From Methanothrix soehngenii GP6 (GTDB lineage: Archaea > Halobacteriota > Methanosarcinia > Methanotrichales > Methanotrichaceae): a stretch of 64,000 nucleotides of DNA. The stretch lies in NCBI RefSeq assembly GCF_000204415.1, contig NC_015416.1, positions 2,170,001 to 2,234,000 on the forward strand, written 5' to 3'. The notes beneath the pieces are model-generated. The model saw nothing but the letters and a program-made list of their open reading frames with translations. It ran no database searches and was not told where the DNA came from. A program made the position numbers and the translations under genes. Positions 1 through 64,000 of the stretch are shown piece after piece; the first letter of the stretch is position 1, and each line of letters opens with the position of its first letter.

Positions 1-108
1 ATCAACTCCATGCATCCGCATTACCTCACCCAGATCGCCATAATGATTCACGGATCGCGGGTGGTAATTACCGAAAATTCTTGCTAAAATCGGTTGCATA
101 GGGTTCAT
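1..108 (-). CDS. N-terminal part of an unidentified protein (runs off left edge)
   Basis: An open frame starts at ATG 108-106 and runs leftward to the window edge, giving 36 codons that begin MNPMQPILARIFGNYHPRSV. A Shine-Dalgarno-like GAGGT lies about five bases before the ATG on the minus strand, which supports this start. The piece is too short to assign a family, and no membrane segment or metal motif is visible in it. Confidence 0.5.
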   Translation of the reverse strand, partial: MNPMQPILARIFGNYHPRSVNHYGDLGEVMRMHGVD

Positions 109-446
109 TTTGACCTCATGTGCCCATCATATCACCTGTTTGAACTTTTCTGTATATCACGTACGCGACCACATTCAGGATACCAATTCAATGATTCGAG
201 TACACGACCCGGTTTTGTTCTTCTTTCCGATGAACCAGTGATAGGTATACAAAGTCAATAGCTTCTGCACTACACAAGAAGAGACCTCAACCAAAAAGCT
301 TAAATGCATAACGATTTGTTTGGATTCTAAGGAGGGTAATCATTAATATAATTGCAGTAGCTTTGGCTGTATTCAACTATTAGCATGACAAGACAGCTTC
401 GTGAACCGCCATCCTATGACACATTTTAGCAATCGATTGATAAATA
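109..446. other. AT-rich intergenic region, no gene seen
   Basis: No convincing gene is present. There is a TATA-like stretch (CTTAAATGC) near 299-307 and, about 25 bases further on, a very good Shine-Dalgarno sequence AAGGAGGG at 330-337. It is followed only by a 13-codon ATT-initiated frame that ends at TAG near 382. This may be the promoter and leader of the coiled-coil gene that follows, or the remnant of a lost gene. Confidence 0.4.
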
Positions 447-947
447 TTGAAATTCTGGCAGGAGATGCAAAAATTGAATCTAAAGATTTTGATAGGCATA
501 ATAGCGGTTATTATTATCATAGATATTTTACAATATGCGTCATATCAAGGAGATTACAATAAAATGGATCAATTAAGCAGTGAGATCTCGCAGGATAAAC
601 AAGCCATTGCATCCTTAAATGAAACGATCTCCCTGGAAGAGAAAGAAATAGATCAAAGAAAAGCAGAGAGAGATAGCATAAAGGCTCAATTGGATGCTTG
701 GGAGATGCGAATGGACAAAATGACTCCTTCTGAATACAATCAAAATGTAGATCCATATAACGCTCTCGTTAGTCAATACAACTCTTTGCGTGACCCATAC
801 AATGAGTTAGTAAATAAGTACAATGCTGATATTGAAAAGTACAATCTGCAAAGAGATATTATAAATATAAAAATCGATGAATACAATGAATTGGCAAAAA
901 AACCACGACAATATTTGATTCCTATGCCGATTCCTCATCATAGATAA
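447..947 (+). CDS. Membrane-anchored coiled-coil protein with YN heptads
   Basis: Unrecognised protein of 166 residues (TTG start at 447; an ATG at 465 in the same frame is equally plausible). Residues about 13-30 form one very hydrophobic segment rich in isoleucine, probably a signal anchor. The rest is charged and helical. Residues about 35-85 look like a coiled coil. From about residue 101 a strict seven-residue pattern carries the dipeptide Tyr-Asn at the same heptad position (PYNALVS, QYNSLRD, PYNELVN, KYNADIE, KYNLQRD), skips one heptad, and returns as EYNELAK. The short C-terminus is Pro/His-rich. The topology suggests an extracytoplasmic or membrane-associated structural role, which is inference. 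No neighbour gives a functional hint. Confidence 0.6.
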   Translation: MKFWQEMQKLNLKILIGIIAVIIIIDILQYASYQGDYNKMDQLSSEISQDKQAIASLNETISLEEKEIDQRKAERDSIKAQLDAWEMRMDKMTPSEYNQNVDPYNALVSQYNSLRDPYNELVNKYNADIEKYNLQRDIINIKIDEYNELAKKPRQYLIPMPIPHHR

Positions 948-1282
948 CATGTCGCAATCTGATTTCTGATACAAAGATTATGATGGCATGCGTCATCGGT
1001 TAAGACCAGCATGCATAGAATTAGGCTTCCGAGCTTTTTGAGATCAATTTTTGCAGAAAAGGTTTGAGACCACAGAGTACTGATTTCAACAAATTCGAGT
1101 TTTTGGCTCAATAGCAAAATGTAAAATTAAGTATTAATATAGTATCAGAAAATCCTTAACCGATGCCGTATGATTATGATGGCCAATATGGGTGACCTTA
1201 ACCACCTTATGAAACTAATTAGAGACAACTACATAAAATTAGTCTCCAGTTAACGATTGTATAGGCTAAACAAGTACGCGCA
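948..1282. other. Intergenic region, no gene seen
   Basis: No open frame with a credible start was found. The sequence is AT-rich. GAGAC and GTCTC lie about 15 bases apart near 1222-1246 and could form a weak hairpin. Nothing else was supported. Confidence 0.4.
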
Positions 1283-1483
1283 TTGAAATTGAGTCTCTTT
1301 GATCTCAAATCAAGCGGAGCGGCAGATCCAGGTGAATTCTTTGGAGTCCAAGAGGGCTTTGATCTATCGAGCGCCTGCATTCTCAGGAGGATTTATGAGA
1401 CGATCTGCGCATTGGGAATGGCAACCCCTGAAATGATAGAGGTGGTGCTGCTTCTATACCGGAAAAAGGGAGGCTGGTGCTAA
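1283..1483 (+). CDS. Small hypothetical protein
   Basis: A 66-codon frame from a TTG start, with no ribosome binding site that decides it. The product ends in KKGGWC and has no recognisable domain. It lies in a poorly coding region next to mobile-element remnants, so it may be a chance frame or a fragment. Confidence 0.2.
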   Translation: MKLSLFDLKSSGAADPGEFFGVQEGFDLSSACILRRIYETICALGMATPEMIEVVLLLYRKKGGWC

Positions 1484-1611
1484 ACGAACCGGCAAAAGAA
1501 AAATCCGGCAATATCAATCATCTGGGCAGCTCGATGATCGCCTTCCCGCTCAGGTCCGGCTGCGCTCACTTATGCCGCTTCGGTGATATTCATAGTAAAT
1601 CACCAAGGAGA

Positions 1612-1632
1612 CCCACTCCCTTTAGGGGTGGG
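1612..1632 (+). repeat. Solitary IS605-like right-end hairpin
   Basis: CCCAC-T-CCC, loop TTTA, then GGG-GTGGG, followed by AGG. The layout resembles the right-end hairpin of the intact TnpB element at 55988-56009. No tnpB lies upstream here; 1484-1968 holds only short frames I do not trust. It is read as a leftover IS200/IS605-type end, by similarity of form only. Confidence 0.4.
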
Positions 1633-1937
1633 AGGAATTGGGTACATGTCCCAGTTTACTTTCACTCCACGCTGCAAATCTATTTAATATGTCAAATCCA
1701 CCTCCATATGTTGTTTTCTCAGACCACAAGACACTCTCCGGAGCCAACGGTTCGATGGGATGACTGAGAGACACACACAATAACTCAGATCGGAATAGGC
1801 AGCAATGCCTAAGCTGAAATGCATTTGAAGCTATGATCTGTTTACGGGCTGCCTCGACCACGAAATGGCTCGACCGATTTTGCAAGTCGGTGTCAACCAG
1901 CCTATTGTCTCGGAGCATTCAATCCTCCAGGGACAAG

Positions 1938-1959
1938 CCTCTCCCCTTCAGGGGAGGGG
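1938..1959 (+). repeat. Second solitary IS605-like end hairpin
   Basis: CC-T-CTCCCC, loop TTCA, then GGGGAG-G-GG, followed by TAGTTGAC. The hairpin at 57184-57205, read on the minus strand, is nearly the same sequence. It ends nine bases before the stop codon of the ABC ATPase gene that runs toward it, so it may now act as that operon's terminator. Confidence 0.45.
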
Positions 1960-1968
1960 TAGTTGACC

Positions 1969-2676
1969 TCACAGGCACTCTACAAATCCGCCGTTCTCTC
2001 TGCGCATCTCGCTCACTATCCTCCCGTCAACCAGCCGGAGGATTCGATCGGTTTTCTGAGCCATGTTCATATCATGTGTCACCAGGATGAAGGTCTGTTT
2101 TATCTCCCGGTTCAGCTTTCTCAGCAGCTCATAGACCATCTCCGAGCTCTTGGTGTCCAGGTTTCCAGTGGGCTCGTCGCCGATCACGATGGATGGCCTG
2201 TTAGCCAGGGCCCGGGCTACAGCCACTCTCTGGCTCTGGCCTCCCGACAGCTCGCTTGGTTTGTGGTTCAGCCGTTCCACGAGCCCCATCTCCCGCAATA
2301 GCTCCTCGCTCCTATGGCGAGCTGCTTTTTTGTCTTCCCCGGCAATGAGCTGAGGAATCATGACGTTCTCCAGCGCAGTGAACTCCGGCAAGAGATGATG
2401 ATACTGGAAGATGAATCCCAGTTCCTTGTTTCGAAGCCGGGACCTCTCCAGGGAGCTGGATTGCGACACTTCCCTGCCCTTCAGCCATATCTCGCCTCCC
2501 GATGGCTTATCCAGCAGCCCAAGCATGTTCAGCAGAGTGGACTTGCCGCTGCCGCTGGGACCGGTTATGGAGAGGAACTCCCCCTCCAGGATCGTCAGGT
2601 CGACATCGTCCAGAGCCAGCAACTCCACGCCGTTTCCGAAGACCTTTCTCAACTTATTGGCGACGATTATGTTCAT
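1969..2676 (-). CDS. ABC transporter ATP-binding protein (LolD/MacB type)
   Basis: The 235-residue product has a complete nucleotide-binding domain: Walker A GPSGSGKS (39-46), signature LSGGQ (143-147) and Walker B with DEP at 167-169. Length and sequence fit the LolD/MacB branch, which energises FtsX-like permeases acting on extracytoplasmic substrates. It is the last gene of a four-gene minus-strand operon, 31 bases after the second permease. The gene ends beside an IS605-like hairpin (1938-1959), but the protein is full length for the family. The substrate is unknown. Confidence 0.92.
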   Translation of the reverse strand: MNIIVANKLRKVFGNGVELLALDDVDLTILEGEFLSITGPSGSGKSTLLNMLGLLDKPSGGEIWLKGREVSQSSSLERSRLRNKELGFIFQYHHLLPEFTALENVMIPQLIAGEDKKAARHRSEELLREMGLVERLNHKPSELSGGQSQRVAVARALANRPSIVIGDEPTGNLDTKSSEMVYELLRKLNREIKQTFILVTHDMNMAQKTDRILRLVDGRIVSEMRRENGGFVECL

Positions 2677-2707
2677 GATATCATTCTCCTGAAAATTAAC
2701 ACTAAAT

Positions 2708-3868
2708 TTAAGCCGAGGCTATGGCCTCGACCGGATCCATTCGAGATGCCTTATAGGCAGGATACAGTCCCGCTGCCAGATCCACCATCATGGCAAAAGC
2801 TACGGCATAGGCGAAGATCTCGGGGCTTAAGAGGATGCTCATCCTGGAAGCGGCATAGACCTCAGCGGGGATCTCAATCGGAAATGCCTCGATCAGCTTG
2901 GCAGCTACATAAGCCAAAAGGCATCCCAGAGCGGCTGATGGAGGACCGAGGATCAGGCTCTCGGCCATAAAGATCTTGATTATAGATCCTCTGTTGGCAC
3001 CGATGGCCATGAGGATGCCAATTTCTCTGGTCCTGCGGGAGATGGTCATAATCATGGTGTTGACCACGCCAAATCCGGAGATGACGAATATGAGCAGGTA
3101 AAAGAGGTAAGTGAAAAACCTCTGTGTATCCAGGAGATTCAGGAGGTTCCGGCTCTTATCCTGCCAGCTCTGGGCCTTATAGAAACTGTCCCGGCTCAAC
3201 CCGGAAGCGATGGCTGGGGCCTCATAGAGATCTGATGTTTTAATCCCAATCTCAGAGACTACATCTCCTTCTCCCATCAGCCTCTGAGCAGTCTCCAGGG
3301 GAAGGTACACTAGCGACTCATCAGCTCCGGTTCCCGTCCGGATGTAGCCTGCTGGGGTTACCTTTAAAGACACTCCCTTGCGAACCAGGTAAAAACCATC
3401 CCCAGGCTTCAGCTTCAGATCTTCTGCCAGCTTGGCTCCAACGATGGCCGAATGCTTCTTGAAAGCCAGATCATTGAAATCGCCCCAGACCAGGTCGCTT
3501 TGCACACCCAGGAGAGGATCTTCAAGCAGCGGGTCGATGCCTATGATGGAGACTCCTTTCACCTGTTCTCTGTACTTGGCCGCAGCCATCCCCAAGAGCC
3601 TGGGCGAGACCGCCTCAACCCCGGAATAGCCCCAGATCACGCTTGAGAGCGTCTTGTAGAGGTGGATATAGTCTTCACCCTCCTTCGGCTCAACCGTCAG
3701 GTAGGGGCTGTTCTCCACTGTGCTGCTGATGATCTCCTCCCTGTAACTCTCCATGAGCCCCATCATAGCTGCTATAACCATCACAGCCAGGGCCACAGCG
3801 AGGACGGGGAAGAGCACCATCCTGGGGCTGGCTGTGATATGCCTCCAGGCAATGATAAGCTCAAACAT
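2708..3868 (-). CDS. ABC transporter permease, FtsX/MacB type
   Basis: A 386-residue permease with one N-terminal membrane helix (about 15-40), a large extracytoplasmic MacB-PCD-like domain (about 45-245), and three C-terminal helices of the FtsX domain (about 255-380). It contains the family's typical stretch TREIGILMAIGA. It starts two bases after the stop of the paralogous permease at 3871-5037. The two presumably form a heterodimer with the ATPase at 1969-2676. This class drives mechanical work on lipoproteins, lipids or surface proteins rather than classic channel transport (family knowledge). The substrate cannot be told. Confidence 0.9.
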   Translation of the reverse strand: MFELIIAWRHITASPRMVLFPVLAVALAVMVIAAMMGLMESYREEIISSTVENSPYLTVEPKEGEDYIHLYKTLSSVIWGYSGVEAVSPRLLGMAAAKYREQVKGVSIIGIDPLLEDPLLGVQSDLVWGDFNDLAFKKHSAIVGAKLAEDLKLKPGDGFYLVRKGVSLKVTPAGYIRTGTGADESLVYLPLETAQRLMGEGDVVSEIGIKTSDLYEAPAIASGLSRDSFYKAQSWQDKSRNLLNLLDTQRFFTYLFYLLIFVISGFGVVNTMIMTISRRTREIGILMAIGANRGSIIKIFMAESLILGPPSAALGCLLAYVAAKLIEAFPIEIPAEVYAASRMSILLSPEIFAYAVAFAMMVDLAAGLYPAYKASRMDPVEAIASA

Positions 3869-3870
3869 CT

Positions 3871-5037
3871 CTATCCCCTCAGGGACTCTACCGGGTCCAG
3901 CTTCGAGGCTATATGTGCAGGATAGATCCCGGCCGCAAGGCTCAGAATCAGCGCTATTAATGAGAGCGTGACCATATCCTGATAGGAGAGGATTACGGGC
4001 AGATCGACCATGCCGCCGGTGGGCATCTCGATCTGAAGGCTTCGAAGCCTGATGGCTAAAACGAGGCTCATGGCGCAGCCAAGCAAGGCCCCCATGAGGC
4101 CGAGAAGGCCGCTCTCCAGGAGGAAGATCTTCCTGATATGAGAGCTATCAGCCCCTGCTGCCATCAGCATCCCTATCTCCCGTGTCTTTTCAAGGACCAG
4201 CATATTCATGATGCTGGCTATTCCGAAGGTGGCGATGACCATGATCAAAAGCAGGGTGATCATGTTAGAGGCCTTCTCATAGGCCAGGCTTTCCACGATT
4301 TCAGGATTGGATTCCTGCCATACCTGGACCTCGTACCTATCCGAAGAGATCTGCCCAGCCACGGCTTGGGCTTGGTCGATGTCATTCAGTTTGATATCGA
4401 TTTGGGTCACTACATTCCCTTCGTTCAAAAACACCTGAGCAGTCTCCAGGGATACGTAGGATGTCTTCTCATCGACGGAGGCATAACCAGTATCGAAGAT
4501 CCCCGATACTGTGAGGTTGAGGTCCCTGGCATCGGGAAAGTCAGCGTGCACCGTATCTCCCAGCTTCATGTCGAGCTTCTCTGCCAAAGATCTGCCCAGG
4601 AGGATCTTTTTTCCTCCAATGATGGAGTTCAGGTCTCCCTGCACCATGCTCTCACTTATCTTGCTGATCTTATCGGCCTCGAAAGGCAGAACTCCAAGCA
4701 TTGCAGCATTTGCGACCTTGTCTTCGTGGGTGAAGGTCGCGGTGGCCGCCAGGACCGGTGAGACCCCTACTACCCCCTCCAGGCCCCAGACGCCATCTAT
4801 GACATTCTGATAGAGGTTGAGGTAGTTCTCTCCGTCTATGGGCTTGATGATTATATGAGGGAGGCTCTTGAATACTATATCCAGCATGTAATCGGAGAAG
4901 CCGTTTTGAACTGCTATGATCAGGAGGGATACGGCCACCGCCATTCCAACAGCTGTTATGGCCAGAGCTGCTTGCCGCTTGCGGTAAGTTATATGTCTCA
5001 TGGCCACGAAGATCTCGAATGAAGAGAAGGCCAGCAT
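3871..5037 (-). CDS. ABC transporter permease, FtsX/MacB type (paralogue)
   Basis: A 388-residue paralogue of the next gene with the same architecture: N-terminal helix, extracytoplasmic domain of about 200 residues, and three FtsX-domain helices with KTREIGMLMAAGA. Its ATG is one base from the stop of the surface-protein gene upstream, so the four genes are almost certainly co-transcribed and translationally coupled. Two unequal permeases suggest an asymmetric transporter. Confidence 0.9.
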   Translation of the reverse strand: MLAFSSFEIFVAMRHITYRKRQAALAITAVGMAVAVSLLIIAVQNGFSDYMLDIVFKSLPHIIIKPIDGENYLNLYQNVIDGVWGLEGVVGVSPVLAATATFTHEDKVANAAMLGVLPFEADKISKISESMVQGDLNSIIGGKKILLGRSLAEKLDMKLGDTVHADFPDARDLNLTVSGIFDTGYASVDEKTSYVSLETAQVFLNEGNVVTQIDIKLNDIDQAQAVAGQISSDRYEVQVWQESNPEIVESLAYEKASNMITLLLIMVIATFGIASIMNMLVLEKTREIGMLMAAGADSSHIRKIFLLESGLLGLMGALLGCAMSLVLAIRLRSLQIEMPTGGMVDLPVILSYQDMVTLSLIALILSLAAGIYPAHIASKLDPVESLRG

Positions 5038-5038
5038 C

Positions 5039-6073
5039 TCAGCGCCTCCCGCGGATTACATAAATGATCCCTGCAAAAGCGACCAGGCCAAGCAGGCCTA
5101 AGATCATGCTCGAGGATGAGTCTTTGGGCGTTTCTGTCTTGACGGCGGTCAGATTAGTCCTGGCCTTTGCCTCGATCACCCTCTCAGTAAAGTCTATCAG
5201 ATCTCCTTCTGTACCCAAGAGCTGGATTTTCAGCTGGTATATCCCGGGGTTCAGGGTCTTGTTCCAGGATACTTCAATCGTCTCGTCATCTCCTTTGAGA
5301 AGAACGGGGGTCTTCTTCTCCAGAGTAGCGAGGGACCTTTCATCCTGCGAGAGGAGGAACCTCAGGAAACCGTGAAAGGGAGTCATGGATTTCCCCAGAA
5401 TCGTGGCGCTGGCACCTGTCTCGTCCTCATAAGTGTCGGTAATCCTCGCATCCTACCGGGCCAGAAAGGAGCTCATGAAGGCTCGGGTCTGACCGGTCTC
5501 CTTTTCTACGATCTTAATCCGACCCGAGTATTGCTCGCCCCTCACAAGAAGCTGCTTCCAGTCAAAATCGATATTGCGAATGCCGTCTGATATGGAAACG
5601 GGGCTTTCGCGAGCGACATATAGGGCTTTTCCATCTTTAATGAGCATGTGATAGATATCCACTATCGCCAGGTCCGGAGAATAGATCAGAAGATGAACCC
5701 CGCTGCTGTCTGCTTGATAGTCCCTTACATCGAACTTCACCGGAACCCGCCCACCATGGTGAAAGTCAATGCTCTTCTCTGATAGGAGAGATCCATTCCG
5801 GAAAAGCGTCGCCCGGGCGCTGTAGGATCCCTCCGTCGAGGGCATTTTGTCCCATCTCGCTACCCAGGTTCCCGGACCGTCCAGAGCTAGGGTCCTGGAC
5901 TGCAATACCTTCCCTGAGGAGAAGAGCTCTAGCTTGAGCAGATCGCCCGCTCCTGTTCCAGCAACAGTCACATCGCAGGACTGGAGGTCGGAGTAGAGGT
6001 CAACGACCTCCTGGCCTAAAGCGGGCAAAAGGAGAAGGCTTGAAGCCATGAGGAGAAAGAATACACACTTCAT
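5039..6073 (-). pseudogene. Secreted, C-terminally anchored protein with one in-frame amber codon
   Basis: Reading from ATG 6073 gives a signal peptide (MKCVFFLLMASSLLLLPALG), then a beta-rich extracytoplasmic region. At codon 207 a TAG (positions 5455-5453) follows FMSSFLAR. The same frame stays open past it as DARITDTYEDETGASATILG and continues to 5039, ending in a membrane anchor (SSSSMILGLLGLVAFAGIIY) and RGRR. Ignoring the TAG, the product would be 344 residues, a sensible exporter partner protein. It is the first gene of the ABC operon. The TAG may be a nonsense mutation, a sequencing error or read through. The downstream half alone would need an internal start (ATG 5386) and would lack a signal peptide. 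Confidence 0.75.
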
Positions 6074-6159
6074 GGCCGTTATAGAATCTACCTGGCGGAT
6101 AATTAGCTTGTGCCGTTCATGTGGGGTACTTTTTATACCTGGTAGAGAATCAAGTCTTT

Positions 6160-6810
6160 ATGAGAAAGGCGACAGTGGAGTTAGTCCCGCAACCTTTTTT
6201 GAAGGATTTGCTGCATGATTATTTTGAGAAGATAGAATACGCCGAAATCTTGCAGATGATCCGCCTCGATTTTGATAGAGACATCAAGACGGCTATAGTC
6301 AGGTGTATTATGAGGGATGGATACTCCCCGGAAGACCTGCCCTATCCGCCAGGCATTGAAGTAATGGATGTCCTGAAGGTTGACGGGAAAGAGGCCATAT
6401 GTCTGATGAGGGGAGGTGTGCCAGATGAGTTAAGGCTTATGTTTAAAGAGTTTGACCTGGAACTGATCTGGGATCTGCCCACCTATTTCACCTCCGAGAA
6501 GCTCGTCTACACTGTCATAGGCGACCAGCCGAACCTGAAGAGATTCTTCGAGAGGATAAGATTTTTGGGAGAAATTAAAAGCATCAGCTGCCAGAGGGCA
6601 AGCTATCAGCATTATGATGTCTTATCCTGCCTTACCAACAGGCAACGAGATATCCTCATCAAGGCCAAGAAGGGCGGCTACTATGATTACCCCAGGCGGA
6701 TCAACGCAGACCAGCTCGCAGAGAGGCTGGGGATCGGCAAGTCTGCGACCGTAGAGCACCTGCGCAAGGCTGAAGGGCGAATCATATCGCACATCTTTTC
6801 CGGATACTGA
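6160..6810 (+). CDS. Bat-type (bacterio-opsin activator) HTH regulator
   Basis: About 216 residues from ATG 6160; a GTG at 6121 in frame would add 13. The C-terminal 55 residues match the HTH_10 domain of archaeal Bat-like regulators: LTNRQRDILIKAKKGGYYDY, then an ADQLAERLGIGKSATVEHLR helix-turn-helix. The N-terminal 150 residues are a sensor-like domain typical of the family, with no recognisable cofactor site. It is divergent from the ABC exporter operon starting at 6073, so it is a candidate regulator of it (inference from position). The start choice is uncertain because neither codon has a strong ribosome binding site. Confidence 0.85.
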   Translation: MRKATVELVPQPFLKDLLHDYFEKIEYAEILQMIRLDFDRDIKTAIVRCIMRDGYSPEDLPYPPGIEVMDVLKVDGKEAICLMRGGVPDELRLMFKEFDLELIWDLPTYFTSEKLVYTVIGDQPNLKRFFERIRFLGEIKSISCQRASYQHYDVLSCLTNRQRDILIKAKKGGYYDYPRRINADQLAERLGIGKSATVEHLRKAEGRIISHIFSGY

Positions 6811-6883
6811 AACGAAGGTGATTTATCGACAGCGTATTGCCATAACAGTTTTGATCTTCTAGATCGCATAGCGTCATGATCGG

Positions 6884-7230
6884 TCACAGAGTAGAAGATG
6901 TCGCAGGAGTTTTGGTATGCGGTCTTCGTCTCAGGCAGACCACGCACCAAATCACGAGTGCGACGTGAAGCAATAAACGAAGGCACTATTATACAGCAGC
7001 ATAGCTATAATCAGTCCCCTCGCAGCCACGCTATAAACATCGTTTCGAGCCAGCCAATATGCAGCGCTAAGGGAAAGCAGCGCCACCCCAGCTCCACGAG
7101 CAATGCTAAACGCCACCGGCGTATCTGGGGGCGCACCCAGTAGCATAAAAATCGATGCCGAAGGCAGCAGCACCAAGGCTGCCCCAGCCATTCCTTCAAG
7201 AATTGCCGATACGATCAGAAGACGTCTCAT
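6884..7230 (-). pseudogene. Decayed small membrane protein (internal deletion plus frameshift)
   Basis: From ATG 7230 the frame reads as a small polytopic membrane protein (MRRLLIVSAILEGMAGAALV, then VAARGLIIAMLLYN) and then runs into a stop at 6952. In another frame the sequence resumes as LLHVALVIWCVVCLRRRP and runs to a TGA at 6884. This looks like the last helix and basic tail of the same protein. About 25 residues between the two parts seem to be missing, judged from the usual four-helix layout of such proteins (recalled, not searched). It is therefore a frameshifted, internally deleted gene. Confidence 0.6.
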
Positions 7231-7323
7231 ATAGCTGATTTCTAATCCCGCCCTCGCATTTATTCGCCGCAGCGAACGCATTTTCATTGCCATCAACGTG
7301 GAAATCCGGCAATCCGCAATAAT

Positions 7324-7569
7324 TCAGTTGAGGACTCCGTTTACCGGAGCCAGATAGCTTATTCGGCTCCCGTCAGGGCTGATCTTGACGCTGGTCTTGT
7401 CCGGGTTGCCGAACAGTATCTGACGGGGGATTAAAGAGCCGTCTTCGCCAAGGGGGCTGGGACTGGAATATCCATATCTGGATAACAGAATGAGCATGGA
7501 AATCAGCAGCAATAATCCTGAAAGCTTTTTGATATGATCGCTAAAACTATGATCTCGGCTTCGTCTCAC
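7324..7569 (-). pseudogene. N-terminal fragment of an S9-type peptidase
   Basis: The 81-residue frame has a membrane/signal segment (LSGLLLLISMLILLS), then LFGNPDKTSVKISPDGSRIS and YLAPVNGVLN. The ISPDG-R-xYLAPVxGVLN pattern is the start of the beta-propeller of dipeptidyl-aminopeptidase-type S9 enzymes. The frame stops just where the propeller would continue, and no catalytic domain follows. Its start overlaps the end of the Xre gene by four bases, so it was probably once the third gene of that operon. Confidence 0.6.
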
Positions 7570-7778
7570 TTCAGATCCTCCTCCTCGAAAATGAATATCT
7601 CATCGATGCTGGCCTGCAGAGCCAGGGCGATCTTGCAGGCGAGCTTCAGCGATGGATTGTATTTGCCCTTCTCCAAGAAGAGAATCGTCTCCCGCCGCAC
7701 TCCTACCATTCGGGCCAGCTCCTCCTGGGTGAGCCCGTGTCTGGCCCTCAGCTCTTTGATGTGCGTTCTCAGGACCAA
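7566..7778 (-). CDS. Xre-family HTH regulator
   Basis: A 70-residue cro/CI-type regulator made almost entirely of one HTH domain ([20 protein letters not shown], then [16 protein letters not shown]). It overlaps the preceding DUF2178-like gene by ten bases. Small Xre proteins beside four-helix DUF2178 membrane proteins are a common archaeal and bacterial pair; this regulator probably controls its own operon. Confident as a gene; the target is inference. Confidence 0.88.
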
Positions 7779-8152
7779 TCCACATCGCCCCGGCGGTGAA
7801 GAACGGCGAGCGAGACGATGGCGCTGCCGGTCATAATGTAAATGGTGATCGATAAGGCCGTGATAGCATCAATAGAGATGAATCCCATGATTGTGGCACA
7901 GAAAATGATCAGGACTATAATTATGCTCACCAACCAAGAATAGGCCAGGCCGAAGGCCCTGATCTTATTCGTCCTTTCGTCCTTTTCCGGCTCATTACCT
8001 CTCTGCCATCGCCGGACAGCGGTCGTGGCCAGTGCGGCTACCCCTCCTGCCACCAGGAAGAATGCATCGTATCCCGCTTGAGTTAAAAGTACTCCCGCAA
8101 AGATCAATGCCGCTCCGAGCAGCATGCCTGCTGAAAATCTATCTATTCTCAT
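7769..8152 (-). CDS. DUF2178-like four-helix membrane protein
   Basis: A 127-residue protein with two N-terminal helices (about 8-42), a charged linker with [18 protein letters not shown] (about 50-68), and two C-terminal helices (about 70-117). The DER(T/S)xKIRxxG linker with flanking helix pairs is characteristic of DUF2178-like proteins, which have no defined function. It is the first gene of an operon with the Xre regulator. Confidence 0.8.
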
Positions 8153-8257
8153 GATTACCTCTTCTGTCCGTTAGGCGATGGCCTCGGTCATCGGCCATCC
8201 TTCCTGATGGACTGTAGCGTTTCTCTGTCTGTATGTTAGGTATTTATCACATAGGGT

Positions 8258-8266
8258 ATTTAAATG
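8258..8266 (-). promoter_or_regulatory. TATA box for the DUF2178/Xre operon
   Basis: On the minus strand the sequence reads ATTTAAATACC, a good archaeal TATA element. It lies about 106 bases before the ATG at 8152, which predicts a leader of roughly 80 bases. No competing TATA element was seen closer to the gene. Confidence 0.4.
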
Positions 8267-8387
8267 TTTTGTATTTCTAACATCATAAACGAGTGGGTGA
8301 GCATATCCGCTGCGCCGGATTCAATTAACTCAAAATCATTTGCCATAAAACGAAAGCCAGAGCGAACTCGATCTTGGAGTGAGCACA

Positions 8388-8780
8388 TCACTCGCAAACC
8401 TCATTTCTTCTTTGCTGCTTCTGTCGACACTGGCGCGCGGATGCATCCTCATCCTCGATCCCAAGATAGTTTGCTCCCCAGTTACAGAGCGCTTCAAGGA
8501 CTGGAATCAATGTCTTTCCGAAATCCGTGATTCTGTATTCCACCCGGGGTGGAACTTCTGGATAGATCGTTCGCTTGATAACCCCATCCTCCTCCAGTTC
8601 GCGAAGCTGCTTTGTCAGCATCTTGGTATTGACCCCCGGTATCGCTTTTTGCAGCTCATTAAAGCGCAACACTGCATCTCCGAGGGCCCAGAGGATAAGG
8701 GGTTTCCACTTGCCGCCGATCACATCCAGCGCCGCCTCCACCGGGCAGTGAAAGGTCTTCCCGTTCTTGGTAAAGGTCAT
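8388..8780 (-). CDS. HxlR-family transcriptional regulator
   Basis: A 130-residue winged-helix protein with the typical HxlR opening, CPVEAALDVIGGKWKPLILW (12-31), with the cysteine conserved in many redox-sensing members. It continues with RFNELQKAIPGVNTKMLTKQ and RVEYRITDFGKTLIPVLEAL. It is divergent from the flavin reductase-nitroreductase operon at 8880. The shared 99-base region has two inverted repeats, so HxlR probably controls that operon and itself. The polar C-terminal tail is variable in the family. Confidence 0.9.
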   Translation of the reverse strand: MTFTKNGKTFHCPVEAALDVIGGKWKPLILWALGDAVLRFNELQKAIPGVNTKMLTKQLRELEEDGVIKRTIYPEVPPRVEYRITDFGKTLIPVLEALCNWGANYLGIEDEDASARQCRQKQQRRNEVCE

Positions 8781-8793
8781 AGTTACTCCTATG

Positions 8794-8835
8794 ATAGTAT
8801 GTTACTATTTTGACTGTATTTCCTATATATACAGT
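8794..8835. promoter_or_regulatory. Two inverted repeats around a TATA box (candidate HxlR operators)
   Basis: The region holds a perfect six-base inverted repeat ATAGTA-TGT-TACTAT (8794-8808). It also holds a perfect seven-base repeat ACTGTAT (8813-8819) and ATACAGT (8829-8835). The second brackets CCTATATATA (8822-8831), which lies where the TATA box of the rightward gene (ATG 8880) should be. A protein on that repeat would block TBP access. Confidence 0.55.
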
Positions 8836-8879
8836 TAACGCAATTTTTTCGCTAACAGTTCAGATTACAGGAGAAGACT

Positions 8880-9443
8880 ATGGATAAAATGCAGATCGGA
8901 CAGAACTTTTTCATTCCGATGCCTGTGGTTCTTGTAGGGACGCAGGTTTCAGGAATCGCTAATTTCATGGCTGTTGGCTGGTGCACGCGGGCAAATGCAA
9001 CTCCGCCTATGCTCGTCTGCGGGATTGCGAATCACCACTATACACCGAAAGGCATAGCAGAGACAAAGACCTTCTCAGTGAACATCCCATCATCGGAGCT
9101 TCTGGATAAGACCGATTACTGCGGGCTTGTGTCTGGAGAAAAGGTCGACAAATCGGAGACCTTCGAGATCTTCTACGGCTCGCTGAAGACCGCCCCGATG
9201 ATCCGGGAATGCCCGGTCTCGCTTGAGTGCCGGCTCGTCCAGATCGTGCCCCTCCCAACCAACAGCCTCTACATCGGCGAGATAGTCGGTGCATATGCAG
9301 ATGGCAGGGTAATCAAAGATGGAAAGCCTGATTTCCCGGAGATCGACCCGCTCTTCCTGACCATGCCCGACAACCGCTACTGGACGCTTGGGAAGCATGC
9401 CGGTGACGCGTGGAGCGCCGGAAAGAAGCTGATACAGCGATGA
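8880..9443 (+). CDS. Flavin reductase-like (flavoredoxin) FMN protein
   Basis: A 187-residue protein of the flavin reductase-like split-barrel family. Typical features are GIANFMAVGWCTRANATPPM (21-40), the early FIPMPVVLVGTQ strand, and KTFSVNIPS. Archaeal members bind FMN and act as electron carriers or reductases of flavin or ferric substrates (family knowledge). The start ATG has AGGAG eight bases upstream. It is the first gene of a three-gene operon facing the HxlR regulator. Electrons could pass to or from the ferredoxin-nitroreductase encoded 22 bases downstream (inference). Confidence 0.88.
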   Translation: MDKMQIGQNFFIPMPVVLVGTQVSGIANFMAVGWCTRANATPPMLVCGIANHHYTPKGIAETKTFSVNIPSSELLDKTDYCGLVSGEKVDKSETFEIFYGSLKTAPMIRECPVSLECRLVQIVPLPTNSLYIGEIVGAYADGRVIKDGKPDFPEIDPLFLTMPDNRYWTLGKHAGDAWSAGKKLIQR

Positions 9444-9465
9444 CATCATAGCAAGAGCGATTTTC

Positions 9466-10284
9466 ATGACAACCATACTGGTCGACCAGGATCTCTGCAC
9501 TCGTTGCGGGATCTGCTCCACGGTCTGCATAATGGGCATAATCGAGCTTGCCGATGAGAACTCACTGCCGAAAACGAATGACACCAACGCTGGCATTTGC
9601 ATCCAATGCGGGCACTGTGAAGCCCACTGCCCGTCGCATGCGCTAATCCTGAACGATCGCCCGGACGAAAAGGTGCGCCTGCCTGAGGGAGCAGGAAACA
9701 TTGCACCTGATAATATGGGATACTACCTGAGGAAGCGGCGCTCTGTCCGGCACTATACGAAGGACATTGTGCCAAAAGAGAAGATCCTCGAACTCCTCGA
9801 TATTGCCCGGTACGCCGCATCCGCGGGAAACAGACAGCCAGTGGAATGGATCGTTGTCCACGATCAGGAGAGGGTGAAGAAGATCGCTGCCATGACCATC
9901 GAATGGATGAGAACGCTCGCCGGCTCAAACCATCCCATGAGCGGCTACGTCCCGGCGCTCATTAGGGGATGGGAGAGCGGCAGCGATGTTATCTGTCGGG
10001 GCGCCCCGCACCTGCTCGTAGCCACCATACCGGAAGAATATCCAGTGGCCCAGACCGATGCCATCATTGCGCTCACCCACTTCGATCTCGCGGCGCCGGC
10101 ACACGGGATTGGTACCTGCTGGGCCGGCTTTGTTGCGATGGCGGCATCATCGTACAAGCCGCTGCAAAAAGAGCTAAGTATCCCCGCCGGGCGGAGAAGC
10201 GCCTATGCGATGATATTCGGCCACCCGCAGCACGAGATCTACGGGATTCCGCGCCGCAAGCCACTCGTGGTTGCGTGGCTGTAG
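9466..10284 (+). CDS. Nitroreductase-family protein with N-terminal 2[4Fe-4S] ferredoxin domain
   Basis: A 272-residue fusion. Residues 1-75 carry two cluster motifs, CTRCGICSTVC and CIQCGHCEAHCPS. Residues about 85-272 are an FMN-binding nitroreductase domain opening with YYLRKRRSVRHYTKDIVPKE. Such fusions are common in anaerobes. They couple ferredoxin-type electron input to reduction of an unknown substrate (family knowledge). It lies between the flavin reductase and the CMD protein, suggesting one redox pathway under HxlR control. Confidence 0.9.
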   Translation: MTTILVDQDLCTRCGICSTVCIMGIIELADENSLPKTNDTNAGICIQCGHCEAHCPSHALILNDRPDEKVRLPEGAGNIAPDNMGYYLRKRRSVRHYTKDIVPKEKILELLDIARYAASAGNRQPVEWIVVHDQERVKKIAAMTIEWMRTLAGSNHPMSGYVPALIRGWESGSDVICRGAPHLLVATIPEEYPVAQTDAIIALTHFDLAAPAHGIGTCWAGFVAMAASSYKPLQKELSIPAGRRSAYAMIFGHPQHEIYGIPRRKPLVVAWL

Positions 10285-10320
10285 GGCTGGCATGATGGAT
10301 TTGCCTGAAAGGGAGGAACA

Positions 10321-11101
10321 ATGAAAGACTACGCAGAGATTGGAAGGAGAAAACTGCTCCAGATCGATGGAAGCCGGAATCCAGGTCGAAGAGACCATCA
10401 ACAGGATCTGCCCCGACCTTGCCCGGTACCTCATCGAATACTCGTTCGGCGAGATTTATGCTCGTGACGGACTCGACAACAGGACCCGAGAACTCGCGGT
10501 GGTTGCCGCCCTGACAGCCATGGGCACTGCAGCGCCTCAGCTGAAGGTCCACACCCATGCCGCACTTCATGTCGGCTGCATACCGGAGGAGATCCGCGAG
10601 GTCATCATTCAGATGTGCGGGTACGCTGGGTTCCCGGCAACACTGAACGCCATGAAGACGCTTGTCGAGGTCCTGCAGGAGACCGGCCAAGCGCTCCCGA
10701 CGGATTCCCTTCACGCCGGATCCGAAGGGAGGTATGAAAGAGGGAAGAATCTGCTTGCCATGATTGCGCCTGAACAGGAACGCATCCTTAAGGAGACATA
10801 CGACCCGATCAACCCGGACATCGCAAAATACGTCATTGCATTCGGGTATGGCGATATCTATGCACGGGGTCTCCTCTCCCTGCGGGACCGACAGGTCGCG
10901 ACCATTGCAGCGCTTGCGGCAAAAGGGACGGCCCCATCGCAGCTCCGGTTTCATATTGGCGGCGGGTTCAGGGCAGGCCTCTCCGAGGCGGAGATCGTCG
11001 AGATAATGCTGCTCATCTCAATCTATGCCGGCTTTCCAGCCGCCTTGAACGGCATCCTCGCCACCCATGAGGTCGCCGCCTCAATGAAGGAAAATGAATG
11101 A
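10321..11101 (+). CDS. Tandem carboxymuconolactone-decarboxylase-like protein, 5' frameshift
   Basis: Most of the gene encodes two CMD domains (RYLIEYSFGEIYARDGLDNR in the first; KYVIAFGYGDIYARG in the second). The best start is ATG 10321, with GGGAGG six bases upstream, and its first codons read MKDYAEIGRRKLLQIDG as in this family. That frame is lost at about 10368-10370, where removing one G (GATGGAAGCC) would join it to EAGIQVEETINRICPDLARY. As written, translation would have to begin at the in-frame ATG 10367 or an upstream TTG. Neither domain shows the AhpD-type CxxC redox pair, so peroxidase activity is doubtful. Confidence 0.8.
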
Positions 11102-11276
11102 AGATTAGCGAGGAGCCGTAAAATCCTCTGCAACGGGAAGCCCGAAACAGCGCGAAACGGCAACAGAGTTTAGGGAATTGGATCCGGGCAACATTGGGGG
11201 AGGATTTCTCCAGCAGGATTCTTCCCCGGAAATTTGACTTGTGGACAATCTATTTATATATGAATGCTGAAACGGA

Positions 11277-11298
11277 TTTTTGATCGCATGATCAAAAA
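11277..11298. promoter_or_regulatory. Perfect palindrome at the tetR promoter (candidate operator)
   Basis: TTTTTGATC-GCAT-GATCAAAAA is a perfect nine-base inverted repeat. A TATA-like element (CTATTTATATATG) lies at 11250-11262, so transcription should begin close to the palindrome. This is a classical position for autoregulation by the TetR protein encoded at 11370. Confidence 0.55.
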
Positions 11299-11369
11299 AT
11301 TGAGCATACAGTCAAAAAGGCATGGGCGCTTGAACGAGAGCGTTTGGGCCGATCCCAAAGGGAGAAGAG

Positions 11370-11999
11370 ATGACAAACGATAAAGAAGCAGACGAAAGGC
11401 AATCGTTCATTGCTGAGGCGAGGCGAGAGCAGATAATCGAGGCCACGATTGCCACTCTCGATGAGATCGGCTATGTAAACGCCAGCCTTGCGCAAATAGC
11501 CAAGAGAGCTGGAATCAGCACGCCCCTGATCTCATACCATTTCAGCGATAAAAACGACCTGATAAACCAGACTTTGACGACACTGCTCTCTGAGGCTAAC
11601 GCGTATGTAACAGAGCGATTGAAAGAAGGAAGTACAGCGCGGGAGAAGCTGCGCATATTCATCGAGGCAAGGCTTGCATACCAGGGAACGCATTCCAAAC
11701 ATAACGTCGCCCTGATCGAGATCGTTTTCAATGCCAGGACGCCCGACAACGTTCCCTATTATAAGCTGTCCGATGATGGGGAGGACCCGGTTGTATATGC
11801 GCTTGAACAGCTCCTTACCGAAGGCCAGGCCAGCGGCGAGTTCCGCGAGTTCGATATCCATGCCATGGCCAGCGCTATCCAGGGGGCCATTGGCGAGTAT
11901 CTGGCAGATCAGTACCTCATCGCCATGGTCAGCCTGGAGACCTACTGTGCCGAGATATTCGAGATATTTGACAGGGCAACCAAAGCGGATCGGAGGTAA
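11370..11999 (+). CDS. TetR-family transcriptional regulator
   Basis: A 209-residue regulator with an N-terminal TetR HTH (REQIIEATIATLDEIGYVNA, then SLAQIAKRAGISTPLISYHF) and an all-helical C-terminal ligand domain. ATG 11370 is preceded by GGGAGAAG. It is co-directional with the membrane protein that starts four bases after its stop, so the two are translated together. It probably controls this membrane protein/amidohydrolase operon in response to an unknown small molecule. Confidence 0.9.
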   Translation: MTNDKEADERQSFIAEARREQIIEATIATLDEIGYVNASLAQIAKRAGISTPLISYHFSDKNDLINQTLTTLLSEANAYVTERLKEGSTAREKLRIFIEARLAYQGTHSKHNVALIEIVFNARTPDNVPYYKLSDDGEDPVVYALEQLLTEGQASGEFREFDIHAMASAIQGAIGEYLADQYLIAMVSLETYCAEIFEIFDRATKADRR

Positions 12000-12003
12000 A
12001 CCT

Positions 12004-13086
12004 ATGGATTATTCGACATCCCAAACAGTTGGATTGAGCAGGCCCCAAAAGGGATTGGACTTCTGGAACAGCATCGCACCTGTGCTCGGACTCTTCTTCC
12101 TGGCACCTCTGACTGCGGAGTATCTCATCGGCTATTTGTCTATGACTTTTGCAGAGATGCACATGGGTTTATTGCTCTTGGCGCCGACTTATGGTGGCGC
12201 AGCCATCATCATCCGAGAGAGCGCTCGCCGCACAGGCCGTGGCTGGCCGACGATCATTCTGCTCTCACTTGCTTTCGGAATCTTCATGGCGGGCTTGATC
12301 GACCACAGCCTGTTCGATCCATCTTATCAGATCACAGAATTATGGCATGACATGCCAAATCCCACATATATCCCGGCACTCGGCATCAGCTATCTGGATG
12401 CACTGTATTTCGTTTTGGGGCATGTGATCTGGAGCATAAGCGCGCCCATCGCAATAATTGAGACCTTTGTTCCCAGGAGCAGGACGGCGCCGTGGTTGGG
12501 CAACCTCGGGTTAGCTATTATATCGCTCCTGTATATCCTGGCGTCCTCAATCCTCTGCTGGGGGATAGCTATAGATGACCAGTTTTTCCCATCTGCTCTT
12601 CAGATGGCTGGAACGGCCATCGTCGTTATGGCCTTGATCGCCCTGGCGTTTTCCGTCAGATTAGAAGAGCGGCCCTTTGCCGCCATACGGCTGCCCAAAC
12701 CATGGGTGGTTGGAACTGCTGCCTTTATGCTCTTGAGCCTGCCGAACATCATAGAAACAGCATGCGAAATGCTTGGCATCCCTTCGATGTTCATGATCGA
12801 CTGGCCAGGCTTCATAATTAACATCCTCACAGTAGGCCTGCTGGCTGCCCTGACATGGCGATGGTCGCAGAGCAGAGATTGGAGCGCCTCCCATACACTC
12901 TCTTTGGCTGGGGGAGCTCTCCTGACCAGAGCATGGATTGCCTTCCTCTTAGTGCCATTTGATGAGGCGATGTTTTATGACGAGCTGGTTCAGAGAACAG
13001 TCTTCTTACTTGGCGTGGTTATGCTGCTTCTATTGGCGGCATGGAAGATAAGAGCAGAAAAAAAGAGATATGAAGCTTGGGTATAG
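12004..13086 (+). CDS. Polytopic membrane protein of unknown function
   Basis: A 360-residue protein from ATG 12004, with about nine or ten predicted membrane helices spread over the whole length (for example SIAPVLGLFFLAPLTAEYLI and TVFLLGVVMLLLLAAW). An in-frame upstream extension into tetR is rejected because the ATG sits four bases after the tetR stop. A charged motif ESARRTGRGWPT lies between helices. No transporter family is recognised. Together with TetR and the anchored amidohydrolase it may form an uptake, export or detoxification unit (inference). Confidence 0.7.
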   Translation: MDYSTSQTVGLSRPQKGLDFWNSIAPVLGLFFLAPLTAEYLIGYLSMTFAEMHMGLLLLAPTYGGAAIIIRESARRTGRGWPTIILLSLAFGIFMAGLIDHSLFDPSYQITELWHDMPNPTYIPALGISYLDALYFVLGHVIWSISAPIAIIETFVPRSRTAPWLGNLGLAIISLLYILASSILCWGIAIDDQFFPSALQMAGTAIVVMALIALAFSVRLEERPFAAIRLPKPWVVGTAAFMLLSLPNIIETACEMLGIPSMFMIDWPGFIINILTVGLLAALTWRWSQSRDWSASHTLSLAGGALLTRAWIAFLLVPFDEAMFYDELVQRTVFLLGVVMLLLLAAWKIRAEKKRYEAWV

Positions 13087-13119
13087 CAGAAAATTCAAAA
13101 CGTCTTGGGGGAAAAGCAA

Positions 13120-14451
13120 ATGAGCGAATCCTTTCACTTGAAGCGCATCTTGCTGGATGCATTTGCAGTAGTCGCGATCCTTGTTGCAGGCTGTTTTATC
13201 TGCTATAATGCAACGCTTTACACAGCCGGAGCGGCACAGGAGGGATACCTTGCCCTGACCAATGCGACTGTGCTGGAAGGAGAAGACTTAGAACCGATCA
13301 ATAGGGCTGAGGTCCTCATTAAAGATGGCACGATAATTGAGGTCGGAGAAGAGGGCAAAATCGACATCCCACCTGGAGCAAAAGTTCTCGACCTGACCAG
13401 CTACACCCTGATGCCGGGCCTTATCGATATGCATGTGCATCTGGGACCGCAGACTTATAAAGCCAATGAAGAGCCGGGCATCCTGGAGATGCCAAAGCTG
13501 GTCTTCGACTGGGTGCGCTTCTACCCCGATACGCGGCGTGCATTTCTGGAGAACGGCGTCACCACCGTCCGGGACCTGGGGAACGAGCATGGCTGGATCA
13601 TGGAGCTTCGCCGGCATCTTCGAGACGGTTCCCTGGAAGGGCCGCGCCTGTTTGCTGCCGGCCCCATATTCACGACGCCGGGCGGCCATCCAGTGGCTAC
13701 CTTTGGAGTTGATCCGGCATCTGACTCAGTGCGACTTCCAAGCACCACGGAAGAAGCCCGCAGAGCAGTGAAGGAGCTCGCCAGCGGCGAAGATCGAGCA
13801 GACCTCATCAAGGTGGTTCAGGAGCGAGGCGGGCCTGGGCGCGACCTTGAACCAATAGCCCCCGAAGTCCTTGATGCTATTGTGACTGAGGCGCACGAGC
13901 AAGGCCTTGCCGTCACCGCCCATTGGGGCACCCTCGAAGACCTGGAGGACGTTCTCGCCGCCGGGGTTGACGGATTGGAGCATGTCGAAGCGAGGGCTGT
14001 TCTTGATGGCTGGCCAGAGGATGTCCTGGACAGACTGGTGGAACAAAACGTGCCAATTACGCCGACGCTGTCAGTCACAGACGCGGTACTTCCTCCACAG
14101 ATCTCTTCGCAGCTCAGACTGCGAGTGGGAGAGCTTTATGCTGCAGGAGGTTGGATCGTTGTGGGAAGCGACGCGCCCATTAACGGCGTTCCCTTCGGCG
14201 CCGGCGTTCACCGCGAGCTGGAGCTGCTGGTGGATTGTGGACTCACCCCACAGGAGGCCCTGAGAGCTGCGACCATTGAGGCCGCCCGGGCACTGAGAAC
14301 GGATAGCATCGGAGCTATTGAACCCGGGCGCGCTGCAGACCTGCTGGTAGTAGATGGCGACCCGCTCCAGGACATTAAGGATGCTCAAAATGTGGTCATG
14401 CTTTTCCGGGACGGGCGAAGGGTGGTTGACTGCCAAAGCAGAGGGCAGTGA
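13120..14451 (+). CDS. Membrane-anchored amidohydrolase (binuclear metal type)
   Basis: From ATG 13120, which has a GGGGGA site, the product is 443 residues. Residues about 11-29 are a membrane anchor, placing the enzyme outside the cell. All metal ligands of the Lys-carboxylate amidohydrolases are visible: HVH at 105-107, K231, H268, H288 and D351 (in VVGSDAPI). The C-terminal GAIEPGRAADLLVVDGDP closes the beta-sandwich. Relatives are imidazolonepropionase-like and prolidase-like hydrolases of amides or cyclic amides (family knowledge). The substrate is unknown. It follows the TetR and membrane-protein genes. Confidence 0.88.
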   Translation: MSESFHLKRILLDAFAVVAILVAGCFICYNATLYTAGAAQEGYLALTNATVLEGEDLEPINRAEVLIKDGTIIEVGEEGKIDIPPGAKVLDLTSYTLMPGLIDMHVHLGPQTYKANEEPGILEMPKLVFDWVRFYPDTRRAFLENGVTTVRDLGNEHGWIMELRRHLRDGSLEGPRLFAAGPIFTTPGGHPVATFGVDPASDSVRLPSTTEEARRAVKELASGEDRADLIKVVQERGGPGRDLEPIAPEVLDAIVTEAHEQGLAVTAHWGTLEDLEDVLAAGVDGLEHVEARAVLDGWPEDVLDRLVEQNVPITPTLSVTDAVLPPQISSQLRLRVGELYAAGGWIVVGSDAPINGVPFGAGVHRELELLVDCGLTPQEALRAATIEAARALRTDSIGAIEPGRAADLLVVDGDPLQDIKDAQNVVMLFRDGRRVVDCQSRGQ

Positions 14452-14851
14452 ATATCTCTCCAAGAAAGCTCGATTGCGTATGGTCCTTTTAGGGTGTCCT
14501 CTACCGTTTTTTTCATCGTTAGGCTGGGGCAATCGTTCCAAATCAGAAAAGGTTCCTCGCTATTTTGAATGGGTGAACCTGAATCGCTAATTCTCTGTAT
14601 CTTTTTGCCTCTGTGGTGAAACGCTATGCTCTGACCCAACCAAAGAGAAACAGAGGAACAGAGGCCATATTCTCTTCTTGACTTCCCCCACATATTTCAG
14701 CGAAGAGCCTCAGAAAAGATATCATCGATATCTGCAAAGGTAATCTCCATTGGATGCAAATGATTTTGAATTAGAGATAAAAATAGTATCAGAAGAACTC
14801 AAAGCCGATACCAATCCGATACCGGCTCAATTCTTGCACTCTTCGCTTGAC
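14452..14851. other. Intergenic region between convergent genes, carries a dispersed repeat
   Basis: No open frame was supported. It contains one copy of the dispersed repeat described at 14587-14675. An AT-rich part near 14780-14825 has two GATACC/GATACCGG-like repeats. The flanking amidohydrolase and idsA genes converge here. Confidence 0.5.
14587..14675 (-). repeat. Dispersed intergenic repeat, copy 1
   Basis: Read on the minus strand it begins AGAGAATATGGCC, contains TGGTTGGGTCAG, continues TTTCACCACAGAGGCA and ends ACAGAGAAT. The second copy (59179-59269, plus strand) matches along the full length with scattered substitutions. Neither copy is coding and both lie between genes. Confidence 0.6.
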
Positions 14852-15823
14852 CTAGTACCTTCTGCGGATCATGTAGTCGGCCAGCTCGAGCAACGTCTCT
14901 TTGGCCGGTGATGGAGGCAGAACATCCAAAGCCCTCTTGCCCTGTACTACCATCTCCTCTGCTCTGGACCTGGCATACTCAATCGAGCCGCTCCCTTCCA
15001 GAATGGAGATCGACCGGAAGATCTCCTCTGCCGATGCATCCTTCTTGCTGAAGACAGGCACCACTACGTCATTGGCAAAGGCATGGATCATGATCAATGT
15101 CTTCTTACCCTCGATCAGATCCCCGCCCTGCCTTTTTCCCGAGACCTCCTCCGGGGTCAAAAGATCGATGACATCATCCTGGAGCTGAAATCCCATGCCT
15201 GTCAGCCGGCCAAACTCATCCAGCGCCCTGACCACCTCGGGCGATGCCCCGGCCAGGAGACCCCCCATCCCTGCAGAAGCGCCATAGAGAACACCGGTCT
15301 TCTTCTCGATCATCTCCATGTACTCGTTCTCAGTCACCCGGTCTTTAGATTCGAACTCCATGTCCAGCCACTGGCCCTCGCAAATCGCCGTGCAGGTCCG
15401 GGAGAGCATATTCATCGCCCCTAAGATCCGCTCCGGGCTGGCCGCAGTCATCCCCAAAACCTGAAAGGCCTTGGAGTAAAGGGTATCGCCAGCCAGAATA
15501 GCTCCCGACTGCCCCCAGATCTTATGCACCGCAGGCCTCCCCCGACGCACATCGGCATTGTCCATGATGTCATCATGAATGAGAGTGAAGTTATGGACCA
15601 ATTCGATGGATACCGCCGCCGGAGCCAGGGCGAGAGCCTCTCCACCCGCAGCCTCAGCCGCAAGTAGCAGCATCGACGGCCTCAACCTCTTCCCGCCGGA
15701 GTCCACCAGGTGCCGGCTCGCCTCATACAGGCCGCGCGGATGCATCACTGGGAGCAGCTTTTCGATGGTTGCCGTTACCAGAGCCGCACGCCTCTCCAGC
15801 TCTTCCTCCATCATCCTTCTCAC
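14852..15823 (-). CDS. idsA: Short-chain polyprenyl diphosphate synthase (GGPP/farnesylgeranyl type)
   Basis: A 323-residue trans-prenyltransferase with both Asp-rich motifs: DDIMD (84-88) and DDVID (216-220). It also has GGKRLRP (43-49) for isopentenyl diphosphate binding. It condenses IPP with allylic diphosphates to make the C20 (or C25) chain of archaeal ether lipids. It is the last gene of the long operon that also carries mvk, ipk and fni, 30 bases after the RNase J gene. Chain length cannot be fixed from sequence alone. Confidence 0.93.
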   Translation of the reverse strand: MRRMMEEELERRAALVTATIEKLLPVMHPRGLYEASRHLVDSGGKRLRPSMLLLAAEAAGGEALALAPAAVSIELVHNFTLIHDDIMDNADVRRGRPAVHKIWGQSGAILAGDTLYSKAFQVLGMTAASPERILGAMNMLSRTCTAICEGQWLDMEFESKDRVTENEYMEMIEKKTGVLYGASAGMGGLLAGASPEVVRALDEFGRLTGMGFQLQDDVIDLLTPEEVSGKRQGGDLIEGKKTLIMIHAFANDVVVPVFSKKDASAEEIFRSISILEGSGSIEYARSRAEEMVVQGKRALDVLPPSPAKETLLELADYMIRRRY

Positions 15824-15853
15824 AACCTACCTTGATTCTATTTAAATTGAGCT

Positions 15854-17191
15854 TCAATCGATGAGAAGCTCCTGGCCGTTCCTCACTAGATGGATATTTG
15901 ATCCCAGAGAGTAGCCCGTCTCCTCAGCCATCATCAGATAGCTGCCATGACTCCTCAGTGTCCCGTGGCTCGGTATGACATGCTCCGGATTGATCATCCG
16001 CAACAGCTCCCAGTGATCCTCCCGACAGGCATGCCCGGAGACATGCACATTATCGTAGATCCTGCCTCCTCTCATCTTTAGCTTGGTCACCACAGTATGG
16101 CGGTTGGACTCGTTCAGAGGCTGGGGAATGATTCCTGCGGAGAAGATCACTCGATCTCCGGAATCCACCAGAAAGTCGGTCTCTCCATTGGCCACCCGGC
16201 TCAATATCGCCCCCGGCTCACCCTGATGGCCGGTCATGATGGGCAGATACTTGTCCTTGCCTTCGCTCATGATCCTCTTCAGGGCCTTGTCCACCGACTT
16301 TCTCCTTCCAAAGACTGAGACTTCCCCCTGCTGGGCATAACCGGTCCGCACTGCCGTACCCCAGTACTTCTCCATGGACCGGCCTAAGAGCACCGGCTTT
16401 CTCCCCATCTTATGAGCTGCTTCGATTATCGCTCTGATCCGGGCGATATGGGAGGAGAAGGTGGTGACCATGACCCCAGACCTGGATTCCTCTGTGCCGA
16501 TAAGAACGTCCATCACCAGGTCCTTGGCTATCTGCTCGGACGGCGTCTTTCCGGAGATGGCGGCATTGGTGGTCTCGGTGATGAGAGCCAGCACCCCCTC
16601 CTTTCCCAAGGCCCTCAGCCGGGCAAAGTCTGGCGGCTCACCCAATGTCGGCGATCGATCGATCTTGAAGTCATTGGCATAGAGAATAATCCCTTTGGGA
16701 GTGTGAATGGCGGCAAACACGCAGTCCACAATGCTGTGCTGTACCCGCACGAACTCCAGATCGATATCCGGCGTAACCTGAAAACGCTCTCCAGCGTTCA
16801 TGGTCTTCAGGGGATTGTTCACCCCGAAGATCTTCTCCGACTTGATCTCCTGATTTATCAGGTCTGCCGTAAACGGAGAGGCAATTATCGGAGCATGGTA
16901 CTTATGAGCCAGCTTGGATATGGCTCCGATATGATCGAGGTGACCATGAGTGCAGGCGATGGCCCTGACTTTTCCATCAACGTTCTCCATTATGCTGTCA
17001 TCGGGAATGGCGCCTATGTTGATCAGGTCTGCGGCATGCAGGGACTCTACATCGGTATCCTCATGAATCTGCACCCGATCCAGCCTGATCCCCATATCCA
17101 TTACTACAATATCTTTTCCTATCCTTATCGCAGTCATGTTGCGGCCGATCTCATTATAGCCGCCGACGGCGATTATCGCAATATCTTTCAT
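15854..17191 (-). CDS. rnj: Archaeal RNase J-type ribonuclease
   Basis: A 445-residue metallo-beta-lactamase/beta-CASP protein. The metal motif HGHLDH is at 82-87, and the glycine-rich start VGGYNEIGRNM is typical of RNase J. A C-terminal HVSGHACREDHW (beta-CASP motif C region) and VIPSHG follow. Archaeal RNase J is a 5'-3' exoribonuclease with roles in RNA processing and decay (family knowledge). It overlaps the end of fni by four bases, in the conserved isoprenoid cluster. Confidence 0.9.
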   Translation of the reverse strand: MKDIAIIAVGGYNEIGRNMTAIRIGKDIVVMDMGIRLDRVQIHEDTDVESLHAADLINIGAIPDDSIMENVDGKVRAIACTHGHLDHIGAISKLAHKYHAPIIASPFTADLINQEIKSEKIFGVNNPLKTMNAGERFQVTPDIDLEFVRVQHSIVDCVFAAIHTPKGIILYANDFKIDRSPTLGEPPDFARLRALGKEGVLALITETTNAAISGKTPSEQIAKDLVMDVLIGTEESRSGVMVTTFSSHIARIRAIIEAAHKMGRKPVLLGRSMEKYWGTAVRTGYAQQGEVSVFGRRKSVDKALKRIMSEGKDKYLPIMTGHQGEPGAILSRVANGETDFLVDSGDRVIFSAGIIPQPLNESNRHTVVTKLKMRGGRIYDNVHVSGHACREDHWELLRMINPEHVIPSHGTLRSHGSYLMMAEETGYSLGSNIHLVRNGQELLID

Positions 17192-18285
17192 TTTGTCAAC
17201 TCTCTATAAGCAGAAAACTCATTCAAATCATAACCCCGGGCCCCAAGCCATTCTCTGGTCCTTCCTAGAACCACAAGAGGGACTCCTTTCAGCTCCCCAG
17301 CCCTTCTGCAACCGGTGAGGAACATACAGATCCTCAGAGCGCGCAGATACGGGCTCATGGCTCTGACCACGGCTTTTGCATCTTTTGTTGCCGGTTTAAG
17401 CATGGGAAGGGCAGTCCCGGCAAGGCTCGCCCCCAGTGAGAGGCTCTTTGCAACATCCAGGCCGCTCCGGATCCCTCCCGAGGAGATGACGTCCAGGCCG
17501 ATAGATCGGCACTCGACGATGCTCACAGGAGTAGGAATTCCCCAGCTCCAAAACAGCCTTCCCATCTCCTCCAGGTCACAATCGCCGATCTCAGCTGCCC
17601 GGTAGGTCTCAACTCCGGCCCAGGAGAGGCCCCCCTGCCCGGATACGTCTATCATCTTGACTCCCACATCTGCCAGGCTGGCAGCCGTCTCCCTGGATAT
17701 GCCCGCCCCCGTCTCCTTGACGATTATGGGCACTGATCCATTTGCTGCCTCTCCTAACACTTTGACCACCCCGGAGGCATCTCGATCCCCCTCCGGCTGA
17801 ATGCTCTCCTGGAGGAAGTTCAGATGAACGGCGATAGCATCGGCATCTATCATCTCTGCCAGCTGATCCAAAATCCCGGGTCCGGACCGCTTCAGCTGCA
17901 CCGCGCCGATGTTTCCGATGATCGGAATATCGGGAGCGGCATCCCGCACCGCTGAGAAGGTATCCTTCAGGCTCTCTTCCTCAAGAGCTGCCCTCTGCGA
18001 GCCCACTCCCATGGCTATGCCAAGCTCGGATGCAGCCAGAGCTAGATTTACGTTGATCTCCTTGACGCTGGGATGGCCTCCGGTCATAGCACTGATCATG
18101 AGTGGTGCTGATAGCTTTCTTCCCAAAAACCGGCAGGAAGTATCGATATCTGCCTCGTCGATTTCCGGCAGAGCCTTATGGACAAGCACCAGATCATCAA
18201 AGGACCTAGCCACCACTCCCTCAGACTCCACAGGATTGTCCAGACAGATTCTGATATGATCGAGCTTTCGACTGGAGGTGGTCAA
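17188..18285 (-). CDS. fni: Type 2 isopentenyl-diphosphate delta-isomerase
   Basis: A 365-residue FMN-dependent TIM-barrel isomerase. Family features include LSAPLMISAMTGGHPSVKEI near the N-terminus, MGVGSQRAALEE, IVKETGAGIS, and the phosphate-binding SSGGIRSGLDVAKSLSLGAS. It converts IPP to DMAPP. It overlaps ipk by four bases and rnj by four bases, so all three are translationally coupled. Confidence 0.94.
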   Translation of the reverse strand: MTTSSRKLDHIRICLDNPVESEGVVARSFDDLVLVHKALPEIDEADIDTSCRFLGRKLSAPLMISAMTGGHPSVKEINVNLALAASELGIAMGVGSQRAALEEESLKDTFSAVRDAAPDIPIIGNIGAVQLKRSGPGILDQLAEMIDADAIAVHLNFLQESIQPEGDRDASGVVKVLGEAANGSVPIIVKETGAGISRETAASLADVGVKMIDVSGQGGLSWAGVETYRAAEIGDCDLEEMGRLFWSWGIPTPVSIVECRSIGLDVISSGGIRSGLDVAKSLSLGASLAGTALPMLKPATKDAKAVVRAMSPYLRALRICMFLTGCRRAGELKGVPLVVLGRTREWLGARGYDLNEFSAYRELTK

Positions 18286-19034
18286 TCCGGCCTCCAGACC
18301 TTGGTCCCTATGGCCTCGCCCCGCAGAGCCCGCACGATGTTCCCCTCTTTGGAGGCATTGAATATCATTGAGCTCATGCCCATATCTGCCAGGTCCAGTA
18401 ATTCATCCAGCTTTCCCTTCATCCCGCCGGTGACGTCAATACCTGCGCTTCCTCCGATGGCTCCCTCAATTAACGGAAGATCCGATCTCTTGACCTCTGC
18501 CATGGGACGGCCAGAGAACAGTACCCCATCCACATTGCAGCCCACGGCCACAATCTCTGCCTTGAGAGCTCTGGCCAGATGGCTTACCAACTGGTCCCCG
18601 GATACTATCCCTGCCCTCTGAGTCAAGTCCATGGCCACATCACCATGCAATATGGGCATAATGCCATCCTCCAGCATCTTTTTTATCGGCTCAGTGGCAA
18701 AGCTCTCTATTCTTCCTCCGGACAGGATCAAGCAGGATAAGGGGTGGACGGGCAGGGCCCCGACCCCTGCTTTGGCCAGGGCCTCGAGCACCAGACGGTT
18801 CAGTCTGACCACCGACTCATGGGTCACCCTCAAGCCCTCCGGACTGAACCTCTGTGGCAGGCCATATTGTCTGGCAGGAATATGTCCAAATGACCCTGCT
18901 CCGTGCACCAGCACCAGATCGTGGGGCCTGGAGGCGACCTCTCTGGCCACCCGCTCAATCTCCATGGGCAGGGCGCCTCTCTCACAGCTCTTATCGGTCA
19001 GAATGCTTCCTCCGATCTTCAAGACCCGAACCAT
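18282..19034 (-). CDS. Isopentenyl phosphate kinase
   Basis: An amino-acid-kinase-fold protein of 250 residues from ATG 19034. VLKIGGSILTDKS opens the sequence, VLVHGAGSFGHIPARQ carries the catalytic histidine, and GIDVTGGMKGKLDELLDLAD is the C-terminal nucleotide-site segment. It phosphorylates isopentenyl phosphate to IPP, the last step of the archaeal mevalonate branch. The ATG at 19034 was chosen over 19079 because it has GGGAGG upstream and avoids a long overlap with mvk. Confidence 0.92.
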   Translation of the reverse strand: MVRVLKIGGSILTDKSCERGALPMEIERVAREVASRPHDLVLVHGAGSFGHIPARQYGLPQRFSPEGLRVTHESVVRLNRLVLEALAKAGVGALPVHPLSCLILSGGRIESFATEPIKKMLEDGIMPILHGDVAMDLTQRAGIVSGDQLVSHLARALKAEIVAVGCNVDGVLFSGRPMAEVKRSDLPLIEGAIGGSAGIDVTGGMKGKLDELLDLADMGMSSMIFNASKEGNIVRALRGEAIGTKVWRPD

Positions 19035-19050
19035 TGCTCGCCCTCCCGAC

Positions 19051-20004
19051 TCACGCAACCTCCAGCCGGACGCCCTCACAGCCCATCATAGCTGCAAATG
19101 CCATTCCTCTGGCCTGCCTCAAGGCCACCAATAATGCATCCTTTCCGGCCATCCCGGGAAGGGCGATCATGCATCCTCCTCCTCCCGCTCCCGTCAGCTT
19201 GGCCCCTAAGGCTCCTCCGGTATTCCTCGCCGCATAGACTAGCTCGGACAGCTCTCTGGAGCCCACCCCCAGGGCCTCCAAGAGGCCATGGTTGATGTCC
19301 ATCAGCTCGCCCAGATCTTTCAGTCTCTGCTCTCGGATCAGAGGAGCAGCCCTCTCGGATATGGCTCCTATGGCCTGGAATATGGGACCCACCAGGTCTG
19401 GATAGCGCTCTTTTAAGAGCTGGACCTTCTCCACCAGGGAAAAGGTATCATGAGGCAGTCTGGTGTATCCCACCACCATCTCTAAAGGTGGAAGATCGAG
19501 ACGCTGGTTGTCATCTGCAATCCTCTGGTAGCCGCCATATGTGGCCAGAGCAGTATCCATGGGGCTGCCTCTCCCCTTTTGAACCTCCTTCTCTATGCGG
19601 TAGGAGAGAGCTGCAATCTCTTTTTGTGATAATTCCAGGCCCAGGTGACCGTTTAGAGCAGCTACCGTGGCAACCACTATGGACGCCGATGATCCGAGAC
19701 CCGCTGCCGGCGGGATGTCCGACTCGATCATGACCCTAACATCCCTTGCACCAAGCTCCTTTAAAACAGCTGATACATATCTGGTAGCATAGGCCGCACT
19801 GGCTGACCTGATCTCCCCGGTAGAGAGATCCAGAGAAAAACCTCGTAGTGAAAGGTCGTCAGTCTCTATCAAAATCCTTCCCGGCAGGCTCTGCACAATA
19901 GCCCTAGCTCGCAGATCTATGGCTCCTCCCAATGCGGCAGTGCCGGAGACAACGGCATGCTCTCCGAAGAGGATGATTTTGCCGGGAGCCGATGCCATCG
20001 TCAT
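19051..20004 (-). CDS. mvk: Mevalonate kinase
   Basis: A 317-residue GHMP kinase: APGKIILFGEHAVV at the start, PPAAGLGSSASIVVATVAAL as the ATP-binding motif, and GALGAKLTGAGGGGCMIAL near the C-terminus. It makes 5-phosphomevalonate for isoprenoid lipid synthesis. It lies between the MEMO-family gene and the isopentenyl phosphate kinase gene in the conserved archaeal operon. Confidence 0.95.
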   Translation of the reverse strand: MTMASAPGKIILFGEHAVVSGTAALGGAIDLRARAIVQSLPGRILIETDDLSLRGFSLDLSTGEIRSASAAYATRYVSAVLKELGARDVRVMIESDIPPAAGLGSSASIVVATVAALNGHLGLELSQKEIAALSYRIEKEVQKGRGSPMDTALATYGGYQRIADDNQRLDLPPLEMVVGYTRLPHDTFSLVEKVQLLKERYPDLVGPIFQAIGAISERAAPLIREQRLKDLGELMDINHGLLEALGVGSRELSELVYAARNTGGALGAKLTGAGGGGCMIALPGMAGKDALLVALRQARGMAFAAMMGCEGVRLEVA

Positions 20005-20016
20005 GAGAAGCCCTCT

Positions 20017-20805
20017 TCAGGTGAAGACAATCGCTCCGTATCCTACTACCTGGCTATAGTCGCCGCTCACGTCCCCACTTGTGCCGTAGCAGAGCAGCTT
20101 GCCGCTGCTGGCCCCCAAGAGGCGAGAGGCGGCAATGGTTGCCGCAATCGGTCCGATGCCACATGAGGATGCATTAAAGCGGTAGACCCGGGAGTAGATC
20201 TGGGGGATATCCATATTCAGGATGGCCTCAATGACCTGTGAATCCACCTTTCTTGCCACTTCCCTTGGCTCATAATGGGTAAAATCGCTGCTAGCAATCA
20301 CGGTGCACTTTCGCCCAAGCTTCAAGGCCGCCCGGGCGATCTCCTCGCCCACCTCTACTGCCGTCTCCTCATCCTGCATTCCCATGGAGATGGCGAGGAT
20401 CTTGAAATCCTCAAACCGTTTCTGAAGAAATGGAATCTGCACCTCAATTGAGTGCTCATGCTGGTGAGCGGCCTCATCATGGTCGATGATGCTCCCGGTC
20501 AGAAGATCGGCCAGCTCGAGGTCTGGCGTGACCACCCCCAGAGCAGTTCTCCATGAATCGCGAGATAGTGCTACCGGAGATCCTAAGCCATGATGGTTAG
20601 GCCCCAGGATCACATAGGTCTCTCTCTTTGGCAAGCGGGAGTAGACCATTGCGGCAATCCGGCCAGAATAGACATATCCGGCATGGGGGACCACGCCGCC
20701 CACTATTGGCATCTCCTCTACAGGAGGCATAAATTCATCCAGCTGGCGCCTAAGCTCCGCTGAGCTACCTGGGTAGAACTGGCCGGCAACAGCTGGAGGC
20801 CTCAC
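20017..20805 (-). CDS. MEMO1-family protein (AmmeMemoRadiSam protein B)
   Basis: 262 residues from GTG 20805, starting just after the rpsB stop with the family's opening RPPAVAGQFYPG. Conserved residues include GGVVPHAGYVYSG, VILGPNHHG, EHSIEVQIPFLQ and VIASSDFTHYEP, the histidine-rich pocket of MEMO1 proteins. MEMO1 relatives resemble extradiol dioxygenases, and iron or copper binding has been reported for the human protein; the archaeal role is not known. An upstream start at 20889 would overlap rpsB by 80 bases and is rejected. A radical SAM partner is not adjacent. Confidence 0.9.
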   Translation of the reverse strand: MRPPAVAGQFYPGSSAELRRQLDEFMPPVEEMPIVGGVVPHAGYVYSGRIAAMVYSRLPKRETYVILGPNHHGLGSPVALSRDSWRTALGVVTPDLELADLLTGSIIDHDEAAHQHEHSIEVQIPFLQKRFEDFKILAISMGMQDEETAVEVGEEIARAALKLGRKCTVIASSDFTHYEPREVARKVDSQVIEAILNMDIPQIYSRVYRFNASSCGIGPIAATIAASRLLGASSGKLLCYGTSGDVSGDYSQVVGYGAIVFT

Positions 20806-20809
20806 GGAC

Positions 20810-21430
20810 TCAGAACTCCATCTCGAAGTCCGAGATAGTGTACTTGAACCGGTCCTCTTGTCCACTCTCACGCAGCACCTGGCGAGCAAGGAGCCAGTAG
20901 ATCAGAGTGAGAGCCTTTCTGCCCTTGTTGTTGGTGGGTATAACCAGGTCGACATTTGAGGTCATATTGTTGGTATCGCACAGGGCGATCACTGGTATCC
21001 CCACATCAACCGCCTCATTTACCGCCTGAGCGTCCCCGCTGGGATCAGTGGCAATGATCACATCCGGCTCTATGAATCCCCGAAAGGCCGGATTGGTCAG
21101 GGTATTGGGCACGAAGCGTCCCACATTTGCCGTTGCTCCTGTAGCCTTGGCGAACATCAGGGCAGGCCTCTGGCCGTACTGCCTGGCGGATACAATCAGA
21201 ATATTTGTCGGATCGTATTTGGACAGGAACTTGGCGGCCAGGCGGATGCGCTTATCTGTGGATTGAACATCCAGGACATAGAGCCCGTCTGACCTTACCC
21301 GGTAAATGTAAGGCATCATATCATTTGTCTTCTGCTGAGTACCAATATGTACGCCCGCGGCGAGGTACTCATCTATCGGTATGAGAGTCTCATATTCTCC
21401 CGCTACCGTCATCACCTCATCTTCTTCCAA
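20810..21430 (-). CDS. rpsB: 30S ribosomal protein S2 (uS2)
   Basis: 206 residues with hallmarks of archaeal uS2: [50 protein letters not shown], and [20 protein letters not shown]. It lies directly after rpoK in the operon and four bases before the MEMO gene start. An internal ATG at codon 7 could be the real start. Confidence 0.96.
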
Positions 21431-21444
21431 CTAATTCACCTACC

Positions 21445-21624
21445 TTAATAGCGATTGCGTTTTACGGTGATGGGAATTACGCCCAGTCTCATCTCTTCAA
21501 GCGCTATTTCAAGAGGGTCGGTATGATTTGTATCGATCAATACTGGAGCGCCCATGAAAACCTGCAAAGCTCGTGCTCCTACGATGCGCGCACGTTCATA
21601 TCTGGTATATTTCTCGCCCTTCAA
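21445..21624 (-). CDS. rpoK: DNA-directed RNA polymerase subunit K (Rpb6 family)
   Basis: A 59-residue protein from a TTG start at 21624, with GGTG a few bases upstream. It reads [20 protein letters not shown], then [20 protein letters not shown], and ends [14 protein letters not shown]. This is the conserved core of archaeal RpoK, which stabilises the polymerase clamp. It sits between the tRNA-Pro gene and rpsB. Its short length and TTG start make it easy to overlook. Confidence 0.95.
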
Positions 21625-21651
21625 ATAGCCACCTCAAAAGGAAGAGTATGA

Positions 21652-21726
21652 TGGGGTTGCTGAGATTCGAACTCAGGTCACAGCGTCCCGAACGCTGTAG
21701 GATGGACCAGGCTACCCTACAACCCC
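21652..21726 (-). tRNA. tRNA-Pro (anticodon CGG)
   Basis: A 75-base cloverleaf on the minus strand. The acceptor stem is GGGGTTG paired with CAACCCC, with discriminator A. The anticodon stem-loop is CAGCG-TTCGGGA-CGCTG, giving anticodon CGG (codon CCG). The T arm is CTGAG-TTCGAAT-CTCAG. The 3' CCA is not encoded. No intron is visible. It lies inside the operon, three bases after rpoN, so it must be cut out of a polycistronic transcript or has its own promoter. Confidence 0.95.
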
Positions 21727-21729
21727 CTT

Positions 21730-21915
21730 CTACTGGTACCGCCTCAGGGTATCTACTATCTCCACATGGGAGAGCAGCATACGCCTGCAGCAATATTTGT
21801 CTATTCCCAGGTCATCCATGACTTTGCCGGGAGGCTCTGTCTTGATGCGCTCCCGGTATTCCTCCCATACATGGGATATCACTCTGCCGCAGGAAAAGCA
21901 CCTGACTGGTATCAA
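21730..21915 (-). CDS. rpoN: DNA-directed RNA polymerase subunit N (Rpb10 family)
   Basis: 61 residues containing the zinc ligands CFSCG (6-10) and CCRR (42-45), the signature of archaeal RpoN/eukaryotic Rpb10. It begins MIPVRCFSCGRVISHVWEEY. It follows uS9 by six bases. Confidence 0.96.
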   Translation of the reverse strand: MIPVRCFSCGRVISHVWEEYRERIKTEPPGKVMDDLGIDKYCCRRMLLSHVEIVDTLRRYQ

Positions 21916-21921
21916 GCAGTT

Positions 21922-22320
21922 TCACCTGTAGGACTTCTGGTATTTGGATCTGGCACCAGGGCCACCGAACTTCTTCCTCTCTTTCTGGCGGTGATCGCTG
22001 ACGAGAAGATTTCGGTCGTATTCGGAATAGGCCTCTTTCAGTGCCGTATCGCCCGTCCACTCTACTATGCCCTTGGCAATTGCTGTGCGGACGGCGTCAG
22101 TCTGCCCCATGATCCCGCCGCCACTGACGACGACATCGATGTTCATTCCTTTTAATAGGTCTCCGGCGATCTCGACCGGTTCCTGAATCTTGAGTCTGGC
22201 AAGCCTGGGCTCGTGGATATCCAGAGGCACCTTGTTGATACGCACGATGCCCTTTCCTTCCTTCAGAGTGGCCCTTGCAGTTGCCGCCTTTTTCTTGCCA
22301 GAGGTATTAATAATCTTCAT
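21922..22320 (-). CDS. rpsI: 30S ribosomal protein S9 (uS9)
   Basis: 132 residues ending in the RNA-binding tail [17 protein letters not shown]. It opens with [20 protein letters not shown], and [20 protein letters not shown] matches archaeal uS9. It lies between uL13 and rpoN, as in most euryarchaea. Confidence 0.96.
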
Positions 22321-22330
22321 ATTGAACCTC

Positions 22331-22750
22331 TCAGAAGTTTGCTCCGAGCCTCTTGCTCAAGGCGCCAAGCTCGATGTACTTGTTGTTGCTCTCAGTTCTC
22401 ATCTTAGCAGCATCAGGCTGGGATAACTCCATTCCCTTGAACTCTCTGGGAATGCCCACATAGATCTTGAGCCTGGAGAATGCATCTCTTCCCCGCCTCA
22501 TCTTGTAGGGAAGCATGCCCCGCACCGTCCTCTTCAGGATCATCTCCGGTCGTCGGGGGAAGTAGGGGCCTCTCTCTTTGCCGCCACGCGCCCTAGTCTG
22601 ACCGTAATCCGTAAAGATGTGCTCCTTGTCCCCGGTGATGAGAGCTTTCTCGGCATTGACGATATTGACCTCTTCTCCTGCCAGGAGGCTCTTGGCGGTG
22701 ACGCTTGCTAAGCGCCCCAGGACCAATCCAGTTGCATCTACTACTAACAT
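22331..22750 (-). CDS. rplM: 50S ribosomal protein L13 (uL13)
   Basis: 139 residues from ATG 22750 (an ATG three codons upstream would overlap the eL18 stop). [40 protein letters not shown] and [20 protein letters not shown] are the archaeal uL13 signatures. A GGTGAG ribosome binding site overlaps the end of eL18. Confidence 0.95.
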
Positions 22751-22755
22751 CGCTC

Positions 22756-23115
22756 TCACCTCAAAATCTTAATGCCCGATCCCTTGGGGTGCTCTTGCAT
22801 CAGGTTCTCTATCCGCATGCACCTGCCGCCAGCTTGCTGAATCTTGGACATGGCCTGGCTGCTGAAGTTGAGGGCAGCCACGGTTACATTGTGCTCCAGA
22901 TTGCCTGAGGCCAGGACCTTTCCGGCCACGAGAACAGTATCATTTGACTGGGTGTGCCTGTTGATCTTGCTAAGGTTCACAGCAGCATAGTTGCGACTGG
23001 GCTTCTCCAATCTCCGGGCAATATCACGCCAGAGGGGAGCGCCCGTATCACGGGTGGCTGCCTTCAATTCGCCGATAAGGCGGACTATCCTTGGGTTTGT
23101 CTTCTCAAACGTCAT
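22756..23115 (-). CDS. rpl18e: 50S ribosomal protein L18e (eL18)
   Basis: 119 residues from ATG 23115, which has GGAGG six bases upstream. It begins [20 protein letters not shown] and contains [14 protein letters not shown] and GSGIKILR at the end, typical of archaeal/eukaryotic eL18. A longer frame to 23235 was rejected because the extension is unlike the family and runs almost to the TATA box. It heads the operon. The usual neighbour rpoD is not upstream here; a transporter gene lies there instead. Confidence 0.95.
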
Positions 23116-23238
23116 TTGAATCCTCCGCATGGCCGAAATAGGCCGACTCACGCGTCTTGTGCGCGTTCGAACCATGTGGTTCATGCGCCCAGGGCATAAT
23201 AATCCCTGTGCGGAATATGTAGCTCGACAATCCACCAG

Positions 23239-23246
23239 TATTTAAG
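23239..23246 (-). promoter_or_regulatory. TATA box of the eL18-idsA operon
   Basis: On the minus strand the sequence reads CCCTTAAATACTGG, a good archaeal TATA element. It predicts a start near 23215 and a leader of about 100 bases. It is the only strong promoter candidate seen before the 13-gene operon. Confidence 0.55.
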
Positions 23247-23282
23247 GGTTTGCTAGGGGGATATTTGGCTGCGGGGCCTATC

Positions 23283-23334
23283 AGCTGATGAAAGTAGCTG
23301 ATAGTATTAGCTGATAATATTTGCTGAGGATATT
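23283..23334. repeat. Four tandem imperfect 13-base repeats
   Basis: AGCTGAT recurs at 23283, 23296 and 23309, and as GCTGAG from 23323, with an exact 13-base period and similar AT-rich filling (GAAAGT, AGTATT, AATATT, GATATT). The array lies between the divergent eL18 operon and the TctA-family gene, 37 bases upstream of the operon's TATA box. Confidence 0.65.
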
Positions 23335-23379
23335 ATTGCTTTTGATATTATATTCCAGCATGCTCCGTCGAAGACTTAT

Positions 23380-23387
23380 TATAAATT
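23380..23387 (+). promoter_or_regulatory. TATA box of the TctA-family gene
   Basis: TATAAATT at 23380-23387 lies 27 bases before the ATG at 23415. This spacing predicts a nearly leaderless transcript. Confidence 0.45.
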
Positions 23388-23414
23388 AAGGCTAAGTTAG
23401 TCTGGGCGAATTTA

Positions 23415-24686
23415 ATGATCGAATTCATCGACATGACCCTCGCGTTCTGTGTAGCTTTAGGATTTGCCCTGGGGATCATCAGCGGCCTGACACCCGGCCT
23501 GCATCTGAACAACTTCGCCTCCATGCTCCTGGCCATCTCTCCCCAGCTCCTCCTCCTCGGCTTGACTCCCTTTCAGATGGCCTCCATAATCCTCGCCGCC
23601 AGCATCTCCCAAACGTTCTTCGATGCTATCCCGGCGATATTCCTGGGAGCACCTGACTCAGAGACCGCCCTCTCCGTTCTTCCCGGCCAGAGATTGATGC
23701 TGGAGGGCCGGGGGATTGAGGCGGTTCGCCTCTCGGCCCTGGGAAGCGCGGGCTCGATCGCCTTCGCCCTTCTCCTGGTCTATCCCCTATCCTGGATCAT
23801 CTCCAGCTACTACGACTACCTGGTCAAGTATGTAGGCGTTCTCCTCCTGGCCATCTCCCTGATGATGATCAAGTCCGAGAGGGGACCGTGGATCGAGGGC
23901 CAGGGCAGTCTGGTTCACTGGAAGTATAAATTGATCGCAGGGATGCTCTTTCTGACCAGCGGCGTTCTGGGCATATTCGCCTTTGAGCATGAAGATCTGC
24001 TATACTCCCCACTGGATCTCGAGCCACAGGTTCTCCTCCCCCTCCTATCAGGGATCTTCGGAGCCTCATCCCTGATCCTGAGCCTCACCACAAAGGTCCA
24101 GATTCCCAAGCAGACGGAGAGCAAAATCAAGATGCCGGGCCCAACCATTGCCAAGGCAGTACTGTCCGGCGGCCTGGGCGGATCGCTGGTGGCCTGGATT
24201 CCAGGAGTCTCGCCCTCAGTGGCCTCGATCGCCGCCCGCCTGGGGTCCCCCGGCACTGCAGAGGAATTTCTGGTTTCCATCGCCGGGGTGAACTCGGCCA
24301 ATGCCCTATTCTCGCTCGTCGCCCTCTATGTGATAGACCGGCCCAGGAGCGGGGCTGCGGCAGCCATCCAGCAGCTCCTCACCCTGGACCAGAACATCAT
24401 GGCTCAGATGATGATTATGGCAGTGATTGTGGTCCTGGCATCATATCTGGCTACCATCGCCGCTGCCCAGCTGGCTGCCAGGAGCATATCCAGCCTGAAC
24501 TACCCCAGGCTCTGCATCATTGTGCTGGTCTTCCTGCTGGCAATGACCTATGCCTTCACCGGCATCTTCGGCCTGTTCGTCTTCTTCCTCTCCACCATCG
24601 TGGGGCTGATCGCCCCAGTGGCAGGCATCCACCGGATCCATGCCATGGGAGTATTGATGCTGCCCCTGATCGTGATGTATATTTGA
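23415..24686 (+). CDS. TctA/DUF112-family membrane protein
   Basis: A 423-residue protein with about ten membrane helices. Features of the tripartite tricarboxylate permease family TctA are visible: LGIISGLTPGLHLNNFASML near the N-terminus (the GxxxGxTPG motif), and a second, internal copy GGSLVAWIPGVSPSVASIAA. Archaeal members usually stand alone without TctB/TctC. No such partners are seen here, so the substrate is unknown. The ATG at 23415 matches a promoter 27 bases upstream. Confidence 0.88.
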   Translation: MIEFIDMTLAFCVALGFALGIISGLTPGLHLNNFASMLLAISPQLLLLGLTPFQMASIILAASISQTFFDAIPAIFLGAPDSETALSVLPGQRLMLEGRGIEAVRLSALGSAGSIAFALLLVYPLSWIISSYYDYLVKYVGVLLLAISLMMIKSERGPWIEGQGSLVHWKYKLIAGMLFLTSGVLGIFAFEHEDLLYSPLDLEPQVLLPLLSGIFGASSLILSLTTKVQIPKQTESKIKMPGPTIAKAVLSGGLGGSLVAWIPGVSPSVASIAARLGSPGTAEEFLVSIAGVNSANALFSLVALYVIDRPRSGAAAAIQQLLTLDQNIMAQMMIMAVIVVLASYLATIAAAQLAARSISSLNYPRLCIIVLVFLLAMTYAFTGIFGLFVFFLSTIVGLIAPVAGIHRIHAMGVLMLPLIVMYI

Positions 24687-24702
24687 CGGAAATATAATTT
24701 GG

Positions 24703-24945
24703 ATGCTTCATATTGCGGCGTCCTCTCCGAAAAATTTTCCAGATAGAGAGTGCTTGGAAGGGAAGGTCCGGAAATTCATCGGCAAAATCAGCATAGGGTT
24801 TGACTACTGGTTCACGTTCATTCTCAATCCTGACGTGGAGCCGATAAATAATAGGGCAGAGAGGATTGGGGTGTCTCCAAATGCTAACCGCAAGACTAGC
24901 CAGCTAAACATATACGATATTTTAAATACTATCGAATCCTATTAG
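24703..24945 (+). pseudogene. C-terminal fragment of an IS66-like transposase
   Basis: The frame contains FTFILNPDVEPINNRAERIG. The pattern PxVEPxNNRAER is the region around the third catalytic acidic residue of IS66-like DDE transposases. Upstream catalytic parts are missing, and the sequence after NNRAER is altered (the usual LRxxVxxRK is absent). It is a dead remnant next to other IS debris. Confidence 0.55.
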
Positions 24946-25069
24946 TAATAATATTAGGCAAGTTAGGGGCTATTTAAGAACCTTAAGATGCCGCCTGAAC
25001 CTTCATCTCAAAGGCTCTCCATGCGAATCGCCTGTTAGATTGGTGTTGAAAACAATAAATCGAGGATAT

Positions 25070-25444
25070 ATGGTGCTTTGTAAGAATTGCAAAGAGAGGG
25101 CAAAGCCGAATATACATTGCAGATGGAGCGATTTTATTCGGGGTCTGGGCATCATATATTTGATTTATATCTTCACAAAGATTCCCCAATGTCCGAACTG
25201 CAATTTTCCTATGCCCAGGAGAACTATAATTTTTGCCTTCCATTTGCCACGATACTTTGGAGAATTGGCAGAGAGTGTATCACAACGGACCTATCTGAAA
25301 GATATTATAGAATCCGACTCTCCGAGGTCTTATCTAAAGCGCAAATTCGATCTATCTCAATACATTGCGAGTATGAAAAAATACCAAATCCCGTCTCAAA
25401 ATCTTTGGTCTGGGGTCGATAGGGACGACACAAACGGGGAATAA
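25070..25444 (+). CDS. Hypothetical protein with two CxxC pairs
   Basis: 124 codons from ATG 25070, with GAGG just upstream. CKNC and CPNC pairs at residues about 4-7 and 41-44 could bind zinc. Between them is one hydrophobic stretch (GLGIIYLIYIFT). It lies in AT-rich IS debris and no family is recognised. It may be a real accessory gene or a chance frame. Confidence 0.3.
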   Translation: MVLCKNCKERAKPNIHCRWSDFIRGLGIIYLIYIFTKIPQCPNCNFPMPRRTIIFAFHLPRYFGELAESVSQRTYLKDIIESDSPRSYLKRKFDLSQYIASMKKYQIPSQNLWSGVDRDDTNGE

Positions 25445-25448
25445 ATCC

Positions 25449-26040
25449 TTAATGCTCGAAAAAGTCCTGGAAATGAGAATTCCAGGTGGAATTCGATGAT
25501 TTTAGGGCTTGCTTTTTCACGATTTGTGTTATGTTATCATATAGAAGATCTTGCGGATAACCTTCAAAATACCCAAACGCATTTATGTGACATTGGATGA
25601 GGGAATAAACGTCTATTCGCAGAGGAAATTCGGCATATCTCATTCGCGAATAACCAAGAACCATGGTGAAACAGTAGAGTTTCCTTTTGTCTCCACCGAT
25701 ATCGATATAACCGCATTCGGCCCAATCAACCTGAGCTTGAATTCCTGGTTTGGTCTCGTATCGTATATCGCTGGAACTCCGATCTTAGGTCGGACTTCAT
25801 GCACGAAATCCTTAACAATTGTATATTTTCCTGTAATCCTCTATCCTGGATTTCACGATAAATGCGGCTAGCAGAAAGAGGGCACTCTTTGAGTTTATCG
25901 ATTATGTATTCCCTGAGGTCATCCAGTTTGGTTGGCTTCCGGGATCTCTTCTGGGTCAAAGGAGGGACCTGCGAATTCAGATACTTCCGCACCGTAACCC
26001 GGCTGTGTCCAGTCTGTCTGACGATCTCGCTGATGCTCAA
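25449..26040 (-). pseudogene. IS21-family transposase (IstA) remnant with frameshifts
   Basis: The first frame gives the N-terminal HTH (ISEIVRQTGHSRVTVRKYLN) and KLKECPLSASRIYREIQDRG. A second frame continues ETKPGIQAQVDWAECGYIDI, which carries the first catalytic Asp. Then TMVLGYSRMRYAEF and LLYDN (second Asp) lead to SHFQDFFEH, where the gene ends early. At least one frameshift near 25760-25800 and loss of the last third make it inactive. No istB helper follows. Confidence 0.75.
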
Positions 26041-26058
26041 ATCTTTGTCGAATGACTG

Positions 26059-26139
26059 CTTATCGAGAGGGAGATGATCAGGGTGATGATCTTGCCTTAT
26101 GGCGAGAAAATCATCACCAAGACATTGTTTGAGAGCTGA
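26059..26139 (+). pseudogene. C-terminal scrap of an IS1634-type transposase
   Basis: This 26-codon stretch reads LIEREMIRVMILPYGEKIIT and then KTLFES. It closely resembles the end of the intact transposase at 35717-37258 (LEKIKIMILPDGEKITTEI). Only the tail remains, directly beside the 3' end of the gene at 26140. Confidence 0.55.
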
Positions 26140-26823
26140 TCACTCACTCTCTTTCTGTCCGGGCGCCTCTTTCCTCTTCCTCCGGGTCGGCCTTTTAGCC
26201 TTCCCGACCTGCACCTTCCCGCCCTCCTTTTTTTCGGCTTTCGCCTTTTCCTCCGTTTTCTCCTCTGGCGAGGCCCTTCTTCGATCCCGTATCATCCCCT
26301 TGCGGACCATCCTCTCCTTGATCATCATCCGCACCTCATCGCCGCCCACGCTGAAGACCTCGGATATCAATTCCTTCGCCACCTCCAGCTCCCTGCCGAT
26401 GAGGGGATCGGACGCACTCGACCTTCCCGCCAGGCGACAGAGATGGTCTAAGGGCTTGTCAACCAGCTGGGAGGAGTATCGGTCCTGCTCTTCTTTGTAG
26501 ATCTTGAGCATGCCATAGACGTAGGGATATAGGGGTGTGGCCGGACTGAGCCGGTAAAAGGTGTTGGTCTTCTTCTTAGCCTCGGCACGGGGAGAGGGGA
26601 GGATTCTCTTCTCCATGACCACTACCCCCAACCTCTCCAGCTTGTCCAGCTTATTGATGAGGGTGGTCTGGTTCCAGAATGGTCCCCCGCCGGTGGGCCC
26701 CAGCTCCCGCCAGATCTGGTTCAGCTGCACAAACCCCCCCTTCCTCTTAAGATAGACGAGCAGCATTGCCAGAGGCATTTGATCGCGCTGCAGGGCGGTA
26801 TAGCGGGCGAACTCATCCAACAT
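26140..26823 (-). CDS. Hypothetical winged-helix protein with basic tail
   Basis: 227 residues. Residues about 1-95 resemble a winged helix for DNA binding (LINKLDKLERLGVVVMEKRI followed by a wing). Residues about 100-160 are helical. The last 60 residues are highly charged and Lys/Arg-rich (KAEKKEGGKVQVGKAKRPTR), suggesting nucleic acid contact. It is not a recognised family. It is divergent from the glycan locus, and regulation of that locus is only a guess. Confidence 0.7.
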   Translation of the reverse strand: MLDEFARYTALQRDQMPLAMLLVYLKRKGGFVQLNQIWRELGPTGGGPFWNQTTLINKLDKLERLGVVVMEKRILPSPRAEAKKKTNTFYRLSPATPLYPYVYGMLKIYKEEQDRYSSQLVDKPLDHLCRLAGRSSASDPLIGRELEVAKELISEVFSVGGDEVRMMIKERMVRKGMIRDRRRASPEEKTEEKAKAEKKEGGKVQVGKAKRPTRRKRKEAPGQKESE

Positions 26824-26917
26824 GAGGACCTCTGGGACAAATAACCGTAAAGCCTTTTCGGTTTTTTTGCAGAAGCATTTTTATCCCCCTTGCATCCTCA
26901 GATCTCAGGGTTAGACA

Positions 26918-28132
26918 ATGCAAGCGATCATTCTCGCCGCGGGAGAAGGAAGCAGGATGCGCCCACTGACCGCAGGGGTGCCAAAGGTCATGCTCCCAAT
27001 AGCTGGCAGACCACTTCTCGAGCATATCGTTCTCCGGGCCAAAGAGGCAGGAATTGATAGGTTCGTTCTGGTGGTGGGTTACGGCGCCGACTCAGTGCGG
27101 GATCATTTCCAGGACGGCCGGAGCCTCGGGGTGAAGATAGAATATGCTCACCAGAATGAGCAGCTGGGAACTGCCCATGCGCTGATGGCGGCGGAGAGCC
27201 TGGCCGAGGACAGTTTCATGGTATTGAATGGGGACGTTCTTCCCGATATTGGCGCACTGAAGGAGCTGGCTGCCAAGGGTATGGCGGTCTCGGCGATCAA
27301 GGTCGATGACCCAGGCAGGTATGGCGTCTTTTTGGAGGAGGACGGCATCTTCCAGTCGGTGGTGGAGAAGAGCGAAGATCCTCCCTCAAACCTGGCCAAT
27401 GCAGGCATCTATCTCTTCAAGAAATGGATCTTCGATGAGCTGCGGTTAATACCCAAATCCACTCGGGGCGAGTACGAGCTGACAGACGGCCTGAACCGGG
27501 CGGCAAACAAAGAGGCCATAGAGATCGTAGAGCTGAACAGCTGGCTGGAGATCGGCCGGCCCTGGGATATCCTGGAGGCTAATCTTGCGCTGCTCGCTCA
27601 GGTCGAGCCCCGGATCTTAGGAGAGGTGGAAGAGGGAGCGACCCTGAAAGGAAAGATCTCCATCGGCAGGGGAACAGTCGTCCGCTCTGGATCATATATC
27701 GAGGGACCGGTTATGATCGGCCAGGACTCGGAGATCGGGCCCAACTGCTATATCCGGCCTACATGCTGCATAGGGGACAACGTCCGAATAGGCAATGCCG
27801 TGGAGATCAAGAACAGCACCATTATGAATGGCACCAAGATCGGCCACCTCTCTTATGTGGGAGACAGCATCATCGGGGAGAGATGCAACTTCGGCGCAGG
27901 GACCATCTGCTCAAACCTGCGCCACGATAAGGGTAGCATTAAGTCATATCTCAAAGGGGAGAAGGTAGACAGCGGCAGGCGCAAGCTTGGTGTGATCATG
28001 GGCCATGGAGTCATGACCGGGATCAACACCTCAATCTATCCGGGAACGGTGATTGAGGCCGGCTACTGGGGCAAGCCTGCAGAGGTCATACGGGGCCATA
28101 TATCTCCAGAAATGAAAGATAATGGGCTTTAG
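26918..28132 (+). CDS. GlmU-like bifunctional sugar-1-phosphate nucleotidylyltransferase/acetyltransferase
   Basis: 404 residues. The N-terminal nucleotidyltransferase domain has AIILAAGEGSRMRPLTAGVP (4-23) with the GxGxRxxPLT signature. The C-terminal part is a left-handed beta-helix of hexapeptide repeats (GRGTVVRSGSYIEGPVMIGQ). Archaeal relatives make UDP-GlcNAc from GlcN-1-P by acetylation and uridylation. It leads the diacetamido-sugar block, so UDP-GlcNAc supply is the natural role. A paralogue lies at 39358-40566. Confidence 0.88.
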   Translation: MQAIILAAGEGSRMRPLTAGVPKVMLPIAGRPLLEHIVLRAKEAGIDRFVLVVGYGADSVRDHFQDGRSLGVKIEYAHQNEQLGTAHALMAAESLAEDSFMVLNGDVLPDIGALKELAAKGMAVSAIKVDDPGRYGVFLEEDGIFQSVVEKSEDPPSNLANAGIYLFKKWIFDELRLIPKSTRGEYELTDGLNRAANKEAIEIVELNSWLEIGRPWDILEANLALLAQVEPRILGEVEEGATLKGKISIGRGTVVRSGSYIEGPVMIGQDSEIGPNCYIRPTCCIGDNVRIGNAVEIKNSTIMNGTKIGHLSYVGDSIIGERCNFGAGTICSNLRHDKGSIKSYLKGEKVDSGRRKLGVIMGHGVMTGINTSIYPGTVIEAGYWGKPAEVIRGHISPEMKDNGL

Positions 28133-28202
28133 TGACAAGCCTTTTCAAGGGTGAAGATGAGCACAGGATATAGCGACCAGAACAGGATACAAGGAGATCT
28201 TG

Positions 28203-29303
28203 ATGAGAGATTTTATTTCCATAGCCAAGCCCACGGTGGGGGAAGAAGAGATAGAGGCGGTGGGAGAGGTGCTGAGGAGCGGCATGCTCACTCAGGGCGA
28301 AAAGGTCAAGAATTTTGAAGAGGAGTTCAGCGAGTATTTGGGTGTAGAGCATTCTATTGCCGTCAGCAACGGCACTGTGGCCCTGGACCTGGCCCTTAAA
28401 GGATTGGGGCTCGAGCCGGGAGACGAGGTCATTTCACCGGCATTCACCTTTATTGCTACCGCCAATACCGTTCTCTACCAGGGCTCGGTGCCCGTCTTCG
28501 CTGATGTGGATCCCAGGACGTTCAATATCGATCCAGACGACCTCTCCGAGAAGATCACCCCTCGTACCCGAGCGGTGATCGGGGTTCACCTCTACGGCCA
28601 GCCCTTCGATGCCAAAGCCGTATGTCAGATCTGCGAGGATCGTAATATTGCCCTGGTGGAGGATTGCGCTCAGGCCCACGGTGCGATGATGGGGGGAAGG
28701 ATGGCGGGCTCATTCGGAACCGGTTGTTTCTCCTTTTATCCTACAAAGAACATGACCACCGGCGAGGGAGGCATGATCACCACCAACGATGACGCCCTGG
28801 CCGATCGCATGCGGCTGCTCCGAAACCACGGCGACACCGGAAAGTACAACCACATATCAATAGGCTACAACTACCGGATGACGAACATTCAGGGTGCCAT
28901 AGGCTCGGGCCAGCTCAAACGGCTGGAGGGATTCATCGCCAAGAGGATCGAGAATGCCGATACCTTGAATAAAACGATCAAGATCGATGGGCTGACAGTT
29001 CCCTTCCGGACGGCGGATGTACGCCATGTCTACAACCAGTATGTACTGCGGGTGGAAGATGACTTCCCCGTCTCCAGAGAGAAGCTGATGGAGTATCTCA
29101 ATGCCAATGGCATCGCCACCGCAGTACATTATCCCAAAGCGGTCTATGAGCAGCCCATCTACCAAAAGCTGGGTTATGGACGGGATAGGTGCCCGGTATC
29201 AGAGGACGTATCCCGTCGGGTGATGAGCCTTCCTGTGCATCCCTCATTGAGCGCCTCTGATCTCCAGCATATCGCCCAGACCATAAATTGCTTCGAGGAC
29301 TGA
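28203..29303 (+). CDS. DegT/DnrJ/EryC1-type sugar aminotransferase (WbpE-like)
   Basis: 366 residues from ATG 28203, preceded by AAGGAG. Fold-type I PLP enzyme: AVSNGTVALDLALKGLGLEP for cofactor phosphate, LVEDCAQAHGA, and FSFYPTKNMTTGEGGMI with the PLP-lysine in PTKN. In context it would transfer an amino group from glutamate to UDP-3-keto-GlcNAc-uronate, the WbpE step. The next gene, an oxidoreductase, starts three bases after its stop. Confidence 0.9.
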   Translation: MRDFISIAKPTVGEEEIEAVGEVLRSGMLTQGEKVKNFEEEFSEYLGVEHSIAVSNGTVALDLALKGLGLEPGDEVISPAFTFIATANTVLYQGSVPVFADVDPRTFNIDPDDLSEKITPRTRAVIGVHLYGQPFDAKAVCQICEDRNIALVEDCAQAHGAMMGGRMAGSFGTGCFSFYPTKNMTTGEGGMITTNDDALADRMRLLRNHGDTGKYNHISIGYNYRMTNIQGAIGSGQLKRLEGFIAKRIENADTLNKTIKIDGLTVPFRTADVRHVYNQYVLRVEDDFPVSREKLMEYLNANGIATAVHYPKAVYEQPIYQKLGYGRDRCPVSEDVSRRVMSLPVHPSLSASDLQHIAQTINCFED

Positions 29304-29305
29304 AC

Positions 29306-30241
29306 ATGGACGTTGGAGTTATTGGCGTCGGGGCCATGGGAAAGAATCATGTGCGTGTCTACTCGGAGCTTAAAGGGGTAGATACAGTCTACGTCTACGA
29401 TCCCATATCGGAAAATGCTCAGCGTGCCAGTGACCTCGCCACCGTCTGCTCAAGCCCCGAGGAGCTACTGGCAAAGGTAGATGCGGTAAGCGTATGCGTT
29501 CCCACTCGATACCACTTCGATACGGCCAGCAAGGTCATAAACGCAGGGGTAAACTGCCTGATCGAGAAGCCCATCACAATGACTGTCCAGGAGGCAGAGC
29601 GTCTCTTGGGGCTGATCGAGAAGACCGATCTTGTGGTGGGGGTGGGCCATATCGAGAGGTTCAATCCAATCGTGGAGGAGATCAAGAAGATCGCCGAGCG
29701 ACCGGACTACGTCTCCATCAAGAGACATAATCCCACCTCCAACCGCATAACCGATGCCTCAGTGGTCGAGGACCTCATGATCCATGATATCGACATAGTC
29801 TTCAATGTCCTCTTCAAAGGGGAGGAGGACTACCAGATCTTCAGCGCCGGCAGCCGCAACGTCTGCGAGGCGATGGCGGTCTTCTCCGAATCCGTGGTCT
29901 CCATCTCCGCCAGCCGCCTGTCCTCCAAGAAGTTCCGCACCTTCTATGTGGAGGCAGAGGAGTTCACCACCGAGGGCGACTTCATGACCCAGGAGGTATA
30001 CGTCTACCGAAAACCAGGAAAATACCGGGTAGAGGACGAGAGGTATATGCAGGAGAACATCATCGAGAAGGTTCTGGTTAACAAGGTAGAGCCCCTCAAG
30101 GTGGAACTGAAGACGTTCCTGGACTGCGTCCGGCAGAATAAGAGCTTCCCGGTCACTCCAGAAGAGGGCAAACGGAACCTGGAGATCTGCGAGAGGATCA
30201 AATCGGGATTGAATGCCAAGAAGGGATCAATATCGGAATGA
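29306..30241 (+). CDS. Gfo/Idh/MocA-family UDP-sugar 3-dehydrogenase (WbpB-like)
   Basis: 311 residues from ATG 29306. The N-terminal Rossmann motif GVIGVGAMGKNHVRVYSEL (3-21) binds NAD. INAGVNCLIEKPITMTVQEA carries the EKP motif, and VGVGHIERFNP is typical of the WbpB/WlbA group. That group oxidises C3 of UDP-GlcNAc-uronic acid ahead of amination. It overlaps the acetyltransferase gene by four bases. Confidence 0.88.
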   Translation: MDVGVIGVGAMGKNHVRVYSELKGVDTVYVYDPISENAQRASDLATVCSSPEELLAKVDAVSVCVPTRYHFDTASKVINAGVNCLIEKPITMTVQEAERLLGLIEKTDLVVGVGHIERFNPIVEEIKKIAERPDYVSIKRHNPTSNRITDASVVEDLMIHDIDIVFNVLFKGEEDYQIFSAGSRNVCEAMAVFSESVVSISASRLSSKKFRTFYVEAEEFTTEGDFMTQEVYVYRKPGKYRVEDERYMQENIIEKVLVNKVEPLKVELKTFLDCVRQNKSFPVTPEEGKRNLEICERIKSGLNAKKGSISE

Positions 30242-30855
30242 CAAAATCCCAGGGCAATTCTAAAGGCAATTCTCAGGATGAGTCCCAGGCCTATTATGCT
30301 CATCCCACAGCCATTGTGGAGAGCGAATCCATCGGCGAGGGAACGAAGATCTGGCACTTTGCCCATGTGCGCCCTAGCTCTAAGATCGGTAAGGGCTGCA
30401 ATATCGGTAAGAGCGTCTACATAGATATCGGGGCAGAGGTAGGGGACAATGTGAAGATCCAGAACTTCGTCTCCGTCTACAAGGGAGTTAAGATCGAGGA
30501 CGATGTCTTCGTGGGCCCATCGGCTACATTCACCAATGACCTCTATCCTCGCGCCTTTATCTGGGACGAAGAGCACGTCTTGGCTACCAGGATCTGCCGG
30601 GGGTCAAGCATTGGGGCCAATGCCACCATTGTATGCGGAATAACAATAGGCGAGTATGCCATGATCGGAGCGGGAAGCGTGGTGGCAGAGGACGTGCCAT
30701 CCCATGCCCTGATCCTGGGCAATCCGGGCCGGCAGAGGGGTTGGGTCTGCCGCTGCGGCCGTCGTCTGAATACGATTTTGCATGATGACGGCAGCAAGAC
30801 CGTGTATAGATGTTCATCCTGTGGAACGGATGTCGAGATAGTAAAGAGGGCATAA
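30238..30855 (+). CDS. Left-handed beta-helix N-acetyltransferase (WbpD-like)
   Basis: 205 residues of hexapeptide repeats (YAHPTAIVESESIGEGTKIW, KIGKGCNIGKSVYIDIGAEV) with the active-site-like TFTNDLYPRAF, as in WbpD/WlbB acetyltransferases. A zinc-ribbon-like C-terminus is added (CRCGRRLNTI, then YRCSSCGTDVE). In the pathway it would acetylate the new 3-amino group. It overlaps the preceding dehydrogenase gene. Confidence 0.88.
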   Translation: MTKSQGNSKGNSQDESQAYYAHPTAIVESESIGEGTKIWHFAHVRPSSKIGKGCNIGKSVYIDIGAEVGDNVKIQNFVSVYKGVKIEDDVFVGPSATFTNDLYPRAFIWDEEHVLATRICRGSSIGANATIVCGITIGEYAMIGAGSVVAEDVPSHALILGNPGRQRGWVCRCGRRLNTILHDDGSKTVYRCSSCGTDVEIVKRA

Positions 30856-30909
30856 CCAAGACATAAAAAAGGCATAGAAGGGGAGAAGGGCGGGAGAAGG
30901 AGAAGAACT

Positions 30910-32106
30910 ATGGAATTGTCCGATATTAAAGCGAAGATAGCGGTAGTTGGCCTTGGCAATGCCGGCCTGCCGCTGGCTGCGGTCATTGCCGACAGAGGAA
31001 TTGCTGTTTTGGGTGTTGACATAAATGATGAGCGCTGCCGGCTGATAAACCAGGGAACCAACCCCATCCCCGAAGAAGAGGGTTTGGAGGAGCTGATAAT
31101 TCGGCACGGAGGGAAGAGCTTCATTGCCACACCACGCTTCGAAGATGCGAGAGACTGCTCAAGCTTCATAGTGATTGTGCCCCTATTCGTAGACCAGAGC
31201 AATAACCCTGATTTTTCGATTATGGATAAGGCTCTGCTCTCTTTAGGCCGGATACTGAAAAAGGGGGATCTGGTGGTCCTGGAGACCACCTTCCCTCCCG
31301 GGACGACATCGGGCAGGGTCAAAAAGCTGCTGTGCGAGTGCAGCGGTCTTGGGGAAGGTGAGTTCTTCCTGGCCTACTCCCCGGAGAGGATAATGACCGG
31401 ATATAGCATAAGCCGGCTGAGGGAGTTTCCCAAGGTGATAGGGGGCACGGACGAGGAGAGCGGCCTGGCAGCATATCAGCTCTACCGGCAGTTCATCTCC
31501 AACCTCCATCTGGTCTCATCGGCCAGTGTGGCGGAGATGATCAAGGTGATGGAGGGCTGCTACAGGGATGTGAACATCGCCCTGGCCAATGAGCTTTATA
31601 AGATCTGTCAGGATCTGGGAATCGACTTTTTCGAGGCGAGAGAGAAGGCTTGCCATCAGTTCTGCCATATCCACCTGCCTTCCACCGGAGTGGGAGGGCA
31701 CTGCATCCCTGTTTACCCCTGGTTTTTGATCAAAGAGATGGAAAAGCGAGAGATGTTCGACAAATGCCGTCTTCTTCATACCTCCCGCATCCTCAATGAT
31801 GAGATGATCCAGTACTGGGCGGAGAGGATATTGCTGGAATGCATGAAGATCAACAAACCGCTCTGTGAAATCAAGATCTGTATCAAGGGCATAACATTCC
31901 GTGCGGGGGTCAGAGAGTTCTATCACAGCAGAAACCTTGCACTGGCAAGGCTTCTTTATGATAAAGGGCTGGACGTCTATGTGGCCGATCCACTGCTGAA
32001 CAATGATGAGGTGGCCGCCAGGGGCTTTGAAAGCATCAAGCCCGAAGAGGCCGACCTGGTATTCGATCCCTTCCAATTGAACTTCGAATCTGGGAAAGCA
32101 CTCTAG
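30910..32106 (+). CDS. UDP-GlcNAc 6-dehydrogenase (WbpA-like nucleotide-sugar dehydrogenase)
   Basis: 398 residues of the UDP-glucose/GDP-mannose dehydrogenase family. The N-terminal NAD motif VVGLGNAGLPLAAVIADRG is at about 12-30. VLETTFPPGTT is also present, and the catalytic cysteine lies in STGVGGHCIPVYPWFL. The C-terminal UDP-binding domain is present. In this operon the expected reaction is oxidation of UDP-GlcNAc to UDP-GlcNAc-uronic acid, the first step of the diacetamido-mannuronate route. Confidence 0.88.
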   Translation: MELSDIKAKIAVVGLGNAGLPLAAVIADRGIAVLGVDINDERCRLINQGTNPIPEEEGLEELIIRHGGKSFIATPRFEDARDCSSFIVIVPLFVDQSNNPDFSIMDKALLSLGRILKKGDLVVLETTFPPGTTSGRVKKLLCECSGLGEGEFFLAYSPERIMTGYSISRLREFPKVIGGTDEESGLAAYQLYRQFISNLHLVSSASVAEMIKVMEGCYRDVNIALANELYKICQDLGIDFFEAREKACHQFCHIHLPSTGVGGHCIPVYPWFLIKEMEKREMFDKCRLLHTSRILNDEMIQYWAERILLECMKINKPLCEIKICIKGITFRAGVREFYHSRNLALARLLYDKGLDVYVADPLLNNDEVAARGFESIKPEEADLVFDPFQLNFESGKAL

Positions 32107-32118
32107 GGACTTGATCGC

Positions 32119-33195
32119 ATGAAGATAGCAACCATTGTCGGCGCCCGGCCCAACTTCATCAAGCTGGCTCCGGTATCAAAGGAGATAAGAAAGCGAGACC
32201 ATAAGGAGGTCATAGTCCATACCGGCCAGCACTATAACTATGAGATGGACAGGATATTCTTCGATCAGATGGGGATAGCTGCTCCAGACTATCACCTGGG
32301 CATAGGCTCGGGCAGCCATGGATTTCAGACCGGTGAGATGCTCAAGAAAACTGAAGAGGTCCTGCAAAAGGAGGTGCCGGATGCAGTCATAGTATTCGGA
32401 GACACCAACTCCACTCTAGCTGGTGGGCTGGCGGCGGCAAAGATGCATATCAAGTGTGCTCATATCGAGGCCGGACTGAGGTCGTTTGACAAGAGGATGC
32501 CCGAAGAGATCAACCGGGTGCTGGTGGACCATTGCTCTGATCTCCTCCTCTGTCCGACAAGGACTGCGATCGATAACCTGAAAAGAGAAGGGATTGTCCA
32601 GAACGTCCATCTGACGGGAGATGTGATGGTGGACGCGCAAAAGGATTGCGAGAGGATTGCCGAGAGCGAATCTCATATCCTTGAGGCTCTGGGGCTCAAG
32701 CCCTGGAGCTACTATCTGGCAACTGTTCACCGGGCATCCAACACCGATGATCCAGAAAACCTCCGGGCGATTGCTCTGGCCCTCCAGGATCTGGATGATG
32801 TTGTCTTTCCCTGCCATCCTCGCGCGGAGAAGTACCTGAAGAAGTTCGGCCTGTGGGATGATCTGGAAAAAAAGATCAGGATGATAAAGCCAGTGGGATA
32901 CCTGGATATGCTTCTTTTGGAGAAGAACGCCAAAAAGATCGTCACCGACTCGGGTGGGGTGCAAAAGGAGGCATATCTCTTGGGCATTCCCTGCATAACC
33001 CTTAGGGACACGACGGAATGGATAGAGACGGTAAACGACGGCTGGAACGTCCTCGTCCGGCCGGGGGAGGATATCGCCTCTGCGATCAGAGATTTCCGGC
33101 CGAGGCATGAGCGCCAGGATGTATTTGGAAAGGGCAGGGCGAGCGCTATGATCGTGGATCTAGTCGAGAAGCTGGTCGGGTCAGGTGGATCTTGA
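32119..33195 (+). CDS. UDP-GlcNAc 2-epimerase family (WecB/WbpI-like)
   Basis: 358 residues: IVGARPNFIKLAPVSKEI at the start, HTGQHYNYEMD, FGDTNSTLAGGLAAAKMH, IEAGLRSFDKRMPEEINR and VTDSGGVQKEAYLLGIPC. These are the UDP-binding and catalytic residues of non-hydrolysing 2-epimerases. As the last biosynthetic gene of the block, the WbpI role (UDP-diacetamido-glucuronate to UDP-ManNAc3NAc-uronate) fits best. A plain WecB role (UDP-GlcNAc to UDP-ManNAc) cannot be excluded. Confidence 0.9.
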   Translation: MKIATIVGARPNFIKLAPVSKEIRKRDHKEVIVHTGQHYNYEMDRIFFDQMGIAAPDYHLGIGSGSHGFQTGEMLKKTEEVLQKEVPDAVIVFGDTNSTLAGGLAAAKMHIKCAHIEAGLRSFDKRMPEEINRVLVDHCSDLLLCPTRTAIDNLKREGIVQNVHLTGDVMVDAQKDCERIAESESHILEALGLKPWSYYLATVHRASNTDDPENLRAIALALQDLDDVVFPCHPRAEKYLKKFGLWDDLEKKIRMIKPVGYLDMLLLEKNAKKIVTDSGGVQKEAYLLGIPCITLRDTTEWIETVNDGWNVLVRPGEDIASAIRDFRPRHERQDVFGKGRASAMIVDLVEKLVGSGGS

Positions 33196-34175
33196 AGATA
33201 CTCCTTTTAGCCAATCAGCCGGAGAGGACCACCAGGCTCAGGATGTTCAGGGGCACCCTCCAGTCCCAGGGGCATGAGGTAATCGTTCCCAGCTTCGGCA
33301 CTAGAAACTGGATCAGCATTGCCAGGCAGGCGAAGAAGATGGCACTGGACCATAAGCCGGATGTGGTTCATATCTTCAATGTCCCTGACGTGATCTATCA
33401 CGGTTTTGCCGGACTGCGGGGAAGGGGCTATAAAAAGCTGATCTACGACTATCGCTCACCCTGGGGGGTTGAGTTCGCTCAGACCTTTCTAGCTCCGGGA
33501 AAGGCATTTGCGGAACGCTTCGAAAGGGAGCTGGCAGAAGCGGCGGACGTCATCACCACCGTCAATGAGCCTCTTGAAAAGAAGGTGAAAGAGTATGCCC
33601 CTCAAAAGAAGGTCTACATCGTTCCCAACTATCCGCAGCGCTCTTTCTGCCAGAAGGTTGATGAATCCGACACTGTCCAGCCGGGAAAAGGGCCGATAAT
33701 ATTCATCGGCAGGGTATGCACCCAGGAGGGAATCGGAAAACTGCTGGAGCTTGCCCGGGCAATTCCGGAAAGGGAGTTTTGGATTGTGGGCGGCGGTCCT
33801 TTTGCCCGCTATTATCTGTGGAGAAAGCCGGCAAACGTCAGGAATCTGGGCTGGCAGCCGCATGATAAGGTCGCGGCACTGCTTGGCAAAGCCAGCCTGT
33901 GCCTGATTCCCCGGGAGGAGAATGCCCTTACCCCCTACTCCACGGACAAAAGCGTCTGGAAGCTCAATGAGTATCTGGCTTTGGGCAAGATAGTGGTGGC
34001 ATCGGGGGTGACCATGATCGAGAAGAGAAAGAACCTGGTGATTGTACCCTCCCGGGATCTGGAGAGAGCAGTGAGAGACAACCTGCTGCGAGAGCCTGAG
34101 CCGATGGGCCGGGAGGATTATAGGTTCTGGGACACAAACGATAAGGTCATTCAGGAGGTCTATGAGAGCCTGTGA
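33192..34175 (+). CDS. Glycosyltransferase family 4-like
   Basis: 327 residues from TTG 33192, overlapping the epimerase stop by four bases (TTGA). GT-B fold features: ILLLANQPERTTRLRMFRGT, YDYRSPWGVEFAQ, IIFIGRVCTQEGIGKLLELA and STDKSVWKLNEYLALGKIVV, with the donor-binding acidic residue in the last. It probably transfers the sugar made by the upstream genes onto a lipid-linked glycan (inference from coupling). A perfect palindrome overlaps its stop codon. Confidence 0.85.
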   Translation: MKILLLANQPERTTRLRMFRGTLQSQGHEVIVPSFGTRNWISIARQAKKMALDHKPDVVHIFNVPDVIYHGFAGLRGRGYKKLIYDYRSPWGVEFAQTFLAPGKAFAERFERELAEAADVITTVNEPLEKKVKEYAPQKKVYIVPNYPQRSFCQKVDESDTVQPGKGPIIFIGRVCTQEGIGKLLELARAIPEREFWIVGGGPFARYYLWRKPANVRNLGWQPHDKVAALLGKASLCLIPREENALTPYSTDKSVWKLNEYLALGKIVVASGVTMIEKRKNLVIVPSRDLERAVRDNLLREPEPMGREDYRFWDTNDKVIQEVYESL

Positions 34176-34189
34176 GCGCTCACAGGCTC
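34166..34189. terminator. 24-base perfect palindrome over the stop codon (likely terminator hairpin)
   Basis: GAGCCTGTGAGC followed by its exact reverse complement GCTCACAGGCTC. The TGA stop of the glycosyltransferase (34173-34175) lies inside the left arm. No T-run follows directly, so it may act as an RNA 3'-end stabiliser rather than a classical terminator. Confidence 0.5.
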
Positions 34190-34358
34190 AAGTGCCTTTG
34201 ATGCTCTCTAATATCCATTCAATTCTTTAAATCCAAATTGCCCTGATCCCAATCTCTCCCAAACTGGGCACAATCTCCTAAATAAGTGATGTAGGCAGGG
34301 CACATTCTATCACAAGTTATTAATATTATGATAATCATGTACCCTGTGTGACCCTACA

Positions 34359-35669
34359 ATGACTGAGATGCAATTAAGCTTGATAAATTTTCCGTATCGT
34401 GAAATGCTTTCAAATATCTTCCAGGATTACTCAAACGACTTTGAATTTACTGCGAGCGGTATTTTTCGGAAAATAGTGCCGCCATTATGTCCCGAATGTG
34501 GCCATCCAATGAGCCATAATGGTTTTAACACCTGCCAGAAGAGACATCTCGGAGGGGCAAACGTCGGGAAATATTTATGTGGCGCTTGCGGGAAGTCAAC
34601 CGAAGAAGATCGAGACTTCTGGATCAAGCTAAAGGCAGACTTCTTCGGGATTGTCACGGAAATCTGCACACGTCTGAGGCTTAATCACGTATCTTATGAA
34701 GTGATAGAATCGATAATGGGCTATCTGTATCCTCGGGATAAAGATACCATCCGGAACATGGTCCAGTGCGCGATTGAGGAGACAGATGTCCCTTCGGTCA
34801 AAAATATCCAGTTCGTGCATTATGACGAGCAACATCCCAAGGCAGGACGAAACCAAAAGTATCGTTTGACACTCCTTGATTCGGTAACAAGGCAAGTAAT
34901 CGCGGATGAGCTTTTCGATTCAAAAGATGCCGATACTATCGAAGGTTTCCTTCGAAGAAATCTCGACACTCAAAAGCAGATATTTATTGTCACAGACCTT
35001 TACAGAGGATACAGCAATGTTTTTAAAAGAGTATTCGGCAACAAGGTAATCCATCAATTCTGTTTGCTCCACTTGAATAAGCTCATAGTCAATGATTTTC
35101 CTCGAAAAACAAGCATCGAACAGGAATTGCTTAAATACAAAATGCTTAACATATTTTTTAACCGTGAACTTGAGATTGAATTCCTTTCCACCTTGATCGA
35201 AGAAGAGAAAATGATGAGACAGAGAAGCAACAAGGAATACAAATCATGGATTGCAGAAGCCAAGCACCTATTTTATGATTTTGTTCGACGTCTGGAATTG
35301 AGACGTAGAAGAGAAAGCAAAAACCTTGAGCAAAGAACTTATCATGAAGCTTTAAATAATTTTAAATTTTTAAAGATGCAATCCGACTCGTTTATGATAT
35401 CCGTTAGAAAGAGGCTGGATAAAATCGAAGAGCTTTGGCCAAACCTTACAGCATTTTACTTTACCGATAATGCCCCGGCTACAAACAATCCCATAGAAAA
35501 TTACTATTCAACAAGTCTCAAGACTCATAGAAAAAAACAATTAGAGGAACCAGGAATCAAAGAGCAGATAAAGCTCTCTGCGCTAAAGAGAGCAGGAGTC
35601 TTTGGAAGGCCTCAAAAGTCTCTACTCAATGCATTCTTTATGTTCATTCCTTTTCTAGATACGGGTTAA
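34359..35669 (+). CDS. DDE transposase of the outer IS
   Basis: 436 residues. An N-terminal zinc ribbon (CPEC at about 41-44, then CGAC) precedes an RNase H-like core. Candidate catalytic acids are in VHYDEQHPKAG, FIVTDLYRGY and TDNAPATNNPIENYY. A long charged helical insertion lies between the second Asp and the Glu. The zinc ribbon and eight-base target duplication point to an ISL3-like or related group, but I do not recognise the exact family. The gene looks intact. Confidence 0.8.
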   Translation: MTEMQLSLINFPYREMLSNIFQDYSNDFEFTASGIFRKIVPPLCPECGHPMSHNGFNTCQKRHLGGANVGKYLCGACGKSTEEDRDFWIKLKADFFGIVTEICTRLRLNHVSYEVIESIMGYLYPRDKDTIRNMVQCAIEETDVPSVKNIQFVHYDEQHPKAGRNQKYRLTLLDSVTRQVIADELFDSKDADTIEGFLRRNLDTQKQIFIVTDLYRGYSNVFKRVFGNKVIHQFCLLHLNKLIVNDFPRKTSIEQELLKYKMLNIFFNRELEIEFLSTLIEEEKMMRQRSNKEYKSWIAEAKHLFYDFVRRLELRRRRESKNLEQRTYHEALNNFKFLKMQSDSFMISVRKRLDKIEELWPNLTAFYFTDNAPATNNPIENYYSTSLKTHRKKQLEEPGIKEQIKLSALKRAGVFGRPQKSLLNAFFMFIPFLDTG

Positions 35670-35699
35670 AAGATTCGGCATCGCCTAACCAGATTCTAA

Positions 35700-37348
35700 C
35701 CTGACCTCCCCAGAGTTTAGGCACACATGTGAAGTGCATCCAGGATTTCGCGCTGTTTCTTGGTGATCTCAGTTGTGATCTTCTCCCCATCCGGCAAGAT
35801 CATAATCTTGATCTTTTCAAGCTCCGTTAACAGTCCTTCCACGGAGTATCTTTTATTCAACTCTGCATCGATCATCAGTCTCGTAAGCTTCATTCTCAAA
35901 ATCAGAGCAATGAACGCAATGAAGAGATAACCCCTCAGACTGCTGTTGGTTCGTAGGTTTGCCGGCATCAACTCAATGTCGTTCTTCAACACATCGAACC
36001 CTTTCTCGACGACATCCTTGCTTCGATAAAGCGAAAGACACTCGATCCAAGAAAACTCGCCTCGATAAAGCAGAACAAACTTTCCCATTTTATTAATGGC
36101 CTGTGAGACTGCATTTTTCCTGAGTGCAACCTGAAACCTGCCATCGATTGCTTTCCATTCGATGTACTTGGCATCCCTTTTAGCCGTCGCCCTGAAAACC
36201 TCTCCAGGATTCATCCAATGTTTCAGGTTCTTGGACTTGAGCACTTCCATTAGATCATACAGTCGTTTATAGAATGTGCTCCTTTCCTGCTGCTCTCGTT
36301 TCTGATCGTAATACGCATATCCGCTCAGTTTGTTTTCTCCTACTTCGATGCTCACGGGCATCACAAACAGCGGTTCTTTTTCGTAGAGCTTCAGATGCTC
36401 GGGATCATCGATGCTGCTATGAATGGCGGATACTGCTTCTTTGACATTCTTGAGTGTACTTGTTGGCGGAATGATGAATGATAAATCCGCAGCCACCAGC
36501 TCTTCGATGTTATCGGTTGAGAAGAAACCTCGATCCATGATCATTGTATAATTTCGAACGCCTTGCGCCTTAATTTTCCGGACTGTATTCTTAAGCGTAG
36601 ATACGTCCGCGATGCTCCCAGGATAAAGATCGTACATCACCGGTATGCCTAGATCCATATCGACGATGAGAGACAAGTTGATCTGTGGCAGATCGAGACC
36701 ATCTCGATTATAACCGTATTCCAGGAGACTGATGCTCTGGGAGTAAGATGACAGAGACGTTATGTCATAGACCAGTGTGCTGCATGTCGATATCTGTTGG
36801 ATGAGTTTGCGAGAGAATTCCAGATTCGCAGTGCTTTCGCCGATACGGCTTAGCATTCGGGAAAGGCTCTGAGAAGATAAGGGTAGATCTGGGTGGTCTT
36901 CGGATATGGTCGTACCTTCGTACCAGCTCTGGATGTGGGTTAGGGCTCGAGGACGTGTAGCATAATTCATTGCCAGAGTCAGAATTGGCCAAACTTCCTT
37001 GCCAGGCAGAACACCAGATAGGATCTTTTCCAGCTCAAGGTCTTCGGCGATCTTTTTTAGCGGCACAAATTCGCCATGCGACAGAACTTTCTTCGGTACT
37101 TGGTCTTGGGAGCGGACCTTGACAGGAACTCCATTAACATTCTTGCCGAGGTACTTGCTCTTCTGGCGAATTTGCTTCTTTTCTTTGTCGTAATAGGGTG
37201 TAATCTCGTAGATGTATTCCTGGCCATTTATCTTTTTGATTCGGGTAAACGATTTCATATGCATATTTAGGCACATAATACTATTTATAGATTTCGGTCA
37301 TAGATAACGAAAATTACTTTAATATGCCTAATTTATGGGGAGTTTAGG
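35700..37348 (-). mobile_element. Inner insertion sequence, IS1634-like (IS4 superfamily)
   Basis: The left end CCTGACCTCCCCAGAGTTTA and right end (reverse complement CCTAAACTCCCCATAAATTA) continue into a shared GGCA, so the inverted repeats are about 24 bases. The six-base direct repeat TTCTAA flanks the element at 35694-35699 and 37349-37354. Its single gene is intact, and it inserted 24 bases past the stop codon of the outer transposase gene. The clean ends imply recent insertion. Confidence 0.85.
35717..37258 (-). CDS. IS1634-family transposase
   Basis: 513 residues from ATG 37258 (an in-frame ATG at 37276 would add six). DDE residues are visible in TLVYDITSLSSYSQS (first Asp), MIMDRGFFSTDNIEEL (second Asp) and KDVVEKGFDVLKND (Glu). 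The ending IKIMILPDGEKITTEITKKQ recurs as a scrap at 26059-26139. It is full length with no frameshift, so the element may be active. Confidence 0.88.
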   Translation of the reverse strand: MKSFTRIKKINGQEYIYEITPYYDKEKKQIRQKSKYLGKNVNGVPVKVRSQDQVPKKVLSHGEFVPLKKIAEDLELEKILSGVLPGKEVWPILTLAMNYATRPRALTHIQSWYEGTTISEDHPDLPLSSQSLSRMLSRIGESTANLEFSRKLIQQISTCSTLVYDITSLSSYSQSISLLEYGYNRDGLDLPQINLSLIVDMDLGIPVMYDLYPGSIADVSTLKNTVRKIKAQGVRNYTMIMDRGFFSTDNIEELVAADLSFIIPPTSTLKNVKEAVSAIHSSIDDPEHLKLYEKEPLFVMPVSIEVGENKLSGYAYYDQKREQQERSTFYKRLYDLMEVLKSKNLKHWMNPGEVFRATAKRDAKYIEWKAIDGRFQVALRKNAVSQAINKMGKFVLLYRGEFSWIECLSLYRSKDVVEKGFDVLKNDIELMPANLRTNSSLRGYLFIAFIALILRMKLTRLMIDAELNKRYSVEGLLTELEKIKIMILPDGEKITTEITKKQREILDALHMCA

Positions 37349-37552
37349 TTCTAAAACAATAGCGTTAGCTTAGTAATTTTTTTTAAAATACAAAATTATT
37401 TTATAAATTATTCTGATAAATTTGCTTTAATCAAACCAAATGGGCCGATTTGTGTAACCACATTAGCAATAATATCATAAATGAGACAATCTATCGCTGG
37501 TAAAAAACAAATTTCACTTGATTTCTAGATAGTGCCCCAAACTGGGGGTAGT

Positions 37553-39358
37553 TCACTCCACAGTCACGCACTTGGCCAGGTTTCTGGGCTTATCGATAGG
37601 CAGTCCCAGTTTATTGGCAGTATAATAGGCCAGGAGCTGCACTGCCACAGTACATAGCACTGCGGAGTAGATGGGCCTGGTCTCGGGAAGCTCTATCACC
37701 TTGCTTGCCACCTTGGCGATGTCAGGGTCCCCCTCCGTGGCCAGGGCGATGACCTCAGCCCCTCTGGCTCTGACCTCTTTGATATTGGACTGAATCTTCT
37801 TGCCGCAGGTGGCCAGGGCCACCACCGGAGTCTTCTCGGTGATCAGGGCCAAGGGCCCGTGCTTGAGCTCTCCGCCGGCATAACCCTCAGAGGGGATGTA
37901 GGCGATCTCCTTCATCTTCAAAGCGCCCTCCAGGGATATGGGATAGAGGTAGTCCCGGCCTATGAAAAAGTAGCAGCTTGCCCCTGCAAACATCTCGGCG
38001 ATCTTCCTGATCTCCTCTCTTTTCTCCAGGACCCTCTGTACCAGGCCTGGCAGCTTGGTGAGCTCGATTAACATCTTTCTCGCCTGATCTGGGGTCAGAT
38101 GGCCTCGAGCACGACCCAAGCGGATGGCAAGGAGGATGACGGCCACCATCTGAGAGGTGAAGGTCTTGGTGGCGGCAACGCCGATCTCCGGTCCGCAGCG
38201 GGTGAATATGGTCCCGTCCACAAGCTCCGTCACCGTCGAGCCTACGACATTGGTTATGGCCAGGCTCCGCCCGCCACAGGTCTTGGCCTTCTTCAAGGCA
38301 AGAAGGGTATCAGCGGTCTCACCGGACTGGGTGATGCCTACTAGCAGCGTTCTGGGTCGCAATTGCAGACTGAGGAACTCCGAGGCCACCTCCACATCCA
38401 CCGGCAGGCCGGCAGCGCGAACGAAGAGGTTTCTGGCCAGCATACCGGCGTGGTATGAGGTGCCGCAGGCGATGATGGTCACCCTCTCCAGCGACATTAT
38501 CTCTTCCTCGCTTATGCCCAAGGAAAGCCTCACATCCCCATCTATTTCTGATATCCTGCCGGCGATGGTCTCCCTGATGGCTCTGGGCTGCTCATGAATC
38601 TCCTTGAGCATGAAATGAGGATAGCCGCCCTTCTCAGCCGCATCCGTATCCCAGGTTATGCGCTCGACCTCCGACTCCAAAGGCGCGCCGCTGCAATCCA
38701 TAACCTCTATCCTGTCCGCATAGATACGGGCAATATTGCCGTCCTTCAGGCGGATGATGTCTTTTGTATAAGGAAGAAGGGCGGGTACATCGGATGCCAC
38801 AAAAACGGAAGAGCTGCCTTTGCCTATAACCAGGGGACTCTCATATCTCGCGCAGACGATGTAAGGCGAGCTGGCGGCCATCACTGCTATGGCATAGGAG
38901 CCCTCCACCTTCTCCAGGGCTTTTAAGGTGGCTGCACATAGATCCCCCTTATAGTAAAAGTGGATGAGATGAGCCAGCACCTCGCTATCCGTCTCGGACT
39001 GGAACTCATATCCCATCTCGGTGAGGAGCTCTCTCAGATCCAGGTAGTTCTCAATGATCCCGTTATGGACTATAGCGATCTCCCCGGATGTGTGGGGATG
39101 GGCGTTTATGTCGCTGGGCCGGCCGTGAGTAGCCCAGCGGGTATGGCCTATGCCCATGCCCTCTCCCGGGCTTCCCATGCTCTTATAGGTCTTCTCCAGG
39201 TCCACTATCCGCCCGGATGACTTCAGCACCTCGACTGACCCCTGAGATATAACAGCCACTCCCGCAGAGTCGTAACCTCTGTACTCCAGCCTCTTCAGGG
39301 TATCAAATAATATGGGTCCAGCCTTATCATCCCCGATATACGCCACAATGCCGCACAT
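37553..39358 (-). CDS. glmS: Glutamine-fructose-6-phosphate aminotransferase
   Basis: 601 residues, full length. The N-terminal glutaminase starts with MCGIVAYIGDDKAG, with Cys2 as nucleophile after Met removal, and has GIGHTRWATHGRPSDINAHP. Two SIS domains follow (IACGTSYHAGMLARN; TQSGETADTLLALKKA). It ends KPRNLAKCVTVE, as the family does. It makes glucosamine-6-phosphate, the precursor for the UDP-GlcNAc used throughout this locus. It overlaps the GlmU-like gene by one base. No GlmM mutase is in the window. Confidence 0.96.
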   Translation of the reverse strand: MCGIVAYIGDDKAGPILFDTLKRLEYRGYDSAGVAVISQGSVEVLKSSGRIVDLEKTYKSMGSPGEGMGIGHTRWATHGRPSDINAHPHTSGEIAIVHNGIIENYLDLRELLTEMGYEFQSETDSEVLAHLIHFYYKGDLCAATLKALEKVEGSYAIAVMAASSPYIVCARYESPLVIGKGSSSVFVASDVPALLPYTKDIIRLKDGNIARIYADRIEVMDCSGAPLESEVERITWDTDAAEKGGYPHFMLKEIHEQPRAIRETIAGRISEIDGDVRLSLGISEEEIMSLERVTIIACGTSYHAGMLARNLFVRAAGLPVDVEVASEFLSLQLRPRTLLVGITQSGETADTLLALKKAKTCGGRSLAITNVVGSTVTELVDGTIFTRCGPEIGVAATKTFTSQMVAVILLAIRLGRARGHLTPDQARKMLIELTKLPGLVQRVLEKREEIRKIAEMFAGASCYFFIGRDYLYPISLEGALKMKEIAYIPSEGYAGGELKHGPLALITEKTPVVALATCGKKIQSNIKEVRARGAEVIALATEGDPDIAKVASKVIELPETRPIYSAVLCTVAVQLLAYYTANKLGLPIDKPRNLAKCVTVE

Positions 39359-40566
39359 TAACAGATCACCCTGCTATCCCTATTGATCGTGCCGCGGATT
39401 GCCGCCCCAGAGCTTATGCTCGCCTTTGTGCCCACCACCGTACCCGGGCTTGCCAGGACCCTGGCTCCGACGGATACGTCGTCGGCAAGGATGGCGCCGA
39501 ACTCCGCTCTCTGGAAGACCCCTTCAATCTCCACCACGCAAGAACCTGTCTCAACCACCACCTGATCGCGGAGAGTGCAGCTTGCTCCGATTACCGAGTC
39601 GGAGATTATGCATCCCGATCCGATCCTGGCGTCATTCATCAATATGCTGTTTCTGACCTCGGAGTGCGGGCCGATTCGGGCTGAGTCGCCGACAGAAGTG
39701 GAGGGGAGGATGACGGCATTGGGGCCAATATCGCAGTCCTCTCCTATGGAGACCGGACCGACCAGATAGGAGCCTGAACGAACAATGCTTCCCTCGCCCA
39801 AATGGACTGGACCCTTGATCATCGCTCCTTCCTCCACATCGCCCATGATCTTTGGCTCATCCATTCCTAAAGCCAGGCTGTTGGCGTTGAGAAGATCCCA
39901 GGCAAATATGGCGTCCGCCCAAATCCCTTTGGTTATGAGGGGAACGATCTGGGTTCCTTCTTTGATCATCTGCATGATGGTCTCAGGAAGCTCATAGGAG
40001 CCCCGCTCCGATATGGGAGCCTGTTTGAGGGCGTCAAAGACATCGGGGGTGAATTTATAGGAGCCTGTATTCAAAATCCCCGAGCAAGGCCGCCCTGGTT
40101 TCTCTATTATCTCCGTTACCAATCCGTTGTCAACGATCAGGACTCCATAGTCGCCGGTATGGCGGCGGAGGGCAGCCAGGATCACATTATCTCCCTTCGC
40201 CGAGACGAGCTCGTTCACTGCCCTTTTATCTATGAGGTTGTCTCCATTTACCACCAGGAACTCCTCGTCCACATACTGCTCGGCCTTGAGCAGGGCATGA
40301 GCAGTTCCCAAGAGCTCATTCTGCTCGATGTAGGTGATGGCAACATCAAAGTCTATGCCATCCTCAAAGTAGTCCATCACCCTCTCTTTCTGGTATCCGA
40401 CCACCACATAAATGTCCTCGATTCCGTTTGCAGCCAGAGCGCGAATGACGTACTCCATAAAAGGCCGGTTGCCCACGGGAAGCATGACCTTGGATCGGGT
40501 CTGGGTAAGCGGTCTGCATCTGCGGCCTTCTCCTGCCGCCAATATCACTCCCTTCAAATCTATCAC
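39358..40566 (-). CDS. GlmU-like sugar-1-phosphate nucleotidylyltransferase/acetyltransferase (second copy)
   Basis: 402 residues with the same two-domain layout as the protein at 26918: LKGVILAAGEGRRCRPLTQT at the start, and a left-handed beta-helix (LGEGSIVRSGSYLVGPVSIG) at the end. It is directly upstream of glmS in the same operon, so conversion of glucosamine-1-phosphate to UDP-GlcNAc fits this copy best. The other copy may have a different sugar preference. Archaeal members are often mis-named as glucose-1-phosphate thymidylyltransferases. Confidence 0.88.
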   Translation of the reverse strand: MIDLKGVILAAGEGRRCRPLTQTRSKVMLPVGNRPFMEYVIRALAANGIEDIYVVVGYQKERVMDYFEDGIDFDVAITYIEQNELLGTAHALLKAEQYVDEEFLVVNGDNLIDKRAVNELVSAKGDNVILAALRRHTGDYGVLIVDNGLVTEIIEKPGRPCSGILNTGSYKFTPDVFDALKQAPISERGSYELPETIMQMIKEGTQIVPLITKGIWADAIFAWDLLNANSLALGMDEPKIMGDVEEGAMIKGPVHLGEGSIVRSGSYLVGPVSIGEDCDIGPNAVILPSTSVGDSARIGPHSEVRNSILMNDARIGSGCIISDSVIGASCTLRDQVVVETGSCVVEIEGVFQRAEFGAILADDVSVGARVLASPGTVVGTKASISSGAAIRGTINRDSRVIC

Positions 40567-40777
40567 AGCCAGAATGCTAAATGGATACGCTCATATCTTG
40601 CTCTAGATCTTTTCGGTCAATTGTACTTAAAAAATATGAATAGATCATAATGAAAAGCAGTAGGAAGGCCCAGGCTTTTATAGAAGCCCTGACAAAGTCG
40701 TCCGGCAAGATGATAATGCCGCCTGAATGGATCGATATCCTGCAGATAAAGGCAAACCGGCATGATGAAGGCAAAAT

Positions 40778-41902
40778 ATGAATATACTGGTAATACCCAC
40801 CACCGACTGGATCAGGCATCCCGTTCCCAACCGTCTGAACTTCATCTTCGATACATTGGCTGAAGAGCATGAGGTATATGTGCTGCACTTCGGCCTGAAG
40901 AGGTTTAGCAATTTGAGAGAGCGAGAGACGAAATGCCAGCTATTGAAAGCAAGCTGGATAGAGACCCAGGATCCATCCCTCTATTATATCCTGAACTTCC
41001 CCTACCATATCTGGAAGATCAGAAGGATTGTGAAAGAAAAGAAGATCGATGTCATTCTTTCCACCAATATCCTCCCCTCTTTTGCCGCCAACTTCTCCCG
41101 AACGCCAATCGTATTCGACTATCTGGATCACCTGGAGGAGTCTGCATCGATCTACTATCCCGGCTCAGCTTTAGGAGAGATAGTCAAGTATGTGGTGAGC
41201 TTCATCACCAAATTCAATCTCCGCCATGCCCGCTCTGTCATAACCGTCACCAAAGAGCTGAAGGAGTATCTCCTGGGGGTGGGAGTAAAAGATGTAGCTG
41301 TGATACCCAACGGCGTGGACACCAGAGTCCTCCGACCGCTTCCCATGTCAGAGGCCAAGAGCTCTCTGGGCCTTGGGGGCACAGTCCTGGGATATGTCGG
41401 CTCTCTGGAGCACTGGGTGGACCTGGAGACGGTGATCGAGGCTTTGCCGCGCCTGGATGCTACCCTTCTGGTGGTGGGGCCAGGGCTCTTTACCGATTAT
41501 GGGGATGGGATAAAGAGGATGGCAGAGGATCTAGGGGTGGCGGAAAGGGTGGTCTGTACCGGAGCGGTGCCATATAATGAGCTTTCCAGGTACATCAGCG
41601 CCATGGACATCGGCCTGAATCCCCTCAAGATGATGAAGAAGAACGAGTATGCTGCCGGGGGGAAGGTCTTCAATTACCTGGCCTGCGGCCGGCCGGTGCT
41701 GTCCAGCCGGATGATATCATTGGAAAAGCTGCTTGGGGATGAGATATACTATTTTGATGATGTGGAGAGCTTTATAGCTCAGGTGAATAGCATTCTGTCG
41801 GTGGAGCCGACCACAAAGAGATTCCGGTCTCTGGCAGAGCGGTATGACTGGAGGGCCATTTCGAAAGATTATCAGAAGGTCTTGCTTGAAGCTGCTGATT
41901 GA
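40778..41902 (+). CDS. Glycosyltransferase family 4
   Basis: 374 residues, GT-B fold. Donor-site features are VAVIPNGVDTRVLRPLP, LGYVGSLEHWVDLETVIEAL and PLKMMKKNEYAAGGKVFNYL, with the acidic EYxxxxK pattern. It is the first of three rightward glycosyltransferase genes. The sugar and acceptor are not deducible. Confidence 0.88.
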   Translation: MNILVIPTTDWIRHPVPNRLNFIFDTLAEEHEVYVLHFGLKRFSNLRERETKCQLLKASWIETQDPSLYYILNFPYHIWKIRRIVKEKKIDVILSTNILPSFAANFSRTPIVFDYLDHLEESASIYYPGSALGEIVKYVVSFITKFNLRHARSVITVTKELKEYLLGVGVKDVAVIPNGVDTRVLRPLPMSEAKSSLGLGGTVLGYVGSLEHWVDLETVIEALPRLDATLLVVGPGLFTDYGDGIKRMAEDLGVAERVVCTGAVPYNELSRYISAMDIGLNPLKMMKKNEYAAGGKVFNYLACGRPVLSSRMISLEKLLGDEIYYFDDVESFIAQVNSILSVEPTTKRFRSLAERYDWRAISKDYQKVLLEAAD

Positions 41903-41937
41903 TGCGACTAAAATAACACTGTGATGGATAATATAGA

Positions 41938-42906
41938 ATGAATATAGCATTTGTATATTACCCACGCTCCTCATTCGTAAAGCAGGACTGTTCATCCCTG
42001 TCCGGGCATTTCCTGGTCGAAAGGCTGGGCTACAGCGGCGCCGGCGACATCCTCAAAATGATGAGGCCGATCTGGCAATCAGATCTCACATTCTCCTGGT
42101 TTGCCTCCGGACATTCTTTCGCTGCCGTGCTGCTCTCCAAGCTATTGAGAAAGAGATCAGCGGTCGTCGTAGGGGGCTACGATGTGGCCTTTGAGCCGGA
42201 TATAAGCTATGGCCAGTATACTTTAGGCAGACTCAAGAGAGTGTATTCTGACTTTGTTCTGGGAAATGCGGATATTGTCCTTCCTGTATCTGAATTCACC
42301 AAGTCGGAGGTCCTGGCCAGAGCTAAACCGAAAAGAGTTCAGGTTCTCTATCCGGGGATCGATTTGGACAGATTCCAGCCCGGTGGGGAGAAAAAGGATC
42401 TGGTGATGACGGTGGCCTCCGGTTCGGGTCGCATAATAAAGCTTAAAGGACTGGATGCGTTTATCGGGGCCGCTGCTCTGCTTCCCGAGATCCGATTTCT
42501 GATTGTGGGACTATCCGACCAGGACCGAGGAGAGCTGCAATCCAGATCTACGGAAAACGTTTCGCTTTTCGGATATGTATCTAGGGAAGAATTGTTGGCT
42601 TTTTATCAAGAGGCCAGGGTCTACTGCCAGCTCTCTTATCGGGAGTCCTTTGGAATGGCTCTGGCTGAGGCCATGGCCTGCGGATGCGTGCCGGTGGTGA
42701 CAGAGAGAGGAGCCATCCCTGAGGTTGTGGGAGACGCTGGCTATTATGTTCCATACGGCAGTGCTAAGGCCACGGCTGAGGCAATAGAGAAGGCTTTATG
42801 CTCAAAAAAGGGGATAGGCTCGAGAAAACGGGTGGAAGAGAGGTTCAGCTTGAGGAGAAGAGAGGAGGCATTGCAGTCTCTGCTGAAGAGCCTGATGAAT
42901 AGCTAA
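41938..42906 (+). CDS. Glycosyltransferase family 4
   Basis: 322 residues. VLYPGIDLDRFQP and RVYCQLSYRESFGMALAEAM, then ACGCVPVVTERGAIPEVVG, are standard GT4 donor-binding segments (E-x7-E type). It is clearly paralogous to the next gene (for example VVVGGYDVAFEPDISYG against VVVGGFDVACIPEINYG), so the pair arose by duplication. No signal peptide is visible; it probably acts on the inner membrane face. Confidence 0.87.
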   Translation: MNIAFVYYPRSSFVKQDCSSLSGHFLVERLGYSGAGDILKMMRPIWQSDLTFSWFASGHSFAAVLLSKLLRKRSAVVVGGYDVAFEPDISYGQYTLGRLKRVYSDFVLGNADIVLPVSEFTKSEVLARAKPKRVQVLYPGIDLDRFQPGGEKKDLVMTVASGSGRIIKLKGLDAFIGAAALLPEIRFLIVGLSDQDRGELQSRSTENVSLFGYVSREELLAFYQEARVYCQLSYRESFGMALAEAMACGCVPVVTERGAIPEVVGDAGYYVPYGSAKATAEAIEKALCSKKGIGSRKRVEERFSLRRREEALQSLLKSLMNS

Positions 42907-43007
42907 TTTTGTAGATTCTATCAGGAACTATCTTATAATAGAAAAGCAAAACGATTGATGGCAGCAGTATGGACCGATCCAATCATACTGCAACGAAGGG
43001 GAGGCAA

Positions 43008-43994
43008 ATGAAGATCGTCCTTGTTTACTACGGCTACTTTTCTTCCTTCATCCAAAAAGATCTCGATATGCTCTCCCGCCATTATGATGTGGAGGTGGTC
43101 AGCTTATCTTCCCTTGGCGATGCAGTGAAATTGGCAGGGGCGATGATAAGATGCCGCATGGCCTTGATATGGTTTGCTGGAGGCCATGCAGCAGCCACAG
43201 TCCTCCTTTCAAAGATTCTGAGAAAAAAGACCATCATCGTGGTTGGCGGCTTCGATGTTGCATGCATCCCGGAGATAAACTACGGCCGTTTCGCTCAGGG
43301 CAGGTTGAAGAGCATCCTCACCAAAATTGCCCTAAAGTACGCGGACAGGGTGCTGGTGGTCGATCCATCCCTAAAGGATGATGCCATAAAAAATGCCGGG
43401 ATCAACGGCCATAATATAGACTATCTTCCTTCAGGTTTTTCAGATACTGAATTTTATCCTAAAGAAGAAAAGGAGCCCTTGGCGCTGACCGTTGCCATGG
43501 GAGAGGGCTGGGACCGGGTCGTAATAAAGGGGCTCGATGTTTTTGTACAATCAGCAAAATATCTTCCGGAGGCTGGCTTCAAGGTGGTGGGGATCACAGG
43601 TGATGCCTTATCAAGGTTAAAGGAGATTGCTCCGGATAATGTGGAATTCACGGGGTTTGTCACCCATGATGATCTCATTGAGTCCTACCAGAGGGCCAGG
43701 GTCTTCTGCCAATTATCCATGAGGGAAGGGCTGCCCAATGCACTGTGCGAGGCGATGCTCTGCGAGTGCATTCCTGTGGGCACAGATCGCAACGGCATTC
43801 CCAGAGCAATTGGAGATACTGGCTTTATTGTGCCCTATGGTGATCCACGAGCTGCGGCGGAGGCCATCAAAAAAGCCCTGGCGGATCGGAGCAATAGGGG
43901 CAAAAAAGCCAGAGAACGGATAATTGAGCTATTTCCAGAGAAGAGAAGAGAGGATGGGTTGATAAAGACGATAAATGAGCTGGCTGAAGGCTGA
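43008..43994 (+). CDS. Glycosyltransferase family 4 (duplicate of the preceding gene)
   Basis: 328 residues from ATG 43008, which has GGGGAGG just upstream; an in-frame ATG at 42969 lacks such a site. It contains IIVVGGFDVACIPEINYG, RVFCQLSMREGLPNALCEAM and LCECIPVGTDRNGIPRAIGD. It is homologous along its length to the gene at 41938. Confidence 0.87.
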   Translation: MKIVLVYYGYFSSFIQKDLDMLSRHYDVEVVSLSSLGDAVKLAGAMIRCRMALIWFAGGHAAATVLLSKILRKKTIIVVGGFDVACIPEINYGRFAQGRLKSILTKIALKYADRVLVVDPSLKDDAIKNAGINGHNIDYLPSGFSDTEFYPKEEKEPLALTVAMGEGWDRVVIKGLDVFVQSAKYLPEAGFKVVGITGDALSRLKEIAPDNVEFTGFVTHDDLIESYQRARVFCQLSMREGLPNALCEAMLCECIPVGTDRNGIPRAIGDTGFIVPYGDPRAAAEAIKKALADRSNRGKKARERIIELFPEKRREDGLIKTINELAEG

Positions 43995-44042
43995 AATTGG
44001 CTGAAGAGCATTGAATTATATATGATGGCTGAGCCTCTAATC

Positions 44043-45095
44043 TCATCTCCTGCCCTCTCTTGGATCGATGAATGCAGCCAGCCACTCCAGATCCGTCCTC
44101 AGCAGGCCGCATAAGATCCCCAAAATGGCTTTTGCCTTGATAGAGGGAAGATTATCCTCCTTGATGGCCTTTAGGAGAGATTCCCGGGCATCAGACCATT
44201 TGCCTTCTCTCAAGTACGCTCTTCCCAGATAATAATCGATCTCCCTCGTCTTCCGATCCATTCTGGCAGCAATATCATTGTCCTCATGGGCAAGAGATGC
44301 CTTGACATCTGCAGGAAGGCTTTTATAGAATTCTGTGAAGTAGAGCCCGGCCCGGACCATCGAGCTTTTCATGGTTGACGATATCTGGCGATCATGCCTT
44401 CGGTAGCAGCCCAAAACGGCATCTATGGGCAAGAAATCTCCTATGAGGCCAAGCTCCAGCCATGTCGATCCATCCACGAAAGGAAGTCCTTGGGGCTGCT
44501 TGAATCCTCCAATCGACTGCAATGCAACCTTTTTGCAGACAATGGTGCAGGAATGCATGGGATTTTCGATGAGCAGATTACCCAACTGCTCTTCCCTGGA
44601 CAGACCCATAAAGCGCTCCATATCATTGGGAAGGACGGCAAGAAGATCGCCCTTTTCGTCCATCACCTCTGCCCTCCCCCAGCTCAAGACGGCATCACTG
44701 CCCCTCATGGCATCGATCTGGATCTCCAGCTTATCAGAAGGCCAAAAGTCATCCCCCTCAAGAACGGCTATGTACTCGCCCTTTGAGATCTGAAGGGCTA
44801 AATTGTAGCTCTCGCCAAGCCTAAGAATGCCCTTATTATCTTGACGAATATATTTGATTCTATCATCTTTAAACTTGGAGACTATCTTGGCAGTCCTATC
44901 GGTGGACCCATCGTCGATCACTATCTGCTCCCAGTTGGCATAGCTCTGGGCGAGGACGCTCTCCAGGCACTCTGAGATGAAATTTTCATGGTTGTATGTA
45001 GGAGTAATTATTGAAACCAAAGGATCGAGGGCCATAGATATTTCCTGCAAGCAGCCTAATTGTTGGTCGATTGGCTTTGTCATTCTTTTAATCAC
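44043..45095 (-). CDS. Glycosyltransferase family 2
   Basis: 350 residues from GTG 45095, overlapping the flippase stop by four bases (GTGA); an internal ATG at 45035 is an alternative. GT-A fold: SIITPTYNHENFISECLESV, QIVIDDGSTDRTAKIV, and AVLEGDDFWPSDKLEIQ with the DxD-like EGDD. The C-terminal 80 residues are helical with a TPR-like look (YYLGRAYLREGKWSDARESL). It is linked to the flippase, so it likely acts on the same lipid-linked glycan. Confidence 0.88.
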   Translation of the reverse strand: MIKRMTKPIDQQLGCLQEISMALDPLVSIITPTYNHENFISECLESVLAQSYANWEQIVIDDGSTDRTAKIVSKFKDDRIKYIRQDNKGILRLGESYNLALQISKGEYIAVLEGDDFWPSDKLEIQIDAMRGSDAVLSWGRAEVMDEKGDLLAVLPNDMERFMGLSREEQLGNLLIENPMHSCTIVCKKVALQSIGGFKQPQGLPFVDGSTWLELGLIGDFLPIDAVLGCYRRHDRQISSTMKSSMVRAGLYFTEFYKSLPADVKASLAHEDNDIAARMDRKTREIDYYLGRAYLREGKWSDARESLLKAIKEDNLPSIKAKAILGILCGLLRTDLEWLAAFIDPREGRR

Positions 45096-46552
45096 CCCTT
45101 CTTGCGAGGTATTCTTATCCCGCTCAGCAGCTGCCCTGCCATCTGGATATCAGCATTATCCACTACCCTCAAAATGATTATCAGGAAGAAATAGATAATG
45201 GCGGATATCACTATCAATAACGGTACCGGAAGATGGTCAAATCCTCTTATGAAAAGCACCATTGCAAGACAGGCAACTAGAATCTTGAGGAGAGAGGAAA
45301 TCATATTCCTGGGAAGCCCATAGCCTTCTTTTGAAGCAATGTGCAAGAGGAAGAGAAATGAGAAGAGCTGCGTGGCCACTGTTGCGCTGCTCGCTCCTAT
45401 GTAGCTGTACTGAGGTATCAGAAACAGATTCAAGATTATATTCAATCCAGCGGCTAGCATGGTCTGCTTGGCCACGACCATTTGGCGGTTAATGGAATTG
45501 AATAGATACCCAAAAGCTGAATTGATGAAGATCAATGCCTCAGACCAGATCAATATCTGCAGGGCAATGGCTGATGGAGCGAAGGCCGGCCCGTACACAA
45601 GGGAGACCAAATCCTCTCCTAATACCGTTGTTCCCACTCCAATAGGAATGGCAATCGCCATCAGATACTTGAAAGATCGCTCATACATGAATCCTAAATA
45701 TTGGTCTGAAGAGACATAAAATTTTGACATAATGGGATATATTGACCCCAAAAAAGTCACTGGAATAAAGGAAAGGATGATCACCATACGATATGCCGCA
45801 TTGTACCATCCCATAACCTCATTGGGATTTAATATCAATAAAGATATCATAACTGTATCGACATAATAATACACCCTCACAAAGACTGAGGATAGGCCGA
45901 AGGGAATGGCCTCCTTTATCATATATTTCCAGAGGTCTATATCTATATTCCACCTGGGCCGAGGAAGCTTTCTCAGAGCTACAAGGGCAAAATAGCCCAG
46001 AGAGATGAAGCTCGAGAAGAGGTATACATAGGCAAAGCCGTAGACATCTACCCCTGAACTTATGGCCAGGAGGGCGAAGGTGAGCATAATTAAATTATAT
46101 ATTACCGTGCCTATTGAGATGTACTCCATTATCTCATAAGCGGAAACGACTGAGCTGATGATGCCGGAAAAGGAGATGACGATGAGAGAGAGGAGGATCA
46201 CCATCACTATCTTCATGGTGGAGAACGGATAGCCCAGGGCAAATCCTATGGCGGCCGTGCTCATAAGGGTGATCGCAGCCAGGACGACTTTCATTAATAT
46301 GGAGTTTCCAATATATATTGCCGTCTTGGACCTATCTCGGGCTACATCTCTGACAATCACCGAGGAGATTCCGATATCCGCCAGGAAGATGGTAATCGAG
46401 GCAAAAGCGATGGCAAAAGAGAGCAGGCCATACCTTTCCGTTCCCAGATAACGGGTGGTGTAGACCAAAAAGAAGAAGCTGAATACAAATCCAATGATAT
46501 TTGAGGAGGCCAAAAATATGGTGTTCTTGGCTATCCTCTGAATGGTATTCAC
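45092..46552 (-). CDS. Polysaccharide/oligosaccharide flippase (Wzx-like, MATE/MVF fold)
   Basis: 486 residues with about 14 membrane helices. FLASSNIIGFVFSFFFLVYT, then RYLGTERYGLLSFAIAFASI, is the typical opening of polysaccharide-biosynthesis flippases. It would move the lipid-linked glycan across the membrane. It sits between the rhamnose genes and a GT2 gene in one minus-strand operon. Confidence 0.9.
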   Translation of the reverse strand: MNTIQRIAKNTIFLASSNIIGFVFSFFFLVYTTRYLGTERYGLLSFAIAFASITIFLADIGISSVIVRDVARDRSKTAIYIGNSILMKVVLAAITLMSTAAIGFALGYPFSTMKIVMVILLSLIVISFSGIISSVVSAYEIMEYISIGTVIYNLIMLTFALLAISSGVDVYGFAYVYLFSSFISLGYFALVALRKLPRPRWNIDIDLWKYMIKEAIPFGLSSVFVRVYYYVDTVMISLLILNPNEVMGWYNAAYRMVIILSFIPVTFLGSIYPIMSKFYVSSDQYLGFMYERSFKYLMAIAIPIGVGTTVLGEDLVSLVYGPAFAPSAIALQILIWSEALIFINSAFGYLFNSINRQMVVAKQTMLAAGLNIILNLFLIPQYSYIGASSATVATQLFSFLFLLHIASKEGYGLPRNMISSLLKILVACLAMVLFIRGFDHLPVPLLIVISAIIYFFLIIILRVVDNADIQMAGQLLSGIRIPRKKG

Positions 46553-46558
46553 TGCAAA

Positions 46559-47056
46559 TCACTTGAACGCTGGAAGAAACCAATCCCATGTTCTATTGCA
46601 GCGCTCGTCCTTTTTGCCATTGATCGTATCCGGAACGATAGCCGGATCATTCCAGGGCCTTCTCTCCTCATCGGGACTGGCATAATCATAAAGCCGGTTT
46701 ACGAAATAAATCAGCGTGGCCTGTTCATTTCCCACAACCCCAAAGCCATGCCAGTAATGCCCTGGCATCCTGACCATCTGGGGATTGTCTCCCGCGGAGA
46801 TGATCTCATCAAGCTCCCGGGTATCATCATCGTAAGCGCAGATCTTAAGCGCGCCTCGAACTACAAGGAAATGATCTACCTGTCCTCTCTCATGCCGGTG
46901 CCAGGCCCTTACCATGCCCGGATAGCTCAGAGACATATTGGCCTGCACAATGTCATCCTGAATAACATCCTTCCAGTCCTTCCTCATGATCTCAGTGAAA
47001 AATCCACGCTCATCGGCGAATCTCTTCAAGGGTTTTATCACAATTCCTGGCAGCAT
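46559..47056 (-). CDS. dTDP-4-dehydrorhamnose 3,5-epimerase-like cupin (RmlC/WxcM group)
   Basis: 165 residues from ATG 47056. A cupin fold with KRFADERGFFTEIMRKDW and VRAWHRHERGQVDHFLVVRG, carrying the His residues of the active site, then GHYWHGFGVVG. RmlC proteins share the DERGFF start. The HRHERGQVD segment differs from classical RmlC (HYQ), as in an archaeal branch. Lying next to rmlD, rmlB and rmlA, it is the best candidate for the RmlC step, but a different isomerase specificity is possible. Confidence 0.82.
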   Translation of the reverse strand: MLPGIVIKPLKRFADERGFFTEIMRKDWKDVIQDDIVQANMSLSYPGMVRAWHRHERGQVDHFLVVRGALKICAYDDDTRELDEIISAGDNPQMVRMPGHYWHGFGVVGNEQATLIYFVNRLYDYASPDEERRPWNDPAIVPDTINGKKDERCNRTWDWFLPAFK

Positions 47057-47190
47057 CACATGACCTCATCATCTTTGTGTTTTTTCAGCTCTCGAAGGCC
47101 ATTTTTTTTGGCCTTTGCCATGCTTTCTTTCAGCCGATTATTCAGGCTTTCTATAGAGCAATCCCATGAGATCTTCTATTCTTCGAGCCC

Positions 47191-48063
47191 CTATAGAATC
47201 TCATCTCTTAACACTTGCAGGGATTCATAAAGGTTGAGGGGCCTATTTTTCAGCGTCCTGCTGGCTTTGCTGGTATCCAGGGATGAATCCATTGGCCTTC
47301 TTGCCAGCCAACCGATGTCGCTCATCTGAGAGGGGATGATCAGTCGGCGATCAATGTCGAATGCCCTGGCCAGCTCGCAGGCAAAATCATATCTGGATAC
47401 CCTGGCGGCTCCTGAGAGATGATAGATCCCGGATAGATTCCGGTTCGCCGCCTCCAGTACCATTGCCGCCAGATTGCTGTTCAGGGTGGGGGTTATGAAC
47501 TGATCTGTGACCACCCTCACCTCTTTGCCTGATTTAAGGGCGTTTAACAACCATAGGGCGAAGTTGACCTTGCCGCTGGCCGGCCGGCTGCCATAGATCA
47601 CACAGGTCCTGGCAATACACCCCTGATCCAGACAGAACTGCTCTCCCAGGAGCTTGGAAAGGCCGTAATAGCTAACCGGGTTCGTCTCCTCCTCCTCCCG
47701 GTACAGCCCCCGCTGGCCATCGAAGACGTAGTCCGTCGATATGTAGACCAGATAAGAGCCGGCCTTTCTCGCCGCCTCTGCTATCGTCCGAGTCCCTTCC
47801 ACATTAATCCTGTAGGCCAAATCCTTTTTCCGTTCACATCGATCCACATCGGTCAGGGCGGCGCTGTGCACGATTACATCCGGCCTCATCCTCTCGATGG
47901 TATCGCGGATGCCATTTGCGTCCAAGAGATCGAATTTTACCTCTTTTCCATAGGGGGGCTGGTTATGAGCATATCCGCTATAGACCTGCTCTCCCCTGGC
48001 CAAGGCCATCTCTGCCAGCTTGCTTCCCGCAAGGCCGCTGCCACCGGTTATGAAGATTCTCAT
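47191..48063 (-). CDS. rmlD: dTDP-4-dehydrorhamnose reductase
   Basis: 290-residue SDR enzyme: RIFITGGSGLAGSKLAEMAL binds the nucleotide, and YISTDYVFDGQRGLYREEEE, with YYGLSKLLGEQ (Tyr-x3-Lys), forms the active site. It reduces the 4-keto sugar to dTDP-L-rhamnose. It starts 12 bases after the rmlB stop. Confidence 0.9.
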   Translation of the reverse strand: MRIFITGGSGLAGSKLAEMALARGEQVYSGYAHNQPPYGKEVKFDLLDANGIRDTIERMRPDVIVHSAALTDVDRCERKKDLAYRINVEGTRTIAEAARKAGSYLVYISTDYVFDGQRGLYREEEETNPVSYYGLSKLLGEQFCLDQGCIARTCVIYGSRPASGKVNFALWLLNALKSGKEVRVVTDQFITPTLNSNLAAMVLEAANRNLSGIYHLSGAARVSRYDFACELARAFDIDRRLIIPSQMSDIGWLARRPMDSSLDTSKASRTLKNRPLNLYESLQVLRDEIL

Positions 48064-48075
48064 GGAATATCGCCC

Positions 48076-49077
48076 CTACCACTTCAGCCGCCAGGGGGTG
48101 GCACTCAATACCGAATCGTTCACCAGCGGGCCGTACCAATCAGGGTTCTGCAGATACCATTCCACTGTCGTCTGAAGCCCTTCCTCAAAGCTCCGCTCAG
48201 GCCGCCAGCCCAGCTCCTTTCTGATCCGGGACGAGTCCAGGCTGTAGCGGGCATCGTGTCCCGGCCTATCCTCCACAAACTCGATCTGATCCTCGCTTTT
48301 GCCCAGCATCTCGAGAATGAATTTAGCGATAAACAGATTGGTCCTCTCCTCTCCGGCAGAGATATTATAGATCTCGCCCCTTCTCCCCCTATTGAGAACC
48401 TGCTCTACCGCCCGGCAGTGATCTGTCACATAGATCCAGTCTCTCACATTCTCTCCTGTGCCGTAAATGGGGATCTTCAGCCCTTCCTTAGCCCTTATTA
48501 TGGTCTTGGGAATCAGCTTTTCGGGAAACTGGTAGGGCCCGTAATTGTTGGTGCAGCGGGTGATCATGGCCTCCAGGCCGTAGGTTCGGGCATAGGCCAG
48601 GACGAATACGTCCCCTGCCGCTTTGCTGGCGGAATAGGGGGATGAGGGCCGCAATGTCGAATCCTCAGTGGATGAGCCCCTGAGGATGTCCCCATAGACC
48701 TCGTCGGTTGAGATCTGGACATATCTGACGGAAGGATTATGATCTCTTATGGCCTCCAGCAGGCAAAAGACCCCATTGACATTGCTATGCAGGAATGAGT
48801 CGGGTCGGGAGATGGACCGGTCCACATGGGTCTCAGCAGCGAAGTTCACCACCAGATCCGCCTTTTCCACCAGACTGGATACCAGGCTGCTATCGGCTAT
48901 ATCCCCCCGGAAAAAGGTGTACCTCCTGTCATCCTTATAGTCCGCCAGGTTCTGGATGTTGGAGCCGAAACCTTGGGCGTCCAGGTTCAGGATTCTGCAG
49001 TCATCATGCCGGTTCAGCATTAATCGGATGAAGTTGCTGCCGATAAAGCCAAGGCCCCCGGTAACAAGAAGATTCAT
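48076..49077 (-). CDS. rmlB: dTDP-glucose 4,6-dehydratase
   Basis: 333 residues from ATG 49077, with a GTG at 49086 as alternative. LLVTGGLGFIGSNFIRLMLN is the NAD site, VNFAAETHVDRSISRPDSFL and QISTDEVYGDI are dehydratase signatures, and PYSASKAAGDVFVLAYARTY carries the YxxxK motif. It overlaps or abuts the rmlA stop, so the genes are coupled. Confidence 0.95.
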   Translation of the reverse strand: MNLLVTGGLGFIGSNFIRLMLNRHDDCRILNLDAQGFGSNIQNLADYKDDRRYTFFRGDIADSSLVSSLVEKADLVVNFAAETHVDRSISRPDSFLHSNVNGVFCLLEAIRDHNPSVRYVQISTDEVYGDILRGSSTEDSTLRPSSPYSASKAAGDVFVLAYARTYGLEAMITRCTNNYGPYQFPEKLIPKTIIRAKEGLKIPIYGTGENVRDWIYVTDHCRAVEQVLNRGRRGEIYNISAGEERTNLFIAKFILEMLGKSEDQIEFVEDRPGHDARYSLDSSRIRKELGWRPERSFEEGLQTTVEWYLQNPDWYGPLVNDSVLSATPWRLKW

Positions 49078-49082
49078 AGCGA

Positions 49083-50135
49083 TCACAGCGATATATCGGA
49101 GTTATCTCCCACGATCATCCGGCTTCCTCTTGGCAGGCTATCGCATTCCTTGATCCTGACGTTCCTGCCGATCAGGCTCTCTACCACTTTTCCAGCATTA
49201 ACTATCCTGCTTTCATCCATGATGATCGAGTCCTCTACCTCCGTGCCGCATATCTGACAGCCGATGCCAATTGAGGTGTAAGGGCCAATATATGAATCGG
49301 ATATAATGCTGTCCCTTCCGATGATGCAGGGCCCCTTTACCACCGACCTTCTGATTCTGGTTCCCTCTTCCATTACCACCCTTCCCATGATCCGGGACTC
49401 CTCCACCTCGCCATCGCACCTTCCATCGATATCGTCCAGGATCAGGCGATTGGCCTCGAATATGTCCTCTGGCTTTCCGGTATCCTTCCACCACCCCTCC
49501 ACAAAGGAGGCATCCACCTTATGGCCATTCTCAATCAGCCACTGAATGGCGTCGGTGATCTCCAGCTCATTCCTCCAGGATGGTTTGATGGATTTGCAGG
49601 CCTCTATGATCAATGGGGTGAAGAAGTACACCCCCACCAGGGCATAATTGGAGGGAGGGACTTTGGGCTTCTCCACCAGGCGCCTGATGCTCCCGTCCGG
49701 GTTCAGGTCGGCCACACCGAAGCGCTGAGGATCGTCGACCGGGGTGAGCAGAACGCTTGCGCTGCTGCCCAGACTATGAAAACGCTTCTCATGGCTGACT
49801 ATGCCGTCTCTTAGGATATTGTCCCCCAGGTACATAACAAAATCTTCATCCAGGAAATCCTCCGCCACCAGGATGGTGTGGGCAAGTCCCTTGGGCTCAC
49901 CCTGATAGATGAATTTGATGGGGACCGACCAATCTGCGGATCGCACTGTCTCTATGACCTGCTCCTTGTTCGGCCCCAGGATTATGCCGATCTCGTCCGC
50001 CCCGGCCTCGATCACATCCTCGAGGGCATAGAAAAGAACTGGTTTATTGGCTACGGGAATGAGCTGTTTTTGCTGCGAATAGGTCAGAGGTCGCAGTCTC
50101 GTCCCTGAGCCGCCTGAAAGTATGAGCGCCTTCAC
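49083..50135 (-). CDS. rmlA: Glucose-1-phosphate thymidylyltransferase (long form)
   Basis: 350 residues: KALILSGGSGTRLRPLTYSQ, then QKQLIPVANKPVLFYALEDV, is the dTTP/sugar-phosphate site. A C-terminal beta-helix (VVMEEGTRIRRSVVKGPCII) makes it longer than classical 290-residue RmlA, as usual in archaea. It is the first gene of the rhamnose/flippase operon, with about 130 bases of leader before the aksA-like gene. Confidence 0.93.
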   Translation of the reverse strand: MKALILSGGSGTRLRPLTYSQQKQLIPVANKPVLFYALEDVIEAGADEIGIILGPNKEQVIETVRSADWSVPIKFIYQGEPKGLAHTILVAEDFLDEDFVMYLGDNILRDGIVSHEKRFHSLGSSASVLLTPVDDPQRFGVADLNPDGSIRRLVEKPKVPPSNYALVGVYFFTPLIIEACKSIKPSWRNELEITDAIQWLIENGHKVDASFVEGWWKDTGKPEDIFEANRLILDDIDGRCDGEVEESRIMGRVVMEEGTRIRRSVVKGPCIIGRDSIISDSYIGPYTSIGIGCQICGTEVEDSIIMDESRIVNAGKVVESLIGRNVRIKECDSLPRGSRMIVGDNSDISL

Positions 50136-50269
50136 AGTTCACACCTCAAAAAGCCCTTAATTCTGCATCCATGGGTTCAGGGTTGTACATAACGGCAAGA
50201 TATACCCTTCGATCTGCTGAATAGATCATTGATAAAAGTGGTGCAAATCCGATTGGCCTGGCAGCCAAT

Positions 50270-51454
50270 TCAAGGACCCGGGTATATGACCTCGATGTTC
50301 TCCATGTTCAATATCAGCTTTCTCAATTCTTCACAGTTAATGGCATGTTTGTACTCGCTGCACATCTTCACCCTCTCTGATAGGTCGCCTAGCTCTTGAT
50401 CCTTAAGATAGTAGCCCATCCTCTGGGTGATGTACTTCAGGGCCTTGACTCCGGTGTGCTTGCCGATGATGATATGCCTTGCTGCGCCCACCAACTCCGG
50501 GGAGTAGAGCTCGTAGGTCCTAGGCTCCTCTAACACCGCAGCCACGTGAATCCCTGACTCGTGGGAGAAGGCATTGGTCCCCACTACCGCCTTGTTCTTG
50601 GCCACTGGAACATCGGAATAGGTCTGGACCAGCTGGGAGAGGTCCTTTATCTTGGAGAGATCATAGCTCTCGATATCGTAGTGCAACCTCAGGGCGATCA
50701 AGAGCTCTTCTAAGGGAGTGTTGCCGCTGCGCTCGCCAATTCCGTTCACTGTGGTATGCAATTGCCTGGCCCCCGCCTCTGCCCCAGCAAGGGTGTTGGC
50801 CAGGGCCATTCCCAGGTCGTCATGACAATGCATGCAGATCGGGGTCTTTATGGACTTGCGAAGCTCGCTTATCATATAGTAAGTCGTGCGGGGGTTCATG
50901 ATGCCCACAGTATCCGCGACGCTCACGTAGTCTGCATGGTATTCCTCAGCCTTCTTGTACAGCTTCTTTAAGGTTTCAAAATCGGTGCGCGTTGCATCTT
51001 CCGCTGAGAAGCGTACTATCAGGCCGTGATCCTTGGCGTACTCGACCGTTTGGAGAGCACAGGCTATGGCCTCAGGACAGCTCATGTGAAGCTTGTGCTT
51101 GAGATGGAGGTCCGAGGTAGCGATGAAGACGCTGATCATGTCCACGCCGCAGTCAATAGCAGCATCAACATCCTTCTTGACCGATCGGGAGAGAGCAGAG
51201 ATCTTGGCCTTAAGCCCCAGGTTGCAGACCTCTTTCACCGCGTTCATCTCTGCGGCAGAGACCACAGGAAAGCCCGCCTCAATGACCTCCACGCCGATCT
51301 CGTCCAGCCGGAGAGCGATATCCAGCTTCTCATCGGCCCTAAAGACCACTCCCGGCATCTGCTCCCCATCGCGCAAAGTTACATCGCAGATCTCTATGTC
51401 CAGAGGCGGAGTCCCGGCCAGACTGAGAAATTGATTCAGGGAATAGTCTTGCAT
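50270..51454 (-). CDS. aksA: Homocitrate synthase, AksA type (coenzyme B biosynthesis)
   Basis: 394 residues of the isopropylmalate/homocitrate synthase family. CDVTLRDGEQMPGVVFRADE has the metal Asp, ICMHCHDDLGMALANTLAGA has the HxH metal pair, and HTTVNGIGERSGNTPLEELL is the family signature. There is no C-terminal LeuA allosteric domain. In methanogens such short forms extend 2-oxoacids for coenzyme B (AksA). A citramalate synthase or NifV-like role is less likely but not excluded. Confidence 0.8.
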   Translation of the reverse strand: MQDYSLNQFLSLAGTPPLDIEICDVTLRDGEQMPGVVFRADEKLDIALRLDEIGVEVIEAGFPVVSAAEMNAVKEVCNLGLKAKISALSRSVKKDVDAAIDCGVDMISVFIATSDLHLKHKLHMSCPEAIACALQTVEYAKDHGLIVRFSAEDATRTDFETLKKLYKKAEEYHADYVSVADTVGIMNPRTTYYMISELRKSIKTPICMHCHDDLGMALANTLAGAEAGARQLHTTVNGIGERSGNTPLEELLIALRLHYDIESYDLSKIKDLSQLVQTYSDVPVAKNKAVVGTNAFSHESGIHVAAVLEEPRTYELYSPELVGAARHIIIGKHTGVKALKYITQRMGYYLKDQELGDLSERVKMCSEYKHAINCEELRKLILNMENIEVIYPGP

Positions 51455-51523
51455 AATGCGGTTAAATGATGATTCATTACATAAATTGGTTTCGAAGGAA
51501 TGAGCTTTCCGGCAAGTTCAGAG

Positions 51524-52096
51524 TTAGAGATTCGCATAATTTTCCAGAATCCAGCGGTTGCGCACCTCGGGGTGGAACAGGAGTCCCCAAATGGGTTGAG
51601 AGCAGTGGGAGAAGGCCTCTGGAGACAATTCTGTCCCTGCCAGACGGATGAATCCCTCGGGCAGGGTGGGATCAAGGCCATGCAGATGATAGACCTCGAT
51701 TTTGCGGCAGGGACCGAGGATATCCGACTCCCCGACCACCTCGATCATCTCCAGGCCGATGGCGGGCTTGTGTCGCGATCTGACCTCTCCCCCAAAGATG
51801 GCGGCGATGATCTGCATGCCGGCACAGATCCCCAGGACGGGCCGGTCTCCTTCCTTCAGCCAGGTGTATCTCTCCAGATGATTCAGGTACTCGTTATCCT
51901 TCAAGGCAGTGCCGCAGAGAACCACTTTATCGCAGCTTTTCAGACGCTCTTCATTCAGCAGGGAGATATGGCAGACCTGGCAGGGAAAGCCTGTCCTCTC
52001 CAGGATCCTTTGAACCGGACGGACGAACTCATATTGGGAGAGGGAATCGGCCTCGTAGCAGCTGTCCACCAGGAGGATCTTTGCTTTGCCGTTCAT
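51524..52096 (-). CDS. Class I glutamine amidotransferase domain protein
   Basis: 190 residues. The triad is visible: Cys91 in GDRPVLGICAGMQIIAA, and His175/Glu177 in GLLFHPEVRNR. Length fits a stand-alone glutaminase subunit of the GuaA-like type, but it is not a recognised HisH, PabA or CarA. Its ATG overlaps the stop of the PP-loop gene by four bases. The pair probably forms an enzyme in which this subunit supplies ammonia (inference). Confidence 0.85.
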   Translation of the reverse strand: MNGKAKILLVDSCYEADSLSQYEFVRPVQRILERTGFPCQVCHISLLNEERLKSCDKVVLCGTALKDNEYLNHLERYTWLKEGDRPVLGICAGMQIIAAIFGGEVRSRHKPAIGLEMIEVVGESDILGPCRKIEVYHLHGLDPTLPEGFIRLAGTELSPEAFSHCSQPIWGLLFHPEVRNRWILENYANL

Positions 52097-52788
52097 TTAT
52101 CCACCAGCCTCATCTCCTCAATGATGTACTGGCCCCGGTAGTTGGCATAGGTCCCGGATGCTCTTAAGATCTCGATTCTCTTTCGAAAGAGGGGGATGGG
52201 GCCGTCCAGGACAAAGGTCTCGATCTCCCCTCCCTCGCCAGAGGGATTGATCTGATACCTCTCCTGCAGCTGGGCGAGCCTCATGATCTTCTCCTCTGTG
52301 AGCTCCGCTCCCAGCCAGCTGGCATCAAAGGGGTAGGCATAGACCCCAGAGATGATCACCCGAAAGCCTTCAATTAAGAGAGTCTTAAGATAATCGATCT
52401 GATCGGTCTGCCAGAGGGGATCAAAGCACCACAGGTCAAGAGAATGGCAGATCCTCTGCACTCTGGCCGCCTGGTAGATCGACTCGATCGCCCCGGTGAC
52501 GATTCCCTGGACGCCATAACAGTCCCGCGCTTCGGCTATGGCTGATTTCAGGTCCTCCAGCTCCTTCTCCTTTACCCCCTGAGTGGGCCGGCAGAGCTGG
52601 GGGATGTGCATAGCCTCGGCCTGAAAATGGGTATGGCAGATGTTTGGGGTGTGGAACATATAGCTGTCCGGATTTTGAGAGAGAAGGGTTATCAGACAGG
52701 CTACGGTATTCCTCTCCTGCGCCCTCCAGCAGGCAAATACCGAATCCTTTCCCCCGGAAAACAACACCCCTAGCCTCATAGATTCCAC
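52093..52788 (-). CDS. Dph6-like PP-loop ATPase (diphthine-ammonia ligase family)
   Basis: 231 residues. The PP-loop VLFSGGKDSVFACW is at about 8-21. NPDSYMFHTPN, GIVTGAIESIYQAARVQRIC and GEGGEIETFVLDGP are typical of the archaeal MJ0570/Dph6 group. Dph6 activates diphthine with ATP and uses ammonium to make diphthamide on elongation factor 2 (family knowledge). The four-base overlap with a glutaminase is unusual for that role and hints at glutamine as nitrogen donor, or a different amidation. Confidence 0.82.
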   Translation of the reverse strand: MESMRLGVLFSGGKDSVFACWRAQERNTVACLITLLSQNPDSYMFHTPNICHTHFQAEAMHIPQLCRPTQGVKEKELEDLKSAIAEARDCYGVQGIVTGAIESIYQAARVQRICHSLDLWCFDPLWQTDQIDYLKTLLIEGFRVIISGVYAYPFDASWLGAELTEEKIMRLAQLQERYQINPSGEGGEIETFVLDGPIPLFRKRIEILRASGTYANYRGQYIIEEMRLVDK

Positions 52789-52830
52789 TTTGCACCTTTT
52801 TCTCTTGTCGGCTTAAGCGGCGAAGGCGGC

Positions 52831-54348
52831 CTATCTCGCCTTGTCCTCAGCTTCTGGCATCTCCAATTCGAGCATCTGCCAGACCTTTTCCATATCCAGG
52901 TGGGACTCTACCGCCAGGGCAAGCTCTCTGTAGCCACTGCCCTTTTGGGCATTTGCCCGATGAGACTTGCCCTCTGCCTTTAGGCCTGACGCCTTGATCC
53001 CAGTTGAATTCTTTCTCTCATAGAGGAAATCCAGGAATGCGTCCCTCAAGTTCTGGTTGTCAAAGATGCCGTGCAGATAGGTGCCTATCACCAGGCCGCA
53101 GTTCGCCACTGCGCCATCATCTCCAAAGGCAGCCGGATCCACGGAAGCTGTCACTCCCATGTGAATTTCATAGCCTGTGACCTCCTGGCCGCTGATTCTA
53201 TCCAGTATTGGGCCACCTCCTGTGACTGGCTTTCTCACCTGTACCGTCCTCTTCTCATACTGGTCAAAGCGGGTGGTAGCATTGAGCAATCCCAGCCCGG
53301 GCAGGCTGCCTTCGGTATCCTCTACCCCGCAGTCGATGATCTCCTTTCCCAGGATCTGATAGCCCCCGCAGATGCCGAGGATTGGAGTCCCCTGCAGGGA
53401 TCTGATCTGATCCGCCATGCCCTTCTTCTCCATCTCCAGAAGGTCAGATATGGTGTTTTTAGTTCCCGGTATGATCACTGCATCCGGATGGCCCAGGGGC
53501 TCGTCCAGATCCACATATCTGATATAAGCCCTCCTCTCCAGGGGCTCGAAGTCTGTGAAGTTGCTGATCCGGGGAAGCCTGATCACCGCGATCTCCACCG
53601 CTTCGGAGGAGAAGCGGGCCTTCTTGTCGCCCAGGGAGACCGAGTCCTCAGATGGTATGTCCAAATCGAGATAGGGCAGGACTCCCAGGACGGGAACGCC
53701 AGTGAGCTCTTCTAGCGACCTCAAACCAGTGCCGAGGATCGCGGGATCGCCCCGGAACTTGTTGATCACCAGGCCCCGGACCAGAGGGCGAACGTCCGGG
53801 GGCAAGAGCTGAACTGTGCCGTATAAGCTGGCGAAGACACCTCCCCGCTCGATATCACCCACCAGGATAATGGGGGCCTGAAGCAGCCGGGCGACGTAAA
53901 TGTTGGCGATATCCCGGTCGAAGAGGTTGATCTCCGCTGCTCCTCCTGCCCCCTCCACAACAATGAAATCGTACTCATTCTCCAGCTCTCTTACCGAGCG
54001 GTCCACCACCTCTTTCAGACCCTCAATGTCCCGGTAGTACTCCTCTGCCGATTTGTCGGCCAGGGGCTTTCCCAGGACTATGACCTGGGATGTTCTATCC
54101 CCCTTGGGCTTGAGGAGGATGGGGTTCATGAACTCCGTAGGCTCGGCCCTGGCGGCTCGGGCCTGCACCGCCTGTGCGATGCCGATTTCCGCACCGCTTT
54201 TTGTGACCCAGGAGTTGAGGCTCATGTTCTGGGACTTGAAGGGAGCTACGCGGTATCCCCGGTCGGACAGAAGGCGGCAGAGTGCAGCGACAAGAGTGCT
54301 CTTGCCGGAGTGGGAGGTGGTGCCCAGCACCACGATGAAGCGGGCCAT
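52831..54348 (-). CDS. cobQ: Cobyric acid synthase
   Basis: 505 residues from ATG 54348, starting ARFIVVLGTTSHSGKSTLVA, with the P-loop at GTTSHSGKS. The N-terminal domain continues with FKSQNMSLNSWVT. The C-terminal glutaminase domain has LGICGGYQILGKEI with the catalytic Cys, and GTYLHGIFDN. It amidates adenosylcobyrinic acid a,c-diamide in cobamide synthesis; methanogens need cobamides for methyltransferases. About 30 residues before the end there is a polar, low-complexity insertion (ASGLKAEGKSHRANAQKGSG). Confidence 0.94.
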   Translation of the reverse strand: MARFIVVLGTTSHSGKSTLVAALCRLLSDRGYRVAPFKSQNMSLNSWVTKSGAEIGIAQAVQARAARAEPTEFMNPILLKPKGDRTSQVIVLGKPLADKSAEEYYRDIEGLKEVVDRSVRELENEYDFIVVEGAGGAAEINLFDRDIANIYVARLLQAPIILVGDIERGGVFASLYGTVQLLPPDVRPLVRGLVINKFRGDPAILGTGLRSLEELTGVPVLGVLPYLDLDIPSEDSVSLGDKKARFSSEAVEIAVIRLPRISNFTDFEPLERRAYIRYVDLDEPLGHPDAVIIPGTKNTISDLLEMEKKGMADQIRSLQGTPILGICGGYQILGKEIIDCGVEDTEGSLPGLGLLNATTRFDQYEKRTVQVRKPVTGGGPILDRISGQEVTGYEIHMGVTASVDPAAFGDDGAVANCGLVIGTYLHGIFDNQNLRDAFLDFLYERKNSTGIKASGLKAEGKSHRANAQKGSGYRELALAVESHLDMEKVWQMLELEMPEAEDKAR

Positions 54349-54519
54349 GGGCAAGGCGAGGATGTTCAAGCTTATTTGTCTTTTGGAAGATGGAATTGGA
54401 CGGTCATCCTATTCCTGGGGCCAGCTCCATTGCTCAATCTCTTCATTCTACGGCCATAATCGGCTATGCGAAATGCTGAAATGATACGAAGGCCCAATAA
54501 TTGTCGAGTGTGAACTGCG

Positions 54520-55077
54520 ATGAAAGCAATAGGAATTGTGGGAAGCCCAAGAAAGAACGGCAACACAGACATCCTGGTATCAAGGGTTCTGGAAGGAGCC
54601 AGGGAGGCGGGGCTTGATACCTCCAAGTACTTGCTCAATGAGATGAAGTACTCCGGCTGCCAGGCTTGCGAGTACTGCAAGTCTCATGATCACTGCCGCC
54701 TGGATGATGACGTCACAAAGCTCTTAGAGGAGATGAAAGAAGCGGATGCCGTGGTCTTCGGCTCGCCGATATACTTCTCCCTGTTCAGCGGACAGTTCAA
54801 GCTGATGGAGGACAGGATGTACTCATTGATCGATGCGGCATTCGTCCCCCGCCTCCGCCCAGGAAAGAAGGCCATCATTGTGACCAGCCAGGCAGATGCG
54901 GAAGTTGAGAACTATGCCAGAGCAGCGGATGATTTTGCCCTCGCCCTGAAGATGCTCGGATTTGAGGTGGCGGATATTATTCGTATGGTAGATGGCATCA
55001 CCCCGGATGCCGTCCTGGCTAAAGGGGAACTGCTGGATATGGCGCGGTCTGCGGGAGCTGCCCTCGGCGGTCGTTAG
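54520..55077 (+). CDS. Iron-sulfur flavoprotein-like FMN reductase
   Basis: 185 residues with a flavodoxin-like fold: AIGIVGSPRKNGNTDILVSR for FMN phosphate, and VVFGSPIYFSLFSGQFKLME. A cysteine cluster CQACEYCKSHDHC (about 48-60) sits where archaeal iron-sulfur flavoproteins bind a [4Fe-4S] cluster (CX2CX2CX4-7C). Such proteins reduce oxygen species or act as electron carriers in methanogens (family knowledge). Confidence 0.88.
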   Translation: MKAIGIVGSPRKNGNTDILVSRVLEGAREAGLDTSKYLLNEMKYSGCQACEYCKSHDHCRLDDDVTKLLEEMKEADAVVFGSPIYFSLFSGQFKLMEDRMYSLIDAAFVPRLRPGKKAIIVTSQADAEVENYARAADDFALALKMLGFEVADIIRMVDGITPDAVLAKGELLDMARSAGAALGGR

Positions 55078-55197
55078 AGTATTGCCACATCGAATTGAGA
55101 TATTGCGCAGATAACAGGAGGATTGGACACAAAAGAAAAAGCAGGTGAGGTGTGGCATTTGCACAGAGCTGCGGAGCATGAGGGAGCTTGTAGCCCG

Positions 55198-55992
55198 TTA
55201 GACCCTGCTTAAGGCCGAGACCCTCAGTCCAACCAGCCTGACCTTCTTTTTCTTTCTCAAGAATTGATCAACCAGTCGTTTGCCATTGTTCCGGAGAATA
55301 TCCAGGTCATTGGTGGAAAAAGAGAGAGACCTGGCGCGGGTAAATGTATCGAAGTGCTCGTATCTGACCTTGACGGTGATGGTCTTGAAGCGAAAGCCGC
55401 ACTCGATCAGCTCACCATGAATCTCTTCTGCCAGCCCGTCCATCATCTGCAAGATGGGGGCAGCATCTTTTATATCCCTCTCAAATGTCACCTCTCTGCC
55501 AATGGATTTGGTCTCATAGTTCACTACAACCTCGCTGGGGTCGATGCCCTGGGCACGCTCATAGAGCCTCTTTCCGAGGATTCCCAGCTGCCTTGCCAGG
55601 CGGTCGGGATCAGCTGCCGCCAGCTGGCCGATGGTCCTGATATCCAGATCAAGCAGTATCTCCTCCGTCCTCGGCCCCACTCCGGGTATCTTCCTGACTC
55701 CCAGAGGAGAGAGGAACTCCTTAGCTCCCTTTTCACTGATGACAGTCAATCCATAGGGCTTTCTGAAGTCCGAGCCGATCTTAGCCAGCATCTTGTTTGG
55801 GGCGACTCCGACCGAGCAGCTCAGATCCTCTCTATCCAGGACCTCCTGCATTATTGTCCTGGCCAGGTTGGCGGCCTGATCGAGATCCTCCACTCGACCG
55901 GAGAGGTCAAGGTAGGCCTCATAAGATGCGCTGCTAACAACGCCCCGCCCCCTGCCCTCTTTGGGATCAGCGCCAACGGTGACTACTCCCAC
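55198..55992 (-). pseudogene. DNA polymerase IV (DinB) remnant, catalytic parts lost
   Basis: The frame opens with VGADPKEGRGRGVVSSASYE and then jumps directly to EAYLDLSGRVEDLDQAANLA. In DinB proteins about 65 residues lie between SYEA and the SIDEAYLDLS motif, so an in-frame deletion seems to have occurred at the shared Glu-Ala. The SIDE carboxylates are gone. The N-terminal DMDSF Asp is also missing, because the 5' end abuts the TnpB element. The rest is normal: helix-hairpin-helix LGVRKIPGVGPRTEEILLDL and the little-finger domain. About 264 of an expected 350 residues remain. Confidence 0.85.
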
Positions 55993-56009
55993 CCCTTAAA
56001 AGGGGCAGG
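55988..56009 (-). repeat. Right-end hairpin of the TnpB element (omega-RNA 3' region)
   Basis: On the minus strand, CC-TG-CCCCTT TT AAGGGG-TGGG is a stem-loop that spans the tnpB stop codon and is followed by AGTAGTCACC. In IS200/IS605-type elements this right end is transcribed as the omega RNA, with the adjacent flank as guide. Here that flank is the dinB remnant. Confidence 0.55.
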
Positions 56010-57120
56010 CTTCTACGGTTTTGATTCCGACAGATTGTAGTCCCAATCTGAGTATATTGATTGCCGCATTCCAATCTCGATCCAAGGATAGCCCGCACTG
56101 AGGGCAGCTATGGACGCGATCAGAAAGCGTCTTTTCAACCAGAATGCCACACCTGGAACACATCTTAGACGTATTTCTTGGATCTACCAGTACTACCATC
56201 GAACCGGCACTTGCAGCCTTGTACGAGGTCAGAGTCACAAGCATATTCCAAGCCACGTCTGAGATGGATTTTGCTAGGCAATGGTTTTTGAGCATATTTT
56301 GAATACTAAGATCTTCAAAGGCAATCAAGCCGAACCTGTTAACCAGATATCGACTAACCTTATGGGCAAAATCGTATCGCTTGTTAGCTATCCTTTCATG
56401 GACCCGCTCAACCATCCGAAGAGCTTTTTTTCTCTCTGGAGTGCCTTTCGGTGCTTTTGAGAGCTTCCTTTGGACTCTGGCGAGTTCCGTTTCCTCTTCT
56501 CGGAAGAATCGAGGATTAGCTATCGTCTCACCATTGGAAAGAGTCGCAAAGCTTTCCAGACCAACATCTACACCAACGAGAGAACCGTCTTTCCAGGGAG
56601 GCCTAAGTTGATCTTCGATCTCCACAGAAAAGCAGGCAAACCATTTACCTGTCGCAGCTCTCCTTACGGTCAGCCGTTTGATCTTGCCTTCTATGGATCT
56701 ATGGAGCTTGATCTTGATATTACCAATCTTGGAAAGATAGAGCTTACCAGCATTGAGCTTGAACCCCTTCTGAGGATAGGTAAAAGAATCGTACCAACCT
56801 CTTCCCCGAAATCTTGGATATCCAGGATTCTCTCCGGCTTTGACTCTTCGGAAGAACGCCTTCAAGGCAAGATCCACCCTTTCCTGGGCATTCTGAAGGG
56901 TTTGGGAAAAGACATCGTTAAGTTCAGGCTTCTCTTCTTTCCAAGTTGGAAGAAGATTGTGCGTCTCGTACTTGGATACGGATTTGCCTTCTTTCTCCCA
57001 AGCATCTTTTCGGTATGCTAAGGTCTGATTGTATGTCCACCGGCATAGATCTAGGGTCCTCTCCATCTTCGTCCTTTGGGACTTTGTTGGGTAGATCCTA
57101 AATTTATATGCCTTGAGCAT
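55996..57120 (-). CDS. tnpB: TnpB RNA-guided nuclease (IS200/IS605, IS1341-like)
   Basis: 374 residues, apparently intact. The RuvC residues are D185 (GVDVGLES), E269 (LIAFEDLS) and the Asp of DRDWNAAIN (347-349). The zinc finger has Cys321, 324, 339 and 342 (CSRC and CPQC). The N-terminus KAYKFRIYPTKSQ is typical. There is no tnpA nearby, so it cannot move alone. TnpB proteins cut DNA matching the guide taken from the right flank and help element retention (established for other family members). Confidence 0.93.
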   Translation of the reverse strand: MLKAYKFRIYPTKSQRTKMERTLDLCRWTYNQTLAYRKDAWEKEGKSVSKYETHNLLPTWKEEKPELNDVFSQTLQNAQERVDLALKAFFRRVKAGENPGYPRFRGRGWYDSFTYPQKGFKLNAGKLYLSKIGNIKIKLHRSIEGKIKRLTVRRAATGKWFACFSVEIEDQLRPPWKDGSLVGVDVGLESFATLSNGETIANPRFFREEETELARVQRKLSKAPKGTPERKKALRMVERVHERIANKRYDFAHKVSRYLVNRFGLIAFEDLSIQNMLKNHCLAKSISDVAWNMLVTLTSYKAASAGSMVVLVDPRNTSKMCSRCGILVEKTLSDRVHSCPQCGLSLDRDWNAAINILRLGLQSVGIKTVEACPF

Positions 57121-57183
57121 AGATACTTTTTATGCGGTTGATTGTGTTTATCGTTTTCTGCACAACGGTGGGGCACGATTCAT

Positions 57184-57205
57184 CCCCTCCCCTGAAGGAG
57201 AGGGG
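57184..57205 (-). repeat. IS605-like hairpin upstream of tnpB
   Basis: On the minus strand CCCCTCTCC TTCA GGGGAGGGG is followed by ATGAATC. It is nearly identical to the solitary hairpin at 1938-1959. It may be part of the left end of this element or the right end of an earlier, lost one. Confidence 0.45.
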
Positions 57206-57274
57206 TCTTCTCTGCCCCTACACCCCGACGTTATAACCGGCCTTCCCTAAAATCTTTTCAATCCGGGTTTTGCA

Positions 57275-57856
57275 TCATTGCGAAGACTGCTCGGAGCCCT
57301 CCAGGACATCATCTGCCAGAATCGTCAGCAAGACCGTCAAATCCTCCATGGTTAGGATCTGGGCCAGTGCGCGATCAAAGAGCATCGTTGCATCTGCTGG
57401 CAGATCCTCATCGCTCCTCCAAAAAAGGATTCGGACAATGACGCCGGGAAAGGTCTCCACCTCCACTGCCACATCCGCCCCCTCCAACATCCTGCCGGCA
57501 AAATCATCCTGCAAGGTCCTGACCAATTCCTCCGGGCTCTGACTGAATCGCTCTGCAAGCGGCCTGATTGCCCGGCGGGAGAAATTGGAGCAGAAGAGTT
57601 TTCCTCCATAGGTCTCTTTGATGGATATCCATTCTCCTGCAGGTTCGTAACCATTTTTCGATCTGCCGATCAGATAATGGAGCAGGAGCACCGATACCGT
57701 CTCAATAGCCTGGCGGCGACTGGGCAGGAAGAGAACCTCCCTTTCCGCCTGCTTAATCTCATATCTGTCTTGGAACAGTGAAATGATATTGCTGGATGGA
57801 AGCCCGAGTCCTTTCAGCTCCTCCCAGGCCATGCCCAGTGCTATATCGTATCCCAT
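57275..57856 (-). CDS. DUF3786-like protein
   Basis: 193 residues from ATG 57856 (MGYDIALGMAWEELKGL); an ATG 30 bases upstream is weaker. It contains VLLLHYLIGRSKNGY, GEWISIKETYGGKLFCSNFS and VRILFWRSDEDLPADATMLF, as in DUF3786 proteins of anaerobes, whose function is unknown. The frame stays open for 18 codons after its TGA stop (CKTRIEKILGKAGYNVGV), suggesting a longer ancestral form. Confidence 0.75.
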   Translation of the reverse strand: MGYDIALGMAWEELKGLGLPSSNIISLFQDRYEIKQAEREVLFLPSRRQAIETVSVLLLHYLIGRSKNGYEPAGEWISIKETYGGKLFCSNFSRRAIRPLAERFSQSPEELVRTLQDDFAGRMLEGADVAVEVETFPGVIVRILFWRSDEDLPADATMLFDRALAQILTMEDLTVLLTILADDVLEGSEQSSQ

Positions 57857-57977
57857 TGATCTTCCCCTCTCTGCAAGACATCTCAAAGAAGATTACTGGC
57901 GGCCATCATCATCCTTTCGGCTGATCAGATGAAAAAACATAGAAAGGCTTATGCCGTAAAAAGGAGGAGAAGAGAGC

Positions 57978-59045
57978 ATGAATCTTGGGCGGAGGTTCGA
58001 CATAGGGGCGGGAATTTTCGTCTTTCTGATAATCCTTCTCACCCTTTACCTGACCTTAAACTTCCTGACAACCATCCTCTTGAGCGTGGTGCTCGTTTTT
58101 CTCCTCAAGCCCCTCTATGCCCTGTTCTTCAGGCTGACTAAAAAAAAGCAGATATCCTCATTTTTATCCATAATGCTGGTCTTCATCCTTATCCTCTCCC
58201 TGATTCTGGGGATCACCAGCGCCCTATTGGTGGAGCTGTCCTATCTGCAGTCATCAGGGGCCATATCAGATGTGGAGATTGATAAGACCATCAATGAGAT
58301 CGATGCCTGGTCCAAGAGCTTTATCCCCGCCTGGCTTTACAACTCCATAATCGAGATCGCTCTGCGTTATGCGCAGGAGATAAGCGACATTCCCATAGCG
58401 TTCGCCACCTGGGTATTTCCCATTCTGCAGCGTGAGCTCACCGCCTTTGGCTCCAACCTGCCCATTCTCTTTGCCCATCTGATCGTGGTGGTATTCTTCA
58501 CCTATTATCTGCTCATAGACGGCAAGGTTTTTATTGATCAGGCGGTGGATCTGGTCCCCCAGGAAAAGCAGGGTATTGTCAGGCGATTTCTGGATGAGCT
58601 TTACAGCATCTACCATACTCTCTTTACCGTATACTTCTCCACCTCCATGCTCAGCGGTGTGATGGCAGCGATTGGCTTCTCATTGCTAGGCATCCCCTAT
58701 CCATTTCTGATGGGGGTGGTGGTGGCGGTATTCACCCTCTTGCCCCTGCTGGGGCCGCCGTTCGTCTTCATTCCCATAGCAGTCTATTATCTGATCGTGG
58801 GAGACCTTTTCCGCTGCCTGATCCTCCTGGTATTTGGAACGGTGGTGCTGATGGTAATTCCTGAAAACGTTATCCGCCCACACCTGGCCATGATGAGCTC
58901 CCGGATACACCCCATACTCACCCTGCTCGCCTATACCGCACCCATATTTGTCATTGGAATCATCGGGGTGATAGTTGGCCCTACCCTCTACGGCTTCCTC
59001 CTCGCCGTCTACCGGTCGATCAATGCTGAAAGGAAAGGATTATAA
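57978..59045 (+). CDS. AI-2E-family (PerM-like) transporter
   Basis: 355 residues with about eight helices. The typical late motif GIPYPFLMGVVVAVFTLLPL (about 235-254) and LGPPFVFIPIAVYYLI are present. This family includes exporters of small molecules and Na+/H+ antiporters; the archaeal substrate is unknown. The region before it contains AAGGAGG-like sites and a 5'-overlapping frame that I do not trust. Confidence 0.87.
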   Translation: MNLGRRFDIGAGIFVFLIILLTLYLTLNFLTTILLSVVLVFLLKPLYALFFRLTKKKQISSFLSIMLVFILILSLILGITSALLVELSYLQSSGAISDVEIDKTINEIDAWSKSFIPAWLYNSIIEIALRYAQEISDIPIAFATWVFPILQRELTAFGSNLPILFAHLIVVVFFTYYLLIDGKVFIDQAVDLVPQEKQGIVRRFLDELYSIYHTLFTVYFSTSMLSGVMAAIGFSLLGIPYPFLMGVVVAVFTLLPLLGPPFVFIPIAVYYLIVGDLFRCLILLVFGTVVLMVIPENVIRPHLAMMSSRIHPILTLLAYTAPIFVIGIIGVIVGPTLYGFLLAVYRSINAERKGL

Positions 59046-59178
59046 TCCAGGTGGCATCCTGCAATTCAGGGGATACTGCAGGTGAAGAATGAGGGATTTT
59101 GCGGTCAATTGGGGCTGAATCCTCCGAGCCAACAATATTATAATGGCTCTTCGCTGAATTATGTGGATGAGGTCCGGC

Positions 59179-59269
59179 AGAGAATATAGCCACAGTTCCT
59201 TTGCGTCCCTGTGGTTGGGTCAGTGCACCACGGTTCACCACAGAAGCACAAAAGACACAGAGAATCTCC
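59179..59269 (+). repeat. Dispersed intergenic repeat, copy 2
   Basis: Begins AGAGAATATAGCC, contains TGGTTGGGTCAG and GGTTCACCACAGAAGCAC, and ends ACACAGAGAAT. It is homologous to copy 1 at 14587-14675 on the opposite strand. It lies between the AI-2E and EamA genes, and no frame in it is credible. Confidence 0.6.
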
Positions 59270-59323
59270 AATTCAAGTTTACCCATGCCAAATCGTGAGG
59301 ATCCATTATAATTGAGAGGTTTA

Positions 59324-60223
59324 ATGGGCGGGCAGAAAGAGTATCAATTGGCGGTATTGTTCATAATCCTGGATGTTTTATTCTGGGGTTTTTCCTTTAT
59401 AAGCACCAAGGTGGTCCTGTCACAGATTCCGCCTGTATCGATAGCATTCTTCAGGCAGATCATCGCTGCATCGACTCTGATAATGCTTGTTCTTTTTACC
59501 AGGACCTCATTCAAAATAGGTCGAAGGGACATGGGATATATCGTCCTCGCCAGCTTCTTTGGAATAGTGATGTACTTTTCCCTGGAGAATACCGGGCTTC
59601 TGTATACCACGGCATCCAATGCCTCGATGATCGTGGCCGCCCTTCCCATATTCACCCTATTTGCCGAAGCTATGCTCTTCCGTCTGAAGGTCACCTGGAA
59701 GATGATTCTCTGCTTGATCTTTTCCACCATTGGGGTGGCTCTGGTGGTCACAGTCGATGGGAAGGTGGATCTATCATCTGCCAGGTTTTTCGGCAATCTG
59801 CTGGTCATGGGAGCGATCATCTGCTGGGTATTTTACACCCTGCTGAATAGAAGGCTCTCTGAGAATTACCCCTGCCTGGCTTTAACCGCTGCTCAATCAA
59901 CAGTCAGCATAATTCTATTTATTCCCCTCATCATCCCGGAGATCGAAAGATGGCCCGCGATATCCGAGATCTCTCTGCCGGTATTTGCTAATCTGCTCTT
60001 TCTAGGGGTTTTCTGCTCCGGCTTCGCCTACATTTTTTATATTTATGCCACCAGAAGGCTGGGAGCAACGGTGGTTTCGGCCTTTTTGAACCTCATTCCA
60101 GTGGTGACAGTGGTCTTCGGCTATCTCATCTTGCACGATACCCTCTCCTGGATGCAGGTCCTTGGAATGGCACTGATAATGATCGCTTTATATCATCTTA
60201 ACCGGTTGATGAAAAGGACGTAA
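59324..60223 (+). CDS. EamA/DMT-family permease
   Basis: 299 residues from ATG 59324. Ten helices in two EamA repeats: LDVLFWGFSFISTKVVL and ICWVFYTLLNRRLSENY mark the start of each half, and GFAYIFYIYATRRLGATVVS is typical of the second. DMT proteins export metabolites such as amino acids; the substrate is unknown. A TTG at 59312 in frame is less likely. Confidence 0.88.
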   Translation: MGGQKEYQLAVLFIILDVLFWGFSFISTKVVLSQIPPVSIAFFRQIIAASTLIMLVLFTRTSFKIGRRDMGYIVLASFFGIVMYFSLENTGLLYTTASNASMIVAALPIFTLFAEAMLFRLKVTWKMILCLIFSTIGVALVVTVDGKVDLSSARFFGNLLVMGAIICWVFYTLLNRRLSENYPCLALTAAQSTVSIILFIPLIIPEIERWPAISEISLPVFANLLFLGVFCSGFAYIFYIYATRRLGATVVSAFLNLIPVVTVVFGYLILHDTLSWMQVLGMALIMIALYHLNRLMKRT

Positions 60224-60399
60224 ATCTTTAGCTGAAGAGAGGAAATGGCATATAATGCGATTCATGCCATCAAAGCCAGAGGATAACGCAGTTCCTGATT
60301 TGGAGGGAAGGGCGAAAATGGCTGGCTCGTCCAACCTCTCCATCTTAATCATCCCAAGCCACTCGATAGATAAAAGCCAGCTTTGGGCTCCTTCCACCT

Positions 60400-61623
60400 C
60401 TAGCCAGCGCCCTCCCTTATCCTTCTATCCGGGCTCGTCAGCCATGCATAGAGGTCCTCCAGCACGACCTCCTCCATCGGCCCCAGGGGCTGAATCCAGT
60501 TCTTCGACGGATGGAAGCTGTGACCTAGCCCCGGATAGATGATCAATGTATGATCTGGGTGCTTGACCTCCGTCAGCTTCTGCTCCAGCAACATGGCCTC
60601 CGGGAGGGGGATCTGGGTATCGTTTTCTCCCTGGAGGATCAGGATGCTGGCAGATATATCCCCTATGATGTCCGTAGTGTTGTTCAGGGCGAAGTAGGAT
60701 GCCAGCCAGGGACTGGCCTTGACCGACTCATTGGAGAGCATGGGCTGAACCTGCTTTTTGATCAGAGGCTCCAGGTCGCCCCTGATGCTAATATTGCCCC
60801 TCGGATCAGATGCTATGACCGAATGCCACTGGTGCTCTTCGGTCGTACTGTTCCACATCACCAATCCTATAGCCTGAAGCGGAGCCAGACTCTCGCCCGG
60901 TGTTCCCATGGTCGCCTCTACCTCAGTTATGGTCAGGAGGCCATCGTGGTTGCTGTCTATCACCTCTTCTGCATAGAGTAGCGGCCTGGCCAATAGCTGG
61001 AACTGCAGATTATCCCTCAGATTCCCCGCCGGTGCGGACAATAATACCATCTTCCGGATCTCTGCATCTTCCCGGGCGACCCTGGGAGCTACGATGGCCC
61101 CCTCGCTGTGGCCGAGGAGGGTTATATCGTTCTTGTCCACCTCCGGCTGGGCTCTAAGGATCGCCAGCGCCTTTTCGGCATCGCTCTTATAGCTCTGGTA
61201 GGTGGAGTTGGCCACAATGCTGGCATTGAGGATAGTGCCGTTCAGGCCCACGCCCCGCTTGTTGAACCGCAGGACGGCAATGCCTCGAGACGAGAGGTGC
61301 TCGGCGATCTGCAAAAAAGGCCGGGAGGGCTCATCCGATCCCGTGACCTCTGGGGGCAGGTACTCGTTCATGTCTATTGTCCCGCTGCCCTGGAGGAGAA
61401 GAAACCCGGGGAAGGGGCCCGTGCCAGATTTTGGCAGGGTGAGCTGGGCATCGGTCTGGAGGCCGTCTTCAAGCTCTAGAGTCAGGTCACGAGCCACATA
61501 TTCCTGGGCACAAGCACATGGAATTGACACTAAAAAGAACAGGACGAAGATCAAGAGAAGGGAGGCGAATGCTATTCTCGGCTTCTTTTGGAAATTAGGA
61601 AGGCTGCTTTTGCAGGAGATCAT
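60400..61623 (-). CDS. Secreted alpha/beta hydrolase with an EF-hand-type loop
   Basis: 407 residues. Residues about 17-39 form a signal sequence or anchor. The hydrolase nucleophile is Ser173 in LLGHSEGAIVAPR, the oxyanion-side GSGTIDMNEYLP lies at about 80-91, and GLGHSFHPSKNW carries the catalytic His. In the lid region, DSNHDGLLTITE (223-234) fits the 12-residue EF-hand/dockerin calcium loop DxNxDGxxxxxE. It resembles dienelactone hydrolase/S9-like esterases. The substrate is unknown. Confidence 0.83.
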   Translation of the reverse strand: MISCKSSLPNFQKKPRIAFASLLLIFVLFFLVSIPCACAQEYVARDLTLELEDGLQTDAQLTLPKSGTGPFPGFLLLQGSGTIDMNEYLPPEVTGSDEPSRPFLQIAEHLSSRGIAVLRFNKRGVGLNGTILNASIVANSTYQSYKSDAEKALAILRAQPEVDKNDITLLGHSEGAIVAPRVAREDAEIRKMVLLSAPAGNLRDNLQFQLLARPLLYAEEVIDSNHDGLLTITEVEATMGTPGESLAPLQAIGLVMWNSTTEEHQWHSVIASDPRGNISIRGDLEPLIKKQVQPMLSNESVKASPWLASYFALNNTTDIIGDISASILILQGENDTQIPLPEAMLLEQKLTEVKHPDHTLIIYPGLGHSFHPSKNWIQPLGPMEEVVLEDLYAWLTSPDRRIREGAG

Positions 61624-61731
61624 ATTTTTGAGGTTATCTTCACGAGCCTTAAGTTTTAGGATTCAGCTTATCCCAGGCAACATGTTGCAGCGCAGGATTA
61701 AATACTATCATTGAACAATTGTATAAATCAG

Positions 61732-61965
61732 ATGAGAACGCTTCGTTATAAAATTACGATCAGGCCGGAGACTGACGGAACCTACACGGTGATCGTTCCC
61801 TCTCTTCCTGGTTGTTTGACTTTTGGCGATACCATCGAGGAAGCACTAGAGATGGCAAAGGAAGCAATCGAAGCATATATCGAAAGCCTCGCCGCCAGAG
61901 GCATAGATATACCGGTGGAGGAAGATCAGATCGAAGCCACCATAACTGTCGAAGCAAATGCCTAG
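61732..61965 (+). CDS. hicB: HicB-family antitoxin
   Basis: 77 residues from ATG 61732 (seven more if ATG 61711 is used). The partial RNase H-like fold is visible: YKITIRPETDGTYTVIVPSL, PGCLTFGDTIEEALEMAKEA and IEAYIESLAARG. HicB neutralises the HicA mRNA interferase. The start of hicA overlaps its end but hicA is truncated, so this is an orphan antitoxin. Confidence 0.85.
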   Translation: MRTLRYKITIRPETDGTYTVIVPSLPGCLTFGDTIEEALEMAKEAIEAYIESLAARGIDIPVEEDQIEATITVEANA

Positions 61966-62128
61966 GCTGCCTGTTCTGTCCCCAGAGAAGCTTGCCAGAG
62001 CTCTTGAAAAGATTTCCGATCGAAACCCATTTTATCTGCTCTCGATCATCACCCTAGGAGCCTGCCCGCTGGCCCTATCGTTCCCCGCTCCGTCTGGCAG
62101 ACGACGGACTCCAGACCGCAGTCTCTAA
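61958..62128 (+). pseudogene. Truncated HicA toxin gene
   Basis: ATG 61958 overlaps the hicB stop by eight bases, as in intact hicBA pairs, and the frame starts MPRLPVLSPEKLARALEKI, the usual HicA opening. After about 20 residues the similarity ends. The expected G-S-H-x-x-[LF] catalytic segment is absent, and the frame runs into the 3' end of the radical SAM gene on the other strand. The toxin is therefore inactive. Confidence 0.65.
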
Positions 62129-63098
62129 GAATATAATGGACCTCCAGCATCTTCCAGTGGCTGGGCCGGACCAGATCCGACCTTCTGAACTCCGGCCGGT
62201 AGTCCAGAACACAGACCTGAATCCAGGGATCGATGCTGACGATCCTCTCCGCCATCTCCTGGATCTCTGATATGCTGATCAGTTCCTCATTGAATGGGAT
62301 GCCGATGCCCAAGAAGACCTGGGGATGGCTGTCGTGCAGATATTTCACTGCCTCCCAGGCGGTCTGCAGATATTTGGTCGCCAGCCCCTCATCCAAAAGG
62401 CCGGTTATCTCCATGAAGGTGGATATCCTAAGGGCCTTCAGATCGATGCCAATGTCGGTCATGCCTGCTCCGACCAGCTCATCGATATAGTCCTCGGTCA
62501 AAATTGTGCCGTTGGTATCCACATGAATCCGAGCGATTGGGTTTTGCTCCCGGAGGAGACGTATGAAAGAGATCAGCCACGGCCGGTTGAGGGTGCACTC
62601 CCCGCCGGAGATGGCTATGCGCTCCACGCCGCACTGCTTTTTGGTCTCAGTCATCCTCTCCGCCGCCTCCTCTGGGGTGAGGAGCTCGCCTGCATCCATA
62701 AAGGCATACCGCCAGTTCTGGCACTGGGGGCAGCAGAGGTTGCAGCCTGAGGTGAAGCAGACCGCTTCTATGAAGCCCAGGCCGCTCTCCAGCCACCATG
62801 GTGTGCCCACGCCTCCCGTCTTATGGCCCATGAAGCCTGCCACCATCCTGCGAGGCGTCCCCATGGGCGCTGCAGTCCTTATCCTCATTCCCTCTTGCAC
62901 CTGTGCAGTGCAGGCCGGCCTAGCCTCTCCATCTATCTTCAGGGCACAGGCCCAGCATCCTCCCACCTGGCAGGGCATGAATAATCCTTTGTCGGAAGGA
63001 TGCAATGTGATATTATATCCGAGCTTCTCCAGAGCCTCTTTAACTGAGAAGCCAGAAGGCACCTCGATCCGTCTGCCGTCAACCTCTATCGATGTCAT
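62049..63098 (-). CDS. Radical SAM protein with N-terminal 2Fe-2S ferredoxin-like domain
   Basis: 349 residues. Residues 1-75 resemble a plant-type 2Fe-2S fold (SIEVDGRRIEVPSGFSVKEA; CQVGGCWACALKIDGEARPA with later Cys). Residues about 110-330 are a radical SAM barrel with CNLCCPQC (CxxxCxxC), ISGGECTLNRPWL and HVDTNGTILTEDYIDELV. Pyruvate-formate-lyase-activase-like proteins are related, but the built-in ferredoxin domain suggests internal electron supply. The substrate is unknown. It overlaps the upstream small gene by 20 bases. Confidence 0.85.
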   Translation of the reverse strand: MTSIEVDGRRIEVPSGFSVKEALEKLGYNITLHPSDKGLFMPCQVGGCWACALKIDGEARPACTAQVQEGMRIRTAAPMGTPRRMVAGFMGHKTGGVGTPWWLESGLGFIEAVCFTSGCNLCCPQCQNWRYAFMDAGELLTPEEAAERMTETKKQCGVERIAISGGECTLNRPWLISFIRLLREQNPIARIHVDTNGTILTEDYIDELVGAGMTDIGIDLKALRISTFMEITGLLDEGLATKYLQTAWEAVKYLHDSHPQVFLGIGIPFNEELISISEIQEMAERIVSIDPWIQVCVLDYRPEFRRSDLVRPSHWKMLEVHYILRDCGLESVVCQTERGTIGPAGRLLG

Positions 63099-63435
63099 TG
63101 ACCGCCTTCATGGATTGCATCACAATATCGATGGGAAGCACAGTCTCTCCAGATATGCCGTTTCTGGCAATCCAGGTGCTGATGGATGTGCATGCCATCA
63201 AGACATCCGACTTATCCCTGCTTTTGGCTGCAATGATCCTGGCGACATCATCCTTGTTCCGGATCTTGATGTTGTAGGCCATCTCAATCGCCAAAAGCTG
63301 CATTTTTGCCCTCTCTTCAACCGACTCCATGAATGTGTCAATGCCTTCCTTCATCTTAAGGCCTTTGTTTTCAGTCATCCGCGAGCAGAAGGTTTCAGCT
63401 AGAAGAATGGCTAATTGCACAGGGCCAAATTTCAT
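63079..63435 (-). CDS. Small hypothetical protein coupled to the radical SAM gene
   Basis: 118 residues from ATG 63435 (MKFGPVQLAILLAETFCSRM); a start at 63468 adds 11. Mostly helical and charged, it includes ARIIAAKSRDKSDVLMACTS and VLPIDIVMQSMKAVNDID. No domain is recognised. It overlaps the radical SAM gene by 20 bases, so its product may be the substrate, partner or chaperone of that enzyme (inference). Confidence 0.7.
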   Translation of the reverse strand: MKFGPVQLAILLAETFCSRMTENKGLKMKEGIDTFMESVEERAKMQLLAIEMAYNIKIRNKDDVARIIAAKSRDKSDVLMACTSISTWIARNGISGETVLPIDIVMQSMKAVNDIDRG

Positions 63436-63489
63436 GATAAAATGCCAGGCTTTCAGGACTCTGCCCAAAAAAAGGGTGAAAGGAGGTGA

Positions 63490-64000
<511 letters not shown>

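What the first reader, a model, noticed from the sequence alone, without database searches (positions are those of the whole stretch)
55198..57205. Intact TnpB element abutting a dinB gene that has lost every catalytic carboxylate
DinB lacks its N-terminus exactly where the TnpB element's right end lies. In addition it has an in-frame deletion that fuses SYEA to EAYLDLSG, removing the SIDE motif. No dinB 5' end is visible on the far side of tnpB. TnpB itself keeps all catalytic residues, and its guide would be read from the dinB flank. The events may be linked (element insertion, cleavage, deletion), or the remnant may be kept for another reason.
Basis: partly seen in the sequence, partly recalled or inferred. 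Interest (0 to 1): 0.6.

Follow-up and report, generated by a model that had tools for sequence, protein, structure and literature searches.

The report
DinB pseudogene interrupted by TnpB transposon

Summary
The feature is real but ordinary. A 1254-bp tnpB-only IS200/IS605-type element (window 55979-57232, minus strand) sits inside the only dinB of this genome (size fits Methanothrix soehngenii GP6). Five other copies in the genome show the same ends and the same target motif (TTAT or TAAT). Removing the element restores GRPVI|VGADP in frame, exactly the sequence of an intact relative. The in-frame 57-codon deletion (SYEA to EAYLDL) is confirmed against 10 intact relatives, between short direct repeats. 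Two of three catalytic carboxylates are gone; the letter of the third (Glu) survives. The C-terminal 238 codons evolved under purifying selection for most of their history, with no neutral phase beyond about 0.05 substitutions per site: death was recent, or that part is still constrained. dinB is patchy in the family (14 of 49 relatives). The TnpB cut position predicted from ISDra2 lies outside the deletion, so a causal link is unlikely. Best reading: a recently dead dinB with a mobile-element insertion.

The parts
57233..57272 (-). dinB 5' remnant: (Q)NPD-frameshift-LK, 9-nt insertion with TAG, then GRPV and the first two bases of I; first ~20 codons of dinB missing upstream
   Evidence: in-frame restoration of GRPVI|VGADP; best 16-nt match to relative G035 (14/16), unique in window. 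The 14 nt at 57233-57246 are secure, the rest (57247-57272) is likely.
57233..57236 (-). Target motif TTAT next to the element's left end (TTAT or TAAT at 6 copies)
55979..57232 (-). tnpB-only IS200/IS605-type element, 1254 bp, from AACGTCGGGG to GGGAGTAGTCAC
   Evidence: three other copies align over all 1254 bp without gaps at 98.2-99.0% identity, two more at 94% and 91%
57184..57205 (-). Left-end imperfect palindrome cccctcccctgaaggagagggg
   Evidence: Seen in sequence; conserved in copies
55996..57120 (-). Intact tnpB, 374 aa (RNA-guided endonuclease TnpB family)
55992..56005 (-). Right-end hairpin CCCCTTTTAAGGGG, overlapping the tnpB stop
55963..55978 (-). Predicted omega-RNA guide CGTTGGCGCTGATCCC, dinB-derived, single site in genome
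   Evidence: guide role inferred from ISDra2
55198..55978 (-). dinB 3' remnant: VGADP...SYEA|YLDL..., thumb and C-terminal domain, natural C-terminus; the open frame continues upstream to a GTG ending at 55992 inside the element end
55911..55923 (-). Deletion junction TATGAGGCCTACC (57 codons lost between two GA(A/G)GC repeats)
57275..57886 (-). Upstream neighbour, DUF3786 gene; its stop lies 42 nt from the insertion site, so the dinB start and its upstream region are lost

Best explanation
A recently inactivated, decaying dinB (Y-family DNA polymerase IV) gene carrying an insertion of a mobile tnpB-only IS200/IS605-type element. The element inserted 3' of a TTAT motif between the second and third base of codon 30. 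Independently, the gene lost its first ~20 codons and start region, gained a frameshifting net +8-nt change with a stop near the insertion site, and lost 57 in-frame codons by deletion between short direct repeats. No working polymerase can be made. Shown: insertion, restored frame, deletion, absence of another dinB, patchy dinB in relatives, intact tnpB. Inferred: that the element uses the flanking dinB sequence as its guide, that it was moved in trans by a TnpA of a related element, and that the lesions are unlinked.
For: Element ends fixed from five other copies with different flanks; 1.0-1.8% divergence from the three nearest copies, so a recent arrival. Gap-free in-frame join GRPVI|VGADP as in G035. 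57-codon deletion against 10 intact relatives, with repeats at both ends. The only Y-family locus in a 99.96% complete genome. Only 3 of 13 other genomes of the genus at 85% completeness or more have dinB and 14 of 49 relatives in the family: a dispensable, often lost gene. Related elements with adjacent tnpA in the same genome. The likelihood allows a neutral tip of up to about 0.05 substitutions per site (lnL falls 0.3 at 0.01, 2.0 at 0.05, 5.3 at 0.1); at the divergence of the nearest element copy (about 0.005 per lineage) 91% of neutral simulations keep the frame free of stops.
Against: The 238 C-terminal codons have no stop or frameshift and a low dN/dS on the branch (0.04 fitted freely; omega = 1 rejected by 77 log units), and all lesions lie in the first third of the gene, which is also what a retained C-terminal piece would look like. 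The far-side stub is short (14 secure nucleotides). No empty-site strain could be examined, so the order of events is unknown.
Confidence: 0.87

Rival explanations
1. The C-terminal remnant (thumb and little-finger domains) is kept as a small non-catalytic DNA- or clamp-binding protein, possibly translated from the GTG at 55992 inside the element's right end and transcribed with tnpB.
For: 264-codon open frame, natural C-terminus, none of 45 positions invariant in all others changed, low branch dN/dS, lesions confined to the first third.
Against: The signal is equally expected from a recently dead gene: a neutral stretch up to about 0.05 substitutions per site is allowed. No start signal with suitable spacing is visible before the GTG. 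No similar short dinB in relatives; the two short G026 fragments end at contig ends. 8 of 95 positions invariant in the other ingroup members are changed here, the most of any member, though on the longest branch.
Confidence: 0.08
2. The events are linked: TnpB, guided by the dinB flank, cut the dinB allele and the cut was repaired with the internal deletion.
For: Intact TnpB catalytic residues; guide-matching dinB sequence next to the element; the deletion starts within 64 nt of the junction.
Against: The predicted cut (15-21 bp from the motif, PMC8612924) is outside the deletion; the target there is intact; the deletion has short direct repeats at its ends, as slippage would give; the far-side lesions also do not span the cut.
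Confidence: 0.04
3. The truncation is an assembly or sequencing artefact.
For: Repeated elements can cause misassembly.
Against: Two-contig genome at 99.96% completeness; 1254-bp element with precise ends, the same target motif as other copies, and in-frame continuity of the two flanks.
Confidence: 0.01

Closest known systems
IS200/IS605-family elements with tnpB only (IS1341 type) and ISDra2 TnpB
   Same: TnpB with RuvC D/E/D and zinc motif, subterminal hairpins at both ends, target motif 5' of the left end, tnpB 3' end running into the right end
   Different: No tnpA in this copy; motif TTAT/TAAT here instead of the ISDra2 motif; omega RNA and cleavage not shown
Archaeal DinB / DNA polymerase IV (Dpo4, Dbh; Pfam IMS, IMS_HHH, IMS_C)
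   Same: Thumb and C-terminal domain over 238 codons, natural C-terminus
   Different: No start, no first catalytic Asp, fingers and the GIDE Asp deleted, interrupted by an element
dinB interrupted by an IscB gene in relative G055 (L167)
   Same: Another archaeal dinB split by a gene of a mobile RNA-guided nuclease
   Different: IscB instead of TnpB, a different insertion point, and that genome has a second, full dinB

Membership tests
IS200/IS605-type tnpB-only element | TnpB with RuvC catalytic residues and zinc motif | tested here: met
   D185, E269, D349 align to the ISDra2 active site; CxxC pairs present; NF040570 329.6 bits (cut-off 100)
IS200/IS605-type tnpB-only element | Precise ends, fixed flanking target motif, no duplication of the target | tested here: met
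   same ends in 6 copies, motif TWAT, in-frame join without duplication
IS200/IS605-type tnpB-only element | Subterminal hairpins | tested here: met
   Right-end hairpin CCCCTTTTAAGGGG in the predicted fold; left-end imperfect palindrome seen in sequence
IS200/IS605-type tnpB-only element | Mobilised by a TnpA (Y1) transposase | tested here: inconclusive
   No tnpA in this element; Y1 transposases next to related tnpB (about 64-65% identical) elsewhere in the genome
IS200/IS605-type tnpB-only element | Omega RNA with flank-derived guide, RNA-guided cutting | not testable with these tools
   Needs RNA data; Rfam gave no match at 55000-58000
Functional DinB / DNA polymerase IV | Two catalytic Asp (HVDLD motif and GIDE motif) | tested here: not met
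   Both absent; Pfam IMS matched only from position 98 of 148
Functional DinB / DNA polymerase IV | Continuous reading frame with a start | tested here: not met
   Interrupted by the element; far-side stub frameshifted, no N-terminus
Functional DinB / DNA polymerase IV | Thumb and IMS_C domains | tested here: met
   IMS_C 81.8 bits, HHH thumb matches

The most novel reading that the evidence does not exclude
The 3' part of dinB is kept as a non-catalytic DNA-binding protein whose start codon is supplied by the right end of a TnpB element, in the same frame as tnpB and just after its stop codon, so that a transposon end has become the 5' end of a host gene.
Probability: 0.06. Interest if true: 0.5.

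Novelty: new member of a known kind. Interest (0 to 1): 0.15.

Why it matters
It is one documented case of translesion-polymerase loss in an archaeal family where dinB is often missing, with the element boundary and original site readable to the base. If the remnant were expressed it would be more: a polymerase reduced to its DNA-binding half by a mobile element. As it stands it is ordinary gene decay.

Tried and rejected
Pairwise nucleotide local alignment of the far-side 61 nt with relatives' dinB starts was mostly not significant against dinucleotide shuffles, because the stub is short and has an indel; tests anchored at the junction were used instead. An element boundary with motif ATAAC was rejected: it adds a codon (PVITVGADP), while TTAT|AAC gives the conserved PVIVGADP. 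Synteny-based empty site: the flanking genes are not next to dinB in any relative examined. The genome-contig scan gave only distant bacterial relatives. Short standalone dinB C-termini in G026 are contig ends. Papers on this genome or its insertion sequences: nothing useful found.

Full report
Where it is. The window is part of a two-contig genome of 3,026,645 bases. The size (3,008,626 for contig 1) fits Methanothrix soehngenii GP6; that identity is from my own knowledge of the genome's size, not from a tool result.

The element. The tnpB ORF (55996-57120, minus) is 374 aa, matches the TnpB families and aligns over nearly its whole length with ISDra2 TnpB (8bf8, E 5.9e-63), with the three RuvC acidic residues (D185, E269, D349 here) and the zinc cysteines. 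The genome holds about twenty close relatives of this protein, whole or broken. Five of them are nearly the same element in different surroundings: three align over all 1254 bp without gaps at 99.0, 98.2 and 98.2%, two more at 94 and 91%. They share the left end AAC(G/A)TCGGGGTG and the right end GT(A/G)GTCAC, and the four bases to the left are TTAT (4 of 6 copies) or TAAT (2 of 6). The element is therefore 55979-57232. It has no tnpA; Y1 transposases sit next to more distant tnpB relatives elsewhere in the genome, so movement in trans is plausible but not shown.

The gene. The right flank, from base 55978 on, is dinB: VGADPKEGRGRGVVSSASYEA|YLDL... to the natural C-terminus. Compared with 10 intact relatives, exactly 57 codons are missing between SYEA and the EA of GIDEAYLD. 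In the relatives both ends carry GA(A/G)GC, so a deletion between short direct repeats explains it. The Asp of GIDE is gone, but the Glu letter survives in the fusion. It is the only Y-family locus of the genome.

The far side. With the element ends known, the left flank reads ...CCCGGATTGAAAAGATTTTAGGGAAGGCCGGTTAT and joins to CGTTGGCGCTGATCCC as GGA AGG CCG GTT AT|C GTT GGC GCT GAT CCC, that is GRPVI VGADP, identical to relative G035 and gap-free against the other intact relatives. The 16 nt before the junction match G035 at 14 positions; no other position of the window, either strand, does that well. A frameshift-tolerant score anchored at the junction is reached by 2 of 1500 random 75-mers. 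Further up, CCGGATTGAAA resembles CCGGAATTGAAG (PELK), but a net gain of 8 nt, with a TAG, separates it from GRPVI. The stop of the upstream DUF3786 gene lies 42 nt from the junction, so the dinB start and first ~20 codons are gone.

Is the remnant kept? A codon model on 236 aligned codons of 11 sequences gives omega 0.095 overall; on the branch to this genome it is 0.044 when fitted freely, and omega = 1 is worse by 77 log units. That shows a working gene for most of the branch. Adding a neutral stretch at the tip lowers the likelihood by 0.3 units at 0.01 substitutions per site, 2.0 at 0.05 and 5.3 at 0.1, so a recent death fits. The nearest element copy differs by 1.04%, about 0.005 per lineage, and at that age 91% of neutral simulations have no stop (66% if indels are added at one tenth of the substitution rate, an assumption). 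Nothing requires present function. All lesions lie in the first third of the gene, which leaves a small probability that the C-terminal part is kept.

Are the events linked? In ISDra2 the guide is the ~16 nt past the right end and the cut falls 15-21 bp from the motif (PMC8612924). Here those bases are intact dinB sequence; the 16-mer is found once in the genome. The deletion starts about 64 nt from the junction, beyond the cut, and the far-side lesions are on the other side of it. Repair of a TnpB cut by deletion should have removed the cut site. A causal link is therefore unlikely.

Context. dinB is patchy: 3 of 13 other genomes of the genus at 85% completeness or more and 14 of 49 relatives in the family have it. 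Among the best ~155 palm-domain matches listed from 192 class genomes none lacks the front half as this locus does (list truncated). In relative G055 another dinB copy is split by an IscB gene, and that genome keeps a second, full dinB. These are two cases at different positions and do not show a preference for dinB.

Conclusion. A recently dead dinB with a mobile tnpB element inserted and several independent small lesions.

Noticed in passing
L167 (G055:C1:2159500-2163500), dinB pieces 555-1280 and 2832-3125, insert 1509-2825: In a relative's complete genome a dinB copy is split by a full-length IscB gene (NF040563, 439.5 bits): a second case of a mobile RNA-guided nuclease gene inside dinB, at a different position. 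The same genome has another full dinB.
   Followed up: partly
L063 (G007:C123), reverse strand 890-985 and 2470-2565: A 96-nt duplicate of the dinB 5' end (93.75% identical) lies upstream of a full dinB with an MFS transporter gene between; the copy breaks off at KPVFV, close to the codon where the window's element inserted.
   Followed up: partly
window 55992-55998: The dinB remnant is in the same frame as tnpB and follows its stop codon directly (only that stop separates a TnpB-DinB fusion frame); chance 1 in 3.
   Followed up: no
G000: About twenty related tnpB copies and fragments in this genome, in at least two subfamilies with different left flanking sequence (TWAT; CTACA or CTGCA).
   Followed up: partly
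L170 (G017:C82:5500-8000): A decayed dinB C-terminal fragment with two stops in a relative that also has an intact dinB.
   Followed up: no
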